A stretch of DNA of 64,000 bases from a virus, in IMG/VR virus record IMGVR_UViG_3300001041_000017, positions 1 to 64,000 of that record; one strand, given 5' to 3'. The position numbers were made by a program, and so were the translations under genes. Numbering within the stretch: position 1 is the first letter of the stretch; each line of letters begins with the position of its first letter. Of this stretch, positions 1 through 64,000 are shown one piece after another. The notes under the pieces were generated by a model. The model worked only from the letters and a program-made list of their open reading frames with translations. It had not been told where the DNA came from and did not search any database.

Positions 1-29
1 ATTCAATCTATCCAATCATCACCCAGAAG

Positions 30-66
30 AGAACCCTCTTGAGAAATTTGAGGGTTCTATTTCTTT
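30..66 (+). terminator. Rho-independent terminator
   Basis: Arms AGAACCCTC (30-38) and GAGGGTTCT (50-58) form a perfect 9-bp stem with an 11-nt loop, followed by a T-rich tail. It would end transcription of a gene lying left of the window, just before the terminase genes. Confidence 0.85.
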
Positions 67-145
67 TTGGAGATTTTTATTTTCCCAATAATATCAACAT
101 TTAAAGAATACAAATTTTAATAAAAAAGAAAGGGTCGATTTAATC

Positions 146-817
146 ATGAAAAGGGGAGTCAAGAATAAAGAAGATACAATCCCAAAAAGTAAAATACCTA
201 AAAAATATAAGAAGGTCAAAAAGGCCAAGACTTCTAAACCGAAAGTAACTACTGTAACTATTGGGAGTAATCCATATAAGATTCACAACTTCACCCATGT
301 TCATCTTCAGATAATAGATGATCTAGTCGAGGGAAGACTCAAAAAAGGAGAAATAGCTAAAAAGAATGATATAACTTCACAAATGCTTTGTAACTACTTT
401 AAAGATCCTCAATTTATGAAGATGTTACAGTCTGCTCAAATGGAAGCCGAGTCTGTATTTAGGACTGAAAGAATTAGATTCTACAGAAGAATAGCTCAAG
501 CAGCATTAATAGAAATAACTCATAAATTAGAAAGTGCAAAAGAAAGAAAGAAATTAACTGTTCCCACATTGTTAAATATGGTAGACAGAACTTTAGATAT
601 GCTAGACAAAGATAATGGAATATCATCTTCTGGAGATAAGAATAAAAATACTACTCCCGGAAGCGTAAATGTAAACATAATGAATACAAGTTTAGAAGAC
701 CAGGGATTCAGAAACCAATTTAAGATGATATTAAAAGGAGATTCTCAAAAGAAATTACCAGAACCAAAAGCTATAAATGTAGATTTTAGAACTGAAGAAG
801 ATGTTGAAGATGAATAA
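146..817 (+). CDS. Probable terminase small subunit
   Basis: This 223-aa basic protein lies directly upstream of the large terminase, the usual place for the small subunit that recognises phage DNA for packaging. The N-terminus is very lysine rich (about residues 1-35). Residues about 50-90 read like a helix-turn-helix (an IIDDLVEGRLKKGEIAKK helix followed by ITSQMLCNYFKDPQF), and the middle (about 95-155) is helical and charged, as in the oligomerisation region of TerS proteins. The C-terminus is acidic. TerS proteins diverge greatly, so the call rests on the HTH-like segment and on position. The start is the ATG at 146, with AAAGGG 11-15 nt upstream. Confidence 0.7.
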   Translation: MKRGVKNKEDTIPKSKIPKKYKKVKKAKTSKPKVTTVTIGSNPYKIHNFTHVHLQIIDDLVEGRLKKGEIAKKNDITSQMLCNYFKDPQFMKMLQSAQMEAESVFRTERIRFYRRIAQAALIEITHKLESAKERKKLTVPTLLNMVDRTLDMLDKDNGISSSGDKNKNTTPGSVNVNIMNTSLEDQGFRNQFKMILKGDSQKKLPEPKAINVDFRTEEDVEDE

Positions 818-864
818 AGTATCTATTTTTGGTAAAAATAATAAAGCGAAAATAACTTTCTTAA

Positions 865-892
865 AAACTCTCCCGTTGGAGGGTTTCTTTTT
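865..892 (+). terminator. Rho-independent terminator between terminase genes
   Basis: Arms AAACTCTCC (865-873) and GGAGGGTTT (878-886) pair with one G-U wobble around a CGTT tetraloop, followed by CTTTTTA. It lies between the two terminase genes, so it may attenuate rather than fully stop the late transcript. Confidence 0.7.
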
Positions 893-907
893 ATTTAGAG
901 GGCTATT

Positions 908-2527
908 ATGCAAGTAGATACATTAGGAAATTATAATCAGAATGAAGCAAGGAAAGATTATTTAGATTGGTGTTTGAAAAATTTATTAGCAAGTAAGGAT
1001 AAAGAAGAATTACACGATTTTATAACTATAATATTAGGATCTCATGTTCCTAGATTATCTGTTTGTCCAGAACATGATGCTCCATTCGATTTCTTGGCTG
1101 ACTTATTTTTTGAAGACGTTCTAAACGCTTTAGTTTTGGCAAACAGGAACGGGGGTAAGACTTGGAATTTTGCCATTAAAAATGCCTTAGATGCTGTTTT
1201 TAAAGGTGTTGAAATTGCAAACATTGGAGCTATTCAAGCACAGGCAGAAAAATGTTTCAAGTATACCCAAGATCATTTTAAAGAGGGAACATTATTAAAT
1301 CCTTTTGCTATTGAGCTTCTTATGAAGAGGTCTAAGATAAGAACTTATGATGGATTTATTTCAGAACTTCAGATTTTGCCCGGCACAATGGCAGGAACTA
1401 ATAGCCCACATCCGGAGAAAGCTAACTTAGATGAAATAGATTTAATGGACTGGAAAATACTCCAGGAGGCTATGTCCATGCCTAAATCTACAAAAAGGGC
1501 TAGGGCAAGTCTTTGTTTAACAAGTACCCGGAAATCAGGATCAGGTCCAATGCAGAAATTATTAGACGAAGCAAAAACAAGAGATCTGAAAGTCTACTCC
1601 TGGTGTATCTGGGAGGTAATCGAAAACTGCTCATCCAAAAGGTCAGGTATTATTCCTGTGGAATATGAATACCTACCATACGGAGAAAAGGATAAATACA
1701 AAAGAAAAACTCTCTGGGTTTATACTCATAATAGATCTCTTAAAAATAGATACGTAACAAAAGAATTTCTAGAAGAAAAATCAGATCCAAGTAAATATTC
1801 TGGATGTTTAGCATGTCCATTAATTGAGGTCTGTCAAACTAAAGCTAAAAGGTCTGACGGATATTATTTGATTGATGATACAATTAGCAAGTTTAGAAAT
1901 CTAGATAGGGAAACCTGGGATGCTCAATGGGAATGTAAAAAACCAGGGAGAGACGGATTAGTTTATAAAGAATTTGATGATATTCATATTATAGATAGAT
2001 TTGATAGGAGCTTATATTTACCTGTAGATGCTGGACAAGATTTTGGATACACTAATCCGGCTCATACGGTATTTATGCAAAAAACAAATAGAGATCAGAT
2101 TATTATTTTTGATGAAATAGTAAGAACCCAAACTACACTAAACTTATTAATAAGTGAATGGTGGAAACCTGCCCAAGAGGAATATAATACATTAGACTGG
2201 ATATGTGATCCTGAAGATCCTAATGCTATTGCTCAAATGAGGCAAGCTAACATACCTGCTAGAGCTGCGGTTGACCGTGAAGTGGATGCAGGTATCAGAA
2301 CCCTAAGAGGGCTTATTAAGCCCAGTATAGGGGAGCCTAGACTGTATATATTGGCAAAGTGCGTAGAAACAATTAGAGACTTTCAAAGTTATCCTTATAG
2401 GCCAGGAACAGATAAACCATTTAAAGATAAATTTGATCATGGTTGTGATGCAGCGAGATACTGTATTCATACTAAATGGCCGAGTTTATCACAGCCTAAA
2501 AAGCAATTTAGAGCTACAACGGCTTGA
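908..2527 (+). CDS. terL: Terminase large subunit (ATPase-nuclease)
   Basis: This 539-aa protein is the packaging motor that pumps DNA into the prohead and cuts it. The ATPase domain has a Walker A motif ANRNGGKT (residues 78-85) and a Walker B-like NLDEIDLMD (173-181). The nuclease domain has acidic motifs in LPVDAGQDFGYTNP, DWICDPEDP and the terminal DHGCDAARY. Between the domains is a cysteine cluster, C300-x2-C303-x5-C309 with C343 further on, which may bind a metal. The length is normal for the family. The start is an ATG at 908 behind AGAGGG. Confidence 0.95.
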   Translation: MQVDTLGNYNQNEARKDYLDWCLKNLLASKDKEELHDFITIILGSHVPRLSVCPEHDAPFDFLADLFFEDVLNALVLANRNGGKTWNFAIKNALDAVFKGVEIANIGAIQAQAEKCFKYTQDHFKEGTLLNPFAIELLMKRSKIRTYDGFISELQILPGTMAGTNSPHPEKANLDEIDLMDWKILQEAMSMPKSTKRARASLCLTSTRKSGSGPMQKLLDEAKTRDLKVYSWCIWEVIENCSSKRSGIIPVEYEYLPYGEKDKYKRKTLWVYTHNRSLKNRYVTKEFLEEKSDPSKYSGCLACPLIEVCQTKAKRSDGYYLIDDTISKFRNLDRETWDAQWECKKPGRDGLVYKEFDDIHIIDRFDRSLYLPVDAGQDFGYTNPAHTVFMQKTNRDQIIIFDEIVRTQTTLNLLISEWWKPAQEEYNTLDWICDPEDPNAIAQMRQANIPARAAVDREVDAGIRTLRGLIKPSIGEPRLYILAKCVETIRDFQSYPYRPGTDKPFKDKFDHGCDAARYCIHTKWPSLSQPKKQFRATTA

Positions 2528-2544
2528 AAATATTTTATTAGTAA

Positions 2545-2573
2545 GGGAAATACCATAACTGGTTAGATATAAT
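2545..2573 (+). promoter_or_regulatory. Phage-type promoter (GGGAAA-17-TATAAT)
   Basis: GGGAAA at 2545-2550, a 17-nt spacer and TATAAT at 2568-2573 are followed by ATAGGTAAGG. The same layout recurs at 3945, 54777 and 60639 (see findings). The -35 box does not match the sigma-A consensus TTGACA. The promoter sits just after terL and would transcribe the small genes at 2619-3891. Confidence 0.65.
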
Positions 2574-2618
2574 ATAGGTAAGGGGTTAATTTAGTAGAGA
2601 GAGAGGGGGTGGGTTAGA

Positions 2619-2861
2619 GTAGGTAAAAAGAAGATATTACAGGATATAATAAACTTCTTTGAATTAGAGGAAGGGTTTGACAAGAATGAAATTATTAATG
2701 AAATACTTCACGGAATGAAAGAACTTAAAGGTTACGAGTCCGATGAAATAAGTCTAGAATGGGACGGAGATAACCTTATGGTTTTAAATGATTTCGTTGA
2801 AGAATTTTACCGGAAACTAATCGAAGGGATATGTAATGTCTTAAAGAGTTTTCAGAAATAA
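2619..2861 (+). CDS. Small acidic protein of unknown function, start unclear
   Basis: An open frame of about 80 codons runs from an upstream in-frame stop (2595-2597) to TAA at 2859-2861 and encodes an acidic helical protein (for example NFFELEEGFDKNEIINEIL). It has no ATG, GTG or TTG until the ATG at 2715, yet a strong AGGGGG-type ribosome binding site (2604-2609) sits 9 nt before codon GTA at 2619, and a phage-type promoter lies just upstream. Either translation starts at a noncanonical codon near 2619 or only a 48-aa product from 2715 is made. I do not recognise the family. Confidence 0.5.
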   Translation, partial: VGKKKILQDIINFFELEEGFDKNEIINEILHGMKELKGYESDEISLEWDGDNLMVLNDFVEEFYRKLIEGICNVLKSFQK

Positions 2862-2889
2862 ATAATATAAATAGAAGGAGAGTGTTAGA

Positions 2890-3378
2890 ATGGGTGAAGT
2901 CACAATTAAGACTGGAGAAGACACCAGAATATGCTTATTGGTGGATGAAAATTGTCCGGATACCTCTTTGAAGTTTGAACAGCTATCCGATAACACAGTT
3001 AAGATCGAGAAACTGCCGAGTTTTCAGGAAAGTGAATTGGAAGAGTTTGACGAAGAACACGAATCACTTCCGGTAATCGTAGCCCTGTATGGAGATAGGT
3101 TGAAGAGTGTTTCTTTCGATATGGAAGACGATAGTCTAACCTTCACTACAATGAAAAGGGCTGCCGATGATAAGAATTATTCTAGCAGGAATATTTTCCT
3201 TGAAACTATGAATAACCCTGAAGGTAATCATTACGTCCAGACAGTTTATTTTGTGGAGGATTTTTCTGATAAGATCTCTGAAGATCTGGACCATCTGGAT
3301 CGGGCTATGGAAATAGGAGAAGATTTGGTTAATAATCTGAGTAAAAAACAAAAGAAAGAATTATCTTTGGTAAAATAA
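2890..3378 (+). CDS. Acidic protein of unknown function (162 aa)
   Basis: The ATG at 2890 follows AAGGAGAGTGTTAGA, a good ribosome binding site. The product is strongly acidic with no transmembrane segment or signal peptide. Its N-terminal half is predicted beta-rich (VTIKTGEDTRICLLVDEN), and its C-terminal half is helical (SEDLDHLDRAMEIGEDLVNNL). Codons are richer in G and C than in many neighbours. It belongs to the accessory block between terL and the portal gene. No family recognised. Confidence 0.75.
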   Translation: MGEVTIKTGEDTRICLLVDENCPDTSLKFEQLSDNTVKIEKLPSFQESELEEFDEEHESLPVIVALYGDRLKSVSFDMEDDSLTFTTMKRAADDKNYSSRNIFLETMNNPEGNHYVQTVYFVEDFSDKISEDLDHLDRAMEIGEDLVNNLSKKQKKELSLVK

Positions 3379-3379
3379 T

Positions 3380-3391
3380 TAGGTATACCTA
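3380..3391. promoter_or_regulatory. 12-bp perfect palindrome, possible operator
   Basis: TAGGTATACCTA is a perfect palindrome in the 42-nt gap between two accessory genes, with AT-rich flanks that extend the symmetry imperfectly. It has no T-tract suited to a terminator, so a protein-binding site is possible. Function unknown. Confidence 0.3.
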
Positions 3392-3420
3392 TTATTTTGA
3401 TTAAGAAAGGGGGTTCTTGA

Positions 3421-3891
3421 ATGGATCAGACCGTATCAGAAGAACAAACCTTAAAAGGTACTATAGATTCTGAGTGGCTGGCTACAGAAATAGCCGTAAT
3501 GATATACTCTTCTAGTCGGAAAGAGATTTTCGATGTTCTGGAGTGTATTTATGAAAAAGAACGAGACCCTAGGCTTTCTGCTAATAAGAAATTAGTGAGC
3601 AATATTCTTGATAAAACCTGCAAGAATATCAGTAAACTAATTGCCGATGTTTTGGAGAATTGGGAAGTGAAAGTTGAAGTAGGGGGAGAAATTTCTCCAG
3701 AAGAAACACTTCAAGCTATTAGGGAATACAACAATGTCAGGGGAATGATAGGATTTCCTCCGATACTACGCCCAGAAGTTTTTATTAGTCGTATTTCTGA
3801 AGAAACCAATATCTCTCCTGCTATTGTGAAACAGATTCTTGATGCCGAAACAGAATTAATTATTGAAAGAGTTAGTCCTAAAAAATTATAA
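3421..3891 (+). CDS. Protein of unknown function (156 aa)
   Basis: The ATG at 3421 follows GAAAGGGGGTTCTTGA. The N-terminal half is helical (residues about 15-85). The C-terminal half, with SPEETLQAIREYNNVRGMIG and then a segment reading ISEETNISPAIVKQILDAE, resembles a helix-turn-helix with a preceding linker, so a DNA-binding role is possible but unproven. It is the last gene before a strong terminator, in the accessory block after the terminase. Confidence 0.7.
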   Translation: MDQTVSEEQTLKGTIDSEWLATEIAVMIYSSSRKEIFDVLECIYEKERDPRLSANKKLVSNILDKTCKNISKLIADVLENWEVKVEVGGEISPEETLQAIREYNNVRGMIGFPPILRPEVFISRISEETNISPAIVKQILDAETELIIERVSPKKL

Positions 3892-3900
3892 CGGAAAGAA

Positions 3901-3937
3901 AACACCAGGATTTTATTATTCTGGTGTTTTTATTTTT
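3901..3937 (+). terminator. Rho-independent terminator
   Basis: AACACCAG (3901-3908) pairs perfectly with CTGGTGTT (3921-3928) around a 12-nt AT loop, followed by TTTATTTTTA. It closes the 2619-3891 transcript just before the next promoter. Confidence 0.85.
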
Positions 3938-3944
3938 ATCATAA

Positions 3945-3973
3945 GGGAAAAACTGAAAATGTCTTGATATAAT
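3945..3973 (+). promoter_or_regulatory. Phage-type promoter (GGGAAA-17-TATAAT)
   Basis: GGGAAA at 3945-3950 and TATAAT at 3968-3973 are separated by 17 nt and followed by AAAGATAAGG. It lies between a terminator and the zinc-ribbon gene at 4008 and would drive the nrdG cluster (4008-6328). It matches the promoter family described in the findings. Confidence 0.7.
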
Positions 3974-4007
3974 AAAGATAAGGACAGTTTTAAGGAGGTT
4001 TATTGTA

Positions 4008-4202
4008 GTGTGGAATTGTAAAAATCCTAGAGACTTTTATCCATCCAAAATGTTTTGCTCTATTTGTGGTAACATTCAAGAGATTCAACGTCCTAAAAGG
4101 AAAACTAGGAAAAATGGTCATATAAAAGACTTGTGGTGTATTCGGTGTAAAACCGAAACTAAACACATTGAAAACGCCGATATTCTTGCTATGACTGTTT
4201 AA
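4008..4202 (+). CDS. Small zinc-ribbon protein (64 aa)
   Basis: A CSICG knuckle (about residues 16-20) and a CIRCK knuckle (about 46-50), separated by a basic linker, form a C-x2-C...C-x2-C zinc ribbon. The start is a GTG at 4008 behind TAAGGAGGTTTATTGTA. It is the first gene after a phage-type promoter and leads the nrdG cluster. Short zinc-ribbon proteins of this type are common in phages and their role is unknown. Confidence 0.75.
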   Translation: MWNCKNPRDFYPSKMFCSICGNIQEIQRPKRKTRKNGHIKDLWCIRCKTETKHIENADILAMTV

Positions 4203-4225
4203 ATAATTATTAAGAGGTGATTAGT

Positions 4226-4666
4226 ATGAGTAAGTGTAGAATATGTGGTGAGATGGAATATCAAAACGGTATGTGTCTAAAATGTTTCATCATTGACAGG
4301 GATGTAAATATAGCTAATATTGAAAACTGCAAAAAGCAGTTAGAAGAATTATACGGTCAAAAAGAGAAAGAATTGCAATTTAAAGCAGAATATATGTGTA
4401 GGCCTTTTCTGGATGGGAAACCTGTAGACTTTGATTATGAATCTTCTAAATCAGATTCTTTACCATTAGACTATCCAATTCTCCCTAAAAAAATAGTATC
4501 CAAAGTAATATTAAATAATCCCAGAAAAATATTTGTTTACTCTGGTAAGGTTTCGGGATTGTTGAAACGGTTAGAGGAATTAAGATTTTCCTTTGAAAAG
4601 AATATATTTTCAACAATCGAAAATCAAATGTCTATTGATTTTATGAGAGCAGGTTTGTATAAATGA
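4226..4666 (+). CDS. Zinc-ribbon protein of unknown function (146 aa)
   Basis: The N-terminus carries CRICG and CLKCF knuckles (residues about 4-22), so it probably binds one zinc ion. A coiled-coil-like helix follows (about 28-60), then a less defined C-terminal part. I place the start at ATG 4226, 4-5 nt after AGAGGTGATT, rather than the in-frame GTG at 4217, which lies inside the ribosome binding site. The stop overlaps the nrdG start (ATGA), so translation is coupled. Family not recognised. Confidence 0.7.
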   Translation: MSKCRICGEMEYQNGMCLKCFIIDRDVNIANIENCKKQLEELYGQKEKELQFKAEYMCRPFLDGKPVDFDYESSKSDSLPLDYPILPKKIVSKVILNNPRKIFVYSGKVSGLLKRLEELRFSFEKNIFSTIENQMSIDFMRAGLYK

Positions 4667-5196
4667 ACATTAGAATAGCCGGACCTATAGTTCAAGATTC
4701 TATAGTTGATGGACCGGGGATAAGACATACTATTTTTACTCAAGGATGTCATTGGAATTGTCCAGGATGTCATAATCCTGAATCTCATAGTCTTAGTGGT
4801 GGAAAGATTTTAAAAGTAGATGATTTATATATGGAATTGAAAGAAATACTTAGACCATCAATTCATAGAGGGATAACTTTTTCCGGTGGAGATCCTTTTC
4901 TCTGGCCGTTAGAATTAAGTTATCTTGCTGAGAAAATAAAAACTCTTGGAAACTATGATATTATAGTTTACACTGGTTATAGTATGGAAGAATTAAAGCC
5001 TTTGAAGAAATGGATAAAGTTTTTAGAATTGATTGATTTGTTAGTAACAGATAGATTTCTTTTAGAACAAAAAGATTTATCGACTCCATTCCGGGGAAGT
5101 AGAAATCAAAGGATTTGGAAAAAGATTCTTAGAAATAATGGAATGATGTCTTTTGAACAAATTTCTGAAAAAGATATTTTGGGAGGTAAGATATGA
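4663..5196 (+). CDS. nrdG: Anaerobic ribonucleotide reductase activating protein (radical SAM)
   Basis: NrdG uses S-adenosylmethionine and a 4Fe-4S cluster to install the glycyl radical in anaerobic ribonucleotide reductase NrdD, which makes deoxynucleotides without oxygen. The 177-aa protein has the family cluster motif C-x3-C-x2-C in FTQGCHWNCPGCHNPE (about residues 25-40), ITFSGGDPF, the VYTGYSMEEL segment, and FRGSRNQRIW near the end. The length fits NrdG, and the FRGS-NQRI signature argues against QueE or PflA. No nrdD gene is in this window; it may lie elsewhere in the phage or be supplied by the host. It points to an anaerobic host. Confidence 0.92.
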   Translation: MNIRIAGPIVQDSIVDGPGIRHTIFTQGCHWNCPGCHNPESHSLSGGKILKVDDLYMELKEILRPSIHRGITFSGGDPFLWPLELSYLAEKIKTLGNYDIIVYTGYSMEELKPLKKWIKFLELIDLLVTDRFLLEQKDLSTPFRGSRNQRIWKKILRNNGMMSFEQISEKDILGGKI

Positions 5197-5393
5197 AAAA
5201 TCTATCAGTCGATGAGAAATATGAATTATGTTATAAACATTATTTAGAAAGTTGTACTATGGCAGGAGAAAAAACGGAAGTAACCCTGGAGACCTACGAA
5301 AGAGTTGTTCCTATTTCTCAAATTGATGAAATGATCAAATATGGTTATGTGGGAGACAGTAAGATTATTTTTGATAAGAAGGAGGTTTTCTAA
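5193..5393 (+). CDS. Protein of unknown function (66 aa)
   Basis: The ATG at 5193 overlaps the nrdG stop (ATGA) behind GGGAGGTAAG, so it is translationally coupled to nrdG. The small acidic product contains CYKHYLESC and a long helix-strand pattern. It has no recognised domain. Its stop codon directly abuts the apparent ATA start of the next gene. Confidence 0.65.
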   Translation: MKNLSVDEKYELCYKHYLESCTMAGEKTEVTLETYERVVPISQIDEMIKYGYVGDSKIIFDKKEVF

Positions 5394-5954
5394 ATAAATA
5401 TTATAGATTTTGATGTCCCATATCATATTGATTTAGTAGAAATCAGAAGGATATGTTCTGAAATACAAAACACAATTTGGGGACCAGATATAGATACTCC
5501 TATTTATATTATAGGAGTTAAACATAAAAAGTTCTTCTTTGAAAATGATAAGTATACTAAAGGATTAAAATATCCTGGGGATAAGTCATTCCGTGGAACT
5601 TGTTATCCTGTAGAAAATGAAATATTTGTTTATGCAGATAAATATGAAACAACAGAAAGTATCTTGTGGCTTATTTTTCACGAATTAACCCATATGGTTC
5701 TACGGAAAAATAAAATAACTTATTATTACATGATTTATAAAACTTTTCATTATTCTAGAGAATTGGGTTATCCGGATCTTCAATCGTATTACAATGATCC
5801 AAGAACTACTCTAAATGATGAAATACATGAAAAAGATCCAGAGGAAATATTCTGCAATTCTTCGGCATCTATTATGTTTAAAGATTGGGTATATCCTTCT
5901 GGAATTCAATATGATAGATTTTGGTGGAGGGCTAGGAATGAAAAGGATTTATAG
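5394..5954 (+). CDS. Zincin-type metallopeptidase-like protein with apparent ATA start
   Basis: This 186-aa frame contains a zinc-protease motif HELTH (about residues 97-101) within LWLIFHELTHMVLRK, typical of small zincin-like phage and plasmid proteins. The downstream DPEEIFCNSSA segment could supply a further zinc-site glutamate. The frame is open and protein-like from 5394, but contains no ATG, GTG or TTG until codon 91, just before the HELTH motif. A perfect AAGGAGG (5379-5385) lies 8 nt before ATA at 5394, which directly follows the stop of the upstream gene. I therefore infer an ATA start, perhaps by termination-reinitiation. Substrate unknown. Confidence 0.7.
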   Translation: MNIIDFDVPYHIDLVEIRRICSEIQNTIWGPDIDTPIYIIGVKHKKFFFENDKYTKGLKYPGDKSFRGTCYPVENEIFVYADKYETTESILWLIFHELTHMVLRKNKITYYYMIYKTFHYSRELGYPDLQSYYNDPRTTLNDEIHEKDPEEIFCNSSASIMFKDWVYPSGIQYDRFWWRARNEKDL

Positions 5955-6138
5955 AAATACCATAACCGGAAAGATTCATATTACAAATATTTTTGAAAAC
6001 GCTCCTCACTTAGAGGAAATACCTTTAGAAAAGTTTTCTGCTGATAAAATAGAAAAAGAAATATCTAAATTAGAATCAAAAATAGAAACACTAAAAGAGT
6101 TACTTTCTCTTTTGAAGGAAATGATTAATGGAGGTTAG
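5938..6138 (+). CDS. Small coiled-coil protein (66 aa)
   Basis: The ATG at 5938 lies in a GGAGGGCTAGGA context at the end of the preceding gene, overlapping it by 17 nt. Residues about 32-62 form a heptad-like coiled coil (IEKEISKLESKIETLKELLSL). Earlier in-frame ATGs (from 5815) lie inside the metallopeptidase gene and lack a binding site. Function unknown. Confidence 0.65.
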   Translation: MKRIYRNTITGKIHITNIFENAPHLEEIPLEKFSADKIEKEISKLESKIETLKELLSLLKEMINGG

Positions 6139-6328
6139 TCAGGGAGAGTTAAGTAGAATGTTGGGAAGACATAATTCTGAAGGAATATTAGAAGGGAGAG
6201 GAATAGAGAAGAAAAGAATAAAATCAATCATCCAAAAATTAATTGAAGAAAATAAAAAATTTCAAGATACAAATTACAAAAAGGGAAGACAAGATATTTT
6301 AGAAAAACTTCTTTCAGAAATTAAATAA
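6128..6328 (+). CDS. Small charged helical protein (66 aa)
   Basis: The start overlaps the preceding gene, behind AAGGAAATGATTA. The product is charged and helical, with GRHNSEGILEGRGIEKKRIK near the N-terminus. It is the last gene of the nrdG cluster and is followed at once by a strong terminator. No family recognised. Confidence 0.6.
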   Translation: MEVSQGELSRMLGRHNSEGILEGRGIEKKRIKSIIQKLIEENKKFQDTNYKKGRQDILEKLLSEIK

Positions 6329-6335
6329 CCAAATC

Positions 6336-6368
6336 AAACGACTAAGAATTTACTTAGTCGTTTTTTTT
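6336..6368 (+). terminator. Rho-independent terminator
   Basis: AAACGACTAAG (6336-6346) pairs perfectly with CTTAGTCGTTT (6353-6363) around a 6-nt loop, followed by a run of T residues. It isolates the accessory block from the portal gene. Confidence 0.92.
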
Positions 6369-6427
6369 ACGTTTTAAAACTTCAAAATTAACCAAATTAC
6401 AAAACGACAGAAAGGATTGATATACAT

Positions 6428-7936
6428 TTGTCTGGATTAATACTTCCTCCTGGTGTCAAAGTAGAAAAACAGCATAAATCATATGTTGTAGATAGTGAAG
6501 GTGAAATTCAAGAAATTCAAGAGGTTAAGAAAAATAAAGTATTTAAGGCTGACAACAAAATGAAAATATTTGATGAGTCGGCCGAATCAACACAGCTTTT
6601 AGACGAATCTTGGAGGGATCGATATCTGACAGGTGAAGTTATAAGACCTCCCTATGATCCGTATAAGCTCAGACAGTTCTTAGAGGATTCTGTTTTCCAT
6701 CTACGTTCTGTTAAACAGAAAGCTATTGATGTTTGCTGTTTAGGATGGGACATACTCCCCATAGATCCTCTTCAACCAAAAGAGGGAACTAATTATAAAA
6801 CTCTAGTTGACTTTTTTACAGAAGCTAACCCAGATATAGAACTCGTAGAAGTTTTAGAAAATGCTTGGGTGGATTACGAATCAATAGGCTGGAAATGTAT
6901 TGAAATGACAAGAAATAAAGCAAAAAAACCATACGCTTTTTATCATGTCCCATCTTACACTATGAGAAAAGCAGTAAAAGATCATGTTCATTGGGGCTAC
7001 ATTCAGAGGCGTTTCAATAGTAAGGGTATCCTCATTGCAGAAAGACATTTTAAGAAACTTGGAGACATGGAAGAAAGAATAGATCCCAACACAGGTAAAC
7101 CTATGAACGAAATGATATGGATGGACAATTACAGCACATTAAACGACTGGTACGGGGTTCCAGAATGGATTCCTGCAATCGGAGCCATGATCGGCAACAA
7201 CGAAGCCAGGGATTATAACATAGCCTTTTTTGCAAACGGGGCTATTCCTCAGTACGCTATAATTATGGAGGGTGGGGAAGTAACACCTGAAGTAAGAAAT
7301 ATCATTAAGAAACATTTTAGAGATCTTAAGGGAACCCAAAATTCTCACAGAACTCTTATCCTGGAATGTCCTGAAGGTGGTAAGATTCATTTAATACCAT
7401 TAGCCGTTGAAGTCCGTGACGGACATTTCCGGCTCTATAGAAAAGATAATAGAGATGAGGTTCTAGTAGCTCATGGAATGCCCCCATATCGCATAGGGAT
7501 AGCTGAAACAGGTAGTCTAGGTAGTAACGTGAGCGAGAACGCTACAGTTGTTTATAAGAACTCTGTGGTAACTCCCAGGCAAGTTAAGTTAGAACATAGA
7601 CTAAAAAGATTAATAAAAAAATGTTTCGGAATATATGACTTCTATTTGAAGTTTGCCGAAATTGATATTGACGATAAGAAATTGAAAGCAGAAATAGACG
7701 AAATTGAATCCAAAGCAGCAAAGAATTGGGTAGATTCAAGAATTTATACTCCAAACGAAATAAGAAAACAAAGAGGCTCAGGACCTCTTCCCGGTGGAGA
7801 CGAATTTCCTAGTGATACTCCTCCTATTCAAAATGGTACTGAAAAGATTGATAATAAGGATGATCAAAATAAAGAGAAGAAAAAAGTAATCAAGAGAGGT
7901 TCTGAAGATTGGAACAAAAAATTCAACGTCAGCTAG
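6428..7936 (+). CDS. Portal protein
   Basis: This 502-aa protein matches the PBSX/P2-type portal family, the dodecameric ring through which DNA enters and leaves the head. Supporting segments are LRSVKQKAIDVCCLGWDI (about residue 95), a basic middle with FYHVPSYTMRKA, and HGMPPYRIGIAETGSLG near residue 350, which resembles the conserved PP-xxx-G region of this family. Position between terminase and MuF protein agrees. The C-terminus is a lysine-rich tail. The start is TTG at 6428 behind AAAGGATTGATATACA. Confidence 0.88.
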   Translation: MSGLILPPGVKVEKQHKSYVVDSEGEIQEIQEVKKNKVFKADNKMKIFDESAESTQLLDESWRDRYLTGEVIRPPYDPYKLRQFLEDSVFHLRSVKQKAIDVCCLGWDILPIDPLQPKEGTNYKTLVDFFTEANPDIELVEVLENAWVDYESIGWKCIEMTRNKAKKPYAFYHVPSYTMRKAVKDHVHWGYIQRRFNSKGILIAERHFKKLGDMEERIDPNTGKPMNEMIWMDNYSTLNDWYGVPEWIPAIGAMIGNNEARDYNIAFFANGAIPQYAIIMEGGEVTPEVRNIIKKHFRDLKGTQNSHRTLILECPEGGKIHLIPLAVEVRDGHFRLYRKDNRDEVLVAHGMPPYRIGIAETGSLGSNVSENATVVYKNSVVTPRQVKLEHRLKRLIKKCFGIYDFYLKFAEIDIDDKKLKAEIDEIESKAAKNWVDSRIYTPNEIRKQRGSGPLPGGDEFPSDTPPIQNGTEKIDNKDDQNKEKKKVIKRGSEDWNKKFNVS

Positions 7937-9930
7937 AAAACAGAATTTATAAGTTAAAAAATGAAATAATTAAAGTATTTCAGAAATGGCAAACAAATAT
8001 TATGACTTCATTTTGGGGATCAGATTTTGATGGTCTTATAATAAAATCATCTTCCGGCATACCTCAAGAATTAGAGGATAAATTAATAGCTATGGTTCCG
8101 GTAGAAGAATTAAATGAAGTTATAAGGGAATCTTTTAATCAAGGAATAAAAATAGAAACAATAAATCATTCAGTCAAATTTGATGATGGATTAATAGACT
8201 GGACTTTATACGATAAAAGAACTTCTAAATTTCTAGACAACTACACATTTAAGGCCAGTCAAAAAACTCTAGATCGGATAAATGGAGGAAATATTCTGGG
8301 ATTGATTAAAGATCAGAATGAAAAGGGTGGAGATATCAACGATATGATCCATTCCATCCATAAGTCTTTTCAGGAGTTTTCCGATTACGAGGCAGAAAGA
8401 ATAGCAAGAACTGAAACATTAAGAGCAAGAAACTTTGCTAGATTTATGTCTTTAAAAGAAGACTTTAATGTAGATAAAAAGACTTGGCAAACTCATATAG
8501 ACGGTAGACAAAGAAAATCACATGAAAAATTGCATCTGGAGACTGTTCCAATAGATGAACCGTTTCCTAATGGATTGATGTTTCCGGGAGATCCTTCGGG
8601 TATTCCAAGTGAAGTAATAAATTGTAGATGTAGTCTACTTTCTGGTCAAAGTCCTGATAAAATAAAAAGAAAAACAGATGATGAGGATTATGAGATAGAA
8701 GATCCTATGGAATCTATAAAGGAAGACCTTCCACAACACTATATAGATTATTCCCTAAAATATATGGAGAGGTTAGCTAGGAAGTTAGAAAAAGAAATGA
8801 TTGATAATGAAGAAATAAATAATTTATTAAATCAAAATATGAGTATTATGGCAAAACAAGCAGAAGAAACAATGAGAGAAATGGAAGTTGATCTATCAGG
8901 AAATGTTTTTGTTTTAGATACTAGAAATAGCTATGAAAACATTGTTTTTGGAAACATTAAAAATGTTAATCGGGAATTATCTTTGGTTTCAGAAATAACT
9001 CCAGAAATTATTTTAGCGGAGTCTAAAAACATAACCATTCCTGAATACTTCAAGATACCTGAAGAGGGTTATAAATATTATCCTTTGGTAAGTCAAAAAG
9101 AAATTCTTAGAGAAGTTTCAAGACTTCCTCAAGGGCCTAAAAGGTATAGAATAAAACAAACAGGGTTCAAGATACCTAATAAAACTATTATTGTTGATGA
9201 TGTTATTTATACAGCTTACGATTCCGAGATAGAAGATATCATCTATTCAGCAACAGAAATATTTGTTAAACAAGAACAAGAACATCTACCTGGTCTTACC
9301 GTTCAAGACGTTATAGATACGTTTTTTGACGGAGATAATAGGTTTGAATTTGATATAGTAACACCAGAAGAAAAAAGACAATTCTTAAAGCAATATTGTT
9401 ATAAGAATAAAATGTTAGCCGGATCTGTTAATTTTGAGATAGACCTGAAAGACATAGAAAATACTTTTGGTGGAGTAGAAGAAATATTGAATCTACCTAA
9501 TGATGATTTTAGAGAAATTTTCTTTAAGTCATTTAGCCCAAAATTTGATTTAGATGTTTCTGTAGAAGATAGTTTTTCAAATAAAACAATTAAGAAAATA
9601 TCTAATATGATCGATTGGGTGGAAGGTTATATTTTTGGCTCCGTATTAACTGCCCCAATAATAATTCACTATGTTAAAGAGGAAAGTTATTACGATTTAA
9701 TCAACAATATTATTTACTTGAATGATGAGTCGGATGAAGAAGATATTCTAAGATATATTGGATTCTACATTCAGAATACTAATTCAGGAATATTTAAAGA
9801 GTTATCTCAGAGTGATTTTATGGCAAGAATATTACCAAAATTACTTTCTGGTAAATCTATAAAAGAGTTATACAAAAATGACAAAGAATCATTTGAAAAA
9901 ATATTTTCAATTGTAAGGGGGAGTTTTTAA
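7909..9930 (+). CDS. MuF/SPP1 gp7-type minor head protein with long C-terminal extension
   Basis: Residues about 130-255 carry the MuF-like head morphogenesis domain: AERIARTETLRARNFARF, then TWQTHIDGRQRKSHEKLH and the terminal VINCRCSL signature. Such proteins sit at the portal and can enter the host with the DNA. The usual protein ends soon after this domain; here about 400 further residues follow (673 aa in all). They are acidic and largely unrecognised. A segment near 600-622 (NIIYLNDESDEEDILRYIGF) resembles the spacing of a zincin helix without the HExxH residues. The start is TTG at 7909, inside the end of the portal gene. Confidence 0.8.
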   Translation: MEQKIQRQLENRIYKLKNEIIKVFQKWQTNIMTSFWGSDFDGLIIKSSSGIPQELEDKLIAMVPVEELNEVIRESFNQGIKIETINHSVKFDDGLIDWTLYDKRTSKFLDNYTFKASQKTLDRINGGNILGLIKDQNEKGGDINDMIHSIHKSFQEFSDYEAERIARTETLRARNFARFMSLKEDFNVDKKTWQTHIDGRQRKSHEKLHLETVPIDEPFPNGLMFPGDPSGIPSEVINCRCSLLSGQSPDKIKRKTDDEDYEIEDPMESIKEDLPQHYIDYSLKYMERLARKLEKEMIDNEEINNLLNQNMSIMAKQAEETMREMEVDLSGNVFVLDTRNSYENIVFGNIKNVNRELSLVSEITPEIILAESKNITIPEYFKIPEEGYKYYPLVSQKEILREVSRLPQGPKRYRIKQTGFKIPNKTIIVDDVIYTAYDSEIEDIIYSATEIFVKQEQEHLPGLTVQDVIDTFFDGDNRFEFDIVTPEEKRQFLKQYCYKNKMLAGSVNFEIDLKDIENTFGGVEEILNLPNDDFREIFFKSFSPKFDLDVSVEDSFSNKTIKKISNMIDWVEGYIFGSVLTAPIIIHYVKEESYYDLINNIIYLNDESDEEDILRYIGFYIQNTNSGIFKELSQSDFMARILPKLLSGKSIKELYKNDKESFEKIFSIVRGSF

Positions 9931-9931
9931 T

Positions 9932-10234
9932 TTGATTAGTATTAAAGACGGTGAAAAAAGAAAGGTAGGAATAGAATTAGAATCAAGTAATAAGAAAAAT
10001 AATTTTGTGATAAGTGATGCAGAATTTAAGGTTGAAAGAATGGACGAAAAAACACCTGTTTCTATTGATGAAAGGCAGATTTTCATAATTCAACCTACTA
10101 AAACCTCTCCAGCAGAGGTTTATATTATTTTAGACTGGAATGAACTTTTACCAGATATTTATTCTTTCCTTTTTTCAGTAAGTATTTTTGATGAAATATA
10201 TACTGGTAAAGTTACGGTTGAAATAGAGATATGA
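9932..10234 (+). CDS. Small beta-rich protein, possibly Ig-like (100 aa)
   Basis: The TTG start at 9932 follows AAGGGGGAGTTTTTAAT. The sequence alternates short strands (RKVGIELES, FVISDAEFKVER, EVYIILDWNELLP), as expected for a compact beta sandwich. It stands first in a run of beta-rich genes between the minor head protein and the protease. Function unknown, possibly a head accessory protein. Confidence 0.6.
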   Translation: MISIKDGEKRKVGIELESSNKKNNFVISDAEFKVERMDEKTPVSIDERQIFIIQPTKTSPAEVYIILDWNELLPDIYSFLFSVSIFDEIYTGKVTVEIEI

Positions 10235-10289
10235 TTTTAAGATTTTTATTAACAGAAAAAATTAAAAACTTTGAAAAGGAGAATGAATC

Positions 10290-10706
10290 TTGAATTACAT
10301 TCTACTTTTAAACAATAATCCAACAGTAGGGGTAGAAGATGGGGATAATGTTTCTAGCGGAGATAGGCTTAATCCGGTACTATCAGATCCTTTAGATACT
10401 TCTTTTAACGAAGAGAGTTTACCAATAAAATTAGCTATAAGATGTATTTTTGGTTACGAAACTTCTAATAATGTCAAAATAACTCCTTTTGGAGAAAATG
10501 AAGATAGATGGAGTTTGGCATTAGATGATAACGAACAGCCAGGAATATTTCTAAGTTATGGTGACTCTTTAGAAATAAATGAAGTTATCAAGGATAAAAA
10601 TTATGTATTCTGGGTTAAAGACAGAACGATCTCTGGAGAATTACCTGTTAACGACAAAACAGTTTCTTTAAAAGTCGAAACAAAGATCTCCTCTAATCTC
10701 TTATAA
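10290..10706 (+). CDS. Protein of unknown function in head cluster (138 aa)
   Basis: The TTG start at 10290 follows AAAAGGAGAATGAATC. The product is acidic and beta-rich, with no membrane segment. Its N-terminus (YILLLNNNPTVGVEDGDNVSS) resembles adjacent beta-sandwich proteins in style but not clearly in sequence. It probably encodes a head accessory or surface protein, based only on location. Confidence 0.6.
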   Translation: MNYILLLNNNPTVGVEDGDNVSSGDRLNPVLSDPLDTSFNEESLPIKLAIRCIFGYETSNNVKITPFGENEDRWSLALDDNEQPGIFLSYGDSLEINEVIKDKNYVFWVKDRTISGELPVNDKTVSLKVETKISSNLL

Positions 10707-10731
10707 ATGAAAAAAGGGAGGGTAAAACATT

Positions 10732-11442
10732 ATGGCTAGTTATGTAGAACTAATTCTCGATGTTACAGGACCGGCAGGAGTTACCGCTACGCTTGAGGGT
10801 GGGGCTAATTTTACAACGGGTCAATTGGTTGACTGTGCAATCGCTACGTCCGATGCTGATGCTACGGGATATAAAGTTAAAATCTGGGGTGACGTTGACG
10901 AGACCGAAAATCCCAACATTCAGACCGACGAAGCTGATGCTATTTACTTCAGTCCTACTTGGGATGTTAATGAAGTAACACAGCAAGTAAAACTGGTCTC
11001 TGGTGACGGTCTCAAGACTATTTATGTAAAGATCATGGATACCGTTGATAACGTGTCTAGTTCAGCAAATGACACTATTACCTTGGATGAAACAAGTCCG
11101 GCTATTACTACTGGGGATCCTAACGTGCCGAGGATTAGTAATAAGACAGGCAAAAGAACTGCCGTATTCACATTCCAAGCGGATACCGCTTTTGACGAAT
11201 ACGTAGTTATGGTGGTTCCGACTACTGGTTCTGTGTATGCCGATGGAACCGTTATTGGTACTACAAACGGTTCTGCTAATACTTCTGGTAATGCTGGAGA
11301 ATATCCGGCCACAACTCCTATTTCTGTTACTGTCGATTATGATGATCTTATCGCTGCCGGGGCAGCTTCCGGAGAAACCCCCAACATCGTTAAAGTGTTT
11401 GTCAAAGAGCATTCCGATGTTGAAGAATGGACTACTATCTAG
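10732..11442 (+). CDS. Ig-like structural protein, candidate head decoration protein (236 aa)
   Basis: Two beta-sandwich units can be seen: about residues 3-120 (starting SYVELILDVTGPAG, ending in NDTITLDETSP) and 121-236 (ending NIVKVFVKEHSDVEEWT). The first opens like both repeats of the protein at 11819, and the second resembles the protein at 11521. The gene has a strong ribosome binding site (AAAAAAGGGAGGG), its own terminator and more G- and C-ending codons than its neighbours, as in the capsid and tail tube genes. This suggests abundant expression. A decoration role is inferred, not shown. Confidence 0.65.
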   Translation: MASYVELILDVTGPAGVTATLEGGANFTTGQLVDCAIATSDADATGYKVKIWGDVDETENPNIQTDEADAIYFSPTWDVNEVTQQVKLVSGDGLKTIYVKIMDTVDNVSSSANDTITLDETSPAITTGDPNVPRISNKTGKRTAVFTFQADTAFDEYVVMVVPTTGSVYADGTVIGTTNGSANTSGNAGEYPATTPISVTVDYDDLIAAGAASGETPNIVKVFVKEHSDVEEWTTI

Positions 11443-11445
11443 TTT

Positions 11446-11483
11446 AAAAAAGAGGAGATGCTTTTATAGGTCTCCTCTTTTTT
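11446..11483 (+). terminator. Rho-independent terminator
   Basis: AAAAAGAGGAGA pairs with TCTCCTCTTTTT around a 12-nt loop, with the A-tract and T-tract extending the stem. It lies directly behind the putative decoration gene. Confidence 0.85.
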
Positions 11484-11520
11484 ATTATGTAATTTTAATA
11501 TAAAGATTGGAGTTGAGAAT

Positions 11521-11826
11521 ATGTCTAATCCAATTATAAATATAATATCAAGATCTGTTCCTGTTATCTCCCGAAAGGAAGGATCTAATTCTTGCACAAT
11601 AGTTTTTACTTCAGATCAAAATCTAACAGAATGGGAAGCTAGAGCAGACGGAACCGGTCCGGGAACAGGTTTACTTGTAGGGAGTGGAACTTCTTTAACA
11701 GCAGAAACAGAACAATCTTTTTATGTTGATTCTACAGAACTGGATACAGAAACATATATAAATAAAACCTATAGAATTAATGTTTATGGAAAGAATTCAA
11801 GCGGAGAATGGTCTTTGTATGAATAG
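11521..11826 (+). CDS. Ig-like single-domain protein (101 aa)
   Basis: The ATG at 11521 follows TTGGAGTTGAGAAT. The product resembles the second unit of the 236-aa protein at 10732: both have a PVIS/PRIS start, a TIVFTSDQN/TAVFTFQAD strand, a Gly-Thr-rich loop, and an ending with a hydrophobic strand then SGEW or VEEW. It is therefore a likely partial duplicate. It overlaps the next gene by 8 nt. Confidence 0.65.
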   Translation: MSNPIINIISRSVPVISRKEGSNSCTIVFTSDQNLTEWEARADGTGPGTGLLVGSGTSLTAETEQSFYVDSTELDTETYINKTYRINVYGKNSSGEWSLYE

Positions 11827-12628
11827 TTGGATTGAATTAATTATTGATATTTCTAATCCAAATATTGAAGTAGACTATCCATCGGTAATTTATCAAGGAG
11901 ATGTTGTATCTCTTAGAATTGTGTCAGATAAAATTTTGGATACTGAATTTCAAAACATTTATTTGATAGACCTATTAGGAGAGAAAAATATTCTCCTTTT
12001 TAATTTCATGGATGAAAATAATTTAACCTTAGAACTAGATACAACAAATATACCTACGGGAATAATTCAATTATTTATTTCCCTAAGAGACGATCTTCAT
12101 AATCCTAGAATTATTGAGAAAGATATAAGAATCTATCCTGAAAATTATTTCAATAAAAGTAGTTGGATTGAGTTAGTTTTGGATGTTTCAAATCCAAACT
12201 TAAGTATAGGGTTTCCTATAGAAATTTATCAAGAAGACATTATTTCACTAACAATAAATTCAGATAAAATTTTGGATACGGAATTTCAAAACATTTATCT
12301 GGTTGATAGGTTAGGCGAAAAACATGATCTTCTTTTTTCTTTTGTAGATGAGAAAAGGTTAACTTTAGAATTAGACACAAGAAATATTTCTCCTGGAACA
12401 GCTATTCTTCATGTCGAATTAAGAGATGATTTATATAACACCAGGATAGTAGAAACATCTATGAAAATAAATTTCAGACCTAAAGATATTATTTATTTCT
12501 TTGATACATTAAGAAAGATTTATCAGCCAATAGAAACACGGTTTGATTTAGAAAGATCCTTTAAGCAATTAAATTTTGTTATTTCAGAAATCAAACCAAC
12601 GGTGAAAATTAAGGAGATGATTTTTTGA
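11819..12628 (+). CDS. Protein with two tandem Ig-like repeats (269 aa)
   Basis: Two repeats of about 112 residues each start with SWIELIIDISNPN and SWIELVLDVSNPN, and share SDKILDTEFQNIYL exactly. At the DNA level the shared segments (about 11924-11962 and 12260-12298) are nearly identical, so the duplication is recent. A C-terminal tail of about 45 residues follows. The start chosen is ATG 11819, overlapping the preceding stop; earlier in-frame ATGs lie inside the upstream gene. Likely a head-associated surface protein (inference). Confidence 0.65.
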   Translation: MNSWIELIIDISNPNIEVDYPSVIYQGDVVSLRIVSDKILDTEFQNIYLIDLLGEKNILLFNFMDENNLTLELDTTNIPTGIIQLFISLRDDLHNPRIIEKDIRIYPENYFNKSSWIELVLDVSNPNLSIGFPIEIYQEDIISLTINSDKILDTEFQNIYLVDRLGEKHDLLFSFVDEKRLTLELDTRNISPGTAILHVELRDDLYNTRIVETSMKINFRPKDIIYFFDTLRKIYQPIETRFDLERSFKQLNFVISEIKPTVKIKEMIF

Positions 12629-13602
12629 AATATGTAATAAGAAAAGAAGAAAATATTTTATCTAATTTGGATCAAGCAAATACTGTGATATCTCAATTAT
12701 CAGAAGATGATATTAACCTTCTAGGTCCAAGATGGTTTTATGACGAAGCTCAGTTGAGAATTATTTATGTAGAAGATGATATTCCTGTAGGATTTATAGA
12801 AACAAGAATCATAGGGAAAAGATGTTATCTAAATATTGCTGTTTTGTCCGATCATAGAAACAAAGGAATTTCGGATGCTTTAATTTCTGGAATGAAAGAA
12901 TTGATAATTCAAGATTATCCAGATGTTAATAAAATTTTCTACATAACAAAATCAGATAATCAGGCATCTATAAATTTAGCAACAAGAACGGGTTTTATAG
13001 ATTCAGGAAGTAAGGACGGATACACCAGATACTCTTTTGTTTTAAAAGAAGATTACTCTATAGAGAAAGTAGATGATGATTTTATGGTTTATAGTGAAGT
13101 CAAAAAAAGTGTAACTCAAACCGACTTTTCATTACAAATGAATATTTTTAAAGTTGATGAAATGAAAGGAATTGTTTATGGAAAAGCTTTAATTCCAAAC
13201 TATGTAGATTCTCAATCTGATATTTGTACTCCAGAAGAGGTCGAAAAAATAGCTCATGGTTTTATGATCGGATTACAAATGCCGGTAGTTCAAAAAAGCC
13301 AGCTTGGAGATATGCACGAAAACTTTGGGGAAAACCCTTGGGAAATAGGATTAGTATTAGAGTCTTATATTTCTCCCGATGATGGAAGTTGGGTTCTTGT
13401 AACAAAACCTAACGAAGTTATTTTAGAGAAAATTAAAAAACTAGAAATAACAGGATACTCAATTGGTGGAGTTGGTTTCAGAACTCCATTAGAAATTGAC
13501 GATGAAAATTTAGTTGAAAAAGTAGAAAAAAACAAAGCATTAAGTTCAGAAATTACTCAAGAAATATCTGATATATACAAACAACTAACAAATAACAAAT
13601 AA
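12625..13602 (+). CDS. GNAT acetyltransferase fused to XkdF-type prohead protease
   Basis: Residues about 1-140 form a GNAT domain: CYLNIAVLSDHRNKGISDAL (67-86) is the acetyl-CoA binding motif A, and SDNQASINLATRTGF (110-124) is motif B. Residues about 165-290 match the XkdF family of putative phage serine proteases: GIVYGKALIPNYVDSQSD, a catalytic-type GDMHENF (H231) and TGYSIGG (S279). The protease is expected to mature the prohead by cutting scaffold. Its position before scaffold and capsid genes fits. The GNAT fusion is unusual. The TTG start at 12625 overlaps the preceding stop behind AAGGAGATGA. Confidence 0.8.
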   Translation: MKYVIRKEENILSNLDQANTVISQLSEDDINLLGPRWFYDEAQLRIIYVEDDIPVGFIETRIIGKRCYLNIAVLSDHRNKGISDALISGMKELIIQDYPDVNKIFYITKSDNQASINLATRTGFIDSGSKDGYTRYSFVLKEDYSIEKVDDDFMVYSEVKKSVTQTDFSLQMNIFKVDEMKGIVYGKALIPNYVDSQSDICTPEEVEKIAHGFMIGLQMPVVQKSQLGDMHENFGENPWEIGLVLESYISPDDGSWVLVTKPNEVILEKIKKLEITGYSIGGVGFRTPLEIDDENLVEKVEKNKALSSEITQEISDIYKQLTNNK

Positions 13603-13644
13603 AAAGATACGCACAAAACAAAAAATAATGAGGAGGTGTAAATA

Positions 13645-14769
13645 TTGGCGAAAACTAAAGTAAATCTCCTTCACGACACTCAAGTTAATGAAGTTTCTTA
13701 TGTCGATAAAGGAGCAATTGGGCAAAAGTTTTACTTTATGAAAAGAGATACTTCTGCCGAACCGGAAACTCAAATTCCTGAAAAGCAAACTACTATCCAA
13801 AAAATTATTTCTTCGATTACTAAATCCTTCAAAGGTAAAGTTGAGAAGAGTGACGGTTTTACCGATTTCACGGCTGCCATAAGTTACGAAGTTAACAATG
13901 ATAAACTTTGGGATGCTTATTGGGCTATAAGAGATGTTATTTTTAACATCATTGGTGATGAAAATATAACAGATAAAAGTTTTGCTATCGGTAATGCGTG
14001 TGATCAGTTTAAGAATTATGTTATTTCTCTGGTTAGTCAATTCACTGTAGCCAAACGCCAGGAAATTGTTAAAAAGTATCAGGAAGAAAACACTACTGTA
14101 GATGATGCTTTCGGAGTTTTCATTGAGGATCTAGTTAACATCTCAAAAAGTTCACAAACTCCGGAAACTGATATTGGTTCTGCCGTTTTAAACTTCAAAA
14201 ATCAAATGACTTCGGTATTGAGTGATAATGTTCAAAAGGCAGGTAAGAAAGTTTCTTCTGCCAGATTGGACACCTTAAAGGTTTTATCTAGTCAATTGAA
14301 TGACTTTATTGCGGATGCGGAATCTGTTCCGGCTGATACAGGAGATGGTTCCGGTGAGGGTGTTTCAAAAAACGATAATGGTAAGGGGGAAGATAACGAG
14401 ATGAAACCTGAAGATTTAACTGCGGTTCTTAAAGGTGTTTTGGAACCTCTTTCTCAAAAGATGGATGAGGTAACAAAACGTCTTGAAGATGTTGAAAAGA
14501 AAAAGACAGAAGAATCCCCTTCTGCTGGAGCAACTACTGAAACTGTAGTCAAAACAGCAGAACCGGTCCAAAAAACTGAGGCAGAACTTATTACTGAAGC
14601 TATTCAGAAAGCTATGGAACCGTTAACTACAAAAATCGAAGAAGTTACCAAACGCCTTGAAACCGTTGAAAAAATGGAAGCAAATCCTCCGGCAGCTGCT
14701 ACTGGCTCCGAGGGAACTCCTGATCCGGTAACTAAAAGCGGTAAGAAGTGGCCTAGTTTTTCCGCTTAA
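13645..14769 (+). CDS. Scaffold-like protein with duplicated coiled coil (374 aa)
   Basis: The N-terminus, VNEVSYVDKGAIGQKF (residues about 14-29), resembles the EVSLVD-x-GA segment found with XkdF proteins. The middle is helical. The C-terminal third has two repeats of about 30 residues, VLEPLSQKMDEVTKRLEDVE and AMEPLTTKIEEVTKRLETVE, separated by low-complexity Ala/Thr/Glu linkers. Lying between protease and major capsid protein, it is probably the scaffold. Start TTG 13645 behind GAGGAGGTG. Confidence 0.7.
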   Translation: MAKTKVNLLHDTQVNEVSYVDKGAIGQKFYFMKRDTSAEPETQIPEKQTTIQKIISSITKSFKGKVEKSDGFTDFTAAISYEVNNDKLWDAYWAIRDVIFNIIGDENITDKSFAIGNACDQFKNYVISLVSQFTVAKRQEIVKKYQEENTTVDDAFGVFIEDLVNISKSSQTPETDIGSAVLNFKNQMTSVLSDNVQKAGKKVSSARLDTLKVLSSQLNDFIADAESVPADTGDGSGEGVSKNDNGKGEDNEMKPEDLTAVLKGVLEPLSQKMDEVTKRLEDVEKKKTEESPSAGATTETVVKTAEPVQKTEAELITEAIQKAMEPLTTKIEEVTKRLETVEKMEANPPAAATGSEGTPDPVTKSGKKWPSFSA

Positions 14770-14844
14770 CAACTAAATACTTTAGTTAAATTTAATCCGG
14801 TGTAATCCGGTTTTTTTATTTTCAATTTTAGGGAGGGAAATAAA

Positions 14845-16044
14845 TTGGCTAAGTCTGTTCAACAGCTTATAAACAAAGGAGTTGTTACTAGCGGATCTTT
14901 TACAGGTTCCATTGGTATGACTCACGATGAAGCAAATACTTTTATTGATTATGTGGTAGATGAAAGCTGGTTAAAAGGTAACGTCCGGCTAGAACGGATG
15001 TCTGCTGCTACTAAAAAGATTGACAAGCTTGATATCGGTGGTCGTGTTTTAGTTCCTGCTACTGCTGCTCAAGATCCTGGTAACACTGTAGGTATCGAAA
15101 CCAGTCAAATTGAATTAGTCGCAAGAGAAATGATCGCCATTGCTGAAATCGGAGATGATTCCCTAGAGGATAACATCGAAGGTGATGCTTTTGTAGATCA
15201 CTTGATGCGCATGGTTGCAGCTAAAATTGGTAACGAACTTGAAGAAGCGTACCTAATGGGTAAGGCTTTACTTCCTGGTCAGATGAATACTGCTACTCAT
15301 ATCAATCAACTCTTCGAAGGTTGGTATCAAAGAAGCCTTGCAGGTGCTCACATTTTTGATTGTTCTACTTCCGATACACGGTTTATTGACAGACCTAAAC
15401 TTTCGAAAGCATTAAAACTTCTGCCGACTAAGTATCGCCGGAATAAGGCGAATATGAGGTACTTAATGGCCGATGATCTGAGTCAGGATTACAATGACTA
15501 TCTGGCTGATAGCAGGGGAACACCTCTGGGTGATAACTTTGTCATGGGTACGGCCCAAATGTCTTACAGTAATATAAGACTCCAATCCATGTCTCTGTTA
15601 CCGACTGAAATGCCAGTAGCTAAAACTGGTGGTGTTAGTACCAAAATGACATCCGATGTACCTGCAAAATCTATGTCATTCCAAGTGGTTTCTGTTACTG
15701 GTATTACCGCTGGACAAGAATTAGTTCTTGGGTTGAATACCCCTTATGAAGAAAAAGTTATGGTTTCTGCGGTAGATGCTGATACCAAAACTGTTACCAT
15801 TAGATCTTTGTTGGCGTTTAAGCATTACGCCGGAAGTGATATTCAGGAATGTACTTCTGACGGAACCTTTGCTATGTTAACTGATTACCGAAATCTTATC
15901 TGTGGTATTCATCGTGATATTCGGTTTGAAACCGAGAGACATCCCAGAAAGCGTTCTACTTCTTTCGTGTTTACTCTCCGGGCAGATGTTCAAATGGAGA
16001 ATCCTGAAGCCGTTGTCCTTTTGACCAATCTTCAGGTGAAGTAG
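14845..16044 (+). CDS. Major capsid protein
   Basis: This 399-aa protein has features of an HK97-fold capsid protein: an N-terminal helical segment, a long E-loop region with KIDKLDIGGRVL (about 65-80), IGDDSLEDNIEG (about 110-122), and a P-domain with ANMRYLMADDLSQDYNDYL. Near residues 265-330 it seems to carry a small inserted beta domain (FQVVSVTGITAGQELVLG), while the end (FETERHPRKRSTSFVFTLRADVQMENPEAV) is typical of family C-termini. Codons are biased as in highly expressed genes. Start TTG 14845 behind AGGGAGGG. Confidence 0.88.
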   Translation: MAKSVQQLINKGVVTSGSFTGSIGMTHDEANTFIDYVVDESWLKGNVRLERMSAATKKIDKLDIGGRVLVPATAAQDPGNTVGIETSQIELVAREMIAIAEIGDDSLEDNIEGDAFVDHLMRMVAAKIGNELEEAYLMGKALLPGQMNTATHINQLFEGWYQRSLAGAHIFDCSTSDTRFIDRPKLSKALKLLPTKYRRNKANMRYLMADDLSQDYNDYLADSRGTPLGDNFVMGTAQMSYSNIRLQSMSLLPTEMPVAKTGGVSTKMTSDVPAKSMSFQVVSVTGITAGQELVLGLNTPYEEKVMVSAVDADTKTVTIRSLLAFKHYAGSDIQECTSDGTFAMLTDYRNLICGIHRDIRFETERHPRKRSTSFVFTLRADVQMENPEAVVLLTNLQVK

Positions 16045-16045
16045 T

Positions 16046-16399
16046 ATGGAAAAACAGCTAAGTAAAAATTTCAATGAATCAGAATTTGTATGCAAATGTG
16101 GCTGCGGAACCGTCCATGTAAATCCTAATCTTATCTCTAAACTTCAAAAACTTAGAGATATGGTTGGGAAACCTATAACTATTGTTTCTGGTTATAGGTG
16201 TGCAGCTCATAACGCTGCTGTAGGTGGGGTTCCGAGAAGTCAACATAAACTTGGTAATGCTGCCGATATATCTATATCAGGAATGTCTCCTGCTGAAGTC
16301 GCTAAACTGGCTGAAAAGGTTGGGTTTAACGGTATCGGGAGATATTCTACATTCACTCACGTTGATGTTAGAGGTTATAGATCTAGGTGGAATGGTTAG
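16046..16399 (+). CDS. Peptidase M15 domain protein (possible endolysin)
   Basis: This 117-aa protein is a complete peptidase M15 domain: FNESEFVCKCGC at the start, VSGYRCAAHNAAVGG, zinc ligands in SQHKLGNAADI (H and D) and THVDVRG near the end. Such enzymes cut the peptide stem of peptidoglycan. It lies between capsid and connector genes, far from the holin genes at 48 kb. It resembles the C-terminal domain of the tail hydrolase at 26721. It could be the endolysin or a virion-associated enzyme. The ATG at 16046 follows the capsid stop by 1 nt, with AGGTGA inside the capsid gene end. Confidence 0.85.
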   Translation: MEKQLSKNFNESEFVCKCGCGTVHVNPNLISKLQKLRDMVGKPITIVSGYRCAAHNAAVGGVPRSQHKLGNAADISISGMSPAEVAKLAEKVGFNGIGRYSTFTHVDVRGYRSRWNG

Positions 16400-16430
16400 A
16401 CCATATTGCTGAACCTAACAATATGGTCTT
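16399..16430 (+). other. Hairpin at the stop of the M15 gene
   Basis: GACCATATTG (16399-16408) pairs perfectly with CAATATGGTC (16419-16428). The T-tract after it is weak (TTAATAAAA), so it may be a weak terminator or an mRNA end-protecting hairpin. Confidence 0.5.
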
Positions 16431-16461
16431 AATAAAATACTTAATGAAAGGAGGAATCCTA

Positions 16462-16641
16462 ATGCCTAAAGTACCGAAAAATATGACTGGTGACGGTAAT
16501 TTAGTTCATCCTGACGTTAAAGAGTGCTTGAATGCTGCTGTAGCAGATTTGGCAACACTTCGGGCTGAAATAATTGCCCTGAAAGGTGAAGAAGGAACTG
16601 AAACTCCCGAACTCACACTGGAAAAATCGGAAGATTCCTAA
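16462..16641 (+). CDS. Small head-cluster protein (59 aa)
   Basis: The ATG at 16462 follows a strong AAAGGAGGAATCCTA. The product has a Pro-rich N-terminus (MPKVPKNMTGDGNLVHPD), a helix LNAAVADLATLRAEIIALKG and an acidic tail. It has its own strong terminator and well-expressed codon use, so a small capsid-associated protein is plausible. An in-frame GTG or TTG further upstream lies within the M15 gene hairpin and lacks a binding site. Confidence 0.65.
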   Translation: MPKVPKNMTGDGNLVHPDVKECLNAAVADLATLRAEIIALKGEEGTETPELTLEKSEDS

Positions 16642-16667
16642 ACTTCATAAAATCCAAAAACTACAGA

Positions 16668-16699
16668 GGGGCTAAATGTTAAAGTTTAGCCCCTTTTTT
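16668..16699 (+). terminator. Rho-independent terminator
   Basis: GGGGCTAAA (16668-16676) pairs perfectly with TTTAGCCCC (16685-16693), followed by six T residues. It ends the capsid transcript before the Acb2-like gene. Confidence 0.93.
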
Positions 16700-16739
16700 A
16701 ATATCTATTTTTAATAATTGTTGAAAGGAAGTTTTATTT

Positions 16740-16967
16740 TTGTCAAATAAATCTGTTTCAAAAAATTTAGATTTAGAGAGAAAATTCTCTTATCATCCTC
16801 CAAAATTAGGACAGCCAGAAAAATATGAGATTATTAGAAGTATGGCTAAAGATTTAGCATACAGAATTAATGAATTATGTCCTGATTGTGAAGAAAAATA
16901 TGAATCCTTAAAAAGACTTCAGGAATCTGTTTTCTGGGCTAATGCCGGAATAGCTAGAAACGAATAA
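16740..16967 (+). CDS. acb2: Acb2-like anti-CBASS cyclic nucleotide sponge
   Basis: This 75-aa protein matches the Acb2/Tad1 hairpin-domain family. It has the FSYHPPK motif (residues 16-22), a helix with YEIIRSMAKDLAYRI, a CP turn (47-48), and the hallmark end VFWANAGIARNE (64-75). Known Acb2 proteins form hexamers that bind cyclic oligonucleotides made by CBASS and so block this abortive immunity. The normal family length is about 70-95 aa. The start is TTG at 16740 behind GAAAGGAAG. It stands alone after a terminator, inside the head gene cluster, a moron-like position. Ligand range cannot be read from the sequence. Confidence 0.82.
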   Translation: MSNKSVSKNLDLERKFSYHPPKLGQPEKYEIIRSMAKDLAYRINELCPDCEEKYESLKRLQESVFWANAGIARNE

Positions 16968-16990
16968 TTTTTGAAAGGAGAATCTTTTAA

Positions 16991-17290
16991 GTGGCTAAAA
17001 AATATTTAGTTCAATTTATTGGGACAGCACAAACCAGGGCTACCCATAGGTATAAATTCACCAAAGCAAAACCCTTTGATATCGTTTTCGAAGAAGATAT
17101 TGAGTATTACCAAGACAATATCGACTTCCTTATTGTTCAAGAAATAAAAGATGTCTTGGAAGAAGTAGAGGAAGATTTGGATATCGAAGAAGAGGAAGAC
17201 TTAGATATTAAAGACGATGAGGATCTTCCCGACTCCTTAGAGGAAACCGAAGAACAAATTGCTGAAAAAAAGAAAAAAGTTAAAAAGTAA
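16991..17290 (+). CDS. Acidic head-cluster protein (99 aa)
   Basis: The GTG at 16991 follows GAAAGGAGAATCTTTTAA. Residues 1-55 look like a small folded domain (KYLVQFIGTAQTRATHRYKF). The C-terminal half is nearly all Glu, Asp and Leu, ending in a Lys-rich tail. It lies before the head-tail connector genes. Function unknown. Confidence 0.6.
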   Translation: MAKKYLVQFIGTAQTRATHRYKFTKAKPFDIVFEEDIEYYQDNIDFLIVQEIKDVLEEVEEDLDIEEEEDLDIKDDEDLPDSLEETEEQIAEKKKKVKK

Positions 17291-17303
17291 GGGTGATGTT
17301 TAA

Positions 17304-17903
17304 ATGCCAGAAGATATTCTCTGGATAAGCCCTAAAGATGTCCGTGATAGTACAGAGATTAAGTTAGTTAAGGGTAAAACCGATTCAGTTTTAAATCTTT
17401 GCATAAAAAGAGCTATGGCTAAAATTCAGGCATTCTCTAATGTTAAATTTACTCCCTACGAAGACAGAAAGTATCTTGACGGAAACGATTCTTCAGTTAT
17501 TGAATTACCAGAAAACCTTATTAGTTTTGCTTTAGTGTTAGTTGACGGTGTAAACGTAACAGATTTAATAACGAACAACAATAAAAATATATCATCAATT
17601 AACGATGTTTTTTATTCTGGAACTTCTAATGTGATAGTTGAAGGAATCTGGGGATACGATCCTATTCCTGAAGAATTAAAGATGGGTTTATTTTTATTGA
17701 CTGAATCTTTAGCCTTAGTAAATAATGACATGGACGGTAAAAAAGCCTTAGCCTCACCTTTCAAGATACAGAAGTTTGGTTCATTTCAGTATGAAATGTT
17801 TTCTACTGGTGGGAATAAAAAAACTACTGGAATCCCTGAAGTGGATATGTTGATAAAACCTTTTACCTCTAAAGCAAATGCTATTTTTTGCGAGGTGATA
17901 TAA
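17304..17903 (+). CDS. Head-tail connector (adaptor) protein
   Basis: This 199-aa protein resembles the gp6/YqbG-like adaptor that binds below the portal. The N-terminus, with ISPKDVRDST and a helix LNLCIKRAMAKIQAFSNVKF, is typical of these proteins, and VEGIWGYDPIPEELKMGLF matches the usual G-xxG-Y-xx-P-x-xl motif. It starts the connector set 17304-19193. Start ATG 17304 behind AAGGGTGATG. Confidence 0.75.
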   Translation: MPEDILWISPKDVRDSTEIKLVKGKTDSVLNLCIKRAMAKIQAFSNVKFTPYEDRKYLDGNDSSVIELPENLISFALVLVDGVNVTDLITNNNKNISSINDVFYSGTSNVIVEGIWGYDPIPEELKMGLFLLTESLALVNNDMDGKKALASPFKIQKFGSFQYEMFSTGGNKKTTGIPEVDMLIKPFTSKANAIFCEVI

Positions 17904-17904
17904 C

Positions 17905-18228
17905 TTGTTTGATACAACAATTTCTGTTCTTAGGAAAAAATCTAAACCAAACATTGATAAAAAGATTGAACAAGTTGAGGATCTAATAGCAAATGAAATT
18001 CCGGCTATGTTTGATAAGCCAAAAAGTTCTTTTAAAAGAACCGATGCTGGAGGTATGAATCAAACGGTCATACCTTTATATACTCAGTATGACGATTCAT
18101 TAGGATTTGTCGAATTATTAATTAACGACATAATCATAAACGAAAAAACAGGAAAGAGATATGTAGTTATTGAGGAACCCTTTGATTGTCGGGGTCATCA
18201 TATCGAAGCATATCTAAAGTCTAATTAA
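17905..18228 (+). CDS. Probable head-closure protein (107 aa)
   Basis: A small beta-rich protein following the adaptor; position and size fit the head-closure (stopper) protein of SPP1- and PBSX-like phages. It contains VIPLYTQYDDSLGFVELLIND and a final strand GHHIEAYLKS. The TTG at 17905 follows CGAGGTGATATAAC, directly after the adaptor stop. Assignment is mainly from gene order. Confidence 0.6.
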   Translation: MFDTTISVLRKKSKPNIDKKIEQVEDLIANEIPAMFDKPKSSFKRTDAGGMNQTVIPLYTQYDDSLGFVELLINDIIINEKTGKRYVVIEEPFDCRGHHIEAYLKSN

Positions 18229-18711
18229 ATGAAAATAATTTATAAATGTGACGTTGGTAAGTTAGTAACTGTCGTCCGGCAGCTAAGAAGACAAAAAATA
18301 CTTGAGCTTAGTCATGTTATCAATGTTAGAACAAAAGAGATTCTTGACGAAGCAAGGTTAGAACATAGTGGTTCAGGTATGCCTTTCACAGGTTATTTAG
18401 GAAGTAGTTTAACCCATGAATTCTACGTTGATTCTGGATTAGGAAGAATCATAGGTAAAGTAGGAACAAACGTCAAATACGCCGAACTAAGGCATAGTGG
18501 AAGCCCATCAAGAAAAAGATGGTTCGTTTCTTTCAAAACTGCTCCATTGCTTAAAGCATGGTTTATCAGAAAAGCAGGAGTTTCTAAAAAGGTTGTAGAC
18601 AAATGGAAAGGTGGATGGGTTACAGACTCTCACCATCCTTTCTTTAAAATTGTTTTCGATAGAAAGAAACTACTTATCAAGAGTGATTTAGATAGGGTGA
18701 TGAATTCTTGA
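18229..18711 (+). CDS. HK97 gp10-like neck protein
   Basis: The 160-aa protein fits the HK97 gp10-type neck family. It has an N-terminal helix rich in basic residues, GSGMPFTGYLGSSLTHEF, then GKVGTNVKYAELRHSGSP. The V-GTNV-YA-ah-G pattern is the family hallmark. It continues with WKGGWVTDSHHPFFK. The ATG at 18229 directly follows the preceding stop. It helps to join head and tail. Confidence 0.75.
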   Translation: MKIIYKCDVGKLVTVVRQLRRQKILELSHVINVRTKEILDEARLEHSGSGMPFTGYLGSSLTHEFYVDSGLGRIIGKVGTNVKYAELRHSGSPSRKRWFVSFKTAPLLKAWFIRKAGVSKKVVDKWKGGWVTDSHHPFFKIVFDRKKLLIKSDLDRVMNS

Positions 18712-19193
18712 AGAAAAAATTCTTTGGTAAACAGTTAAGCGAAAAACTCTTAGAAATCATTAGAAATGATTTTACAGAGTTGAAAACTTTAGAACTTGGT
18801 GAATTATCAAAACTCCCCTCTCCTACAGAGTGGGATTCTTTTTTGCCAGGAATAATCCTAATACCTTTAAGAACTAGGTCGGTAACGGCTGATAACGAAT
18901 CTATAGTTGATTCGGTCTACAGCTATACAATGTACTATTTAAAGATGTTTGAAGAGGATTCTAGTCCTTACAATTTTGTATACGAGGATTCAGAAAAAAT
19001 CTCTCAAATAATTCTTGAAAATAAAACATTGGGAGATTTTAAAATACCTGACGGTGGGAGAGTTATTAATTGTTCCTGCGAAAATGTTTTGTACGATAAT
19101 TCGCTTAATTCATATCTAAAGACTTTAGAAGAAGTGAATATTGTTGCAGTAGAGTTTGATCCAAAAATATATTTCAGGACACTAAGAGGTTAG
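18708..19193 (+). CDS. Probable tail terminator protein (161 aa)
   Basis: This gene lies between the gp10-like neck protein and the tail tube gene, where the tail terminator is usually found. The product is mixed alpha/beta with a central SVYSYTMYYLKMFEED strand-helix, as in these proteins. The TTG start at 18708 overlaps the preceding stop. Assigned by gene order. Confidence 0.6.
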   Translation: MKKKFFGKQLSEKLLEIIRNDFTELKTLELGELSKLPSPTEWDSFLPGIILIPLRTRSVTADNESIVDSVYSYTMYYLKMFEEDSSPYNFVYEDSEKISQIILENKTLGDFKIPDGGRVINCSCENVLYDNSLNSYLKTLEEVNIVAVEFDPKIYFRTLRG

Positions 19194-19205
19194 GAGGGAA
19201 ATAGA

Positions 19206-19841
19206 ATGTCTGATTTCGAAAGCGTTAAACTTGGCGTTTGTGATGTATTTATAATGCCAAAAAATCAAACTGTTGAAATAAACTTAGGTCTAACTCAGGG
19301 TGGTATAGAATTCACCTATAAGCCTGAATGGTTCGATGTTAAAGCGGATCAGTATGGAAATACCCCAATTGATTCAGTTCTCATTGGTGAGCAGGGATCA
19401 GCGAAAGTTCCGATGCTTGAAAGTACAGTCAAGAAAATGAAAATGGCTATGCCTACATTCACGACTAAACCTGGGTCTACTACTGACAAACCGGGGTCTC
19501 TTCATTTTGGTAGAAAGCCCGGTCTAAGGGCTCAAGATCGATATATGAGATTACGATTACATCCTATTTCAATGGCTGACACTGACTACAGCGAAGATAT
19601 TATAATCTATCGGGCTGTAAATAAGGGAGAGGCAAAACTTGGTTTCACGTTTAATAAAGAAAGAATTATTGAGTGTACCTTTGATGCTTTCATAGATCCT
19701 ACCAAGAAAAATGGAAGTATGTTATTCCAAATTGGGTCAGAAGGATTGAGTGGTACATTCTTGGATCTTTCTACTGCTGCTGAAAATTCTCCAGAGTTTA
19801 CTTCGACTGAAGACTTCGGACAGGAAATAATTGAAGATTAA
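19206..19841 (+). CDS. Major tail tube protein
   Basis: A 211-aa beta-rich protein with GIEFTYKPEWFDVKADQYG and IGEQGSAKVPMLEST, the pattern seen in major tail proteins of the gpV/YqbM type. It has well-expressed codon use, a strong GGAGGGAAATAGA binding site and its own terminator. It sits between the tail terminator and the chaperone genes. Hexameric rings of this protein would form the tail tube. Confidence 0.82.
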   Translation: MSDFESVKLGVCDVFIMPKNQTVEINLGLTQGGIEFTYKPEWFDVKADQYGNTPIDSVLIGEQGSAKVPMLESTVKKMKMAMPTFTTKPGSTTDKPGSLHFGRKPGLRAQDRYMRLRLHPISMADTDYSEDIIIYRAVNKGEAKLGFTFNKERIIECTFDAFIDPTKKNGSMLFQIGSEGLSGTFLDLSTAAENSPEFTSTEDFGQEIIED

Positions 19842-19850
19842 GAAAACATA

Positions 19851-19886
19851 AGGAATCGGAATAGAGATATTCTGGTTCCTTTTTTT
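19851..19886 (+). terminator. Rho-independent terminator
   Basis: AGGAATCGGAATA (19851-19863) pairs with TATTCTGGTTCCT (19868-19880) with two G-U wobbles and a GAGA loop, then six T residues. It lies after the tail tube gene. Confidence 0.88.
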
Positions 19887-19926
19887 ATGAAATTTATGAA
19901 ATATAAATAATAGGAGGTTTTATTTT

Positions 19927-20370
19927 ATGTCTATTGGTGTAAGCAATCCTAAAATTCAGTATGTGGAATTGGACGATGATAAGAAGATCCCGATTAAGAA
20001 ATTAGGGATCAAAAAATATGCTTTGATCTGCGGTTCCCTTAGAAAAATACTTAAAAAACTATCAGAACAGGCAGAAAAAGCTAATCGGATTGAAAGTAAC
20101 TCGAACTTGGTCTTTATTGACCTAATAATTGAGTTTATTGAGGAAAATACAGATCTGGTTATTGAGTTTGTTATGGATGCTGTTCCCGTCCTTGAGATTA
20201 ACGACTTTGACGATCTTATAGGACTTTATGAATTGGTCAACATTGTTATAGCGGTTATAGAGGTAAACAACCTATTCGCTATTGGTGAGAAGGTAAAAAA
20301 GTACCTGCCGGAACAGATGGAAGTACCGGAGGAAATGCTGAGAGACCTTCTGAAGAATCAGAAAAAGTAG
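19927..20370 (+). CDS. Tail assembly chaperone, short form (gpG-like)
   Basis: A 147-aa acidic helical protein between tail tube and tape measure genes, as in lambda gpG. Chaperones of this type bind the tape measure protein. The end overlaps in frame -1 with the next frame, and a canonical slippery site lies at 20295-20301. The start ATG 19927 follows TAGGAGGTTTTATTTT. Confidence 0.78.
   Translation: MSIGVSNPKIQYVELDDDKKIPIKKLGIKKYALICGSLRKILKKLSEQAEKANRIESNSNLVFIDLIIEFIEENTDLVIEFVMDAVPVLEINDFDDLIGLYELVNIVIAVIEVNNLFAIGEKVKKYLPEQMEVPEEMLRDLLKNQKK
20295..20301 (+). promoter_or_regulatory. Programmed -1 frameshift site A_AAA_AAG
   Basis: In the chaperone reading frame this heptamer reads A AAA AAG, the most efficient known bacterial -1 slippery type. 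The -1 frame is open from 20289 through the next gene to 20744. Slippage would yield a 272-aa fusion: 125 residues of the first protein plus 147 from the second frame. A second, weaker G_AAA_AAG (20361-20367) lies just before the zero-frame stop. Confidence 0.78.
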
Positions 20371-20408
20371 AAATTGATCCTAATTGGTATATAAAACTTG
20401 TAGGATTC

Positions 20409-20744
20409 ATGGGTAGAGAGTACAACTATTCCCCAGATACAGTTGCAGAATTGTATCCTGGGGAAATTTTATGTTTGGTTAATGAGGCCAAACAAAGGAA
20501 AGAAGATGAGTTTAAATTAGAGGGAACCAAAAAGATAATAGAATATTTGTCATTAATAAATATTCAGCATGGAGATCCAGAAGAAGTTAGGAGAGAATTA
20601 TTAAAATCTCTGGAATCAGAGAGTCCATACTATAAGAAAGAAGAAAGAGATGAAGAAGGTTTTCAAAGATTAAAAGAAATGCAAGAAAGAATAAAAGAAA
20701 CAAGTATAAGAGGAAGAGTAAATATAAAAATGGGTGGTGAATAG
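20409..20744 (+). CDS. Tail assembly chaperone frameshift extension (gpT-like)
   Basis: This frame (111 aa from ATG 20409) has no ribosome binding site of note and opens without a stop back to 20289, in frame -1 to the first chaperone. The region upstream of ATG encodes a flexible linker and NWYIKLVGFMGREYNYS, which fits the usual start of gpT domains. I therefore read it mainly as the C-terminal part of the -1 frameshift fusion. Product is highly charged and helical, and ends just before the tape measure. Confidence 0.75.
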   Translation: MGREYNYSPDTVAELYPGEILCLVNEAKQRKEDEFKLEGTKKIIEYLSLINIQHGDPEEVRRELLKSLESESPYYKKEERDEEGFQRLKEMQERIKETSIRGRVNIKMGGE

Positions 20745-20745
20745 C

Positions 20746-23700
20746 TTGCCTACAAATTACCTCTTACAAACAGAAGTAATAGCAGATGTAAATAATTTTA
20801 ATACTGGTATGAGTCAGGCAGAAAAACAATTAATGTCTTTAGGTGCTGCTGGAATGGCACTTAATACGGTATTTACTAATTTACAAAGATCTATTTCAGC
20901 GTTTAACGCTAGTTTAAAGAATCTAAATAGTACAAGTTTCACAAACATACGAAGCAATTTAAAAGCATTACAGACTTTAGGTAGGATTAATATACAAACA
21001 AAAGTAGATCATTCTGGGGTAGACCAAGTTATTACAAAACTTAAATCTGCTCATATGCTTAGAAATATCAATATTCAAACAAAAGTATATATGATTCCAG
21101 TAAACAATCTCATCACAAAATTAAAAACTGCCCATGCTTTAAATGATATAAGAATTAAAACTCAATCTGATAATAAAGGTGTTAATGATGTTGTAAAAAA
21201 ATTAGATTCAATAAAAATATTATTAACCCATCCTATGGAATTGAGAATAAAAGCAGAATTAACACCACTTAATTCTGTTGTAACAAAATTGATGGTTATT
21301 AAGAAATTATTAGAAGTTCCAATGAATCTTAGACTAAATGGAAGTCAGGCAAATTCAGTTTTCGCAAATATAAGAAGTTTATTCGCTGGAATGAGAGGAA
21401 TAAGAATTGAGGCTGATAATTCAAGAATTGCAGAAACTTTAAGAGTTCTTAATCGAATCATAATAGCAATAAATAAAATAAATGGTTCAAGGATTAGGGT
21501 AGATATTAACGGAAATCCATTAGGAGATTTAAGAAGAAGAACGGATCATGCAACAGACGGAATTGAGGCTTTAAGAAATTCAGTCAGAAATTTAAAGAAA
21601 GATATGTATTTACTTGCCGGAGTAGGTTATATTTTCACTGGTGGGTGGATTTCTGAAAAACTATGGGAGGCTTTTGTTAAGCCTAATATGGAACTAGAAA
21701 AGATGAAAATATCTTTTGAAGTTCTTTTAAAGGATAAAGAAAAAGCAAAAACTTTGATAGATTGGACCATAAAAGAAGCTGCGGTAAGTCCCTTTGAATC
21801 AAGAGGAATGCAGGACTTCGCTATGAAGATGTTAGGAGCTAATTTAGATCCAATTAAACATTATCAGGTATTAAAAGATTTAGGAGCTTCACCTTCCCCA
21901 TTAGGTTTGACTTCAGACCAGAACCTATCAGAGTTAGGTAGAATTATAGGATTAGCCTCCGGTGGTCAAATAGGTTTAGCTATGGACTCTATGGCATCCT
22001 TCTTTCCGGTAATAAGTCGTGCATCTATGAAACAATCGGCTGGATCTAAATTTGATAGCCAGAATCAGTATATGGGAGACTTTAAAGATTGGTTGGAAGA
22101 TTTAAAAATAACTGTGGCAGATAGATTAGGTGGAATGTCAGAAAGAATAGGTAAAGAGACAGTATCGGGCAGATTAAGTACATTATCTGATATATATAAT
22201 ATTAGAAAGAAAGATATTGGGGATGTTAAATTATATGGATTAGTTTCATATGAAATAGAAAAATTAACAAAACTACTTTTAAGAGTTAAACCTGAAAATG
22301 TTGAAGCTATTGGTAAAGCTTTAGCCGACATGGTCAAGGTGGGATTAGAAGTTGTAAAAGTTTTCGGAGCGATTGTCTATTTATTTCTAATCAATTGGCA
22401 GACAATAAGATTTCCAATAGTAACAGCTACTTTTGCTTTAGTCGGTTTTTATACAGCCTCATTGTTAGTAGCTACTTTTAGGCCAATATTTGTTTTCCTA
22501 AGAATGTTGTACGCTGGATTTATGTCTTTAATAATAATTCAAAGGGCTAGATTTTGGTTAGTCTCATTTATGCTTACGGTAAATGGAACAGGACCTATTG
22601 CAGTATTATCGGCATTAATTCGTAGACTAGCTTTAGCTTTTGCATTCTTAAGATCTCAAATAGTAGCTCAAGGTTTATTAACCTTTTTAAGATCTTTTGG
22701 AAGGTTAGCCTTATCTTTATTGAATCCTATAAAATTACTAACATTAGGAGTTAAAGGTTTAGGGGCAGCATTTTCTTTTTTAACAACAGCTACAGGTCTA
22801 AGACTTATAATAATGTTGGCAGCAATAGCTATAGGTATTGCAGGGATGACAGGGATGCTTGACGGAATATTTGAAAAGTACCCAAGTTTGAAGGAATTCT
22901 TTGGTTTTAGTCCAGCATTTGCTAGTGATTTTGATTATGATGAAGCAGTTAAAAAAGCATTATCGGAACAAGATGAAGCTCTAAAGGGAAGTGACTTAAC
23001 AAGTATTCCTGGATACCAAGAAAATGATATTACGGCAATAGCTTTAGCTATTAGGACAACGAAAGAAAAATATGACGACATAAGAAATAGAATAATGAGT
23101 GAAAGAGACAGAGATTTAGAGAACTTAAAACAAAAAGATCCAGATGCAGAACAATCAGACGAGTATAAAAAAATTCAGCAAGAAGCTGACAAAAAACTTT
23201 TAGAAATAAACAAGAAACTTATAGACGAATTAAATGTTATTGGAGATAAAAAGACATCCGATGAGGATAGAAATAAATTATTGGCAGCCATAGCAGAAAC
23301 TCAAAAAGAATCAGCAGAATATTTGAATGACATAAAATATAACACGATGCAAAATCAATATTCAGCTACGAAACAGCATGGAGATCTAGTAACATCCTTA
23401 GCTTCTGGTAAAAAAGACGTAGGGTTATTACAATACCTTGTCCAAAATCCTTTCGGATTACGAGAAGAATCTCCAATGTATAGGCAATTAAGTAAAAATT
23501 ATAGTATGGATATTATTGAATCGTTGAAGGATCAATTTAAAAGATTGACGGAGCAAAGAAATAAATTTGTAGATCAAGGTTATGGAGAAGGTAGCGATCA
23601 ATTAATGCAAATTGATTTAGATCTTTTAAACGTCCAAAAAGAAGCTTTAGGACATTTGGATGAAATTAAAAAATCACTAAATCAAGGATCATTCAATCTT

Positions 23701-23877
23701 CCTTCAGGTATAAGTCCAATAACTTTGTACGATTACCATTCTGGCAAACCTGGTGGAACTAGATCTATGACTTTTAAAGATTCTAAGTTTACCGTACAAG
23801 TTAAGCAATTAGCTGATATAGGTAATTCTTCATTTGAGGATGAGATTTCTAGGGCTGTAGCCCGATGGAGTGGATAA
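20746..23877 (+). CDS. Tail tape measure protein
   Basis: This 1043-aa protein sets tail length and helps DNA entry. It is the largest protein after the chaperones. Residues about 75-200 contain repeats of a VITKLKSAH or LITKLKTAH type unit. Hydrophobic spans occur at about 540-620 (VFGAIVYLFLINW, VTATFALVGFYTASLLVATF) and about 690-710 (LIIMLAAIAIGIAGMTG). The end is helical and charged. At about 0.15 nm per residue this predicts a tail near 155 nm (family rule). I prefer TTG 20746 behind GGGTGGTGA over the GTG at 20734. Confidence 0.85.
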   Translation: MPTNYLLQTEVIADVNNFNTGMSQAEKQLMSLGAAGMALNTVFTNLQRSISAFNASLKNLNSTSFTNIRSNLKALQTLGRINIQTKVDHSGVDQVITKLKSAHMLRNINIQTKVYMIPVNNLITKLKTAHALNDIRIKTQSDNKGVNDVVKKLDSIKILLTHPMELRIKAELTPLNSVVTKLMVIKKLLEVPMNLRLNGSQANSVFANIRSLFAGMRGIRIEADNSRIAETLRVLNRIIIAINKINGSRIRVDINGNPLGDLRRRTDHATDGIEALRNSVRNLKKDMYLLAGVGYIFTGGWISEKLWEAFVKPNMELEKMKISFEVLLKDKEKAKTLIDWTIKEAAVSPFESRGMQDFAMKMLGANLDPIKHYQVLKDLGASPSPLGLTSDQNLSELGRIIGLASGGQIGLAMDSMASFFPVISRASMKQSAGSKFDSQNQYMGDFKDWLEDLKITVADRLGGMSERIGKETVSGRLSTLSDIYNIRKKDIGDVKLYGLVSYEIEKLTKLLLRVKPENVEAIGKALADMVKVGLEVVKVFGAIVYLFLINWQTIRFPIVTATFALVGFYTASLLVATFRPIFVFLRMLYAGFMSLIIIQRARFWLVSFMLTVNGTGPIAVLSALIRRLALAFAFLRSQIVAQGLLTFLRSFGRLALSLLNPIKLLTLGVKGLGAAFSFLTTATGLRLIIMLAAIAIGIAGMTGMLDGIFEKYPSLKEFFGFSPAFASDFDYDEAVKKALSEQDEALKGSDLTSIPGYQENDITAIALAIRTTKEKYDDIRNRIMSERDRDLENLKQKDPDAEQSDEYKKIQQEADKKLLEINKKLIDELNVIGDKKTSDEDRNKLLAAIAETQKESAEYLNDIKYNTMQNQYSATKQHGDLVTSLASGKKDVGLLQYLVQNPFGLREESPMYRQLSKNYSMDIIESLKDQFKRLTEQRNKFVDQGYGEGSDQLMQIDLDLLNVQKEALGHLDEIKKSLNQGSFNLPSGISPITLYDYHSGKPGGTRSMTFKDSKFTVQVKQLADIGNSSFEDEISRAVARWSG

Positions 23878-23880
23878 TAA

Positions 23881-25173
23881 ATGTCTTTTACAGACTGTTT
23901 TAAATTATACAGAATAGATGATACATCTCCAACATATTCTGAAAACTTTGATTATGAATCAGCTAAATTTGGAGATCAGAATCAAAATAATTTCATAGCA
24001 AATATGGGACATGGAACATTTTTTAAAGTAATAAAAGATGGCTATTTAACACAGGCCAAAGCTATTCTTAACTGTATATCGCAGGGAGGATACTTTAAAT
24101 GTCTAGTTAATGTATACAAAACAGACGGTACTTCCTTAGAATATATTTCTTCTGCCGAAGCTATAAGATCAGTTACATCACCAGGAAAAGCGGATTTATG
24201 GATAAGTTTCGATAACCTTTATTTGTTGGAAGGAACTTATTATATAGCACTCTGGCCGGATGTCTCTACCTCCCCAGCAAACGGTTGGCAGATTTTAGCT
24301 GCAACAGGAAGTGTTGAAGAAACAGAATATATAGAAAAACCAGAAACATTAATCGGTGGATTTAATGGTAGTGGAATTTCTCAATCTGGAGCATACATTA
24401 CAGAATATTTTGATCATTATTGTATTGTAGAAATACTTATGGGAAATATAACGGCTGGCTCATCCTCTTCTTCTGAAGACTGGAATATTGTCACAGGTTC
24501 TTCTTGGGAAACGGGAGTTCCTTGGAGTATTCTAAAAAGTAAAGAAAAAGAAATAGGATCTAGATGTGTTTATACGCAGGAAAAAACATTTAACAAACCT
24601 GGAGTTGTTAAATTTACAAGAAGAATTTTTGTTAATTTAAAAGAAACAAATAATCAAAAAAGTAAACTTAGTTTTTTCATAGATGGAATATTAAAAGTAT
24701 CATGGAAAGGAATTCACCCTTGGGAATTGTTTGATACCTATTTTATATTTCCTGCCGGAGAACATACTTTTACTTGGATTTTTGAAATAGAAGAAGAGGG
24801 GTCTTACGCAGAACTTGGATTAATAGAGTATTATAAGTTTCCCCCATTGAATGATATAGAAATAATGGAGTATAAACCTGGAAGACCAGAAATAGTTATG
24901 GCTGAGACTTCGGTTATAGACGGTTTTTCTGGGTGGCAACGGGGAGCATATAAAGGTACTGTTTTCAGTATGAAATTATACATATATGAAAACGATGCTT
25001 ATTTGGACTTTATAAAAAATCTGGACAAGGCTTATATATGGGTAGATGAATTATGTATCCCATATGTAGGCGTTTTCGTTCTGGAAGATGATATAAGTAA
25101 AATTGGGGCTAACTGTGCTTATATTGTCTCTTGCAAGCTACACTGTCCTCAAATGGCAGGTGTAGGAGCATGA
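23881..25173 (+). CDS. Probable distal tail protein (430 aa)
   Basis: It directly follows the tape measure gene, where the distal tail (Dit-like) protein is found. N-terminal residues about 20-140 look like a beta-sandwich carbohydrate-binding type domain (YYIALWPDV). The C-terminal 100 residues (GRPEIVMAETSVIDGFSGWQR onward) resemble the Dit core, ending YIVSCKLHCPQMAG. It would cap the tail tube and hold the hub. Start ATG 23881 directly after the tape measure stops. Confidence 0.6.
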   Translation: MSFTDCFKLYRIDDTSPTYSENFDYESAKFGDQNQNNFIANMGHGTFFKVIKDGYLTQAKAILNCISQGGYFKCLVNVYKTDGTSLEYISSAEAIRSVTSPGKADLWISFDNLYLLEGTYYIALWPDVSTSPANGWQILAATGSVEETEYIEKPETLIGGFNGSGISQSGAYITEYFDHYCIVEILMGNITAGSSSSSEDWNIVTGSSWETGVPWSILKSKEKEIGSRCVYTQEKTFNKPGVVKFTRRIFVNLKETNNQKSKLSFFIDGILKVSWKGIHPWELFDTYFIFPAGEHTFTWIFEIEEEGSYAELGLIEYYKFPPLNDIEIMEYKPGRPEIVMAETSVIDGFSGWQRGAYKGTVFSMKLYIYENDAYLDFIKNLDKAYIWVDELCIPYVGVFVLEDDISKIGANCAYIVSCKLHCPQMAGVGA

Positions 25174-26708
25174 TTATACAGCCATTCACTTCTAAAAGTA
25201 ATCTTGATTATCTCCAGTCTAAATTAGCGATTGGAGATAAAAAACCAAGATGTATTGTAAAGTTTTTTTATACAGATAGTAGTGGTATTTATACTGGTCT
25301 AATTTTTGAAAAAACTGTTTCTGTAGATATAGATCAAAAGATAGATACTCCATGTTCTGAAGCAACAATAAAGATAGATAATCCTATGGGTAGTTATTCT
25401 CCATTTTATGATGCAGCTAAATTTCCAGAAATAAATCTTCAACCATTTAATTTTAAGAATTTGTTTCTACCAAATACAAAAGTAGAAATTTGGTTAGGTT
25501 ACGGAAACAATATAAAGAAAAGATTCACTGGTTTAATAGATAAAGTCAGTTTTGCTGGATTTCCTAACACAATGACTCTTAGAGTTTTAAGTATGTATAA
25601 AATAATTCAGGAACATATACTAGAACCCCCTGGGGGTTCCTATACTTATCATTGGTGGTCTGCCGGAAGTATAATGGGAGACTTAATTGATAGGTGTACC
25701 GGACTTCCTGTTATGTTTGAAGAGGTTATGATTTGGGACGGTTCCAGGGGAGATTATGTTCCATATACAATAGAGAGTGTAGAATTTAAGTATGGAGAGT
25801 TTTTGAGTGATTCTGTTTCTAGCATAGCAAAAACTCTGAATCATAGAATTGGAGATAATGCTGAAGGTGTTATTTATTTCAAAGAAGATATTTACGATGC
25901 TACTTGGCCGGAAGATCACCTATATACAGACTGGGTAGGTTTAAAAGAATTAAGTATGGATATAGATGATCAAAAAATAAGAACTCATGTTATGGTTTTT
26001 GGTGGTAGCGGATTTAATCTTTTTAGAAATGATTATTTATTTAATGAAATAGCAAAAGGGAGAAGAAAAGTATCTCAAATTCCTCTTTGGTGGGGAGATA
26101 CAAGAGAAAAAAGAGAAGTAGCTGCAAGGAAATTTTTTAGAGATATTTTAAGAAAATTCAAAACAGGTAGTTTTGTTTCTACAGGAAACCCTAATATAAA
26201 GATAGCCGACTTAATACGTCTGAGAAATGTAGGAACCGGTATAAATTCTAAGTATAGGGTTGTTGGAATAAAGACATCTTTCAATACTTCTGGGGTCTAT
26301 TTAGACAATATAGAATACGAATCATGTCAAAATCTATCTTATGTTGTTGAGGAAAGAAGTGTTGTTATTCCAAAAAAACCAGTTGAAGAAACTTTCTTTT
26401 TTGAGTCTTTTGATACTTACAAAACAACATTAAATCCTGGTTTTTATAAAACTTTTCAATCAGAATTAAATCCTTTCCCTTTTGGTATCCAACATAATGA
26501 AGCGGAAGGTTGGGGTGTAGCGATTAGTAATGCAAATGATCCAATACCTATAACCCCAGACAATGTAGAGGTTCCTTCTGACGTTCCTGAAAAACCTCTA
26601 AATGAAGAACCTCATCCAGAAATCATAGAAGTATGGTCTGACGGAATTTTAATGGAAAAAAGATTATCAGAACCACCCTATACTATTTTATATAAAAAAC
26701 CTTCCTAA
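25170..26708 (+). CDS. Baseplate hub / tail tip protein (XkdQ-like, 512 aa)
   Basis: Residues about 25-150 form a beta domain with SEATIKIDNPMGSYSPF and KVEIWLGYGN, as in gpD/XkdQ-type hub proteins; the middle holds IGDNAEGVIYF and further strands. The C-terminus has a proline-rich segment (VEVPSDVPEKPLNEEP). It probably forms the central hub below the distal tail protein. The start is ATG 25170, overlapping the previous stop; the in-frame start 13 codons upstream lies inside that gene. Confidence 0.65.
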   Translation: MIIQPFTSKSNLDYLQSKLAIGDKKPRCIVKFFYTDSSGIYTGLIFEKTVSVDIDQKIDTPCSEATIKIDNPMGSYSPFYDAAKFPEINLQPFNFKNLFLPNTKVEIWLGYGNNIKKRFTGLIDKVSFAGFPNTMTLRVLSMYKIIQEHILEPPGGSYTYHWWSAGSIMGDLIDRCTGLPVMFEEVMIWDGSRGDYVPYTIESVEFKYGEFLSDSVSSIAKTLNHRIGDNAEGVIYFKEDIYDATWPEDHLYTDWVGLKELSMDIDDQKIRTHVMVFGGSGFNLFRNDYLFNEIAKGRRKVSQIPLWWGDTREKREVAARKFFRDILRKFKTGSFVSTGNPNIKIADLIRLRNVGTGINSKYRVVGIKTSFNTSGVYLDNIEYESCQNLSYVVEERSVVIPKKPVEETFFFESFDTYKTTLNPGFYKTFQSELNPFPFGIQHNEAEGWGVAISNANDPIPITPDNVEVPSDVPEKPLNEEPHPEIIEVWSDGILMEKRLSEPPYTILYKKPS

Positions 26709-26720
26709 AGAGGTGAGAAT

Positions 26721-28484
26721 ATGTCGGTTGTAATAGAACCAGTTAATAACTGGTTAGGTATCGGAAGTAATACTTTTACCAATATAGGTAGCTCTGGAAT
26801 GTCTTATCCTTTAGCCCCTCCTCCGATACAACAAGCGGATAATTTATTCCCAGACCTACTTCAAGAATCAGATACTTATTATAAAGAAAATACTTCAGAA
26901 TTTTATTCAGATCTTATTTTAAACATAACAATACCAGAAAGAACTTCTTTAGACGAGGCATATTATTTAGAGTATACCTATTGTGTTGGTGGGATGCCTC
27001 AAGATTATTTAGCATTTCTTATAAACAATTCGATAAGAAAAACAACTCATTCACCTTCCGTCTGGAAGAAGAGTGAGAAAATATATCTCCCCTACGGGGA
27101 TTTAGAATTAATCTGGAGATATTATAAAATAGTAGTTGATGATTTAACAAAAATAGAAACAATAGATGTATCAAAAACCTATAGAATGACATCTGGTAAA
27201 TGGGATGGTCCGTATGCAGATACTATAAATACCGTAAGTTCTGCTGCTGGAGTAGATCCTAGATTAACAGCCATGATAATTAAGAAAGAATCTGGTTTTA
27301 ACGCTAAAGCTTTAAATAAAAAATCTGGTTGTTCCGGATTAATGCAAATATTACCTTCAAACAATAGATATTTAGGAATAACTAACGCTTACGATTATTT
27401 GCAAAATATTCAGGGTGGTGTTAAGTTATTTTCTGAATATCTTAAACAAGTAAACGGAGACGTTAGGTTTGCTCTGGCAGCCTATAATTGGGGACCGGGG
27501 AATGTCGAGAAAGCTGTTCGGAAATATGGTAGAGAAGAGGCTTTAAATCATGCCCCGACTGAAACTAAAGATTACGTCCAGAAAATAATAGAGCAATGGG
27601 AGGCTTTAGGTGGGAATCCTGCCGATCCTACTGCCCCTGTAGTTGTTGAGGGTGAAACCCAAGGGGAATATAAAGGGAATGGTTTTTATCAACTCCCGAT
27701 ACTTGGACCTTGGGGAAAAGCTTGTATCGGTGAAGTAAAGATAACGAAAGAAACCAAAGAAGATATAGCTTATGATAATTGGGAGGATGTTTTGAAGTTT
27801 TATGATTTAAAAACATTTTTCTTTACGGGAGTGTGGAGCAAGATTGAAGAAACTACAACATCTAATACATCTACTCCTACAAGTACAACTTCCACTCCTA
27901 CTACAGATATTCAGAAGTTAACATCGGAACAAATTGAATATATTCAACAGCAATTAAAAAACGGTGGTTATTATGGTGGAGTAGTTAACGGTATTTATAG
28001 TATAGAAATAGGAATATCTTTAAAGAATTTTAAAACTGCTGCCGGACTGTCAGCTAACACTAGCTACGATCAAGAAACCTCCGATGCTTTATACTTTTTT
28101 ATTAAACATCAATCTGGAGGTAGACAGATATCAGAGCATTTTAATGAAGATGAATTTGCTTGTCATGCCGATAATTCCGTTATGGTTCAACCAAAATTAA
28201 TAAAATTGTTAGAACAATTAAGAAATGCTATTGGGGTAGGAGTTAATATAAATAGTGGATATAGAACTCCAGAATATAATGCTACTCTTTCCGGGGCAGC
28301 TTTAAATTCTTATCATATAAAAGGTATGGCTGCCGATATCTCCCCTATCGACGGTTCTTCTTCCACTCTCCAATTGATAGCTTCAAAAGCTAGAGAATTA
28401 GGATTTGGTGGAGTAGCCTTATATTCAAGCGGATTTGTTCATGTAGATACCGGTCCCAAGAGAGATAGTTGGACTGGAGCGTAA
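26721..28484 (+). CDS. Three-domain tail murein hydrolase (SLT-PG_binding-M15)
   Basis: Residues about 170-300 form a lytic transglycosylase (SLT) domain: IIKKESGFNAKALNKKSGCSG, GLMQILP and AAYNWGPGNVEKA. Residues about 395-460 form a PG_binding_1 repeat (IQQQLKNGGYYGGVVNGIYS). Residues about 465-587 form a peptidase M15 domain with SGYRTPEYNA, SYHIKGMAADI and FVHVDTG. The first 150 residues are a beta-rich tail-attachment part. The protein would cut both sugar and peptide bonds in the wall during DNA entry. Thr/Ser-rich linkers join the domains. Start ATG 26721 behind AAAGAGGTGAGAAT. Confidence 0.88.
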   Translation: MSVVIEPVNNWLGIGSNTFTNIGSSGMSYPLAPPPIQQADNLFPDLLQESDTYYKENTSEFYSDLILNITIPERTSLDEAYYLEYTYCVGGMPQDYLAFLINNSIRKTTHSPSVWKKSEKIYLPYGDLELIWRYYKIVVDDLTKIETIDVSKTYRMTSGKWDGPYADTINTVSSAAGVDPRLTAMIIKKESGFNAKALNKKSGCSGLMQILPSNNRYLGITNAYDYLQNIQGGVKLFSEYLKQVNGDVRFALAAYNWGPGNVEKAVRKYGREEALNHAPTETKDYVQKIIEQWEALGGNPADPTAPVVVEGETQGEYKGNGFYQLPILGPWGKACIGEVKITKETKEDIAYDNWEDVLKFYDLKTFFFTGVWSKIEETTTSNTSTPTSTTSTPTTDIQKLTSEQIEYIQQQLKNGGYYGGVVNGIYSIEIGISLKNFKTAAGLSANTSYDQETSDALYFFIKHQSGGRQISEHFNEDEFACHADNSVMVQPKLIKLLEQLRNAIGVGVNINSGYRTPEYNATLSGAALNSYHIKGMAADISPIDGSSSTLQLIASKARELGFGGVALYSSGFVHVDTGPKRDSWTGA

Positions 28485-28499
28485 AGGGAGTGATGAATT

Positions 28500-28880
28500 A
28501 TGATCGGAACGATGGAACAGCAATTATCCGAATTTATAGATAGATGGTTTCAAAATAAAATAACGGATGGAAATAGAACTCAGAATTCTTCTTCAACATC
28601 TCCAACGGTAGTAATAAATACTCCTGAAGAGGTATTTATTCCAGATGAACATATTAGACTTTTTTATAATTCTGAAAACAAAGGGAGATTAGAAAAAGTA
28701 GTAACAGGTAGTAGTATTATTTCTCTGGTTGAAATAAAAAATAGATTAGAAAAAGTATTTACAGAAACATTGCAGGGAAAAACAGAAACGGCATTAACTT
28801 ACGATGATCTTAATAGATTGACAGACGTTATTATAAAACAAGTTGTAGAAATAGACGATCCTCCATTGGAGGACGTATAG
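28500..28880 (+). CDS. Small tail-region protein (126 aa)
   Basis: The ATG at 28500 follows AAAGGGAGTGATGAATT. The product is mostly helical with a Ser/Thr-rich stretch (about 24-36). It lies between the tail hydrolase and the first of the paralogous fibre genes. No recognised domain. Confidence 0.6.
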   Translation: MIGTMEQQLSEFIDRWFQNKITDGNRTQNSSSTSPTVVINTPEEVFIPDEHIRLFYNSENKGRLEKVVTGSSIISLVEIKNRLEKVFTETLQGKTETALTYDDLNRLTDVIIKQVVEIDDPPLEDV

Positions 28881-28881
28881 T

Positions 28882-31158
28882 ATGGTTTGGGTAAATACAA
28901 AAATATCTGAAGGGAGCCCAATTGAAGACTTAACAAATGTTATGGAGAGTAACGGTTGGGGTTTGGAAAGTAAATATAGCAGAATGGTTATTCCCTCAGA
29001 TTTTATTAAACCTAAAAGGATAACCATTCCGGTATTAAGAAATGATGATTTTAGTTATATCCCAATACCTCAAGAAATTAAGCGTATTAATAGCAAAAAA
29101 TATAGAAATTATTATTTATTCAAAGATGGAGAAGAAATAGTTTCTGATATACTAGGGCCGGTTATAGTTATAGAAAGAGATGACCTAGATTCAGTAGATA
29201 TGTATATAAGCCCAATAGAAGAAGGGGAGATCTTAGAAACCTCTGTTGGTATTCATTATATTTTTCAAAGTATTTTTGACGAAAGATTTATTTTGGGTAT
29301 TTCTTTTTATTTAGAAATAAAAGAGTCTGTGTTTTCGTTACTTAATAATAATTCTATGCCGATAACTGTACCTGGGGTGGACAGGATGATTATTAAAAAC
29401 GAAGAAGATTGTATCGGAAGTATTCTTAATAAAACAATGTCTAAAAGAGTTTTCCCTTCATCTTGGTATGTTTATTCTTTGAAATCTCTTAGTGATCATC
29501 TTTTAAGTGACCACGATATTTCTATTATTAAAAACTCTTTTATTTTTTTTAGCAAAGAAAACGATGATATAAAAAGAGTATGCTTAGATGTAGAAACAGA
29601 AACTTATTGGAATGAAAAAGAAGAAGTTAAAAGTAAAGGTTATCCTCAAATTATGCAATCACCAATAATAGAAATGAATTTAAGAAAACCAGATTTAGAG
29701 GATTATAGTTACGACAATACTTTGAAGATTAAAAAGATGAATACAAACTGGTGGAAAAATAGCAAAATATCCGTCGTTGGAAGAATAGATTCAAGGACTA
29801 TTTTTCTTATATTTCAAACTGATAATACTCCTTCTTTTGAGGGAAATGTCATTCCAGCGATACCTCTTTATTTTGGCGATTTAGATAAGCCTCAAGATTC
29901 TGGAAGAGGAGAAACGACTCCAATTTTAATAGCTGGGACAGTTCCCAATTTATCTTTAGACGAAATTAAATCTTTTGAATTTGATAATACAGAAATAACA
30001 CAGACTCCTATATTTCCATTGCTGAAAAGTTATAAAAGTTATCCTGGGAATGGAATTGATAATGTAATGATGAGGAGAACAAATAATGGTTCTTTTTATC
30101 AAAGATGCTACTTATCATGGAATACGATTTCAGACCTTGCAAGACCTAACAGGAAGAGTTCTGAAGGGTATCAGTATCCAAGGTCTTATTACGGAGAAGA
30201 TGAATTTCTTTATCAATTTAATCCTTCGGGATATTCAGAAGAAAATGAAAATAATTCTGTTTCCTCAAAGATATATGTTATCCATCCAGAAGACGGAATA
30301 CTTGGATCTCTAAGATTTTGCATAGCAATAAATCCTCTATCTTTAATATCAGGGATGGATAAATTGAAAGTAAGAAGAGAGTGTCCTAGTTTGTTTGACA
30401 TTTATTCTTTTAGAATAATAGAATCTGTTTCTCCATTTACGAAAAGACCAGGGACACCTTACAGATATATAGGTATTGGTCTTTTAGAATTATCAGAAAA
30501 AATAATAGAAGAACCATATTTGGGGTTAGATTCTTTTGGAACTTACGAAAATAGAGTTTCTGTTTCTTTTATTTCTAATGGTAACGCTATTATATATACA
30601 ACGGATGAAACTAATCCAATAGAATCTGAAACATCCATAGATTATTTAGGTCCTTTTGTGATTGAAGAAACCACTACAATCAATGTAGTGGCAACGGACG
30701 GAGAGGGTAATTTTAGCGAGGTTGTTACTGGAGAATTTATTATAACTCCAATCGAAACTCCTGAAGATCCTCCTGAAGATCCTCCTGAAGATCCTCCTGA
30801 AGATCCTCCTTCTACAGATGGGCCTACATCTATTCCTATAAAAGCTCTTTTTGATGTGGATGGTGGAGGACCGATAGGAAGAATTTATCCTGAAGGTTTC
30901 TTAACAACTCCTTTTAGCGATATTTCTGTATTGCAATTTGTTTTATGGGATCTACAACCACAAGATACTTTATTGGATGAAGTTTTTTGGACATCAAGTA
31001 ATCCAGAAGTAGCAGAAGTTTATGTAGTAATAGAAGCTCCTTTAGCCAGAAACGCTTATTATCATGTAAGATTCAAAAGTGTAGGAACAACAACATTTAC
31101 TATCTCTAGTAGGACTAACCCTAATGTAAATTCCACATTTGTATTAACATTGCAATAA
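28882..31158 (+). CDS. Tail fibre-like paralogue 1 with CHB_HEX-like, PEDP repeat and Ig-like domains (758 aa)
   Basis: This is the first of four paralogues (with 31626, 33228 and 34695). Shared features are a start of the form WVNTKISEG...NGWGLES, an IFLIFQTDNTPSFEGN segment, a YQFNPSGYSEE motif and an ending such as PFTKRPGTPYRYIGIG. After this core (about residues 1-540) come a CHB_HEX-type domain (about 545-620, IIYTTDETNPIESE), four PEDP repeats and a final Ig-like domain (about 650-758, TSSNPEVAEVY). It probably forms part of the adsorption apparatus. Confidence 0.6.
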   Translation: MVWVNTKISEGSPIEDLTNVMESNGWGLESKYSRMVIPSDFIKPKRITIPVLRNDDFSYIPIPQEIKRINSKKYRNYYLFKDGEEIVSDILGPVIVIERDDLDSVDMYISPIEEGEILETSVGIHYIFQSIFDERFILGISFYLEIKESVFSLLNNNSMPITVPGVDRMIIKNEEDCIGSILNKTMSKRVFPSSWYVYSLKSLSDHLLSDHDISIIKNSFIFFSKENDDIKRVCLDVETETYWNEKEEVKSKGYPQIMQSPIIEMNLRKPDLEDYSYDNTLKIKKMNTNWWKNSKISVVGRIDSRTIFLIFQTDNTPSFEGNVIPAIPLYFGDLDKPQDSGRGETTPILIAGTVPNLSLDEIKSFEFDNTEITQTPIFPLLKSYKSYPGNGIDNVMMRRTNNGSFYQRCYLSWNTISDLARPNRKSSEGYQYPRSYYGEDEFLYQFNPSGYSEENENNSVSSKIYVIHPEDGILGSLRFCIAINPLSLISGMDKLKVRRECPSLFDIYSFRIIESVSPFTKRPGTPYRYIGIGLLELSEKIIEEPYLGLDSFGTYENRVSVSFISNGNAIIYTTDETNPIESETSIDYLGPFVIEETTTINVVATDGEGNFSEVVTGEFIITPIETPEDPPEDPPEDPPEDPPSTDGPTSIPIKALFDVDGGGPIGRIYPEGFLTTPFSDISVLQFVLWDLQPQDTLLDEVFWTSSNPEVAEVYVVIEAPLARNAYYHVRFKSVGTTTFTISSRTNPNVNSTFVLTLQ
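30760..30807 (+). repeat. Four 12-bp tandem repeats (CCTGAAGATCCT)
   Basis: Four exact copies of a 12-bp unit encode a Pro-Glu-Asp-Pro linker within the preceding-listed fibre paralogue, joining its CHB_HEX-like and Ig-like domains. Exact repetition suggests slippage and possible length variation. Confidence 0.95.
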
Positions 31159-31206
31159 ATATTTTCTTACGCTTAGAGATAAATTATTGAAAGGGGAGTG
31201 ATGGGA

Positions 31207-31626
31207 TTGGCTGAAAGTTTTTCAGTAAATTATTTAGCCGGAGGAAGATTAAACTCTCCCTGGTTCCCAACAAAAACAGAACCATATATTGAAGGTCTTA
31301 TTTTACCGATAAATAATTCTGTTTTAGAAACACCTAAAATACTAACTTTAGATTTTGATACAGAAATGTTATCAATGTCTATAGCAGCAGAAAGATATGA
31401 AATATTTGATTATTGGAAATTATTCATTAATAACAAGATAGTTATGAAAAATATTTATATGAAAAAGATACCAGAGGGGGTATTTTTAATGGTTGCAAAA
31501 AGTATACCTGCAAATACTCCAATATTATTAGTATTCTATAACCAAAGTCAAGTAGCAAATCATGTCTGGGTTAATTATCAGTTTTTAAGAGATCCAGAAG
31601 AAGATATAATAGAGGATGAACAATAA
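31207..31626 (+). CDS. Small tail-region protein (139 aa)
   Basis: A beta-rich protein between paralogues 1 and 2 (LAESFSVNYLAGGRLNSPW; ILTLDFDTEMLSMSIAAERY). GTG 31198, ATG 31201 and TTG 31207 are all in frame; the spacing from AAGGGGAG (31191-31198) best suits TTG 31207. Its stop overlaps the next ATG (TAATG). Function unknown, likely a fibre or baseplate accessory. Confidence 0.6.
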   Translation: MAESFSVNYLAGGRLNSPWFPTKTEPYIEGLILPINNSVLETPKILTLDFDTEMLSMSIAAERYEIFDYWKLFINNKIVMKNIYMKKIPEGVFLMVAKSIPANTPILLVFYNQSQVANHVWVNYQFLRDPEEDIIEDEQ

Positions 31627-33212
31627 TGTCCTGGGTAAATACAACAGTCCAAGAAGGTTTATTTTTAGAAGGAATTGCAGAAATATTAGAACCTGAAGGT
31701 TGGGAACTTTTAAAGAAATACAATAAGATAGTTTGTCCTAAAGAGTTTTTTATTATTGAAAAAATAGAATTAACTCTTCCGGCAAACACAACAACTTTAG
31801 AAATACCTCTGGGGTTAAAAAACGCTCCAGAGGGTATTATCCGAGGATTTCTTCTTTTCGAAAAAGAAACTGGTCTTATAGAAGAATATTCTTCAGGGAT
31901 AAATAATATTTACATTGAGAGCAAAGTTTATGATAGGGCTTATGTTCTATTCTACAATAACGTAAACCTATCCTCTGTTATGAATTTTAATATATCGTCT
32001 CATTATATTTTCAAAAATCAAGATGGATTAACTTTTGGATTAGCCTTATATTTAGAAACAACAAAAACTATAATAGAAATTCTAGAAAAATCATTACTTC
32101 CGTTTATTACTCCAAAAGACAATCTGGAAGACGAGAATACAAAAATAATTGCCGATAATGTTTTTTCTTCCTGGTTAATAGATTCTTCAAAACAATACTT
32201 TGAAAGATCTACATTATATTCGTATATGATTGAAAGTTTACAAGAAGAGATTATAAATAAGGAAGAAGAACTTTTTCCTTGGGAAGACAATGATACAGCT
32301 AAAAATTATTCTTTAGACCAAGAAACCATTTCTTATTTTGAATACAATCCTCTAGAGGATGAATACGAATTGAAAGTTGACAATTTTCCTGAAACAATGC
32401 AATCACCAATAGTTCCCATAAATATTAGAAGACATTCTCTAGATAATGTCTATAAGGATAATGATTTAGGTATAGATATTTATGATACTAATTGGTGGGA
32501 AGATAGTGATATTAAAGTAAAAGGGCAATTAGATTACCGAACTATATTTTTAATAATTGAGGCAGACAATACTTCTGCTTTTGAAGGAAATGTTGTTTCG
32601 ACAGTTCCTTTTTATTTTGGAGAAATAGATTTAGAAGAAACAGAAGAAAGAACAATAGTATTAATAACAGGAACAACTCCAAACGAAACAAATTATAACT
32701 TTGATGATTCATCTAATGAACCTATAGAAACAATATTACCGTTATCTAAAACTTACGAATCGAATCCGGCAAATGCTATTAATAATGTTATGGTTATGAA
32801 AAATAAAAACGGGTCATATTATAAATCTCATTATCTGTCTTGGAATACTATTTCTAATCTAGTATCTCCAGACCGAATAGGGAATAATAAATATCCGAGG
32901 TCTTGGGGTCAGAATTCAGAAGATGAATTTCTTTATCAATTTAATCCTTCGGGATATTCAGAAGAAGGAATGTCTTCTGAGATTTCTGTTATAAGCCCTG
33001 AAGAGGGAGTTAGGGGTAATTTAAGATTATGTGTTGCAATAAATCCTCTTTCTTTAATAGATGAGGATAAATTGAAGGCTACGAGTGAATTTTGTCCTAA
33101 TAAATACGATTATTATATCTTCAAAGAAATAAGTGGAATATCACCATTTACAAGTAGGCCTAGCACAGTTTATAGACCTATGGGTATTGGTATTTTTGAA
33201 AAAACAGAATAA
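31626..33212 (+). CDS. Tail fibre-like paralogue 2 (528 aa)
   Basis: It shares with paralogue 1 the WVNTTVQEG start, IFLIIEADNTSAFEGN, DEFLYQFNPSGYSEE and PFTSRPSTVYRPMGIG. A 48-bp stretch (32919-32966) is identical in DNA to 30196-30243 in paralogue 1, so the two genes have recently exchanged sequence or duplicated. It lacks the added C-terminal domains. Start ATG 31626. Confidence 0.6.
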   Translation: MSWVNTTVQEGLFLEGIAEILEPEGWELLKKYNKIVCPKEFFIIEKIELTLPANTTTLEIPLGLKNAPEGIIRGFLLFEKETGLIEEYSSGINNIYIESKVYDRAYVLFYNNVNLSSVMNFNISSHYIFKNQDGLTFGLALYLETTKTIIEILEKSLLPFITPKDNLEDENTKIIADNVFSSWLIDSSKQYFERSTLYSYMIESLQEEIINKEEELFPWEDNDTAKNYSLDQETISYFEYNPLEDEYELKVDNFPETMQSPIVPINIRRHSLDNVYKDNDLGIDIYDTNWWEDSDIKVKGQLDYRTIFLIIEADNTSAFEGNVVSTVPFYFGEIDLEETEERTIVLITGTTPNETNYNFDDSSNEPIETILPLSKTYESNPANAINNVMVMKNKNGSYYKSHYLSWNTISNLVSPDRIGNNKYPRSWGQNSEDEFLYQFNPSGYSEEGMSSEISVISPEEGVRGNLRLCVAINPLSLIDEDKLKATSEFCPNKYDYYIFKEISGISPFTSRPSTVYRPMGIGIFEKTE

Positions 33213-33227
33213 AGGAGGTTTTAGGAA

Positions 33228-34694
33228 ATGCCTTGGATAGATGAGAAAATGATCGAAGAATCTAAAATTCAAATTGGGTTTCAAGAATTATTGGAATCTG
33301 AAGGATGGACTTTAGAATCGCATTTCAAGAAAGTTGTTTTTGGAGCGAATTTTATAAACCCAATTTCTCCTTTACAGAGTAATTTTCCTATAGAATTTCA
33401 TATTGCAGAGCATTTTATTTTTTCACCACAAAAACCAGAAGGTGTAGAAAGTCCTGATATTTACTTCGGTTTAGCTTCTTATGGATATTTTGAAATGTTT
33501 TATGGATCTATTCCCGTAGATATAGTACCAATATTAGATACCGAAGAAATTCCAACACCTGAAAATGGTATAGAAATCAAAGATAAAACAGGTTACAAAT
33601 TGCTTGGTGAGTGGGTTACTTCCAAATTCCCTAACTACAGAAGAAATTCTACTATCTATACTTATATGACAGAAAAGATTCCAGATATCACAGACGGAGA
33701 AGACGTAGTTATGGCATGGGATGAGGGTATATTGGGTGATTTTAAGAAAGCTTCTTTGGATATAGAAATTAAAAAGACTGGTTTTTTGAAATTTAGTGCC
33801 AGTCCTGTTTTTAAAATTTTTGTTGCAAAACCAGAATGTATGCAATCTCCCATAGTTCCTATAAATCTACGAACACCAGATTTAGAAGTAAAGAATACAA
33901 ACTATAACGAAGGTTTTTTAGTAAGCACGAATAACTTATGGTCAGATAGTCTTTTAAGATTATCTGGACATTTAGATGAAAATTCTTTATTTTTTATTTT
34001 ACAAGCCGACAATTCCGGCAATTTTGAAAATAATCTAGTTCCCTCAATACCTCTATATTGGGGTAAAATAGAGTCTCTTTCTGAAACAGATAAATATTCA
34101 GATGTAATAATAACCGGAAGTGCCTTAGAATCAAAAGAATCTTTTATAGACTATGATAGTTCCGATCCATTTATTTCCCCAGAAGATTCTTCTATAATGC
34201 CAATACTTAAGAATTATGGTTCTCTTTGTGGAAATGGAATTGATAATATAATGATTCATAGATCTAAATATGGTTCTAGGTATCAAGCAGGATATCTTAG
34301 TTGGAATGCCCCACCTAATAGTATGCCTCCAGAAAGATCTAAAATAATATCGGGACCTTCAGGATCTTCCGTTTTGGATTATCCTAGAGCGTATCTGGAT
34401 TCTTTGATGAATTATAAATTTAATCCTTCGGCTTATAGTAATAAAATTCATAGTTCTAGGGCTTACGTCGTTCATCCGGAAGAGGGGGTTCGGGGATTTC
34501 TCCCAAACATAATACTTTTCCCTGGAATGTCGATGATTAATTCAGATAAACTAAAAATAAGGAAAGCAAACTGTCCTAATAAATTCGATCTTTATAGGTA
34601 TTTTTCTATTGGATCAATATCCCCTTTTACAAAAAGACCGGGAACAGTTTATAGGCCGGCAGGTATCGGGTTTTACGAAAAGGAGATGGAATAA
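33228..34694 (+). CDS. Tail fibre-like paralogue 3 (488 aa)
   Basis: Shares the paralogue layout: PWIDEKMIEESKI start, LESEGWTLESHFKK, LFFILQADNSGNFENN, YKFNPSAYSNKI and the end PFTKRPGTVYRPAGIGFYEKE. Strong AAAGGAGGTTTTAGGAA site before ATG 33228. Likely a fibre or baseplate component working with the other copies (inference). Confidence 0.6.
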   Translation: MPWIDEKMIEESKIQIGFQELLESEGWTLESHFKKVVFGANFINPISPLQSNFPIEFHIAEHFIFSPQKPEGVESPDIYFGLASYGYFEMFYGSIPVDIVPILDTEEIPTPENGIEIKDKTGYKLLGEWVTSKFPNYRRNSTIYTYMTEKIPDITDGEDVVMAWDEGILGDFKKASLDIEIKKTGFLKFSASPVFKIFVAKPECMQSPIVPINLRTPDLEVKNTNYNEGFLVSTNNLWSDSLLRLSGHLDENSLFFILQADNSGNFENNLVPSIPLYWGKIESLSETDKYSDVIITGSALESKESFIDYDSSDPFISPEDSSIMPILKNYGSLCGNGIDNIMIHRSKYGSRYQAGYLSWNAPPNSMPPERSKIISGPSGSSVLDYPRAYLDSLMNYKFNPSAYSNKIHSSRAYVVHPEEGVRGFLPNIILFPGMSMINSDKLKIRKANCPNKFDLYRYFSIGSISPFTKRPGTVYRPAGIGFYEKEME

Positions 34695-36692
34695 ATGTGG
34701 GTTGATTATTCTTCATATGTCCAATCTATTGTCGATGATTTAAGTACAGAGTTGTCGAAAAACGGTTGGAATAATTTTTTAAAGTATAGAATAAAAAATG
34801 GTTTTAATTTTGGAGAGGTTAGGCTTTTTAAGTCTCTAGGATCAGATCTCCAAACTAGATTTCTAGGAATTGTCTACGGATACAATACATCCAATTCATT
34901 GTTTAACGATAACAGAATTATTTTTAACGATTCCCCTTTAGGTTTAGTAGGACTTGGGGATGGGGTTAAAACTGATTTTCAATTAAAACTATATCCAGTT
35001 GATACTTCTATTTTTACTCTTTACAAAAATGGAGTAGAAATAAAATCAACAGATTATACATTAGAAAAAGAAAGAGGAAGGATAAGATTTTCTGTAGCAC
35101 CAGAACTAAATAGTCTTATAACAGTAACATATAAATTAGGAAGTTCTGCTCCAGAGCCTCCTACTAAACTAATATTCTTTACTTTTAACAATATATTTTT
35201 AGAAAATCAGAGTTTAATACAAGATGGAGGAAGTCCGGTCTCAATAGGAACTGGTAATGGTACTACCACAAAATTTCTTATACCTAATACTCCTATTAAA
35301 CCAGATTCTCTTACTGTTTATCTCAATGGAGTAACTACCTCTAATTACACGATAGATTACACCCTGGGAGAAGTGACATTTAATACTGCTCCATTATCTC
35401 AAGTAGAAATAACAGCAAAATACTTAATACTTTTCAACAGTGAATTAGATGTAACTATAGGAACTGGGGATGGAGAAGAAACAGAATTCTCCGTACCTAT
35501 AAAACCAATAAAAGAGGATTCTCTGTTAGAAGTTACGGTTGGTGGATTATTAAAAGAAATAGATACTGATTATACAGTTAACTATGTAGAAGGAATAATA
35601 GACTTTGAAAACGCTCCAGGAACAGGTCAAAAAATAGATGTTATATATACAACGACTATTTATAATAGCACTTCTATAGGAGATTTTTCAGTAACTATTC
35701 CAGATATATCTTCAGCAACTTTTGATGGCTTAAATACTCAGTCTCTAATGGGGGCTGTTTATAATTCATTGAATTATTCATTCCCTTCACTTCCGACAGT
35801 TGTTTCTTTTACTTCGGAAACAAACTTTGGTAGAGGATGGCAGAGAGATAGTTCTATCTATTTCTGGGGAAACATTAATAAGGATAGAATGATTTTATTT
35901 ATAAGACCAGATCCGGCTGTAGGAGCAGAATTAGCCTACTTCTCCACTTTGTACGCTGGAAGACTACAAACAATAGGGAAATCTCCAAGAAAGAATATGG
36001 TTCTTATTGGTGGGTGTAAAGATACTGATGAAATTTTATGGTCAGCAAATAAAAAACTTGGAAATTCCATAGTTGATTACGGACCGGGGACAAGTAATGG
36101 AAATTCTAGTCCTTTACTACAACAATCAATAGGTGGAGCATATTATCAAACTCATTATTTTGCTTTTATAACTCACGACAAAGCAATAGATTCAGGAGAA
36201 GGAAGATACAATCCTTCGGTTTATTCCGGTAAATATCATTTATCTGAAATATATTTGGTTCATCCTAACGACGGGTATGTAGGAAAACTGGACGATGTTT
36301 TTGCTATGCACCCGAAAAATGTTTATCAAAATAATGAGTTTGAAATTCAGGAAGATGTCAGTCTTTATCAGGTTGGAACTGGTGACGGAATCAATAAGAT
36401 ATTCCATGTCCCTCATGCCCCTACAGGTGGGAAAGAGGGTCTTGTAGTAACAATCAATAGTGAAGATGAATGTATTGAAACAACAGGTTTTGTTTATGAC
36501 GAAGAAACAAAAACAATAACCTTAAATACAGCAGCAGTAAATAAAGCTATTATTTTGGTATCTTATTCTTACAACCATGTTTATAAATTTGTCTTACCTA
36601 CGACTCCCAGAACCCCTTACAGAATAGATGGGATAACCCCATACAATCCTATTGGACTGGCTGTATTCAAAGAAAAAGATCCTGTAGAATAA
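34695..36692 (+). CDS. Tail fibre-like paralogue 4 with repeated beta modules (665 aa)
   Basis: The start (MWVDYSSYVQSIVDDLSTEL), IYFWGNINKDRMILFIRPD, YNPSVYSGKY and the RTPYRIDGITPYNPIGLA ending show relation to the other three paralogues. It also has four copies of a module of about 65 residues, at about 85-148, 183-246, 255-320 and 557-628. Each begins G-T/L-G-D-G followed by F-strand and then YTL or YTV with a F-x-x-AP motif. These may be small beta-sandwich binding modules. Start ATG 34695, directly after the previous stop. Confidence 0.6.
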   Translation: MWVDYSSYVQSIVDDLSTELSKNGWNNFLKYRIKNGFNFGEVRLFKSLGSDLQTRFLGIVYGYNTSNSLFNDNRIIFNDSPLGLVGLGDGVKTDFQLKLYPVDTSIFTLYKNGVEIKSTDYTLEKERGRIRFSVAPELNSLITVTYKLGSSAPEPPTKLIFFTFNNIFLENQSLIQDGGSPVSIGTGNGTTTKFLIPNTPIKPDSLTVYLNGVTTSNYTIDYTLGEVTFNTAPLSQVEITAKYLILFNSELDVTIGTGDGEETEFSVPIKPIKEDSLLEVTVGGLLKEIDTDYTVNYVEGIIDFENAPGTGQKIDVIYTTTIYNSTSIGDFSVTIPDISSATFDGLNTQSLMGAVYNSLNYSFPSLPTVVSFTSETNFGRGWQRDSSIYFWGNINKDRMILFIRPDPAVGAELAYFSTLYAGRLQTIGKSPRKNMVLIGGCKDTDEILWSANKKLGNSIVDYGPGTSNGNSSPLLQQSIGGAYYQTHYFAFITHDKAIDSGEGRYNPSVYSGKYHLSEIYLVHPNDGYVGKLDDVFAMHPKNVYQNNEFEIQEDVSLYQVGTGDGINKIFHVPHAPTGGKEGLVVTINSEDECIETTGFVYDEETKTITLNTAAVNKAIILVSYSYNHVYKFVLPTTPRTPYRIDGITPYNPIGLAVFKEKDPVE

Positions 36693-36698
36693 AATAAA

Positions 36699-36767
36699 GG
36701 GGAGACGATTATGAAGAAAATTTATTCTTTGAGTATCGTCTCCCATACTTTTTTCAAAAAGTATGGG
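36699..36767 (+). promoter_or_regulatory. Competing hairpins over the ribosome binding site and start of the 792-aa gene
   Basis: GGGAGACGAT (36700-36709), holding the ribosome binding site, pairs perfectly with ATCGTCTCCC (36735-36744), with the ATG (36711) in the loop. A second perfect 12-bp hairpin, CCCATACTTTTT (36742-36753) with AAAAAGTATGGG (36756-36767), shares the last CCC, so both stems compete at their junction. This suggests translational control. Confidence 0.6.
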
Positions 36768-39089
36768 TTAGAATGTCCAATTCTTTTCTCAGGACAATAC
36801 TTAAAGACTCCTCTTACCTTGCCCCATTATAGTAAATGTGATGGAAAGGAATTAAGGATAAATAGAGGTTTTACTAGAAGGGTAGTTGAAGTTGAAAGCA
36901 TTCTTTCTGACTTTGTAGAATCTATAAAAAAAGATATTCAAGAAATTGTAACTAATAACGAAAAAAAATATGGAAACAAAGTAGGATATGTTTGGTTGGA
37001 ATCTGAAAATAATTATTTTGATTTTTATAAAAAAGAATTAGAAGTAAAAGATATCCTTCAAGAGATAAAAGGATATCTGATAAATAATTTAGAAACAGTA
37101 ATTATTGATGATAAAAAATCAGAAGTATTAAATAATTTAGAAATAGTAGAAATTGAGAGTAAAGATTCAAGAATGTTTAACAATTTAGAAACAGAGGTTA
37201 GTAATAGTCTTCAGGTTGGTATAGCAAGAGAAGTTATTGATACTGTAATTTATTTAAAAGATTCTAAGGAGGAAGTAGTCTCAGAAGTAGAAATAGATTC
37301 TGGAATTGATTCTGAGAAGGCTATTTTAATAGATGAGTTTGAAAAAGATTCTCTTAGCTCTTCTCAGAAAATAAATAATGAAATGTATTTTCAGCCAAAC
37401 AATTTATTTAATCCAGAACTATCTTTTAAGGATAATATCTTGGAACTACCAGAAGAAATTAAATCCTTTGATTTAGAGAATAAGGTAGTTATAGATATCC
37501 ATTGGATTAAAGATTTAATGAGAAAAAGTTTAACAGCGGAGAATCCTTTAACCGAAAAAATCTTAAATATTCTCCAGGTCAATTATGGAGAAGATTTTGT
37601 TAAGAGTATGAATTTAGAAAGAATTATTCCAGAAGAAGAATTTTTACTTTCGGAAACTTATTTATTGGAACCACATTACCCCTTATCAGAATTAATTTCT
37701 ATAAGCTCTTCTGAAAGAATATCTCCAGAAATTCCATTCTCTATAATTCAAGAAAAAGAATTATCCAAAAAAGATATAGTTGTCTTTAATATTGATTCAA
37801 GCAAAGAGTTTGTCAATAATCAAACAGTTGAAATAGATTTAACATCTTCTCCAGAGTTTGATAAGAACAATATTTTTGAGTCAGAAATATCAGAAAATAA
37901 AGAAATGTCTTTGGAAAATAATCTTGTCTTAACGGTTTCAAATGATATCGTTTCAAATAAAATAAATATTTCTGAGTCAATAATTGAAAACGGAAGAATG
38001 TTCTATAAAGATCAAATAGAAGAAGTTATCCCTTCTGATAGATTTATGGATTTTGCTAATTCAAATATTCACGAAATAAGGGGCGAAAGTATTATTGAGG
38101 GATCTCCCCACCAAAATTACAACGTATTTATTCCAGATAATTTCTTGGGGAATAGTCTTGTTTCTGAAATAGAGTCTATCGAAGATTATCTTACACAATT
38201 TAATAGAATTATTCCTATTGAGGAGTTATTAGAAAGTAAAATAATCTCTGGAGATAAAGGTCTGGTTGGTGAAGTTTATTTTCAGGAACTATTAAATCTT
38301 ACTCCTTATAATATAAGAATAGTAGATGTTGAAAAAAGCAAATTAAGCACAAAGAATGAAATATATGATTTTGAAATATTGAATAGCGAAAGTTTTTCAA
38401 GGAGAGAATCGTTAGAAGAATTCTCCCTTATAGATTTCTCAGAATTTAATCAACCAAGTATGATGTCAGAATTAATAGAACTACCTTCCGGAGCTACTCC
38501 AATACTTCGGGAAAATATTCTTTATGTCTTAGAAGACTTAATGGCAACAAGAAATATTACTGAAAAATTTATAGTAGATTCTTTGGAGGAGATGAAAGGT
38601 AGGGCTATTTTAGAATCTGTTCTCTCTCCATTAATGAATTTTACAAAAAATAAAAAAGTTCTTCCGATAAAGATTAGAAAAAGAAAGCTATCAAGTCTAA
38701 AAAACAAAGAAATTATAACTAGGGTAACAGATTTTAAAGATATGGTTAGGGATAATATTTTACCTATAGTTATACCTAAACAGAAAAAACTTCTTAGGTT
38801 AAATAATGAAATTATAACAGAATTGAAAGAGCAAAAAGAATTTGTTATTAATAGGCCAGAAATAATTATCAGAAAATCAAAAGATTCTTTTTTTAACAGA
38901 ATAAACAAAGAGATACTTTTGATAAATGATTCAATAGAAAATGCTTTAAGGATAAAACAAGTTATACCTATAAGTATAATTAAAGATGTTAATTTAACCG
39001 AGAAAGAAGAAGAAAGTAGTGAATTAATATGGCTCATAATGGGAAGACCTTATTTCTGGTCTAACTGGCCTGGAAAGAAAACAAGGTAG
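36711..39089 (+). CDS. Large acidic protein of unknown function (792 aa)
   Basis: A long acidic protein rich in Glu, Ile, Ser and Asn, with no recognised domain. Weak internal repeats of the type LNNLEIVEIESKD / INNLETVIIDDKK occur at about residues 122-165. A basic stretch appears at about 645-690 (KIRKRKLSSLKNKE). The N-terminus has a Cys (YGLECPILFSGQYLKTP) and a basic cluster. It lies among fibre genes, so a virion or fibre-related role is possible. Start ATG 36711 behind AAAGGGGAGACGATT, which is folded into a hairpin. Confidence 0.65.
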   Translation: MKKIYSLSIVSHTFFKKYGLECPILFSGQYLKTPLTLPHYSKCDGKELRINRGFTRRVVEVESILSDFVESIKKDIQEIVTNNEKKYGNKVGYVWLESENNYFDFYKKELEVKDILQEIKGYLINNLETVIIDDKKSEVLNNLEIVEIESKDSRMFNNLETEVSNSLQVGIAREVIDTVIYLKDSKEEVVSEVEIDSGIDSEKAILIDEFEKDSLSSSQKINNEMYFQPNNLFNPELSFKDNILELPEEIKSFDLENKVVIDIHWIKDLMRKSLTAENPLTEKILNILQVNYGEDFVKSMNLERIIPEEEFLLSETYLLEPHYPLSELISISSSERISPEIPFSIIQEKELSKKDIVVFNIDSSKEFVNNQTVEIDLTSSPEFDKNNIFESEISENKEMSLENNLVLTVSNDIVSNKINISESIIENGRMFYKDQIEEVIPSDRFMDFANSNIHEIRGESIIEGSPHQNYNVFIPDNFLGNSLVSEIESIEDYLTQFNRIIPIEELLESKIISGDKGLVGEVYFQELLNLTPYNIRIVDVEKSKLSTKNEIYDFEILNSESFSRRESLEEFSLIDFSEFNQPSMMSELIELPSGATPILRENILYVLEDLMATRNITEKFIVDSLEEMKGRAILESVLSPLMNFTKNKKVLPIKIRKRKLSSLKNKEIITRVTDFKDMVRDNILPIVIPKQKKLLRLNNEIITELKEQKEFVINRPEIIIRKSKDSFFNRINKEILLINDSIENALRIKQVIPISIIKDVNLTEKEEESSELIWLIMGRPYFWSNWPGKKTR

Positions 39090-39099
39090 GTGTTTAAGA

Positions 39100-40122
39100 T
39101 TGGGTTTATATAAATCAAGAAGTGGCCTTTATTTCGAAGATACTTTTAGAAGTCTAAATGATAGGTGGAAATTTTCTTCAGAAAACTATTCTCTAGGAAT
39201 TGATTATTTGAGATTAATACAATCGGATGTAGAATGTTTCGCTTTATTTGATCTTCCGGCAGAAAATAATATTGTCATAGACATCTATTCCGACTTCGCT
39301 CCTCAAGATAATATTTCACAAGCTGGACTATTGGTTTGGAGGAATTCCTATGAGAGATTAGAATTATTGAAAGATTTAGATTTAGCGGAAGAAGATTTTA
39401 TAGGTTTTAGAACAGTAAAAGAAAATGGTCTTTGGTCTTTCTATGGAATACAGGAGAACGGTATTAAATTTATAGACAAGACAGAGTTTCTAGGGGCTAT
39501 ATCCTGTGGCTTTATCTTAAAACAAGGAAACATACCTTTTGATGTTAAAAGGGTCTTAGTAAGCCTTGGAGACTCATTAAAAATAAGAAACATATTACCA
39601 GGACAAGTTGTTGAATTATATGATAGTGAATCAGTATTGATAGAATCAAAAGTTGTTCCAGATGATAGTAATGGTTTAGATTTTACATTATCGACAATGC
39701 CTCTCAATGGAAGAGTAATATTAAAAGATGAATTAAGTAACGAGTTAGATAATTTAGAAACAATTTTTTCTGGTGGAGATGTTTACGAATCTGGATCATA
39801 TCTTCAAGTATTGAAAGATGGACAAGAATTGTCAACGACAGACCTAACAAACTTGGGGATTATGCGAAATGGAGTTTTAGAAATTCCTTTGCAGCTTTTC
39901 AATCCTAAAACAGAGACTACAGCTACAAACATAAATATTTTTACAGAACAATATGAAACAAAGTTCGGATACCAATGGGTAACTATAAATGGTTTAGAAT
40001 CCTTAAGTCTTGGTTTTCTAAATCCTCTTGGTCTTTTTGATTTTACGATAAAAGTTGAACAATCAGACGATTATTCTGGTCCTCTTCCATTGTTTTTTAA
40101 TTTGGGGGTGGATCACAGATGA
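39100..40122 (+). CDS. Tail-region protein with lectin-like N-terminus (340 aa)
   Basis: The N-terminal 160 residues (YFEDTFRSLNDRWKFSS, ISQAGLLVWRNSYERLEL, GLWSFYGIQENG) resemble a concanavalin-like beta-sandwich of the kind found in carbohydrate-binding modules. The C-terminal half is beta-rich. A cell-surface sugar-binding role is possible. Start TTG 39100 behind GGTAGGTGTTTAAGA. It overlaps the next gene by 4 nt. Confidence 0.55.
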   Translation: MGLYKSRSGLYFEDTFRSLNDRWKFSSENYSLGIDYLRLIQSDVECFALFDLPAENNIVIDIYSDFAPQDNISQAGLLVWRNSYERLELLKDLDLAEEDFIGFRTVKENGLWSFYGIQENGIKFIDKTEFLGAISCGFILKQGNIPFDVKRVLVSLGDSLKIRNILPGQVVELYDSESVLIESKVVPDDSNGLDFTLSTMPLNGRVILKDELSNELDNLETIFSGGDVYESGSYLQVLKDGQELSTTDLTNLGIMRNGVLEIPLQLFNPKTETTATNINIFTEQYETKFGYQWVTINGLESLSLGFLNPLGLFDFTIKVEQSDDYSGPLPLFFNLGVDHR

Positions 40123-40487
40123 GATTGAAATTAAACATCATTTCAGGAGAACTCATAAAAGAAGAATATAAATTGTTTGATGTTTCTCCAGGAGATGTTG
40201 AAAGATTCTGGTTTCCCTATTATCCTTACGGAATTATTAAAGGAATAAAAGTTATCGGGACAGCCGGAGTTATGGGTTTTAATGTTTCTGTCTTTACAGA
40301 CGAAACAGAAAAGAATCCAATTTATTATTCTGGATCTGTTAATACGATTTTGTGGGACATTATGGACATTCCGGTTATTGACGAAACAGGAATGGAAAGA
40401 GTTTACGTTGTTTTGAAAAGCGAGAATTCACCAGAATCAATTATAGGTGATTTTCATATGGAAATCTATACACAGAGGAGGTTGTAA
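40119..40487 (+). CDS. Small beta-rich tail-region protein (122 aa)
   Basis: The ATG at 40119 overlaps the previous stop (ATGA) behind GGGGGTGGATCACAG. The product is beta-rich with FWFPYYPYGIIKGIKVIG and SVNTILWDIMDIP. No known family; likely a structural accessory of the tail tip. Confidence 0.6.
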   Translation: MRLKLNIISGELIKEEYKLFDVSPGDVERFWFPYYPYGIIKGIKVIGTAGVMGFNVSVFTDETEKNPIYYSGSVNTILWDIMDIPVIDETGMERVYVVLKSENSPESIIGDFHMEIYTQRRL

Positions 40488-40492
40488 CAATT

Positions 40493-41008
40493 ATGGCAGG
40501 ACCGCCAGATGTACGTTGGTATGATAAAGATAGTATTGCTGAAGTAGTAGGTGGTTGGGATGCCGGAACAGTAGATGCCGGAGGAGAATCTGTTCCGGCA
40601 GTATTTCATATTTGGAATAACAAAGGTGGGGCAGAGACACTTTCAGATATGCAGGACGTTACAATAACCACGAAAAGTTATGTTCCTGGAGATGAGGCAG
40701 CCTCCGGCAAGGATGAAGGACCGGTAGCAACAAAATCTCAAGCTTCTGTTTTTGCATTATTCGAGACAGATGCAGGTTGGATTTCATCATTGGGAAATGG
40801 TGTTTATGAAGAGGTTGGAGGATCTGATACGGCTGTAGTCTACAGTAGGTCAGGTGTTGCCGGGATTATAAAGGGAACCTTAAATAATGGCGACGTTTTA
40901 ACCAACAAAGCTAATTATTCCAAAGTCAAATTAAAACTTGTAGCAAAAGCAGATGCGGCAGCAGGTCAAATTTGGTGGTTAACAAGATTTAGTTACAAAT
41001 ACGTCTAA
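40493..41008 (+). CDS. Likely abundant tail or fibre protein (171 aa)
   Basis: The codon use is richer in G and C than flanking genes (Ala, Gly and Val rich product), like the capsid and tail tube genes. It has a strong GAGGAGG site and its own terminator, which together suggest high expression. Residues 1-60 contain WDAGTVDAGGESVPAVFHIWN. A decoration or fibre role is likely but the family is not recognised. Confidence 0.6.
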   Translation: MAGPPDVRWYDKDSIAEVVGGWDAGTVDAGGESVPAVFHIWNNKGGAETLSDMQDVTITTKSYVPGDEAASGKDEGPVATKSQASVFALFETDAGWISSLGNGVYEEVGGSDTAVVYSRSGVAGIIKGTLNNGDVLTNKANYSKVKLKLVAKADAAAGQIWWLTRFSYKYV

Positions 41009-41013
41009 GAATT

Positions 41014-41060
41014 AATAAAGCGGTGGTTTGGCTTAATAGCCGGATCTCCGCTTTATTTTT
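41014..41060 (+). terminator. Rho-independent terminator with nested hairpin
   Basis: AATAAAGCGG (41014-41023) pairs with CCGCTTTATT (41048-41057), enclosing a small inner hairpin GGCT-TAAT-AGCC (41030-41041), then TTTTTA. It ends the transcript of the preceding likely abundant protein. Confidence 0.82.
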
Positions 41061-41083
41061 ATGTTAAGGGAGATGATTTATTT

Positions 41084-41836
41084 ATGTTATGGAATGCTCA
41101 GTTGAAAGATGGTTTATTCATAAGCGAAATACAGAATGGTAAAAGAAATGACTTCTTGGATATACCAAAAGAAAATATTGAAAAAATAGTAGTGAAAGAA
41201 TCAAATGCTTTAAGCAATATTTCTTTTTCAGCAGATGAAGGAATTTTTGACTTTAATAATCTTGATTTTTCAAAACTTCAAGAATTAGAAGAAGGAAAAG
41301 AATTTAAGTTTGTTTATAATAAAGAAAAAGGAAAGTTTTTATTAGATACAGACTCCAGGAATACTCTTTTGGATTTAATTTTAAAGCAAGAATATCAAGA
41401 TTATATAAGCCTTAATTCTAAAGGATTTTTTGAAATAAATAGGGAACCTTATTTCATTAGTTTGAAGGAAGATAAATCAGATGAAGAATTGTTGGTGTCA
41501 GACGGTTCTTTAGGTTTTATTTATTTCAAAGAAGGATATACGAATTTTATTGGGAATACGGGAAATGTTATTCCTCTGAAAAAATCTATGGGGAATATGT
41601 CTTACAATTTAGGTTATGAAAAAGAATATATTTTGGATGATTTGAAGTTTTACGTTAAAAATATCGTGTCATATAATGTATCTCAGAGAGGTATATTTAT
41701 GGATTTGATTATGAAATGTAATAGAAAAGATTTTAAAGTAGACTTAGATATTGTTTATGGTTCAAAAGTACATACTATTAATTTTATGTTTAGAGGAGAT
41801 CCGGTAAGAATATCAAGAACAATATGTATGATATAG
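41084..41836 (+). CDS. Tail-region protein of unknown function (250 aa)
   Basis: The ATG at 41084 follows AAGGGAGATGATTTATTT. The first 40 residues (LWNAQLKDGLFISEIQNGKR) begin a beta-rich fold; the middle is charged. No recognised domain. It lies between the abundant protein gene and the lectin-like genes. Confidence 0.55.
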   Translation: MLWNAQLKDGLFISEIQNGKRNDFLDIPKENIEKIVVKESNALSNISFSADEGIFDFNNLDFSKLQELEEGKEFKFVYNKEKGKFLLDTDSRNTLLDLILKQEYQDYISLNSKGFFEINREPYFISLKEDKSDEELLVSDGSLGFIYFKEGYTNFIGNTGNVIPLKKSMGNMSYNLGYEKEYILDDLKFYVKNIVSYNVSQRGIFMDLIMKCNRKDFKVDLDIVYGSKVHTINFMFRGDPVRISRTICMI

Positions 41837-41849
41837 AGGTGATTTAATT

Positions 41850-42515
41850 ATGTGTCCGATCCCGGCAACAAGCGGAATTTTAAGATCAAGCATTTATGAT
41901 ATGCAAGTTGGCGATTATATTCCTTTCAGATGGACAGCATTAACATCTGGAATAGTAGGTTTCCCTAGTGAATTAGGTACTTGTACGGTTACAGAAATTA
42001 CAACCGCAGGATATGATATACCTACCATTGATGGAAAAGCCTTTTTACTTAAAGCAGATAAAGGTTTGTTAATAGGTGATAGAACTGTTCAAACGAATAT
42101 TTCATGGAATAATTTGAATGCAGCTGGGTATATAGAAGGTAAAATATATACATTCTCATCAAAACAAATCCTATTACGATCTCTTTCAGGTGGTTGTTCC
42201 TATTCAGATGTTAATGGAGAAAAAAGTTCTTCTAATCAAGGTAAAGGTGGTTGGCCTACTATAAACGAATGGGATACGTATATAATTAAATCTGATTTAG
42301 GTGGAAAAATAATTCCGGCAGCAGACAATGTTTGGAACGCAAACACTAGATATAGTTTTACAAAAGATACTCCAATATTAGGTATAGCAGCATCCTCTAA
42401 TAGAGTAGTTCGTGTATCAAATTCTTTTGTTAATATTGATTGTGGATATTTGGCAGCAAATATGGGCTATCGTCCAGTATTAGAGTTTAAAGAAGATGGT
42501 AGCGGTGTATGGTAA
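41850..42515 (+). CDS. C-type-lectin-like fibre domain protein (221 aa)
   Basis: The protein resembles residues about 143-325 of the next gene: both have a start of the form M-x-x-G-D-x-I, an ISW-x-x-LN segment, LSGG or SGGW, NEWDTYI/NEWDKYI, LGG-I-P and MGYRPVLEF/FGFRPLFI at the end. That ending is like the last strand of phage receptor-binding C-type lectin folds. A receptor-binding role is plausible. Start ATG 41850 behind AGAGGTGATTTAATT. Confidence 0.6.
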   Translation: MCPIPATSGILRSSIYDMQVGDYIPFRWTALTSGIVGFPSELGTCTVTEITTAGYDIPTIDGKAFLLKADKGLLIGDRTVQTNISWNNLNAAGYIEGKIYTFSSKQILLRSLSGGCSYSDVNGEKSSSNQGKGGWPTINEWDTYIIKSDLGGKIIPAADNVWNANTRYSFTKDTPILGIAASSNRVVRVSNSFVNIDCGYLAANMGYRPVLEFKEDGSGVW

Positions 42516-42534
42516 TAAAAGGTGGTGATATGAT

Positions 42535-45500
42535 TTGGCGACAGTAGGGCAACAGTTATTATCTCCAGAAACAGGATGGACGAGAGTAAACGACACTGAT
42601 AGTAGACTTGTATATAGTAGTGGATGGTTATTGGACGCATCTGTTTCTGGCTCGTATAGAGGAAATTATCACTATACGAATTTGGTTAATGCAACAATGT
42701 CCTTTTCTTTCAACGGAACAGGTTTGAGATTTGTAGGAGCAATACATCCTAATAGAAGCAATAATATCACAGTAATTATTGATGGAATATCTTATCCTTC
42801 AAGTGAATACGGTAGTTCGTATCAATTACAAACGCTATGGTTTGAAAAAATAGATCTATCTGATACAAGACATGATGTTGTACTGAAATTAAATAATAAT
42901 GCATATTTAGATCTGGATGCTATAGATATCTATACCCCTCCAAAAACAACTTTAGCAAATTGTATGTCTCTTGGAGATAAAATAATTTGTAAATACACTG
43001 CTACTTCAAATTCTTTTGGAGTTTTCAGCCAGTTAGGAGTTTCTACAGCAAGTTTACTTCCAGCAAGTGCCGTATCTAATCCTGATGGAAGCTTTTTTCT
43101 AACATTAGTAGGATGGGACAGTTTAGGTAGAAAGAAATTTGTAGCTGACAGAAATATTCAATCTTCTATTAGTTGGGATACTTTAAATACTTCTGGAGTT
43201 TCTTCAGCTAGTGGAGTCCCTGTTAAAATAGATTCGTTAACAGACGTAATAGTTCGACTACCATCCGGGGGATGGGACAATAGTAGTAAGGAAAATGAAT
43301 GGGATAAGTACATAACAGAAAGTACACTTGGAGGATTAATAGTTCCAGGAGATATTGTATTCTGGAATTTAGGTTCGTTTTATTGTATAACATCTTCAAG
43401 AAGAAATATATCTGAATCTTTACCGAATTATATATCTATTAGAGGGTATGGTAGTGCAGGATATAGAGATGCTTGTAGAACTGACGAAGTTAATGCAATA
43501 TTTGGATTTAGACCTCTATTTATTGATAATTCACCACTGGGTTTTGATATAGTTTCAGTTTCTACTTTATCAGATATAACAGTAGCAAACGGAACAGACT
43601 TAACTTCTATAATACTACCAACAGTTGTTACAGTCATACTTAGTAATGATACAGCACAAGAATTAGCTGTAATATGGAATACTAGCAGCTATAATAAAAA
43701 TATAGCCGGATCATGTACTTTTGTTGGTGAATTAGCATTAATAGAAGAGGTATTAAATCCTAGCAATATAACTGCAAGTATAAATATAATAGTTTTAGCT
43801 GCTAATATTACATCCATTCAAAGTATCTTTGAATCAAACATATTTGTCAAATACGGAACAGACATAAACTCCTTGGGATTACTACAATCAACAGATGTTT
43901 TATTAAGTAATGGTTTAACATCTACATTACAAATAGTTTGGAATAGTAATCCTACTTATAATCCAGAAACAGCCGGAAATTATGTTTTCACAGGAATATT
44001 AATCTTACCGGAAGGAATAGCTAATCCTAGTAATTTAAAAATAACAATAACAGTAACAGTAAAACCTCTTGGAATAACTATTCAAACTTCAACAGGAATA
44101 ATAAGAGTAGCAAAAGAAAAAGAAATAACTTCACAACTAGGAATATTTTCACCCAGAATATTTAAAGGAATTACTTCTGGTGTAAGTATTGAGTTAGTGA
44201 AAGGTCCAAGATATTACTGTGAAAGATCTACATATATTTCTTCTAGTGAAAGATTACTGAACTTCAATTCAGACGATATATTAAAAATAGGGTCAGGAAA
44301 TCATAGCTTATTCAAAATACCTCTGAACAAAAGTTTGGGGTACATATCAAAAGCACTACTAAAATTAAATGTAAAAACAATAGTAAATAATTTAGATATA
44401 CCAGGAAGAATCAGTATCTATAGAATCAACAACTTAACAGACTGGAATGAAGAAACCGTAACTTATAACAGTGGAATATCTTATGATACCTCTAATGTTT
44501 TAAACATATTTTTTGAGAATGAACAGCCTGGAGAAGTAGTTATTGATATAACTCAGATAATTAAAAATATTGACAATAGCGATAATGATTTTGGCTTCGC
44601 TATTTACTCTAGCGACATTTATTTAGAAATTGATAAATCAGAAATAGTTATGAATACAGAGGTTATTCCTACTGAGATAGATTTTCCTAGTCAAATATAT
44701 CCCAATCTAGTTTATCTAAAATGGAAAGATGTAAGAGTCCCTTTTGGAACATTTACAAAAACCTACGTATTAAGAAGCAAGACAGAATTATTAGATTTTG
44801 ATGCTAGTAAGGTTATTTTTGAAACAAATAATATAAACGAAACAGAATATACAGACGATAATCCTCCCGAAAAAGATACTCATTATTATTACTATGTATA
44901 TATAGAACAGCCAGAATTGAATTATTATTTCAGAGAAAACGCTGTATCAGCAGTAGTAAAAGAATTTGTTTCAGAATCAGATGATTGTTCTGCTGAAACG
45001 AACTTTACAATAAGCCCAGAAACGACAGAAATTATTTCTGGTAAAATTAAACCCAAAGAAGGTAGTTCTTCTATTGTTGTTTTTAATTATGAGAATTTTG
45101 ATTGGGAAGAGTTTAATCATTTACTAATAGAATGTTCAAAAGATTGTAGATTTTTGATAAATACAGAATCAAATCTTTGGTTCAAATATACTTATGGTAT
45201 TTTTGTAGAAACAGATGAAATTATAAATGGGAATACTTCAGACGAATTAAACAATATGTTCTATGAGGACTGGAATAAGTCTTGGATTTTTAATAAGTTG
45301 AATATTAAGATATTTATACCGGAGAACGGTTTCTTGGATAGAATAAATATAAGTTATAGAAAGAACAGAGAAATAGTTTTAGAAAAAGGATCTCCTGAAA
45401 TATATTTGCCAATACCAAAAAATAATTTCAGATATATTCTTCAGCTAGATAATTCTTATGAATTGTGGATTATGAAAGGTCTAAGCTTTGATGATGTTCA

Positions 45501-45894
45501 GACTGATTATGATTTTTATACCGGTCCAGACAAAGTTAAAATAAGACCTCTAGATGCCGGAAATCTTATTGGTAAATTATATTCAAATATTTATCCTGTT
45601 GAATTGATTAACTCATATACAAACAGTAACTTTAATATCAGATTGATAGTATCACAAAATGGAATTGCAGCTAAAAAAGTAGGAGACTATTGTTTGTTAA
45701 ATGATTCAGAAATAGAGGATCAAAAAACCAAAATAGAGTTAAGTCTAAGTGGTGAGAATTTCAGACCTCAGTATCCTCTAAATGTAGTTTTATTTTCTGG
45801 AGAGAAAAAGAATTTCTATGTGAGAATATACCCGACAGAATTAGTTTCTGGTAATTCTCAATTTCAAATACAAGCATTTTTGGAACCTATATAA
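42535..45894 (+). CDS. Multidomain adsorption protein: CBM-like, lectin-like, Ig-like and DNRLRE domains (1119 aa)
   Basis: In order: a carbohydrate-binding-module-like beta sandwich (about 5-140; GNYHYTNLVNATMSFSFNG), a lectin-like domain related to the 41850 protein (about 143-325), two Ig-like BIg-type repeats (about 330-520), a DNRLRE-type domain (about 560-705; SLFKIPLNKSLGYISKALLKL and ITDWNEETVTYNSG-like core), a fibronectin-like segment (about 720-810; YVYIEQPELNYYF), and a mixed C-terminus. It is probably a host-recognition fibre. The TTG start at 42535 follows AAAGGTGGTGATATGAT. Confidence 0.65.
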   Translation: MATVGQQLLSPETGWTRVNDTDSRLVYSSGWLLDASVSGSYRGNYHYTNLVNATMSFSFNGTGLRFVGAIHPNRSNNITVIIDGISYPSSEYGSSYQLQTLWFEKIDLSDTRHDVVLKLNNNAYLDLDAIDIYTPPKTTLANCMSLGDKIICKYTATSNSFGVFSQLGVSTASLLPASAVSNPDGSFFLTLVGWDSLGRKKFVADRNIQSSISWDTLNTSGVSSASGVPVKIDSLTDVIVRLPSGGWDNSSKENEWDKYITESTLGGLIVPGDIVFWNLGSFYCITSSRRNISESLPNYISIRGYGSAGYRDACRTDEVNAIFGFRPLFIDNSPLGFDIVSVSTLSDITVANGTDLTSIILPTVVTVILSNDTAQELAVIWNTSSYNKNIAGSCTFVGELALIEEVLNPSNITASINIIVLAANITSIQSIFESNIFVKYGTDINSLGLLQSTDVLLSNGLTSTLQIVWNSNPTYNPETAGNYVFTGILILPEGIANPSNLKITITVTVKPLGITIQTSTGIIRVAKEKEITSQLGIFSPRIFKGITSGVSIELVKGPRYYCERSTYISSSERLLNFNSDDILKIGSGNHSLFKIPLNKSLGYISKALLKLNVKTIVNNLDIPGRISIYRINNLTDWNEETVTYNSGISYDTSNVLNIFFENEQPGEVVIDITQIIKNIDNSDNDFGFAIYSSDIYLEIDKSEIVMNTEVIPTEIDFPSQIYPNLVYLKWKDVRVPFGTFTKTYVLRSKTELLDFDASKVIFETNNINETEYTDDNPPEKDTHYYYYVYIEQPELNYYFRENAVSAVVKEFVSESDDCSAETNFTISPETTEIISGKIKPKEGSSSIVVFNYENFDWEEFNHLLIECSKDCRFLINTESNLWFKYTYGIFVETDEIINGNTSDELNNMFYEDWNKSWIFNKLNIKIFIPENGFLDRINISYRKNREIVLEKGSPEIYLPIPKNNFRYILQLDNSYELWIMKGLSFDDVQTDYDFYTGPDKVKIRPLDAGNLIGKLYSNIYPVELINSYTNSNFNIRLIVSQNGIAAKKVGDYCLLNDSEIEDQKTKIELSLSGENFRPQYPLNVVLFSGEKKNFYVRIYPTELVSGNSQFQIQAFLEPI

Positions 45895-48189
45895 ATGGCT
45901 ATATATGAATCTTTATCAACAGCAGGAATAAGGATTAAAGAAAGTCATTTATCAGAAAATTCTCAGGCAGAAATTAGAAACGTCACTACTATGGACGTTT
46001 CTTTTTCTGTTCCTTTTGGATTAGATTCAAATACAAAAGGGTCTACTGGATTCATAAAAGAAAGACTAGAAACAATCTCCAAAGCTTTACTTGATATGAC
46101 CAATCATAAAACTCATTCATCTTCTTTTATTTCCTACAAAAATAAATTTCCTAGTTGGGCAAGAATCGTAGGAATGACGGAAATGGATCTAAATTATAAC
46201 TTGATCCAATTTCCTGTTTATAAAATTAATAGTTATATAACAAAAGATGCTTTCGTAAGACAATCAAGGCCTAGAAGTAATTACGGATACTATGAAAATA
46301 TGTCTTTGGGACAATCTCTTGATGGAGAATATGTTGTCTTACTACAAGCTGACGTATCTCAGATTTTAGATTTAGATTTAGAGAGAGAATCTTTAGAGAT
46401 AAGGAAAGCACATCTCTTTTTATACTTTCCAATGTTTGATAGCTATTTAGAAAAACCAGAAGTTGAAGTTTATGAAATAGATAGAGACTGGCAAGAAAAT
46501 AGTGTTACTTGGGCTGAAAGTTTAGCTTTCAACTTAACCTATGTCTTCAACTTCAACATAGTATCTCAGGTTAATAGGGTTAATATTTTAGACTATCTAA
46601 AAGATCTGAAAAGTAGAGGAAAGACAGTAGTAAATATTTTATTAAAAACAAAAGTAAATAAAACTTTTTCAATATCAGCTAAAGAAACAGAAGATCTTAT
46701 TATTTCTCCAAAAATAGAATTTGAGTTTAGAGATTTCTTGGAACCTATTTTTTATGGTTCAAAAAATAAAGTGGGAACATCGGTGATAAGGAGGAAGGAT
46801 AAACTTGATTTAGAATATTGCACATCAAGAATAATTTCAGAATATCAGAGAGATTCAGAAGATATTTCTGGAACAGCATTACTAAAAGAATTGAGAGGAG
46901 ATTCAGATCTTTCTTCTCAGATAAGTCTATCAAATTACGATGGTTCTACGGTTGTTTCTATGGCCGGAATCAGGCTATCAAATAAGATTTGCACAGTAAA
47001 TATAGTAGTCTCTTCAAGAATACCTTCTGGGGCTATTATAACGTCTAAAACAAATTACAATATGAATTCCTTTGCCGGAATTAGAGGTTCTAATAAAATT
47101 TCTACAGCTAAATTGAAAAGCTCTAATAGTATTCATGGGGCAGCCTTTATAAGAGAAAGAGAAAAGGATGAAATAATTTCAGGAATAAAAATAGTAGGAC
47201 AATTAAATCAAAAAATTTCTACAGCTAAATTTAGATATTTCTCTGGAATGATTTCAGATGCAAGAATCAGAGTAAAAACTAATTCTGACGAAACATCAAA
47301 TTTGGTTGTTAGGAGATCTTCTAAGCAAGACACTCTAAGTATGGCAAAAATAATTTATATTGAAAATATGAATAGCGAAGCCGTTATAAGGGCTATAAAA
47401 AACTATGATTTTAATGGGAAAGGTTTTATTTATGCTGAAGTCCTTAATTCAATAAATTCTAATGCAATCATTAGACGTAAGGATTTTAAAGACATAACTT
47501 CATCCTCTTCTCTTAAAGTAATAAGTAATAAAGAATCAAATGGTTTTATTAGAATTTCAGAAACAAAAAACGAAAAAAGTTCAGCAATTATTCGGAGAGA
47601 AGAACAAAAAGATATAATTTCTGAGTCTATATTGAAGCAAATTTTAGAAACAAATTCAACAGCAGAAATAAGAGGTTTTAATTATCATAATGAATTTAGT
47701 TCTGCTGAAATAAGAATCGAAGAAAGAAAAGATTTAATTTCAGAAACCACTTTAAAAATATTCCTGGATGGAAATTCTACAGCCAAATTAGTTTATCCGG
47801 CTGACGAAGATTATTTTGGAAATTCAATTATTAGAAGAAAAGATTCTTCTGAAGAAGAATGTATAGCTACAATTTCAGTACAAAAGTTTTCTGATAGAGC
47901 AGGTAAAGTAAAAATAACAATCATAAACCAATTTAATTCTAATGATATTCCAGCACAAGCATTTATAAGAGTAGATACTTTTAATAGCGATATAATTTCT
48001 GGTATGAAAATAAGACAAGAGGATTTATTGGATACTGTTTCAAATGTTATTATAAGATCTCAAGAGTCTAGAGAAATCAAGGGATCTGTTATAATTATGG
48101 CGAAAAGACACTGGATACCGAATAGGCAAGGTTACGACATTTTTAGTTTTGAAGACAGAAAACTGCCTAGACAATATAAATATAAATAG
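45895..48189 (+). CDS. Adsorption protein with DNRLRE domain and long solenoid-like repeat region (764 aa)
   Basis: Residues about 111-282 form a DNRLRE-type domain (DAFVRQSRPRSNYGYYENM; RDWQENSVTWAES). Residues about 290-740 consist of short repeats of about 18-22 residues with the pattern small-x-A-x-I-R-R-x-x-x-x-D, for example NSNAIIRRKDFKDIT and KSSAIIRREEQKDII, as expected for a beta-solenoid. The last residues (WIPNRQGYDIFSFEDRKLPRQ) may be a folding cap. Likely an extended fibre. The ATG at 45895 directly follows the previous stop. Confidence 0.65.
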   Translation: MAIYESLSTAGIRIKESHLSENSQAEIRNVTTMDVSFSVPFGLDSNTKGSTGFIKERLETISKALLDMTNHKTHSSSFISYKNKFPSWARIVGMTEMDLNYNLIQFPVYKINSYITKDAFVRQSRPRSNYGYYENMSLGQSLDGEYVVLLQADVSQILDLDLERESLEIRKAHLFLYFPMFDSYLEKPEVEVYEIDRDWQENSVTWAESLAFNLTYVFNFNIVSQVNRVNILDYLKDLKSRGKTVVNILLKTKVNKTFSISAKETEDLIISPKIEFEFRDFLEPIFYGSKNKVGTSVIRRKDKLDLEYCTSRIISEYQRDSEDISGTALLKELRGDSDLSSQISLSNYDGSTVVSMAGIRLSNKICTVNIVVSSRIPSGAIITSKTNYNMNSFAGIRGSNKISTAKLKSSNSIHGAAFIREREKDEIISGIKIVGQLNQKISTAKFRYFSGMISDARIRVKTNSDETSNLVVRRSSKQDTLSMAKIIYIENMNSEAVIRAIKNYDFNGKGFIYAEVLNSINSNAIIRRKDFKDITSSSSLKVISNKESNGFIRISETKNEKSSAIIRREEQKDIISESILKQILETNSTAEIRGFNYHNEFSSAEIRIEERKDLISETTLKIFLDGNSTAKLVYPADEDYFGNSIIRRKDSSEEECIATISVQKFSDRAGKVKITIINQFNSNDIPAQAFIRVDTFNSDIISGMKIRQEDLLDTVSNVIIRSQESREIKGSVIIMAKRHWIPNRQGYDIFSFEDRKLPRQYKYK

Positions 48190-48209
48190 ATTAGAGAAGA
48201 GGGATTATA

Positions 48210-48584
48210 ATGTCTAGTGAAGAAGTGATTTTAAAAACCTTTCTCCAGCAATATCAGCAATCTCTTGATATGTTTGGAGATAACTTTAAACGAGTTCACG
48301 AAAGGTTGGACGACATGGTTAACAAACAGTTTGTCCCTCTTAGTCAATGTGAAAAGTATAGGGGAACTTGTTCTTTCGAAAAAGGTATTACAGAATTGAA
48401 AAATGATTTCAATAGTGAGTTAGATGAAATTAAGACGAATGTAAAAACAATGCAAGAAGAAATATCAAAAAAGGTTTCAGAAATAAAAGTAGGTTGGCCT
48501 CCTTGGATTACAATAACAACTAATATTTTATCAACACTACTAACAGCATTGATTATTTATATTTTAACTACAAAAGGGCATTAG
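48210..48584 (+). CDS. XhlA-like lysis protein with C-terminal transmembrane helix (124 aa)
   Basis: A long coiled-coil helix (about 1-90, with two Cys in LSQCEKYRGTCSF) is followed by one C-terminal transmembrane segment (about 95-120, ITITTNILSTLLTALIIYIL). This resembles XhlA-type proteins encoded just before holins, which help membrane disruption. It is the first gene of the lysis pair. Start ATG 48210 behind GAAGAGGGATTATA. Confidence 0.7.
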   Translation: MSSEEVILKTFLQQYQQSLDMFGDNFKRVHERLDDMVNKQFVPLSQCEKYRGTCSFEKGITELKNDFNSELDEIKTNVKTMQEEISKKVSEIKVGWPPWITITTNILSTLLTALIIYILTTKGH

Positions 48585-48596
48585 GGGGTTTGTTTA

Positions 48597-48923
48597 ATGG
48601 AGAACTTACTTTTAAACTCAAAAATATCAGTATCAACAGTAATAGTATTTTTAAATGCTTTAGGATATTTATTCAGATTTCATACCAACAAATTAAATAA
48701 CAAATATATACCTTGGGTTATGGCTGGGATAGGTGTAATTGTTGGTTTGTTATCTTTTAGAACGATAGACGGGGCTGTGGAAGGGATGGTGATGGGATTG
48801 GCCTCTGTTGGTATTCATGGTCTTAGAAGTGGTATTGTTTTTGAAAGTACCACAAAAGAAATTGTAGCAGAAAAACCTAAAGAAGAAATTAGAACTACAA
48901 AAGTTATTGATGATCAAAATTAA
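48597..48923 (+). CDS. Holin (108 aa)
   Basis: Three hydrophobic helices can be seen: about 9-27 (VSTVIVFLNALGYLF), about 39-55 (WVMAGIGVIVGLLSF) and about 58-78 (DGAVEGMVMGLASVGIHGL), with a charged C-terminal tail. Size and placement after the XhlA-like gene fit a holin that permeabilises the membrane at lysis. No endolysin gene lies next to it; the M15 peptidase at 16046 is a candidate partner. Start ATG 48597 behind TTAGGGGGTTTGTTTA. Confidence 0.8.
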   Translation: MENLLLNSKISVSTVIVFLNALGYLFRFHTNKLNNKYIPWVMAGIGVIVGLLSFRTIDGAVEGMVMGLASVGIHGLRSGIVFESTTKEIVAEKPKEEIRTTKVIDDQN

Positions 48924-48977
48924 AGTTGATTTTCTTTTAGAGTTACTATATATTTATATTTAAGATTCAAACCAATA

Positions 48978-49045
48978 CAGAATTTCTTATTATGGAGATT
49001 AGAAATTCTGGGGAGAACAGTTTTGCACAACTGTTCTCTTTTTTT
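48978..49045 (+). terminator. Tandem hairpins, the second a Rho-independent terminator
   Basis: CAGAATTTCT (48978-48987) pairs perfectly with AGAAATTCTG (49001-49010). Directly after it GAGAACAGTT (49013-49022) pairs perfectly with AACTGTTCTC (49029-49038) and is followed by seven T residues. This ends the late transcript after the holin gene. The first hairpin may stabilise the mRNA end or hold a small RNA. Confidence 0.85.
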
Positions 49046-49060
49046 ATTTGTAAAAGTATT

Positions 49061-49080
49061 TAGATATAATAATAGTTAGG
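49061..49080 (+). promoter_or_regulatory. Possible phage-type promoter core
   Basis: TAGATATAATAATAGTTAGG resembles the core of the phage-type promoter family (TATAAT at 49065-49070 followed by a TTAGG start region), but no GGGAAA lies at the expected upstream place. It would transcribe the helicase gene. Confidence 0.45.
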
Positions 49081-49091
49081 AATATTTAAAA

Positions 49092-49107
49092 TGTTCTACG
49101 TGGAACA
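49092..49107. promoter_or_regulatory. Near-perfect 16-bp palindrome, possible operator
   Basis: TGTTCTACGTGGAACA has only one mismatched pair and lies 21 nt after the TATAAT of the presumed helicase promoter. Its position in the 5' untranslated region suits a repressor or activator site. Confidence 0.4.
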
Positions 49108-49147
49108 ATTACTTTGTTATAGAAGATAATTTGAGGAAGTGATTTAT

Positions 49148-50584
49148 TTGATAGAGTTAATCATTAAGGATAAAATCAAAATACCCTTAAAAAGTCTTTC
49201 AAAGACCTTAATCAAAGAATTGAAAGATATGTTTACTATGAAGAACCCTACATATTACAAAATGAGAGCTGCCGGATTTAGACCTACTGAAAATCAGTAC
49301 ATAAGAACTTTTGAGATTGATAAAAAATTCATATCTTTACCCAGAGGCTCCTTCCAGGAAATACTTAATATTTTTGAAAGAGAAAAGTTGAAGTTTAAAA
49401 TAATTGATCAGCGAATAGTCAAACCTTTTAAGTTTAAGTCAACTATTAAACTAAAAGAGTATCAACTAGAACCAGTTAACGAGGCTGTAAAAGCTGAACA
49501 AGGAATCATTAAGGGTGTTTGTTCAAGCGGAAAAACAATAATGTTAATTCAAACTATGGTTCAACTTGGTCAGAGAACTTTGATTATTGTTCCGACTAAA
49601 AAATTACAGGATCAATGGGTTAAGAATTTGAAGGGTTTAATATCAACTTCTGAATCAACGACAACGCCCCTGATAGCCTCTTACGGAGGAGGCAAGAAGG
49701 AGATAGGAATAGTTACTGTTGGAATCATAAATAGTGTCTCTAAAGACGTTAAAAAACTATCCGATATTTTTGGAACTGTTATTGGTGATGAGATACATCG
49801 AGCAGCAGCTCCAATGTTTCTAAACATAGTAAATCATATGAAAGCAAAATATAGGATAGGTGGTACAGCTACTCCCTACAGAAAAGATGGAAAGCAATTC
49901 TTAATGTTTCAAACATTTGGACCGGTTGTAGCCTCAGTAGAAGATTCAGACCTGGAGGAAGCCGGAGATGCAATGGAGGTAGAAATAAGAGTAATCCCAA
50001 CAGATTTTTATTACGATCCCAAAGAAATAGGTGAAGAATACGAAAGAATAGATTATAATGAATTTCTGAATCAGATTGTTAACGATGAAGAAAGAAACCA
50101 ATTAATTTTTAGATTTCTAAAGAAAGAATATGATAAAGGAAATTACTCTATTCTTCTGGCTGATAGATTAGAATTCTGCCATAATTGGAAAGAAGAATTG
50201 AAGAAACAAGGAATTAAAGCTAAACTAGCAATCGGAGGTCTTGAAGAAGAATATAAATTAGCACAGAGATTGATTGAGAAGGGTAAACTAAGGGTTCTAA
50301 TTGGCACGGCAGTAGCAGACGAGGGGTTAGACATAAGTCAGCTTAATAGGGGCTTTATTTGTACCCCTACAGTTAACAATAAGAGAAGGATAGTTCAACA
50401 GGCCGGACGTATGAAGCGGAGACATCCAGGTAAAGTTGATGCTATATGTTATTACGTCTGGGACAAGAATGTTTTTGATGATTCAGTTCTGGATAAATTA
50501 AAAAGTTATTTCAAGACTGTTAAAGTTTTTTCTTTAGGCAAGTGGTATTCGGTGAGAAATTATAAAAAGATTTTGATATATTAA
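49148..50584 (+). CDS. SF2 DNA helicase (UvsW-like, 478 aa)
   Basis: Helicase motifs are clear: motif I GVCSSGKT (about residue 118), motif II DEIH (about 208), motif III GGTATPYR (about 235) and motif VI QQAGRMKRRHPG (about 418-429). The order and length match phage SF2 helicases that act at forks and in recombination. It begins the replication block. I prefer TTG 49148 behind GAGGAAGTGATTTA over the in-frame GTG at 49139, which lies in the binding site. Confidence 0.88.
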   Translation: MIELIIKDKIKIPLKSLSKTLIKELKDMFTMKNPTYYKMRAAGFRPTENQYIRTFEIDKKFISLPRGSFQEILNIFEREKLKFKIIDQRIVKPFKFKSTIKLKEYQLEPVNEAVKAEQGIIKGVCSSGKTIMLIQTMVQLGQRTLIIVPTKKLQDQWVKNLKGLISTSESTTTPLIASYGGGKKEIGIVTVGIINSVSKDVKKLSDIFGTVIGDEIHRAAAPMFLNIVNHMKAKYRIGGTATPYRKDGKQFLMFQTFGPVVASVEDSDLEEAGDAMEVEIRVIPTDFYYDPKEIGEEYERIDYNEFLNQIVNDEERNQLIFRFLKKEYDKGNYSILLADRLEFCHNWKEELKKQGIKAKLAIGGLEEEYKLAQRLIEKGKLRVLIGTAVADEGLDISQLNRGFICTPTVNNKRRIVQQAGRMKRRHPGKVDAICYYVWDKNVFDDSVLDKLKSYFKTVKVFSLGKWYSVRNYKKILIY

Positions 50585-50648
50585 AAGAAGGAAGATTATT
50601 GGCATGATCATTCCCGTCCTCCTTTCTTTTAATATATCTCTTATGGAA

Positions 50649-50688
50649 AACTTCTGAGACTTGATAAACCTCAGAAGTTATTTTTTTC
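50649..50688 (+). terminator. Rho-independent terminator
   Basis: AACTTCTGAG (50649-50658) pairs perfectly with CTCAGAAGTT (50670-50679) around an 11-nt loop, followed by ATTTTTTT. Part of its 5' arm also matches a 12-nt inverted repeat downstream (see findings). Confidence 0.9.
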
Positions 50689-50767
50689 TGGTTTAAAGAC
50701 GAATAACAGATTTAAGTTTTCCATACTTCCGTTAAACTTATAGAAGAACAATTAAGGAGTGATTTTA

Positions 50768-51034
50768 TTGAATTATATTGAAGACCCTTTTTTATCTATG
50801 AAATCTAAAGGAGTATTGGACTGTATTATTTTATTAAGAAAAAAAGGAGAAATAATAAGTGTTTCTAATATTGGAAACATGGGAACAGATAAAAAGACAT
50901 CTGTTAGAACATCTATAAAAGAATTAATTGATAATGAGTATATTTATAAAGAAAGAGCCAAAACAGAAGACGGAAGATATTCTGGTTGGAATTATTATTT
51001 AACATCAAAATGTTATCCTAAAAAGAAAAAATAG
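50768..51034 (+). CDS. Winged-helix DNA-binding protein (88 aa)
   Basis: A single winged-helix domain: KGEIISVSNIGNMGTDKKTS then RTSIKELIDNEYIYKERAK, ending in a basic tail. Such domains occur in phage replication initiators. It precedes the initiator-like gene and may act with it. The start is TTG 50768 behind TTAAGGAGTGATTTTA; GTG 50759 lies inside the binding site. Confidence 0.65.
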   Translation: MNYIEDPFLSMKSKGVLDCIILLRKKGEIISVSNIGNMGTDKKTSVRTSIKELIDNEYIYKERAKTEDGRYSGWNYYLTSKCYPKKKK

Positions 51035-51043
51035 GTGAAATAT

Positions 51044-52219
51044 ATGAATAATAAATGTTTACTATATGAAAAAGGACCATACTTTACTGGTTGTTTTGCT
51101 ATTTTTGAAACAGATTGGTCTTTATCTGAAAGAATGGTTTATATATATTTATTTAGTTTACAAAGTGAATTTAAAAAAGTCTTTCCTAGTTATCAAACTA
51201 TAGCTGATAGATGTTTGATTAGCAGAAGAACAGCTATCTCTGCAATTCAAAAATTAGAAAGTATAGGAATAATAGAAAAAACAACGAGTGTAGATTATAA
51301 TGGTATAAATAATTCTAATAGTTATATTATTCAAGATATTTTTACAGACGAATATATAGTCAGAGTCTCTAGCAGAATGGGGGTTAACAGAACAGAAGTC
51401 GGAGATTCTAATATAGTGAAATCATTTCACTATGAAAATAAAAAAAGTAAGAAAAAAGCCATTTCACCACCAAAGAGTAAAAAACCTATGAGTACCAAGA
51501 AGGTTGGTGGTGATCTCAGATCACCCAATATCTCTTTTAACAATACTAATAATATTTCTATTAATAATAAAGAAATAGATAATAATAAGATACGAAGTAC
51601 AGAGCCAGCAAAAATGAAAAAAATTAAATATGCAAAAAAAGAAAATTCTATCTCTGGTAATTCTAAAAACAAAACTTCAGCTTTAGATCAGTTTCAAAAA
51701 CTGAGACAAACTGAATCGAAAAGCAACACAAGAAAAGAAACAATAGAAAAATTTAAAAAGTATCCAAGTAAAAGATTTATTTCTTGGAAGATTAAAGAAC
51801 CTTCCAAATGGAACAAGTTAGAGATGTTAGGGTTCTACCTATCTACTTGGTTAGAATTTAGCGAATCAGAAGATCCAGAATTCAAAAGAAACAGCAGATT
51901 CTCAAAAGAAAGTCATTTACTTGGATTATTTGTAGAAAAATTTTTTGATGGAAACAAAGAAGAATTTAAGAAATATACTCTCTGGTGTTTTGATTATATT
52001 TTCAACTCTGGAGATAGTGACTGGATTCAAAATGCAGGATTTTATAAAATATATTCTAATTATAATAATTTATTTTGGAAAACTTTCAAAACTTCCAAAA
52101 ATAAATCTAGTAAGAAAAATAAGAAAGATACTTCTTGGGGAAATGTTGAAACATGGAGATCTAAATATAAAGATTTAGATGAGTTAAAACCTCAAATGGG
52201 AGTCAGGAAGAAAACCTAG
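51044..52219 (+). CDS. Replication initiation protein (HTH_36-type, 391 aa)
   Basis: The N-terminal 100 residues form a helix-turn-helix domain seen in phage and plasmid replication proteins: WSLSERMVYIYLFSLQ, FPSYQTIADRCLISRRTAIS and IQKLESIGIIEK. A Lys-, Ser- and Asn-rich linker follows (about 130-240), then a C-terminal helical region with WNKLEMLGFYLSTWLEFSE. It precedes helicase loader and DnaB, so it probably melts or marks the origin and recruits the loader. Start ATG 51044 behind ATAGGTGAAATAT. Confidence 0.72.
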   Translation: MNNKCLLYEKGPYFTGCFAIFETDWSLSERMVYIYLFSLQSEFKKVFPSYQTIADRCLISRRTAISAIQKLESIGIIEKTTSVDYNGINNSNSYIIQDIFTDEYIVRVSSRMGVNRTEVGDSNIVKSFHYENKKSKKKAISPPKSKKPMSTKKVGGDLRSPNISFNNTNNISINNKEIDNNKIRSTEPAKMKKIKYAKKENSISGNSKNKTSALDQFQKLRQTESKSNTRKETIEKFKKYPSKRFISWKIKEPSKWNKLEMLGFYLSTWLEFSESEDPEFKRNSRFSKESHLLGLFVEKFFDGNKEEFKKYTLWCFDYIFNSGDSDWIQNAGFYKIYSNYNNLFWKTFKTSKNKSSKKNKKDTSWGNVETWRSKYKDLDELKPQMGVRKKT

Positions 52220-52319
52220 ACTTATAATTTGATATTAGAATACAACTACAACGTGTCCTACATTCTTTAATTTATGAGCAAACATCATTTAGGTACGAAT
52301 TTACCTTTAAATCTAAAAT

Positions 52320-52342
52320 AAGCCTTCTAAGGCTTTTAAAAA
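52320..52342 (+). terminator. Weak hairpin before the helicase loader
   Basis: AAGCCTT (52320-52326) pairs with AAGGCTT (52329-52335) with a 2-nt loop, followed by only TTAAAAA. It may slow transcription. The 134-nt gap 52220-52354 holds no clear gene; an AGGTA-N6-TACCT inverted repeat is also present near 52291-52306. Confidence 0.35.
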
Positions 52343-52354
52343 GGAGATGTTATT

Positions 52355-53011
52355 TTGTTAACAGAAGAGCTACGAAACAACTCTTGGTTTAGAAATTGTC
52401 ATTTTTCAAACATTCCAAAAAAATTCATAAATTCTAAGTTAGATGATTTTCGTATTTTAGGAAAAAATAAAGAAAAAAAATTAAATCAAGAAAGTTTAAA
52501 ATCGGTAAAATTATATATAGAAAACTTAGAAGAAAATATTATCAACGGAAAAGGAATTATTTTATGCGGACCCTTTGGAGTTGGCAAAACAATGCTTCTT
52601 TCAATAATAGCTATGAATATTTTGAAAAGTTTATCTAGGGTAAACGCAAAAATTAGAAATGAGAAAGATATTTTTGAAAATAAATCATACTTTATTTTAG
52701 CAAACACATTAATAGATTTGGTTTTCAGATCAAATCTTACTGACAAAGAATTGAAAATGAGAAGTAAGATAAAAGATATCTCCGCTTTATTTATTGATGA
52801 CTTACTGAAATTCAAGAAAACAAAAAGTGAGGTCGAGTTAGATTTCCTGGATGAAATTTTAAGAACAAGACATCATAATAATTTAATCACTTGCATGACT
52901 ATTCAGGTAGGTTCATCTGAATTGGATAAATGGTTGCCAGAAAATATAATTGAGTTATTAGAAAACTTTGTAGTTCTAAATTTCGTTGGAGATAGTCAAC
53001 GTGGGAAGTAA
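52355..53011 (+). CDS. DnaC/DnaI-type helicase loader ATPase (218 aa)
   Basis: An AAA+ ATPase with Walker A GPFGVGKT (about residues 72-79) and Walker B ALFIDDL (about 148-154). It contains sensor-like TRHHNNLITCMTIQ. It overlaps the DnaB-like gene, which fits a loader of the replicative helicase. Length is normal for DnaC proteins. Start TTG 52355 behind AAAAGGAGATGTTATTT. Confidence 0.85.
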   Translation: MLTEELRNNSWFRNCHFSNIPKKFINSKLDDFRILGKNKEKKLNQESLKSVKLYIENLEENIINGKGIILCGPFGVGKTMLLSIIAMNILKSLSRVNAKIRNEKDIFENKSYFILANTLIDLVFRSNLTDKELKMRSKIKDISALFIDDLLKFKKTKSEVELDFLDEILRTRHHNNLITCMTIQVGSSELDKWLPENIIELLENFVVLNFVGDSQRGK

Positions 53012-54329
53012 AGTAATAAACCATAATGTTAGGAATGAACAAATAGTTCTTTCTAGTATGATTCAATCACCAAAACATAGAAGAAAGTTTACAAAACTTC
53101 TTCAAGAAAGAAATTTCATAGGTAAAAAACACAAGACAATATTCACGGCTCTAAAAATAATCGGAGAAAGAAATATGAAATTTGACGAAGATACTCTAGA
53201 TCAGATTATTGGAGATGAAGAATATGGTGGATATAAATACATCCGAAAACTGAAAGATTTATTTGGAAAAAACGATAACATAGAATTTCACATCAAAAAA
53301 CTATTAGAGGATTCCGTTAGAATTAATTTATTAGAAAAACGAGGAACGAAATTTTATGAAATGTTGGAAGATCCCAGAACCGAAATTGAGGACCTTCTAA
53401 AAATAACATCAAAAATAAATCAAGAATTAAGAAGCGGAAGAACTCTAAACAAAACTAAATCAGGAAAACAATTAAACGAAATCTATATGAGAGATTTTAC
53501 GGAAAGAAGAAAGAAGAGTATTTTCGTCCCAACACATTTAGGAGATGATTTTGATTCTGGACTAACTGAAGGGTTAGCAAGAAAAAGAGTTTCAATCTGG
53601 GCTGGCCGTCCTAGTATGGGTAAAACTACAGTCGTTGCAAACGTAATAAATAGATTAATCAATAACGGAAAGAAAGTTTTAGCTGCCCCAATTGAGGGAG
53701 GGGATGTTTCATTTCTGGATGCACTTTTAGCAATGAGAACCGAGATTACTTTAGATGAGTTAATAAAATTCCCTCACGTTATGAAAAAGAAAAGAGTATG
53801 TAGAGTTAAGAGAACCATGATTGAAATTACAAATAACAAAAACTTAGTTCTGTTAGATGATCCAGATACAACTCTGGATGAGATAGGAGTAATTTTGGAA
53901 GAAGGAAATTTTGATGCTTGTTTCATAGATCGTTTTGAAAATCTGAGAGATATAAACTCAGACAGAGAAACGCTAGATAGAAAGTTGAAACAAGTTCAAA
54001 ATATGAGTAAGGCTATAGACGTACATATTGGCTTATTAAGCCAGATAAAAAGACTTGGGGATAGTTTTACAAAAAAAGATAAAAGACCGACTCTGGAACA
54101 GCTAAAGAACGCTGGAGCATATGAAGAGATAGCGGATCTTATATTTCTAATCTACCGTCATAAATATTATAACCCCTGGGTAGAAGAGGATATAGTTGAG
54201 ATTAACGCTGCCAAACAAAGAAGAGGGAAACAGAACCATATTGGGTACATAGAATTTCATGGGAACATATCAAAGCTAGGTGAGGAAAGAGAACCGGAAA
54301 ACGAAAATACTGAGAATGAAGTTTTCTAA
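53001..54329 (+). CDS. dnaB: Replicative DNA helicase (DnaB-like, 442 aa)
   Basis: The N-terminal helical domain (about 1-120; NEQIVLSSMIQSPKHRRKF) is followed by a RecA-like ATPase with Walker A GRPSMGKT (about residue 203), Walker B-like ACFIDRF, and HIGLLSQIKR. The final AAKQRRGKQNHIGYIEF matches DnaB ends. I prefer GTG 53001, 9 nt after GGAG (52988-52991), to the earlier TTG 52986. It overlaps the loader gene by 11 nt. Confidence 0.9.
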   Translation: MGSKVINHNVRNEQIVLSSMIQSPKHRRKFTKLLQERNFIGKKHKTIFTALKIIGERNMKFDEDTLDQIIGDEEYGGYKYIRKLKDLFGKNDNIEFHIKKLLEDSVRINLLEKRGTKFYEMLEDPRTEIEDLLKITSKINQELRSGRTLNKTKSGKQLNEIYMRDFTERRKKSIFVPTHLGDDFDSGLTEGLARKRVSIWAGRPSMGKTTVVANVINRLINNGKKVLAAPIEGGDVSFLDALLAMRTEITLDELIKFPHVMKKKRVCRVKRTMIEITNNKNLVLLDDPDTTLDEIGVILEEGNFDACFIDRFENLRDINSDRETLDRKLKQVQNMSKAIDVHIGLLSQIKRLGDSFTKKDKRPTLEQLKNAGAYEEIADLIFLIYRHKYYNPWVEEDIVEINAAKQRRGKQNHIGYIEFHGNISKLGEEREPENENTENEVF

Positions 54330-54339
54330 AATATCTTTA

Positions 54340-54368
54340 TTGACAAGGTATTTTGTATGATTTATAAT
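54340..54368 (+). promoter_or_regulatory. Consensus sigma-A promoter
   Basis: TTGACA (54340-54345), exactly 17 nt, then TATAAT (54363-54368): a perfect vegetative promoter. It would drive the small gene at 54399 and, if read through, the primase region. Confidence 0.85.
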
Positions 54369-54398
54369 GTATAAAAATCATATAGGCGGTGAAAATTT

Positions 54399-54644
54399 AT
54401 GGAAAAATCCTGCGAGGAAAAGTTGTTTCTACTTCAGGAAAAACACAATAAAGTATTAAGAAGTCTTCAGGATCTTACGGAGTGTCTGAAACTGGCTGTT
54501 AAAGAAAGGGATTATCTAATAAATCAAAGGGAAGAAATTAATAGAATGTTAGATCTTTTAGGCGTTCCGAGAGAATTGAACGGAGATCCTCTTACTATTC
54601 CTAATCGTTTAAAAGAAGTATCTCCTCTTTATAAAGAAAAGTAA
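54399..54644 (+). CDS. Small coiled-coil protein (81 aa)
   Basis: Residues about 1-50 form a coiled coil (LFLLQEKHNKVLRSLQDLTE). The start ATG 54399 follows GGCGGTGAAAATTT and comes shortly after a consensus sigma-A promoter, so it may be expressed early or from the prophage. A strong terminator follows at 54713. Function unknown. Confidence 0.65.
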   Translation: MEKSCEEKLFLLQEKHNKVLRSLQDLTECLKLAVKERDYLINQREEINRMLDLLGVPRELNGDPLTIPNRLKEVSPLYKEK

Positions 54645-54712
54645 AAATAATCCCGACTGTTCATTTAAAAAAGTGTTGGGTGTGAAAAGTATTTGAAAAA
54701 GTAAAAACAATT

Positions 54713-54763
54713 AAAAGTACGCCGTGTAGAAAAGGTTTAACCTTTTCTACACGGCGTACTTTT
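54713..54763 (+). terminator. Very strong 23-bp perfect hairpin terminator
   Basis: Positions 54713-54735 and 54741-54763 are perfectly complementary over 23 bp with a 5-nt TTTAA loop and an AT flank. It begins AAAAGTACGCC. It ends the transcript of the 54399 gene 13 nt before the next promoter, and might act in both directions. Confidence 0.85.
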
Positions 54764-54776
54764 ATTTTCAAAACAA

Positions 54777-54806
54777 GGGAAATTACCTTAACTGATTAGA
54801 TATATT
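54777..54806 (+). promoter_or_regulatory. Phage-type promoter (GGGAAA-18-TATATT)
   Basis: GGGAAA (54777-54782) and TATATT (54801-54806) are 18 nt apart and followed by AAAGATAAGAG, matching the promoter family. It drives a small gene and primase. Confidence 0.65.
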
Positions 54807-54846
54807 AAAGATAAGAGATAAAATTATTAAAGAAGGGGTGTTAATT

Positions 54847-55038
54847 TTGAAAAAGGAAAGATGGAAAAAATTAAGTAAGAAAGATCAAAGAAAGAAAAGG
54901 CTTAGTCGTTGCAATTTTATGGAGAGAGATAGTAATATCGGATATATGAAAGACTTTATAAAATCCGGTCTAGCCAAAAGTTTAGATTTAGAAAACATAA
55001 CCTATCCTATAAATTCTGCTGGAAAACTGACTTATTAA
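54847..55038 (+). CDS. Small basic protein (63 aa)
   Basis: A lysine- and arginine-rich N-terminus (KKERWKKLSKKDQRKKRLSR) suggests nucleic-acid contact. I choose TTG 54847 behind AGAAGGGGTG. It ends directly before the primase ATG. Function unknown. Confidence 0.6.
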   Translation: MKKERWKKLSKKDQRKKRLSRCNFMERDSNIGYMKDFIKSGLAKSLDLENITYPINSAGKLTY

Positions 55039-56055
55039 ATGAACAGACTTAAATCTTTCAAACATAATATCAGTATCGAAAAGATACTTGATAGTCTTAA
55101 TATGGAATACAAACGCCGGGGAAAAGAACTCCTGGCGTTTTGTCCTAATGAGGAACATATAGAAACTGCCCCATCATGGTCTATAAATGCAGAACCAAAC
55201 AGTAAGAGGTTCGGAATACATTATTGTTTCGGCTGCGGATACCGGGGCAGCGTTATTTCGTTAGTTAAAAAATATAGAAACTGCAACGATGTAAAAGCTG
55301 TAAAATTCATAAAAGCTATCTGCGGAATAAGCGGAACAGTAGATGAAGATTATCTACTGGAACAATCATTAAATGATAAATCAGACGATAAGAAAAAAAT
55401 ACTTTATAAGAGAATAAAAATAGCTTTGCCGGATGAATTTAAAAAACTAACTTCTAAGAGTGAAAAATATTTTACATATGCAACACAGAGAGGATTGACA
55501 GAAGAATCAATTAAAAAATTTAAAGTAGGATTTTGTCATACGGGATATTATTGGAACCGTTTAATAATGCCAATATATTTCCAAGGTAATCTTTATTCAT
55601 TTTTAGCAAGGAATAATGATCACAGAAGAAGATGTAAAAAAGACAAAAGAGTATTGTATGTTCCAGGTCCCAAAATGAGCTTTATAGTTTGGCCTTATGA
55701 CGATCTAGATTTTGATTTAGATTATGTGATTATCGTTGAAGGTCTATTTGATGCTATTAAAATATTATCCTGGGATTATGAAAATGTCATAACTGTTTTC
55801 GGCAACAAAATCTCAGAAGAACAAGAGGAATTAATAAGACCATTCAAAAATATCTATCTGGTCCCGGATGGGGATGAAGGTGGAGAAATACTAAAAGATT
55901 ACTCCAAAGGATTAGTTTACGATCATAATGTATTTGTTATAGAACTTCCGGAAAATCAAGATCCGGGATCAATCTCAGAAGATGTTTTTGAAAAATGTTT
56001 TAATAACAAGAAAAATTTATTTAGCCAGAAGGTTAGAGTTAAAATAAAATATTAG
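55039..56055 (+). CDS. DNA primase (DnaG-type, 338 aa)
   Basis: Residues about 33-70 hold a CHC2-type zinc site: FCPNEEHIE then YCFGCGYRGSV. A TOPRIM domain lies at about 230-290: VIIVEGLFDAI (catalytic Glu) and YLVPDGDEGG (acidic pair). A DnaG-like middle lies between. It is shorter than host DnaG and lacks an obvious helicase-binding C-terminal domain, common in phage primases. It makes RNA primers beside DnaB. The ATG at 55039 directly follows the previous stop. Confidence 0.88.
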   Translation: MNRLKSFKHNISIEKILDSLNMEYKRRGKELLAFCPNEEHIETAPSWSINAEPNSKRFGIHYCFGCGYRGSVISLVKKYRNCNDVKAVKFIKAICGISGTVDEDYLLEQSLNDKSDDKKKILYKRIKIALPDEFKKLTSKSEKYFTYATQRGLTEESIKKFKVGFCHTGYYWNRLIMPIYFQGNLYSFLARNNDHRRRCKKDKRVLYVPGPKMSFIVWPYDDLDFDLDYVIIVEGLFDAIKILSWDYENVITVFGNKISEEQEELIRPFKNIYLVPDGDEGGEILKDYSKGLVYDHNVFVIELPENQDPGSISEDVFEKCFNNKKNLFSQKVRVKIKY

Positions 56056-56067
56056 GATTGGTGAAAT

Positions 56068-56169
56068 ATGAATAGAGAAGATATTCTTAGAATATTTTAT
56101 AGAGAGTTAATTAAACGAACAAAAAATTCTTCAGCCAAGAAGATTAAGAAAAAGAGAGTTAAGTTTTAA
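56068..56169 (+). CDS. Small basic ORF (33 aa)
   Basis: ATG 56068 behind GGATTGGTGAAAT opens a 33-codon frame whose C-terminus is lysine rich (KKIKKKRVKF). The stop overlaps the terminator stem that follows. It may be a real small protein or a leader; support is limited to its ribosome site and basic composition. Confidence 0.4.
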   Translation: MNREDILRIFYRELIKRTKNSSAKKIKKKRVKF

Positions 56170-56190
56170 ATAACTTGACTCTCTTTTTTT
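56152..56190 (+). terminator. Rho-independent terminator
   Basis: AAGAGAGTTAAGTT (56152-56165) pairs with AACTTGACTCTCTT (56172-56185) with one G-U pair, then T residues. It ends the primase transcript before the recombinase. Confidence 0.88.
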
Positions 56191-56198
56191 ATTGTGAT

Positions 56199-56220
56199 AA
56201 TATCAAAATATCTTGATATT
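56199..56220. promoter_or_regulatory. Inverted repeat upstream of recombinase, possible operator
   Basis: AATATCAA (56199-56206) and TTGATATT (56213-56220) form a perfect dyad with a 6-nt spacer, 22 nt before the recombinase TTG start. It may bind the repressor or mark the recombinase promoter. A related half-site AATATCAAAA occurs near 58389 in the control region. Confidence 0.45.
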
Positions 56221-56242
56221 ATTTACATTAGGGGGAATTTAT

Positions 56243-57832
56243 TTGAAAGAAAATCATATACCTCCTCATTTGAGAATGGCAAATTATAAAGAGCAAAAAA
56301 GAAATTCTGACAAAGAATCAGACAAGAGTTTAATTAAGCTTCAGGGATATGTCAGGATTTCTACAAAAAAAGAAGCTCAAAAAACATCTCTAGAATTTCA
56401 GGAAAAGCTATTAAAAGAATGGTGTGAAGTTCATGGATATCAATATGCTGGAACGGTTTTTGATATAAAATCTGGGGCATATATGAATTCAAGGACCGGT
56501 ATTCAAGATCTTTTAGAGATGGCTAAGAATGAAGAAATTCACGGATTAATAACCAAGGAGGTTTCAAGAACCTCCAGAGATATTCAAGACATAATTCAGT
56601 TAAAAAGAAAACTCTCTGATTATGGAGCCTTCTTAATTTCAATAAAGGAGGGTTACGACAGTAGATCGGATAACGATGAATTTTTGTTAACTATTTATGC
56701 AGCAATAGCCCAGAAAGAAAGAACCACTATTGGGAGTAGGTTGAAGACTACGCAACTAATAAAGGCCAGGAATGGTAGACCGAATAATAGGCCAGCTTTC
56801 GGATACCGAATATCAGAAGATAAAACCAGATATGAACCCTGCCCAATACATACTCCAATCTATAAAGAGATAGTAGATATGTTTCTGTCTGGGAAGGGTA
56901 AGAATGCTATTTGTAGAGAGTTGAATGGAAGAGGGTTAAAAACATACCTTGGATCTAAATTCTCCTCTCTAACGATAGATACAATCCTTAGAAACCCGGT
57001 CTACATCGGAACGTATATGTATAACACTTCATATTGTTTCCGTGATGCAGAGGGTAAAAAACAGAGGGTTATTAGACCTCAGAACGAATGGATAGTCAGA
57101 GAAAATAATCACGAATCCTTAATAGAAAACTTAACCTGGGAATCTATACAAGAGTCATTGGATAAGCGTAAAATAGATAAGAAATATACTGTTGATAAAA
57201 AATATTTACTAACCGGTAATTTAATTTGTTCAAGATGCGGATCTAAAATTTATGGAAAGATTCATTCTAGAACTAGGAAAGATGGATCGCGTCCTGTTTA
57301 TTATTTATGTTATAATGAGTTCGGAAACTGTCATTTACCGTATACCAGAAAAGAAATAATTGAGGATATGGTAAAAGAACATTTAACAAAAATAATTTAC
57401 GATCCGGAAATTCTGAGAGATGAAATAAATAATCAGAAAAATATTATGGACGTAAATAATTCAGATCTTGTCCAAAGAAGAGAAATTATTCAGAAGGAAT
57501 TATCCGATATCGAAAAAGCTATGAATAAACAATTTGTGGCCTACGAAAAGGATATAATTGATGTAGATACTTATGGTAAAAGAATTAAAGAATTAAAACA
57601 AAACAAACTAATTTTAGAGGAAGAATTATCTGTCCTGGAGAAGAAGTTAAGGAAAACTGATCGGATGGATAATAAGACAGAAATACTTTTCAGAGAAATA
57701 AAACAACTGTTGGATTTAGAAAAAAATCCTGATGTTGCTGAATTAGCCCTAGGTTTATTTGTAGATAAGATATATGTAGACTATAAGAAAGACAAATTAA
57801 TTTTGAAGTATAAATATACTTTTCAAGAGTGA
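56243..57832 (+). CDS. Large serine recombinase (integrase, 529 aa)
   Basis: This enzyme would integrate and excise the prophage at att sites. The catalytic resolvase domain spans about 35-185, with GYVRIST (nucleophile Ser40), SRTSRDIQDI and AIAQKERTTIGSR. The recombinase domain follows (about 190-300), then a zinc ribbon (CSRCG near 329 and Cys pair in YYLCYNEFGNC, about 355-364), and a coiled coil (about 395-480). Length is typical. I choose TTG 56243 behind TTAGGGGGAATTTA over the upstream in-frame ATT or ATG codons. Confidence 0.92.
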   Translation: MKENHIPPHLRMANYKEQKRNSDKESDKSLIKLQGYVRISTKKEAQKTSLEFQEKLLKEWCEVHGYQYAGTVFDIKSGAYMNSRTGIQDLLEMAKNEEIHGLITKEVSRTSRDIQDIIQLKRKLSDYGAFLISIKEGYDSRSDNDEFLLTIYAAIAQKERTTIGSRLKTTQLIKARNGRPNNRPAFGYRISEDKTRYEPCPIHTPIYKEIVDMFLSGKGKNAICRELNGRGLKTYLGSKFSSLTIDTILRNPVYIGTYMYNTSYCFRDAEGKKQRVIRPQNEWIVRENNHESLIENLTWESIQESLDKRKIDKKYTVDKKYLLTGNLICSRCGSKIYGKIHSRTRKDGSRPVYYLCYNEFGNCHLPYTRKEIIEDMVKEHLTKIIYDPEILRDEINNQKNIMDVNNSDLVQRREIIQKELSDIEKAMNKQFVAYEKDIIDVDTYGKRIKELKQNKLILEEELSVLEKKLRKTDRMDNKTEILFREIKQLLDLEKNPDVAELALGLFVDKIYVDYKKDKLILKYKYTFQE

Positions 57833-57839
57833 AATATAC

Positions 57840-57887
57840 TGTCCTAAATTGTAAGGGCGGGCAAAAGTACCTTTACAATTTAGGACA
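57840..57887. repeat. Long inverted repeat after the recombinase, candidate att site or terminator
   Basis: TGTCCTAAATTGTAAGG (57840-57856) pairs with CCTTTACAATTTAGGACA (57870-57887) with a single bulged A. The 13-nt centre is GC-rich for this genome (GCGGGC...). It lies 7 nt after the recombinase stop, where attP often lies for large serine recombinases. It could equally be part of a bidirectional terminator. Confidence 0.5.
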
Positions 57888-57892
57888 ACAAA

Positions 57893-57927
57893 AACCCTAA
57901 CAATGATTAATGTTAGGGTTTAATTTT
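57893..57927. terminator. Bidirectional terminator between recombinase and repressor
   Basis: AACCCTAACA (57893-57902) and TGTTAGGGTT (57911-57920) are perfectly paired around an 8-nt loop, with T-rich sequence on the + side. The stem includes the last codons and stop of the repressor on the - strand. Confidence 0.72.
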
Positions 57928-58316
57928 TCCTGTAATTCTATTATGCTGTTGATGATTTTTTCGAGAGTGGAGACAGGGATTTTTTTATCATATGCTTTTT
58001 CGATTAAGAGAATATACGGAAGGAAATCCGTATGAGAAAGTATGTCTGGACTTAATTTATTATTGAGAATTCCTGATTCGTAAACATCATTTAAAGTAAA
58101 GTCGAACAAAAAATAAAACGGAGACACATTAAGTATTTCACTAAGAGTTGATATTAATTCTTTAGAAATATTTTTACCTCTTTTATCTTTAGAAAGAACA
58201 CTAATATAAGCTGCGGTCACATTTACCTTTTCTGCTAACTCCTTTTGTTTCAAACTCCTATTCTCCATAATTAATTTTAACTTTTCCCCAAATGTCAGAA
58301 CATCAAATCTCTTCAT
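57897..58316 (-). CDS. XRE-family repressor (139 aa)
   Basis: The only well-supported - strand gene. An N-terminal helix-turn-helix (about residues 21-45; LKQKELAEKVNVTAAYISVL) matches Cro/CI-type repressors. The C-terminal half is helical and lacks a LexA/CI-type peptidase, so induction would not use self-cleavage unless another factor helps. The start ATG is at 58316 (minus), with a strong GGAGGTGATA site. It is divergent from the sigma-like gene and convergent with the recombinase, so it probably controls lysogeny. Confidence 0.85.
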   Translation of the reverse strand: MKRFDVLTFGEKLKLIMENRSLKQKELAEKVNVTAAYISVLSKDKRGKNISKELISTLSEILNVSPFYFLFDFTLNDVYESGILNNKLSPDILSHTDFLPYILLIEKAYDKKIPVSTLEKIINSIIELQEKLNPNINHC

Positions 58317-58405
58317 ATTATCACCTCCAAATTAAATGAATTATAGGCTATAAAACTTAAATTTGATTTATTGTTGTTATTGTACCCTAATATCAAAACA
58401 ATTTC

Positions 58406-58421
58406 TGTGACCGTCGTCACA
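58406..58421. promoter_or_regulatory. Operator-like dyad in the divergent control region
   Basis: TGTGAC-CGTC-GTCACA is a 6-bp perfect dyad with a 4-nt centre, the most GC-rich and most symmetric element in the 341-nt gap between repressor and sigma-like gene. A second dyad, TTGTC-N7-GACAA, lies at 58488-58504. Either may bind the repressor. Confidence 0.55.
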
Positions 58422-58447
58422 TTTTTATATATTTTTTTAACTTTTTA

Positions 58448-58476
58448 ATTATATAACAAAAAGTTTATTCAAACAA
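58448..58476 (-). promoter_or_regulatory. Possible repressor promoter
   Basis: On the - strand TTGTTT (58471-58476), 17 nt and TATAAT (58448-58453) form a fair sigma-A promoter. It would read leftward across the operator-like dyad into the repressor gene. Confidence 0.5.
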
Positions 58477-58519
58477 CAAAAATTCTCTTGTCTTTTTTCG
58501 ACAAATTAACTGAATGTTG

Positions 58520-58548
58520 TTGACATTAAGGTTATTATGAAATATAAT
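58520..58548 (+). promoter_or_regulatory. Consensus sigma-A promoter (early rightward)
   Basis: TTGACA (58520-58525), 17 nt and TATAAT (58543-58548) form a perfect vegetative promoter reading into the sigma-like gene. It is divergent from the repressor and so is the likely early lytic promoter. A TTGTC/GACAA dyad lies just upstream at 58488-58504. Confidence 0.85.
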
Positions 58549-58657
58549 TCATGGAAATAACATAAAGTTAATTGATCGGCATATCATAATATAAACCCTA
58601 CATAAATAATAACGGTTAGTTAACAAAACCTTTATATTTAGAGAGGAGAGATATTTT

Positions 58658-59551
58658 GTGAAGAAGGGTCAATGCCAACAATGCCAAATATGTAGTTATT
58701 CCTGTGAGGACAAGGATTTACTTCTGAAACATCTAGAAGAATACCACGGATTAAGAGTAGGTTTTGTTTTAGAGAATGAGACAGGTGTTTTAGAGAACGA
58801 AATGTATCTAATAAGAGAAGGTCTCAGTAGTTCTATAGAGAAAGTTATAAGAAAGATGAGACCTTACTTAATTAAGGCTGTAAACCAGAAGTATTCTAAT
58901 TATCCCTCGAATCTTATGAATAAAGATGATTTTATCTCTATTGCAGAGATTTCTATTTGGGAGAGCTTGAATTGTCAGATAGAAAATCCAGAAATAAAGG
59001 ATAAATGTTATAAATATATTTGTCCGGTATGTGGTAAAGCGTTTACTAGCATGATTAGATACGAAAAACATTTGCTGGTTAAGCATGGTAAACAAATCTC
59101 CCCTAAAGTATCTATTGGAGAATTTGTTAACTTCAGATTAGGGGTACGACTCCAAAATGCCGTTAGAGATGAATACGCTCAAAAACGGCAAGGGAATCAT
59201 TTTTATAGTCGGGACGATGAAATGTCCCAATCATTATATTTAGACTATGCTTCTGAGAGAGACGAAGATTCTGATTTTAAGGAACTTGACTCTGGTATAA
59301 ACATAGAGGACGAAGTTTCTGAAAAGTTTTTGATTGAGGGAATAATCAAGAGACTTGGATCTTCTAATATAGATAAGGCAATTATAATTCAGCTATTTCG
59401 TGGTATAAAAGTAAGAAAAATTGCCACTAAAATATATAACGCTTATGGAGAGCATTCGTCTATTAAATCAGCTACTACAACCGTCAAAAATATGATAAAA
59501 GTTCTACTGGAGAACGGAAATGTATTTGAAGACGGTTTAAAAATATCATAA
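58658..59551 (+). CDS. Sigma-factor-like protein with two C2H2 zinc fingers (297 aa)
   Basis: Reading order: C2H2 finger 1 at C9-x2-C12-x12-H25-x4-H30; a segment like sigma region 2.1-2.2 at about 59-105 (IEKVIRKMRPYLIKAVNQKY and KDDFISIAEISIWESLN); C2H2 finger 2 at C122-x2-C125-x12-H138-x4-H143; a segment like region 2.3-2.4 at about 151-173 (VSIGEFVNFRLGVRLQNAV); then a region 4-like helix-turn-helix at about 230-290 (KAIIIQLFRGIKVRKIATKI). Domain likeness is by eye. It is the first gene after a perfect early promoter and so may redirect RNA polymerase. GTG start 58658 behind GAGAGGAGAGATATTTT. Confidence 0.65.
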   Translation: MKKGQCQQCQICSYSCEDKDLLLKHLEEYHGLRVGFVLENETGVLENEMYLIREGLSSSIEKVIRKMRPYLIKAVNQKYSNYPSNLMNKDDFISIAEISIWESLNCQIENPEIKDKCYKYICPVCGKAFTSMIRYEKHLLVKHGKQISPKVSIGEFVNFRLGVRLQNAVRDEYAQKRQGNHFYSRDDEMSQSLYLDYASERDEDSDFKELDSGINIEDEVSEKFLIEGIIKRLGSSNIDKAIIIQLFRGIKVRKIATKIYNAYGEHSSIKSATTTVKNMIKVLLENGNVFEDGLKIS

Positions 59552-59558
59552 ATAATTT

Positions 59559-59600
59559 AAGAAGAAACCTTTTACAATAAGAGGTTTCTTCTTAATTTTT
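59559..59600 (+). terminator. Rho-independent terminator
   Basis: AAGAAGAAACCT (59559-59570) pairs perfectly with AGGTTTCTTCTT (59582-59593), followed by AATTTTT. It ends the sigma-like gene transcript. Confidence 0.88.
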
Positions 59601-59648
59601 GATAAAATTATAAAAATTTTTCTACTAATCGTAAAAATAAAAAAGCAA

Positions 59649-59670
59649 TTGATATATTAAAGATAGAGGG
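59649..59670 (+). promoter_or_regulatory. Possible phage-type promoter core
   Basis: TTGATATATTAAAGATAGAGGG (TATATT at 59653-59658) closely matches the core and start region of the phage-type promoters, but the -35 region (CGTAAA) only partly matches GGGAAA. It lies after a terminator and before the triple zinc-ribbon gene. Confidence 0.5.
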
Positions 59671-59712
59671 TAATTAAACACAAAATACAAAAGGTAAAGG
59701 GAGGAATTGTTT

Positions 59713-60543
59713 TTGGCTAAGAAAACAACTGAAAAAAAGGACGATAAGAAAACTTCCAAGACTAAATCCAAATTTAAACTGAAGGATTTACTAGCCGGGG
59801 CTGAAGCTCTTGAGCTTGATACAGATGATATCGAGGATGATGCAAAGGCTTTAGAAGCAGCCATTGATGATGCTGTTTCAGATTTAGACGAGGATGATAC
59901 CTGTGAGTGTGGTGAGTGCGGTAAAGACATTCCTGACGTAGACACTTGCCCCTACTGCGGTAAAGTCTTCGAAACAGACGACTCCGATGAAGACGAAGAA
60001 TCGGATGAAGATAACGACGAAGAAGAGGAAGAAGAACCTGCCACTATTAAGACTGTGGGCAAAGGCAAGAATAAAACCTTTAGCTGCTCTAAGTGCGGTA
60101 AGGCTGTAAAAGAGGATTCCAAGTCTTGCCCTAATAAGAAGTGTAAAGCTGTTTTTGAGACCGAAGAAGAGGATGAGGACGAGGAAGAAGAAACGTCCAA
60201 AAAGTCCTCTAAGAAGGATGATAAAAAAGCTGGCAAGGCTTCCGATAAAAAATCGGGCAAGGGTAAGAAAGATCCCGATCCGGAAGAAGAGGAAGATGAG
60301 GACGACGAAGAGGATGAAGAAGAAGTCGTCTATATAACTACTTCCGGTAAGGGTAAGAAGAAGAAATTTATCTGCTCAGGCTGCGGTGAAGAAGTAAAAG
60401 AAACCGCTAAAAAGTGCAAGGGTTGTAAGGCCGTATTTGGCGAAGAACCCGAAGAAGAGGAAGACGAGGAAGAAGAAACTCCTCCTCCGAAGAAGTCTTC
60501 CAAGAAGGACGATAAGAAGTCGTCCAAAAAGGGTAAGAAGTAA
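59713..60543 (+). CDS. Acidic protein with three zinc ribbons and lysine-rich linkers (276 aa)
   Basis: Three similar zinc ribbons, each two C-x2-C or close variants: CGECGKDI...CPYCGK, CSKCGKAV...CPNKKCKA and CSGCGEEV...CKGCKA. They are separated by long runs of Glu/Asp and by repeated Lys/Ser blocks (KKSSKKDDKK). The N-terminal 60 residues are basic and then acidic. Codon use is richer in G/C than neighbours and the binding site is strong (AAAGGGAGGAATTGTTT before TTG 59713). The mix suggests interaction with both nucleic acids and proteins, but the function is unknown. Confidence 0.65.
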   Translation: MAKKTTEKKDDKKTSKTKSKFKLKDLLAGAEALELDTDDIEDDAKALEAAIDDAVSDLDEDDTCECGECGKDIPDVDTCPYCGKVFETDDSDEDEESDEDNDEEEEEEPATIKTVGKGKNKTFSCSKCGKAVKEDSKSCPNKKCKAVFETEEEDEDEEEETSKKSSKKDDKKAGKASDKKSGKGKKDPDPEEEEDEDDEEDEEEVVYITTSGKGKKKKFICSGCGEEVKETAKKCKGCKAVFGEEPEEEEDEEEETPPPKKSSKKDDKKSSKKGKK

Positions 60544-60590
60544 ACTTTTAATAACCTGTCCCGGCACTTCCATCTGTTCCGGTATAGAGA

Positions 60591-60620
60591 AATCGCCTTT
60601 AATATCAAGGCGATTTTTTT
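60591..60620 (+). terminator. Rho-independent terminator
   Basis: AATCGCCTT (60591-60599) pairs perfectly with AAGGCGATT (60607-60615), then T residues. It ends the zinc-ribbon gene transcript just before the next promoter. Confidence 0.92.
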
Positions 60621-60638
60621 ATTTTATTTTTCAAACAA

Positions 60639-60667
60639 GGGAAAAAACGAATTTATTTATATATAAT
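60639..60667 (+). promoter_or_regulatory. Phage-type promoter (GGGAAA-17-TATAAT)
   Basis: GGGAAA (60639-60644), 17 nt and TATAAT (60662-60667) are followed by ATAGATAAGGAGG, where the start region merges with the dut ribosome binding site. One of the four clear members of the promoter family. It would drive dut, the 61154 gene and the polymerase. Confidence 0.68.
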
Positions 60668-60691
60668 ATAGATAAGGAGGAAAAATTGAAA

Positions 60692-61120
60692 ATGTCTATA
60701 CCGACAGGATTAATTCTAGTAAATAAAGAATGTATGCCATTTCGGAAATACGAAACAGATTCAGGCTGGGATGTTAAAGCTAATATTAAAAGAAATATTA
60801 TAATCTGGCCTTTCTGTAGAAAAACAATTCCAATTGGGATAAAAATAGAACCTCCAGAATTTATTTGTTCAGAGGTTAGACCTAGAAGCGGATTATCAAA
60901 AGATGAAGGTTTGATAGCTGTGGTAGGAACCATAGATACAAACTACAGGGGAGAGATAGGAGTTACATTATTGAACTTCTCATTCTGGCCTAAAGTAGTT
61001 AAACCTTATCAAAGGATAGCTCAAATTGTTTTCGCTAAAAGATTCAATATTGAGTTTCTTGAGAAAGTAAGATTTAAGGAAACAGACCGGGGAACAAATG
61101 GTTTCGGTTCCACTGGTTAG
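60692..61120 (+). CDS. dut: dUTP pyrophosphatase (dUTPase)
   Basis: It hydrolyses dUTP to dUMP, which limits uracil in DNA and feeds dTMP synthesis. All five trimeric dUTPase motifs are visible in the 142 aa: DSGWDVKA (about 20), RPRSGLS (about 68), GTIDTNYRGEIGV (about 83-95), RIAQIVF (about 112) and RGTNGFGSTG (C-terminus). In-frame TTG 60686 and ATG 60692 are both possible behind AAGGAGG; I list the ATG. The longer upstream frame covers the preceding terminator and is not real. Confidence 0.93.
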   Translation: MSIPTGLILVNKECMPFRKYETDSGWDVKANIKRNIIIWPFCRKTIPIGIKIEPPEFICSEVRPRSGLSKDEGLIAVVGTIDTNYRGEIGVTLLNFSFWPKVVKPYQRIAQIVFAKRFNIEFLEKVRFKETDRGTNGFGSTG

Positions 61121-61153
61121 TTATATAAAATAAAATTAGAGGGGGATTTTATA

Positions 61154-61525
61154 ATGAATACAGCAACAAGAGATAAGTTTTCAGCAAACTATTCGGCCAG
61201 AACACCCAAAGAGGCTATTGCCTTAATCTTAACCAAAGGAAAGGCTGTTATTAATGCCAAAAACAACCTACCTCCGACATTGGGTGCTTTGGAGGCTATG
61301 TATCTGCCGTATACTATGGATTTCGAAGACAGAACTTGGACAATCCGGTTAAAGGATTCTATGGTAAGAATCGAACCTGACAGGGCTGTTGAAAAACCAG
61401 TGGTGAAACTGGCTGAGAAAGAAGAGGTGGAAACCACTCCTCCGGTTCCGGCGAAAGCTGAAAAGAAAGTTAAAGGTGGTCAGCAGGTAACAGCAGAAAC
61501 CATTTCTGCCTTATCAGAGGAATAA
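61154..61525 (+). CDS. Protein of unknown function (123 aa)
   Basis: ATG 61154 follows TTAGAGGGGGATTTTATA. Residues 1-80 may be a folded domain (RTPKEAIALILTKGKAVINA, WTIRLKDSMVRIEP), followed by a Lys/Glu/Pro-rich tail. Its codon use looks well expressed. It lies between dut and the polymerase gene, so a role in DNA metabolism is possible. Family not recognised. Confidence 0.65.
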   Translation: MNTATRDKFSANYSARTPKEAIALILTKGKAVINAKNNLPPTLGALEAMYLPYTMDFEDRTWTIRLKDSMVRIEPDRAVEKPVVKLAEKEEVETTPPVPAKAEKKVKGGQQVTAETISALSEE

Positions 61526-61529
61526 AATA

Positions 61530-64000
61530 TTGAGCAGTAAAACTTTTCTCTCCCTTCATGTCCATGAAGAATATAGTCTTAGAGACGGAATGGGAACAGT
61601 AGAAAAACTGGCTGAGATAGCGAAGAGCAGGGGAAACCCTGCTCTTTGTGTTACTAATCATGGAACTATTGGTCAGTATGCAAGACAATACTTCTCTTGC
61701 CGGGATGAGGGTATTAAACCCATTTTCGGCTGCGAAGTATACGTTAATAATTTTAGGGATGAAGTAAAAGAAATCATAGAAAAAATTAAGATACTTAAAG
61801 AAGAAAATAAGAAAATTAAGAACGATAAAGATCCGGTATCAATAAAAAATCTAAAGAAAATAGTTAAACTGGATTCAAGACTAGAAAAGATAAAACCAAA
61901 CAATCACTTAATTTTATTAGCAAAAAATAAAACTGGTTTAGACAATCTAATAAAGATAACGAATGATGGTTGGAAGAACGGATTCTATAGTAGGCCAAGG
62001 GTCACTATGGATTTTGTAATGGAAAACAAAGAAGGTTTAATAATTTCTACAGCTTGCATTGCTGGAGAGATTCCTCAAACCTTAATTAAAGAAGGTTATG
62101 AAGAAGCAAAAGAATTACTTTTAGAATGGAAAAAAGTATTCGGTAAAAGTAATCTATTTGTTGAAATAACTATGATAGATTTTAAGCAGCAAGTAAAAAT
62201 TACAAAAGAATTAATTAGACTAGCAAAAGAATGTAAGTTGAAATGGATTGTAACAACAGACAGTCATTACATAGAACCAGAGGACTCAGAAACTCACGAT
62301 ATACTTCTTATGATTAATTCTGGTAAGACGGTAAATGATCTTCAAAAGAATCCAGAAGAAGTATGGCAATTTGAAAGTAAAGATCTCTGGTATAAGGATT
62401 ACAAAGGAATGTATCGAACCTGGAAAAAACATTATAGAAAAGTTATGTCTAAGGAAGACTTTCATTCAGCTATAGATAACGTAATGGACATTGTAGAAAG
62501 AATTGAAGAGTTTGATTTAGATACTTCGGTAAAACTTCCTATGATTTATGAAACTCCAGAGGAAGGGTTTAGAGAATTAAAAAGATTATGTAAAAAGGGT
62601 TGGAAAAGAAGAGAAATAGAGAATGAGGATAATATTCCTGATTACATAGAAAGAAGAGATTTTGAACTTGGTGTTATTGAGCAAATGGAGTATGCTGATT
62701 TCTTTTTAATTATGGAAGATATGTTAAGTTGGGCAAGAATGGAAAAAATACCTGTAGGTCCCAGCCGAGGATCAGCAGCAGGATCATTAGTTTCATATCT
62801 TCTTGGTATTACTGATATTGATCCCCTTAAACATAATCTACTTTTTGAAAGATTTATTAACATAGATAGAAAAGACGTTCCAGATATAGACGTAGATTTC
62901 AGTCCAGAAAGAAGAGGAGAAGTAAGAAATTACTTAAGAGAAAAATATGGTCACGAATATACGATGTTTATAGGATCCTACGGAACCTTTGGAACTAAGG
63001 CCGTAATAGGTGATGTTTCAAGAGTGTTATGTATTCCGCTAGGTGAAGTATTTAGAGTAACTACAAAAATGGCCGGAGGGGTAGACGAAGATCATACTTC
63101 ATGGGAAGACTTAAGAAAATTCTACCCAGACCTTGATAATTTCTTTGACAAATATCCAGAAGCATTTAATTTATGTGAAAGGTTGAGAGGACAAATTAAA
63201 AACCTTTCAAAACATGCTGCTGGAGTAGTAATTTGTAGCCAGAATGTTTATAACTCAATGCCCATCCATACGATAGACGGAGTAGAAGTTACAGCTTTAC
63301 AGATTGGCCTAAACAGAAAATATAAAGAACTTGAAGAATTAGGATTCCCAAAGTTTGATTTATTGGGACTGAATAATTTAGATGTTATTTATGATTGTGT
63401 AAGATTAATTGAAGAAAATCATGGGAAGAAAATAGACTTATTAAAAATACCATTGAACGATAAGAAAGCATTAAGATTGGGAAACAAGAAAGATACATTA
63501 GGTGTATTCCAATTAGAAACACATTTGATGAGACAAATTATAGATACAATCGGAATAAATACTTTTAACGATATTTCAGCTATTGTAGCTATTGCAAGAC
63601 CAGGACCGTTGAACGCAAAAGTACATGAATTTTATGCTGATAGAAAATCAGGAGAAGAAAAATTCAAGATACCTGAATGTTGGGAGAATGATTTAAGATC
63701 ATCTTTTGGTTTGATTATTTACCAGGAACAAGTTATGAATATGGTTCAGAGGATCGGATTCTCTCAAGCTGAAAGTAATAAATTTAGAAAATTCGTTTCT
63801 AAGAAACCATTACCAGATGAACCACTTTATAAAGATTTCTTAGCATACAAGAAAAGATTTATAAAAGGTGCTGTGATGTCTGGGATATCCAAAACAGAGG
63901 CTAAAAAGTATTGGCAAGACATTGAGTTCTTCAGCAAATATTCATTTAACCTGAGTCATTCTGTGGCCTATGCTTTAATTGCTTATTGGGAATTATATTT
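61530..64000 (+). CDS. dnaE: DNA polymerase III alpha subunit (DnaE-type), 3' end outside window
   Basis: The frame runs from TTG 61530 (behind AGAGGAATAAAATA) to the window edge, 823 codons without a stop. The PHP domain begins SLHVHEEYSLRDG, with TNHGTIG at about 50. The polymerase core has GPSRGSAAGS (about 410-419), PDIDVDF (about 450) with its metal-binding acidic residues, and FNLSHSVAYA near 805. It is the replicative polymerase of C family type, expected to be about 1000-1150 aa in all. The phage thus supplies its own replicase. Confidence 0.93.
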   Translation, partial: MSSKTFLSLHVHEEYSLRDGMGTVEKLAEIAKSRGNPALCVTNHGTIGQYARQYFSCRDEGIKPIFGCEVYVNNFRDEVKEIIEKIKILKEENKKIKNDKDPVSIKNLKKIVKLDSRLEKIKPNNHLILLAKNKTGLDNLIKITNDGWKNGFYSRPRVTMDFVMENKEGLIISTACIAGEIPQTLIKEGYEEAKELLLEWKKVFGKSNLFVEITMIDFKQQVKITKELIRLAKECKLKWIVTTDSHYIEPEDSETHDILLMINSGKTVNDLQKNPEEVWQFESKDLWYKDYKGMYRTWKKHYRKVMSKEDFHSAIDNVMDIVERIEEFDLDTSVKLPMIYETPEEGFRELKRLCKKGWKRREIENEDNIPDYIERRDFELGVIEQMEYADFFLIMEDMLSWARMEKIPVGPSRGSAAGSLVSYLLGITDIDPLKHNLLFERFINIDRKDVPDIDVDFSPERRGEVRNYLREKYGHEYTMFIGSYGTFGTKAVIGDVSRVLCIPLGEVFRVTTKMAGGVDEDHTSWEDLRKFYPDLDNFFDKYPEAFNLCERLRGQIKNLSKHAAGVVICSQNVYNSMPIHTIDGVEVTALQIGLNRKYKELEELGFPKFDLLGLNNLDVIYDCVRLIEENHGKKIDLLKIPLNDKKALRLGNKKDTLGVFQLETHLMRQIIDTIGINTFNDISAIVAIARPGPLNAKVHEFYADRKSGEEKFKIPECWENDLRSSFGLIIYQEQVMNMVQRIGFSQAESNKFRKFVSKKPLPDEPLYKDFLAYKKRFIKGAVMSGISKTEAKKYWQDIEFFSKYSFNLSHSVAYALIAYWELY

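Follow-up and report, generated by a model that had tools for sequence, protein, structure and literature searches.

Why would a phage join a GNAT domain to the protease of its own head? The question is raised by one gene in the window, the 64,000-nt stretch of viral DNA analysed here, taken from a virus record of 80,057 bases. A sequence-only reading of this gene had offered three answers, i.e., that the GNAT modifies capsid or scaffold, that it modifies host proteins, or that it is packaged as cargo and freed by cleavage. Here, we suggest, with a probability of about one half, that the GNAT is a mobile acetyltransferase effector that reaches virions through a tether to proteins of the head interior and is then released by the head protease, and that it probably acts on the next host cell.

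Results

The GNAT and the protease share one intact frame

The fusion gene is a single uninterrupted frame (Table 1), and its TTG start shares 4 bases with the end of the upstream ORF (stop TGA at 12626–12628). Pfam detects both domains, with Acetyltransf_1 (PF00583) at residues 37–124 (E 6e-9; 36.6 bits against a cut-off of 20.7) and Peptidase_S78_2 at 68.3 bits against a cut-off of 24. The PHROGs matches are to head maturation protease and, more weakly, to acetyltransferase. The same frame is present in two other IMG/VR contigs (L002 and L003) with 2 nucleotide differences in 978, one of which causes L273Q. Because two further assemblies share the frame with so few differences, a frameshift or chimera is very unlikely, and sequencing error, frameshift and chimera were all rejected as the origin of the fusion. 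Thus, the claim that a GNAT and an XkdF-type protease lie in one frame is borne out by the intact ORF, the two Pfam domains and three assemblies, and the error joining two genes that the sequence-only reading had allowed for was looked for and not found.

Table 1. Coordinates of the fusion gene, its parts and the neighbouring head genes in the window
Feature	Position	Strand	Basis or remark
Portal of the window virus, without GNAT extension	6428..7936	+	
MuF-type minor head protein with ~400 aa C-terminal extension	7909..9930	+	
RBS AAGGAG	12611..12616	+	8 bases 5' of the TTG start; from sequence
Fusion gene: N-terminal GNAT, linker, C-terminal XkdF/S78_2 prohead protease	12625..13602	+	325 aa; TTG start
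GNAT domain, aa 11–141, head-associated GNAT family	12655..13047	+	PF00583; family alignment; model; PDB GNAT folds
GNAT motif A AVLSDHRNKGISDAL, aa 72–86; acetyl-CoA loop R78-x-x-G81-x-S83	12838..12882	+	
Ala119, at the position of RimI general-acid Tyr115	12979..12981	+	Ala in all family members
Linker between domains, aa 142–172	13048..13140	+	domain boundaries; low model confidence at aa 144–149
Peptidase_S78_2 (XkdF) domain, aa 173–284	13141..13476	+	PF14550, E 8e-19
Catalytic His231	13315..13317	+	invariant in 36/36 aligned XkdF domains
Glu246, probable third active-site residue	13360..13362	+	E in 32, Q in 4 of 36
Catalytic Ser279	13459..13461	+	invariant in 36/36 aligned XkdF domains
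Separate scaffold gene	13645..14769	+	phrog_3017 scaffold part, E 3e-21, profile positions 163–366
Major capsid protein	14845..16044	+	phrog_1623, E 1.5e-66

The protease half has an intact active site and lies among head genes

H231 and S279, which the sequence-only reading had named for the protease, hold as active-site residues: both are present and do not vary across the aligned XkdF domains. The GNAT and protease domains were modelled separately, a mixed alignment having placed GNAT-only rows on the protease, and rows from the phage collection were left out of one fold-input alignment. The best PDB match of the protease model is the T4 gp21 prohead protease, at modest scores (probability 0.82–0.96 and TM-score ~0.5, but E 0.15).

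The protease lies in the head gene cluster, ahead of the scaffold and capsid genes. With other XkdF/Peptidase_S78_2 proteases (Bacillus PBSX XkdF, Lactococcus ul36-type), it shares the catalytic domain and the gene slot between portal and capsid; however, in those proteins the N-terminus is short and the scaffold is fused at the C-terminus, whereas the window protein has a GNAT at the N-terminus and its scaffold is a separate gene. The scaffold gene begins with VNEVSYVDKGA, a motif that precedes the protease in Bacillus XkdF proteins, and the XkdF polyprotein thus seems to have been rearranged into two genes in the window virus.

In a close relative of the window virus (L013; capsid 46% and protease about 50% identical), the protease bears no GNAT. 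Just upstream of this unfused protease, L013 carries an ORF (L013:1546–2391) for a NUDIX hydrolase with a long extension at its C-terminus, at roughly the position of the GNAT in the window virus. Among the other neighbours, the C-terminal extension of the window MuF protein has no Pfam match, and its end, DILRYIGFYIQ, resembles by eye a degenerate zincin HExxH region; the MuF protein of L014 has a sub-threshold ART-PolyVal match. A run of repeated Ig-like ORFs (10732–12628; phrog_10898, phrog_18400) lies between the MuF gene and the protease, and the last of them (11780–12628) contains two similar repeats. Immediately 3' of the capsid gene, a small ORF (16046–16399) resembles by eye an M15-type peptidase (SGYRC...SQHKLGNAADI). 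The terminase has weak matches only, to haloarchaeal viruses, and the 64,000 nt hold no tRNA genes.

Relatives of the GNAT are fused to portals

Viral contigs were scanned with a GNAT-only alignment that contained no neighbour information. Of the 10 relatives recovered, 2 are the window's own virus and the other 8 contigs, which represent seven viruses (L336 and L338 are identical in sequence and were counted as one), are all portal C-terminal fusions. These portal-fused GNATs are 37–46% identical to the window GNAT over ~127 residues. In the five scanned with Pfam, a lambda-type (PF05136) or HK97-type (PF04860) portal and the GNAT were confirmed in one polypeptide; in the five scanned for downstream genes, the next gene encodes a ClpP-type protease (three) or an S78 prohead protease (two). 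The portal bodies fall into four lineages in two Pfam families (L335/L336/L339; L337; L340; L341/L342), each with a head protease gene next to it. Cultured relatives of these portals, in phage Lily (519 aa) and Butyrivibrio virus Arian (397 aa), stop at about the start of the GNAT extension and are followed by their own protease gene; some Bacillota phages have portals related to those of the portal-GNAT phages.

Two lines of evidence bear on the history of the module. First, the GNATs of L335 and L337 are 90% identical and sisters in the tree (support 99/96) while their portals have no detectable similarity, which indicates that the GNAT module has moved between portals. Second, over 94 codons, these two GNATs differ by 47 synonymous and 9 amino-acid changes. 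Synonymous sites are saturated and amino acids are kept; thus, the portal-fused members, on which selection was measured, are under strong purifying selection, and the GNAT part does not look like an obvious relic. In a tree with 56 other (cellular) GNATs, the eight GNATs group as a single clade (support 97/95). The window GNAT sits on a long branch and is the most diverged copy, keeping 31 of the 49 residues that are invariant among portal-fused members. Searches of 50,697 phage records, 72,556 plasmids and ~900 bacterial genomes gave generic GNATs only and no close member of the family. L003, L339 and L342, three different viruses with the GNAT family, share one metagenome number (3300025000), a hint that the module is exchanged locally.

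The GNAT fold and acetyl-CoA loop are kept while RimI-type catalytic residues are absent

Modelled with AlphaFold2 (mean pLDDT 82.7), the GNAT part resembles hundreds of GNATs of solved structure, e.g., PA4794, SpeG, RimI and Pat. The acetyl-CoA loop, R78-N-K-G81-I-S83, fits [QR]-x-x-G-x-[GA] except at the last position, which is Ser in the window and Ala in relatives. The positions of RimI Glu103 and Tyr115, which we take to be the catalytic residues based on the established numbering and roles in RimI, are Ile107 and Ala119 in the window GNAT and Ile/Val and Ala in all relatives. Normal acetyl transfer is therefore not assured, and the GNAT is best described as a putative acetyltransferase. 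Because these residues are absent from the whole family, the loss appears to be a family trait rather than decay of the window copy. The sequence-only reading had described motifs A and B as intact and had named motif loss in relatives as a sign of decay. Motif A is indeed intact, while motif B lacks the usual GNAT tyrosine throughout the family; in the portal-fused members, purifying selection and the conserved acetyl-CoA loop argue against decay.

We consider it unlikely that the GNAT is a non-catalytic fold kept for binding, whether for acetyl-CoA sensing, for peptide or DNA binding or as internal-core filler, in analogy to GNAT-fold internal virion proteins. Such a role would account for the missing RimI-type residues, and among the BFVD structural neighbours of the GNAT model, two are named internal virion protein A and another is a DUF2824 protein. 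However, all members keep the acetyl-CoA loop R-x-x-G-x-[A/S], other residues serve in some active GNATs, and swapping between unrelated portals would be unusual for a structural part.

Two known types of GNAT were considered and rejected. The window GNAT shares with RimI (ribosomal protein S18 alanine acetyltransferase) the fold and a weak match to the subfamily profile; it is not an orthologue, scoring 22 bits against a cut-off of 86.4 for TIGR01575 (E 1e-4) and lacking both catalytic residues. A GNAT toxin-antitoxin system (AtaT/TacT) was rejected as the adjacent genes are the Ig-like ORF and the scaffold gene, neither being a DUF1778 ribbon-helix-helix antitoxin gene, and the Pfam scan gave no antitoxin family. 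A second GNAT was not detectable in the 80,057-base record.

XkdF proteases often carry other enzymes at the N-terminus

Scans of viral and bacterial contigs yielded 315 XkdF ORFs, 86 of which have at least 100 residues ahead of the protease, some of these lengths possibly inflated by mechanical ORF starts. Among 50 long XkdF ORFs, Pfam found D12 adenine methylase in 13, ATP DNA ligase in 8 and 2H-type phosphoesterase in 5 (2'-5' RNA ligase in 3 and LigT phosphoesterase in 2), together with C5 cytosine methylase, LigD 3'-phosphoesterase, inorganic pyrophosphatase and others, and no GNAT. In ten XkdF ORFs scanned singly, the protease is C-terminal of the enzyme domains. Thus, XkdF proteases of environmental phages often carry N-terminal enzyme domains, and head proteases are a common carrier of DNA-acting enzymes. 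The search for the domain pair that the sequence-only reading had proposed recovered it in the three assemblies of the window's virus and in no other of the 315 ORFs.

Four XkdF polyproteins of 1,100–1,800 aa (L116, L147, L151 and L299) combine a DNA methylase and/or an ATP DNA ligase with a C-terminal XkdF domain, and one of them also has a 2'-5' RNA ligase domain. Among the long XkdF proteins, one has a match to LAGLIDADG_2 and one has a match to an intein splicing domain, which points to a probable intein in an XkdF polyprotein.

These data also bear on whether the GNAT could act in head assembly. Held at the portal/scaffold/protease initiation complex, it would then tune assembly or packaging by acetylating a phage head protein, the scaffold, the terminase or a chaperone of the host. 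Portal and protease are both part of the assembly initiation complex, cytoplasmic acetyl-CoA is at hand at this stage, and the tether would guarantee co-localisation. However, these portals and this protease have close relatives that assemble with no GNAT, and the remaining enzymes of the XkdF slot target nucleic acids, which fits delivery or DNA protection better. We therefore regard an assembly role as improbable, and nothing supports specifically the acetylation of capsid or scaffold considered in the sequence-only reading. That the fusion in the window's virus is an accident, neutral or in decay is very improbable: although only one protease-fused lineage is known and its GNAT is strongly diverged, three assemblies have the frame intact, the domain retains motif A and a confidently modelled GNAT fold, and tethering to a head protein recurs in four portal lineages, so that the placement is no one-off accident.

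Discussion

The portal C-terminus, as seen in established structures, and the prohead protease both face the interior of the procapsid. The common factor of the two tethers is thus delivery to the inside of the head, beside a protease able to free the module. We suggest that the GNAT enters virions as an effector by being tethered to an invariable component of the procapsid interior, i.e., to the N-terminus of the XkdF prohead protease in the window virus and to the portal C-terminus elsewhere. At maturation, the linker, which is the presumed site of proteolytic release, would most likely be cut by the head protease, in cis in the window fusion and by the adjoining ClpP-type or S78 protease in the portal versions. 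The product would be a free GNAT of ~16 kDa that is kept in the virion with the DNA, is ejected with it and, early in infection, acetylates a protein of the host or part of a defence system.

Several observations support this effector role. First, all eight relatives outside the window's virus in the context-blind scan are portal C-terminal fusions. Second, other enzymes share the N-terminal XkdF slot, and polyvalent proteins share this layout as described in PMC5512222. Against the effector role, a GNAT left uncut on its portal could not exit the virion, only a single protease-fused lineage was found, and the equivalents of RimI Glu103 and Tyr115 are missing. Among the options of the sequence-only reading, cargo freed by cleavage is the best supported, as seven other viruses have the GNAT family on the portal, likewise a protein of the head interior, and XkdF proteases elsewhere carry different enzymes where the window protein has its GNAT. 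More tentatively, the GNATs may represent an undescribed acetyltransferase clade that occurs nowhere but on proteins of the head interior. It would be a portable tag that switches between the C-terminus of portals and the N-terminus of the prohead protease in unrelated phages, and would provide a general route for effector delivery with the DNA.

One enzyme family with two loading sites, portal and head protease, offers a testable route by which a phage-borne protein-modifying enzyme could reach a new cell. Because XkdF commonly tows DNA methylases, ligases and phosphoesterases, head proteases are worth examining as cargo adaptors. Should the GNAT prove active, its target in the host can be sought directly by experiment.

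Comparison with known systems

MuF polymorphic toxins and fusions (SPP1 gp7/Mu gp30 type) likewise tether an enzyme to a minor head protein for entry into the virion; however, their enzyme is at the MuF C-terminus, whereas the GNAT carriers are protease and portal. T4 Alt is an injected ADP-ribosyltransferase, and we know of no head-protein fusion of Alt, phiKMV Rac or AcrVA5. All three are models for the action of phage-delivered or early enzymes on host or defence proteins, Rac being a GNAT that acts on the alpha subunit of host RNA polymerase (PMC7552054) and AcrVA5 a GNAT anti-CRISPR that acts on Cas12a (PMC9114340).

Another parallel is with the polyvalent proteins of phages and conjugative elements (Iyer 2017, PMC5512222). 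As described there, their assemblin-like assembly peptidase is always C-terminal, their domains include GNATs, 2H, pyrophosphatase and methylases, and enzyme fusions to MuF and portal are described. A search of open-licence papers found no description of a GNAT fused to a prohead protease or portal. The sequence-only reading, which named no described role for such fusions, agrees with this search for the domain pair but not with the general theme, which PMC5512222 covers; enzymes fused to head proteins and polyvalent proteins are already known, and a GNAT on a prohead protease or portal is a variant for which the open-licence literature gave no description. The window protein differs from the polyvalent proteins by having only two domains, an XkdF/S78_2 peptidase and a GNAT from a head-restricted clade found on portal or protease, a clade that may coincide with one of the two GNAT families of PMC5512222. 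The placement of XkdF in the assemblin-like superfamily would rest on the weak gp21 fold match. With its two domains including an effector-type enzyme, its C-terminal assembly peptidase and its location among late virion head genes, the window protein fits the polyvalent plan, with the GNAT as the towed enzyme.

Follow-up and report, generated by a model that had tools for sequence, protein, structure and literature searches.

The sequences of sigma factors are highly diverse, and foreign folds are rare in the domain that reads the promoter. An original prediction had proposed such a case in a viral genome, namely a sigma-like protein with a C2H2 zinc finger inside region 2, and the question raised by this locus (Table 1) is whether the protein is a sigma factor and, if so, what a finger would be doing there. 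Phage sigma factors are well known in themselves, a survey of 4,350 phage genomes having found them in about 13% (PMC9429907), and the literature that we searched, i.e., open-licence papers, described no sigma factor with an internal C2H2 finger. Our preferred reading, toward which we lean with modest conviction, is that the gene product is a divergent sigma-70-family factor of the phage, resembling SigN, BacL2, and SigI, with a C2H2 finger in the position of loop L3.

Table 1. Features of the sigma-like locus (positions are those of the window; residues are those of the sigma-like protein).
Feature	Position	Strand	Basis or remarks
XRE/CI-like repressor, divergent from the sigma-like gene	57897-58316	-	phrog_8, E 1.4e-11
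Perfect sigma-A promoter, TTGACA-N17-TATAAT	58520-58548	+	12/12 match
Ribosome-binding site AGGAG, 9 nt 5' of GTG	58644-58648	+	direct sequence reading
Sigma-like protein with two C2H2 fingers, 297 aa, GTG start	58658-59551	+	
Finger 1, residues 9-30 (C9, C12, H25, H30)	58682-58747	+	residue list; zf-C2H2 hmmscan at max_evalue 10 reports two stretches
Sigma regions 2.1-2.2 (putative), residues 51-104, motif DDFISIAEISIW	58808-58969	+	BacL2 and SigI profiles; 0/3000 shuffles
Insert, residues 105-152, at the putative ECF loop L3 position	58970-59113	+	gap in all SigN-like rows of alignment A3
Finger 2, residues 122-143 (C122, C125, F129, Y135, H138, H143)	59021-59086	+	PF00096, best stretch 120-143
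Sigma regions 2.3-2.4 (putative), residues 153-180 (GEFVNFRLGVRLQNAVRDEYAQKRQ)	59114-59197	+	aligned with SigN YCFTTYLYPKLRKGVRNATYSRYAQKNQ
Region-4-like helical/HTH domain (weak), residues 222-286	59321-59515	+	four low-confidence predicted helices
Intrinsic terminator, 18-pair stem and T run	59557-59595	+	directly 3' of the ORF

Genomic Setting and Transcription Signals

The window, i.e., the whole 64,000-nucleotide stretch that was analyzed, comprises bases 1-64000 of an 80,057-base IMG/VR virus record. Its genes include those for a portal, a head morphogenesis protein, a prohead protease, a DnaB-like helicase, a primase, a large serine integrase, and a CI-like repressor, and the source virus is a temperate phage. 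A search for related phages via the primase, portal, and integrase yielded two near-identical portal fragments and none besides. The interval that separates the serine integrase gene from the repressor contains an inverted repeat (57840-57887; 18-nt arms, 94%, around a 12-nt center) that is a candidate attP site. Elsewhere in the window, the ORF at 12625-13602 appears to join a GNAT acetyltransferase domain (37-124) to an XkdF-type prohead protease (173-284), and the ORF directly 3' of the sigma-like gene (59707-60543) encodes a very acidic, lysine-rich protein with zinc-ribbon repeats. A NusG-like protein (PF02357, E 4.4e-10) encoded at L201:15674-16210 (record 77674-78210) is possibly a second transcription regulator of the phage. 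At L201:9089-9526, a DUF6884 protein (E 1.6e-41) adjoins an ORF (9530-10342) without a Pfam match that, judged by eye, is similar to a tRNA-guanine transglycosylase-like protein; the two possibly act in DNA base modification. Two further adjacent ORFs, L201:13404-13703 and 13749-14360, look like parts of a single PAPS-reductase-like gene.

The sigma-like ORF sits alone between its sigma-A promoter and a strong terminator, and with the terminator closing it off, the gene is probably expressed as a one-gene transcript. The terminator had not featured in the original description. The original description of the gene as lying behind a perfect sigma-A promoter and facing away from the repressor was borne out. 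Across the 80-kb record, perfect intergenic sigma-A promoters on the plus strand were found at 58520 and at only one more site; the latter (54340-54368, again 12/12) lies 5' of an 81-aa ORF (54399-54644) without a Pfam match. Since a SigA promoter adjoins the repressor, the location fits an early switch, and the sigma-like protein is probably an early transcription switch, with control by the repressor being assumed from position. In a crude scan, most gene blocks lacked good sigma-A matches, bar a few promoter-like intergenic sites, and this scarcity might be expected if the phage supplied its own factor. A search for a cognate promoter, by counting dyads in 28 intergenic regions and by scanning with the SigN consensus, gave nothing above chance, and the phage showed no second promoter motif that recurs.

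Such C2H2 Fingers Are Not Unusual Among Phages

Both fingers have the spacing C-x2-C-x12-H-x4-H (C9-H30 and C122-H143) that had been ascribed to them, and the protein matches Pfam zf-C2H2 (PF00096) at E=3.8e-7, with 30.6 bits against a gathering cut-off of 25.2. Finger 2 is canonical, having Phe129 and Tyr135 at the hydrophobic positions. In finger 1 the spacing is intact and there is an additional Cys6; since Cys16 stands for the usual Phe, this finger may be the weaker of the two. The fingers would presumably bind zinc. A match to Actin_micro (PF17003, 5.5e-5) was rejected as below cut-off, and it appears to be driven by the finger, since four of 68 ORFs picked only for a C2H2 finger also match PF17003.

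The accompanying claim of rarity in phages was overstated. The pattern C-x2-CGK-x-F-x8-H-x4-H occurs in at least 119 stretches in IMG/VR, and 46 of the 68 ORFs with the C2H2 pattern (that of the window included) match PF00096. Among these 68, sigma families were absent from the 25 families matched most often in either library, and, with the best 25 families listed, a BacL2 match is known only for the window protein. Phage proteins with a single C2H2 finger (nucleases, ROS/MucR, TnsA-like proteins, and unknowns) thus have the same finger pattern, widespread in IMG/VR, but differ from the window protein in having no sigma family among the best 25 listed. What is unusual is the combination of such a finger with a sigma-like domain.

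Region 2 Resembles That of Sigma Factors

The intact protein matched no sigma family in Pfam, and no match to the curated sigma models PF04542 and TIGR02937 was reported for any form of the query; a family search of the phage's own genome with PF04542 and BacL2 also gave no match at the sensitivity used. Among the 18,950 models of NCBIfam, the best match of the intact protein was BacL2 (E 0.035, residues 57-105). With the fingers taken out of the comparison (residue 45 onward, finger 2 removed), BacL2 came first at E=0.0025, in an alignment that covers most of the model and runs in the query from region 2 to the start of region 4, and SigI followed at 0.025. Residues 45-112 alone matched BacL2 at 0.0036 and four SigI models at 0.014-0.037. 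A profile search of residues 55-110 joined to 148-180, put forward with the original prediction, likewise returned BacL2 (E=0.0065) and SigI as the top NCBIfam models, but reached no cut-off. Similarity to sigma-type models therefore rises once finger 2 is removed. None of the curated sigma matches is significant singly, and all lie under the family cut-offs.

BacL2 (NF041508) was the best curated match for all forms of the query tested, region 4 alone excepted, but the protein is not a member, its best score of 17.7 bits being far under the 200 required. SigI (PRK08311 models) was second, over regions 2.1-2.3 (E 0.014-0.025; 13.8-15.2 bits against cut-offs of 244-319). The BacL2 family is tied to sigma by the sigma factor of Geobacillus phage GR1, which matches the BacL2 model at 5.7e-4. 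When the query was shuffled 3000 times, no shuffle scored as high over regions 2.1-2.2; for regions 2.3-2.4, none did with one profile and four with the other, a modest result. By these comparisons, regions 2.1-2.2 are detectable as distant sigma homology, at scores below the curated cut-offs.

SigN (ZpdN), from the prophage-like plasmid pBS32 of Bacillus subtilis, offers another comparison. SigN has been proven in vitro to be a sigma factor, ousting SigA from core polymerase and driving its own regulon (PMC6751061). Its regions 2.1-2.2 and 2.3-2.4 are colinear with those of the query up to a closing YAQK(R/N)Q, and its relatives in Geobacillus phage GR1 and Enterococcus phages VPE25, nattely, and 9183 share the query's phage or prophage setting. 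Identity to the query is about 22-26%, however, and SigN lacks a zinc finger and has a short 2.2-2.3 loop, whereas the query has an N-terminal finger, a Ser for the region-2.2 Gln, and a C terminus that matches poorly. Pairwise, SigN matched the intact query at E=2e-5. A six-protein SigN-like profile scored the finger-less query at 24.5 bits (best of 2000 shuffles, 10.1; best unrelated ORF of a 729-ORF set, 5.4), and hhalign gave P=3.5e-6 without the finger and 1.4e-5 with it (next control, 0.0084), although these SigN-profile figures carry a selection bias, since SigN was picked for having matched. A broader profile gave a weaker 15.2 bits, yet still ranked the query top (best shuffle, 9.1), and a profile lacking SigN and GR1 did not recognize the query. 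When the finger-less protein was compared with 72,556 plasmids, the only matched records carry a SigN gene (pBS32-type); at E=3 this match alone is noise, though the annotation agrees.

As a less biased check, the motif DDFxxxAxIx[hydrophobic]W was drawn from the query alone and scanned over IMG/VR. Matches in longer ORFs include L193, which matches NCBIfam sigma-70 at 4.6e-10, and L177/L180 and L194, which match TIGR02937 at 3.7e-5 and 5.1e-5. L193 is 33% identical to query residues 51-104 (E 1e-4), with some similarity persisting beyond the motif (P about 0.013). For the protein as a whole, neither phages and plasmids (by tblastn), nor IMG/VR and a genome collection (by pattern scans), nor a set of 50 viral records yielded anything beyond finger matches; the protein is an orphan.

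Alignment Places Finger 2 Between Regions 2.2 and 2.3

In a multiple alignment of the query with ten other sequences (A3), finger 2 falls between regions 2.2 and 2.3: the SigN-like rows read WRAYE-YDSDTG-YCFTTYLYPKLRKGVRNATYSRYAQKNQ, and the query reads WESL-(insert with finger)-SIGEFVNFRLGVRLQNAVRDEYAQKRQ. The aligner positioned the insert region differently when given fewer rows, and finger rows, when added, pulled the sigma rows onto the finger and are left out of A3; since placement varied with the rows aligned, the boundaries of the insert are good to perhaps ten residues. An additional stretch at this site was also observed in the phage sigma-70-like protein L193:5600-6211 (minus strand), which has ~25 residues more between region 2.2 and the apparent 2.3, and no finger, so the site may tolerate inserts in other phages.

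By alignment, the insertion site would correspond to loop L3 of ECF factors. This loop joins helix alpha3 to helix alpha4 in a helical hinge. As a modular determinant of -10 specificity, it captures the flipped-out -10 base, and swapping it can change promoter choice (PMC4598750; PMC8103513). It is possible, if doubtful, that the protein is a phage sigma factor in which L3 has been replaced by the C2H2 finger, such that a eukaryote-type DNA-reading module joins in promoter recognition or opening. The finger could instead act in a working sigma factor as a structural staple or as a metal- or redox-sensitive switch that makes no promoter contact. Such a role would agree with the zinc anti-sigma (ZAS) domains, where zinc is structural or redox-sensing (PMC4598750). 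A lone zinc finger usually confers weak DNA specificity, which would also agree. However, by alignment the insert occupies the spot where ECF factors read the -10 base, and we regard a finger without promoter contact as very improbable. The ZAS domains would share with the query the presence of zinc in sigma regulation (PMC4598750), but theirs is an HX3CX2C motif in a separate anti-sigma protein, and that of the query is a C2H2 finger inside the putative sigma region 2.

Predicted Structure and the Second Half of the Protein

AlphaFold, when run without an alignment, gave a model with a pLDDT of 34 that matched random folds and no sigma factor. Taken with the facts that zf-C2H2 alone reaches a curated cut-off and that C2H2 proteins of phages often fall into other families, this model would suit a helical zinc-finger DNA-binding protein unrelated to sigma, whose likeness to region 2 arose by convergence or chance. 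We consider that quite improbable, since the NCBIfam models, the SigN profiles, and the query-only motif scan independently converge on sigma region 2 at the same residues, and since the similarity increases when the finger is removed.

With A3 as input, its sigma rows included, the prediction was still of low confidence (mean pLDDT 50.8, pTM 0.33). Residues 57-79, 89-109, and 153-177 are helical in this model, residues 120-143 fold as beta-beta-alpha, and four more helices occupy 222-285. Sigma factors formed the majority of its best 50 PDB matches, and Foldseek placed SigH first (probability 0.87), with the N-terminal domain of SigE at 0.75, all at E >=0.03. The A3-based model is compatible with a sigma fold, short of proof.

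The original prediction had read regions 2.1-2.2, 2.3-2.4, and 4 in the protein; region 2 stands as distant homology, but region 4 is non-significant by sequence. Residues 225-297, for which a profile search had also been proposed, matched no NCBIfam family on their own, and between 16 and 740 of 3000 shuffles scored as high as the region-4 parts. Since region 4 has no profile match and is weak against shuffles, its assignment is a guess from topology. The sigma-like character of the first half of the protein is thus reasonably supported, and that of the second half weakly so.

In region 2.2, all ten other rows of A3 carry the conserved Gln that faces the clamp helices, and the query carries Ser94; the position is core-binding in sigma-70 (Q406). 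A Ser at this near-invariant site, an unrecognizable region 4, and two zinc fingers that would supply DNA binding of their own are all compatible with a sigma-derived protein that has lost its sigma role, its region 2 and finger now serving in DNA-binding regulation, in co-activation, or as a decoy lodged in the polymerase clamp. Such a loss seems to us rather unlikely, since similarity is retained in both regions 2.1-2.2 and 2.3-2.4 and the C-terminal part is predicted to be helical, with an HTH-like layout.

Possible Role in the Phage

As a divergent sigma-70-family factor, the protein would be ECF-like, with region 2 and probably region 4 and without region 1 or 3, and would stand nearest to SigN, the BacL2 family, and SigI. 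Once repression is lifted, the host's sigma-A polymerase would start transcription at the perfect promoter. The protein so made would then bind core polymerase via regions 2.1-2.2, the helix after the finger would read the -10 element, and the finger would add a contact to DNA or polymerase. The resulting holoenzyme would be redirected to phage promoters; by analogy with SigN, core binding and such redirection are the most likely functions.

What would be new here, provided that the protein has sigma activity, is a C2H2 finger within a sigma factor. Since L3 of ECF factors can be swapped, a natural finger in this place would mean that an entire DNA-binding module can be accommodated in the loop. 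If this is true, a finger in L3 would suggest a route to sigma factors of designed specificity, and temperate phages would gain a further transcription switch.
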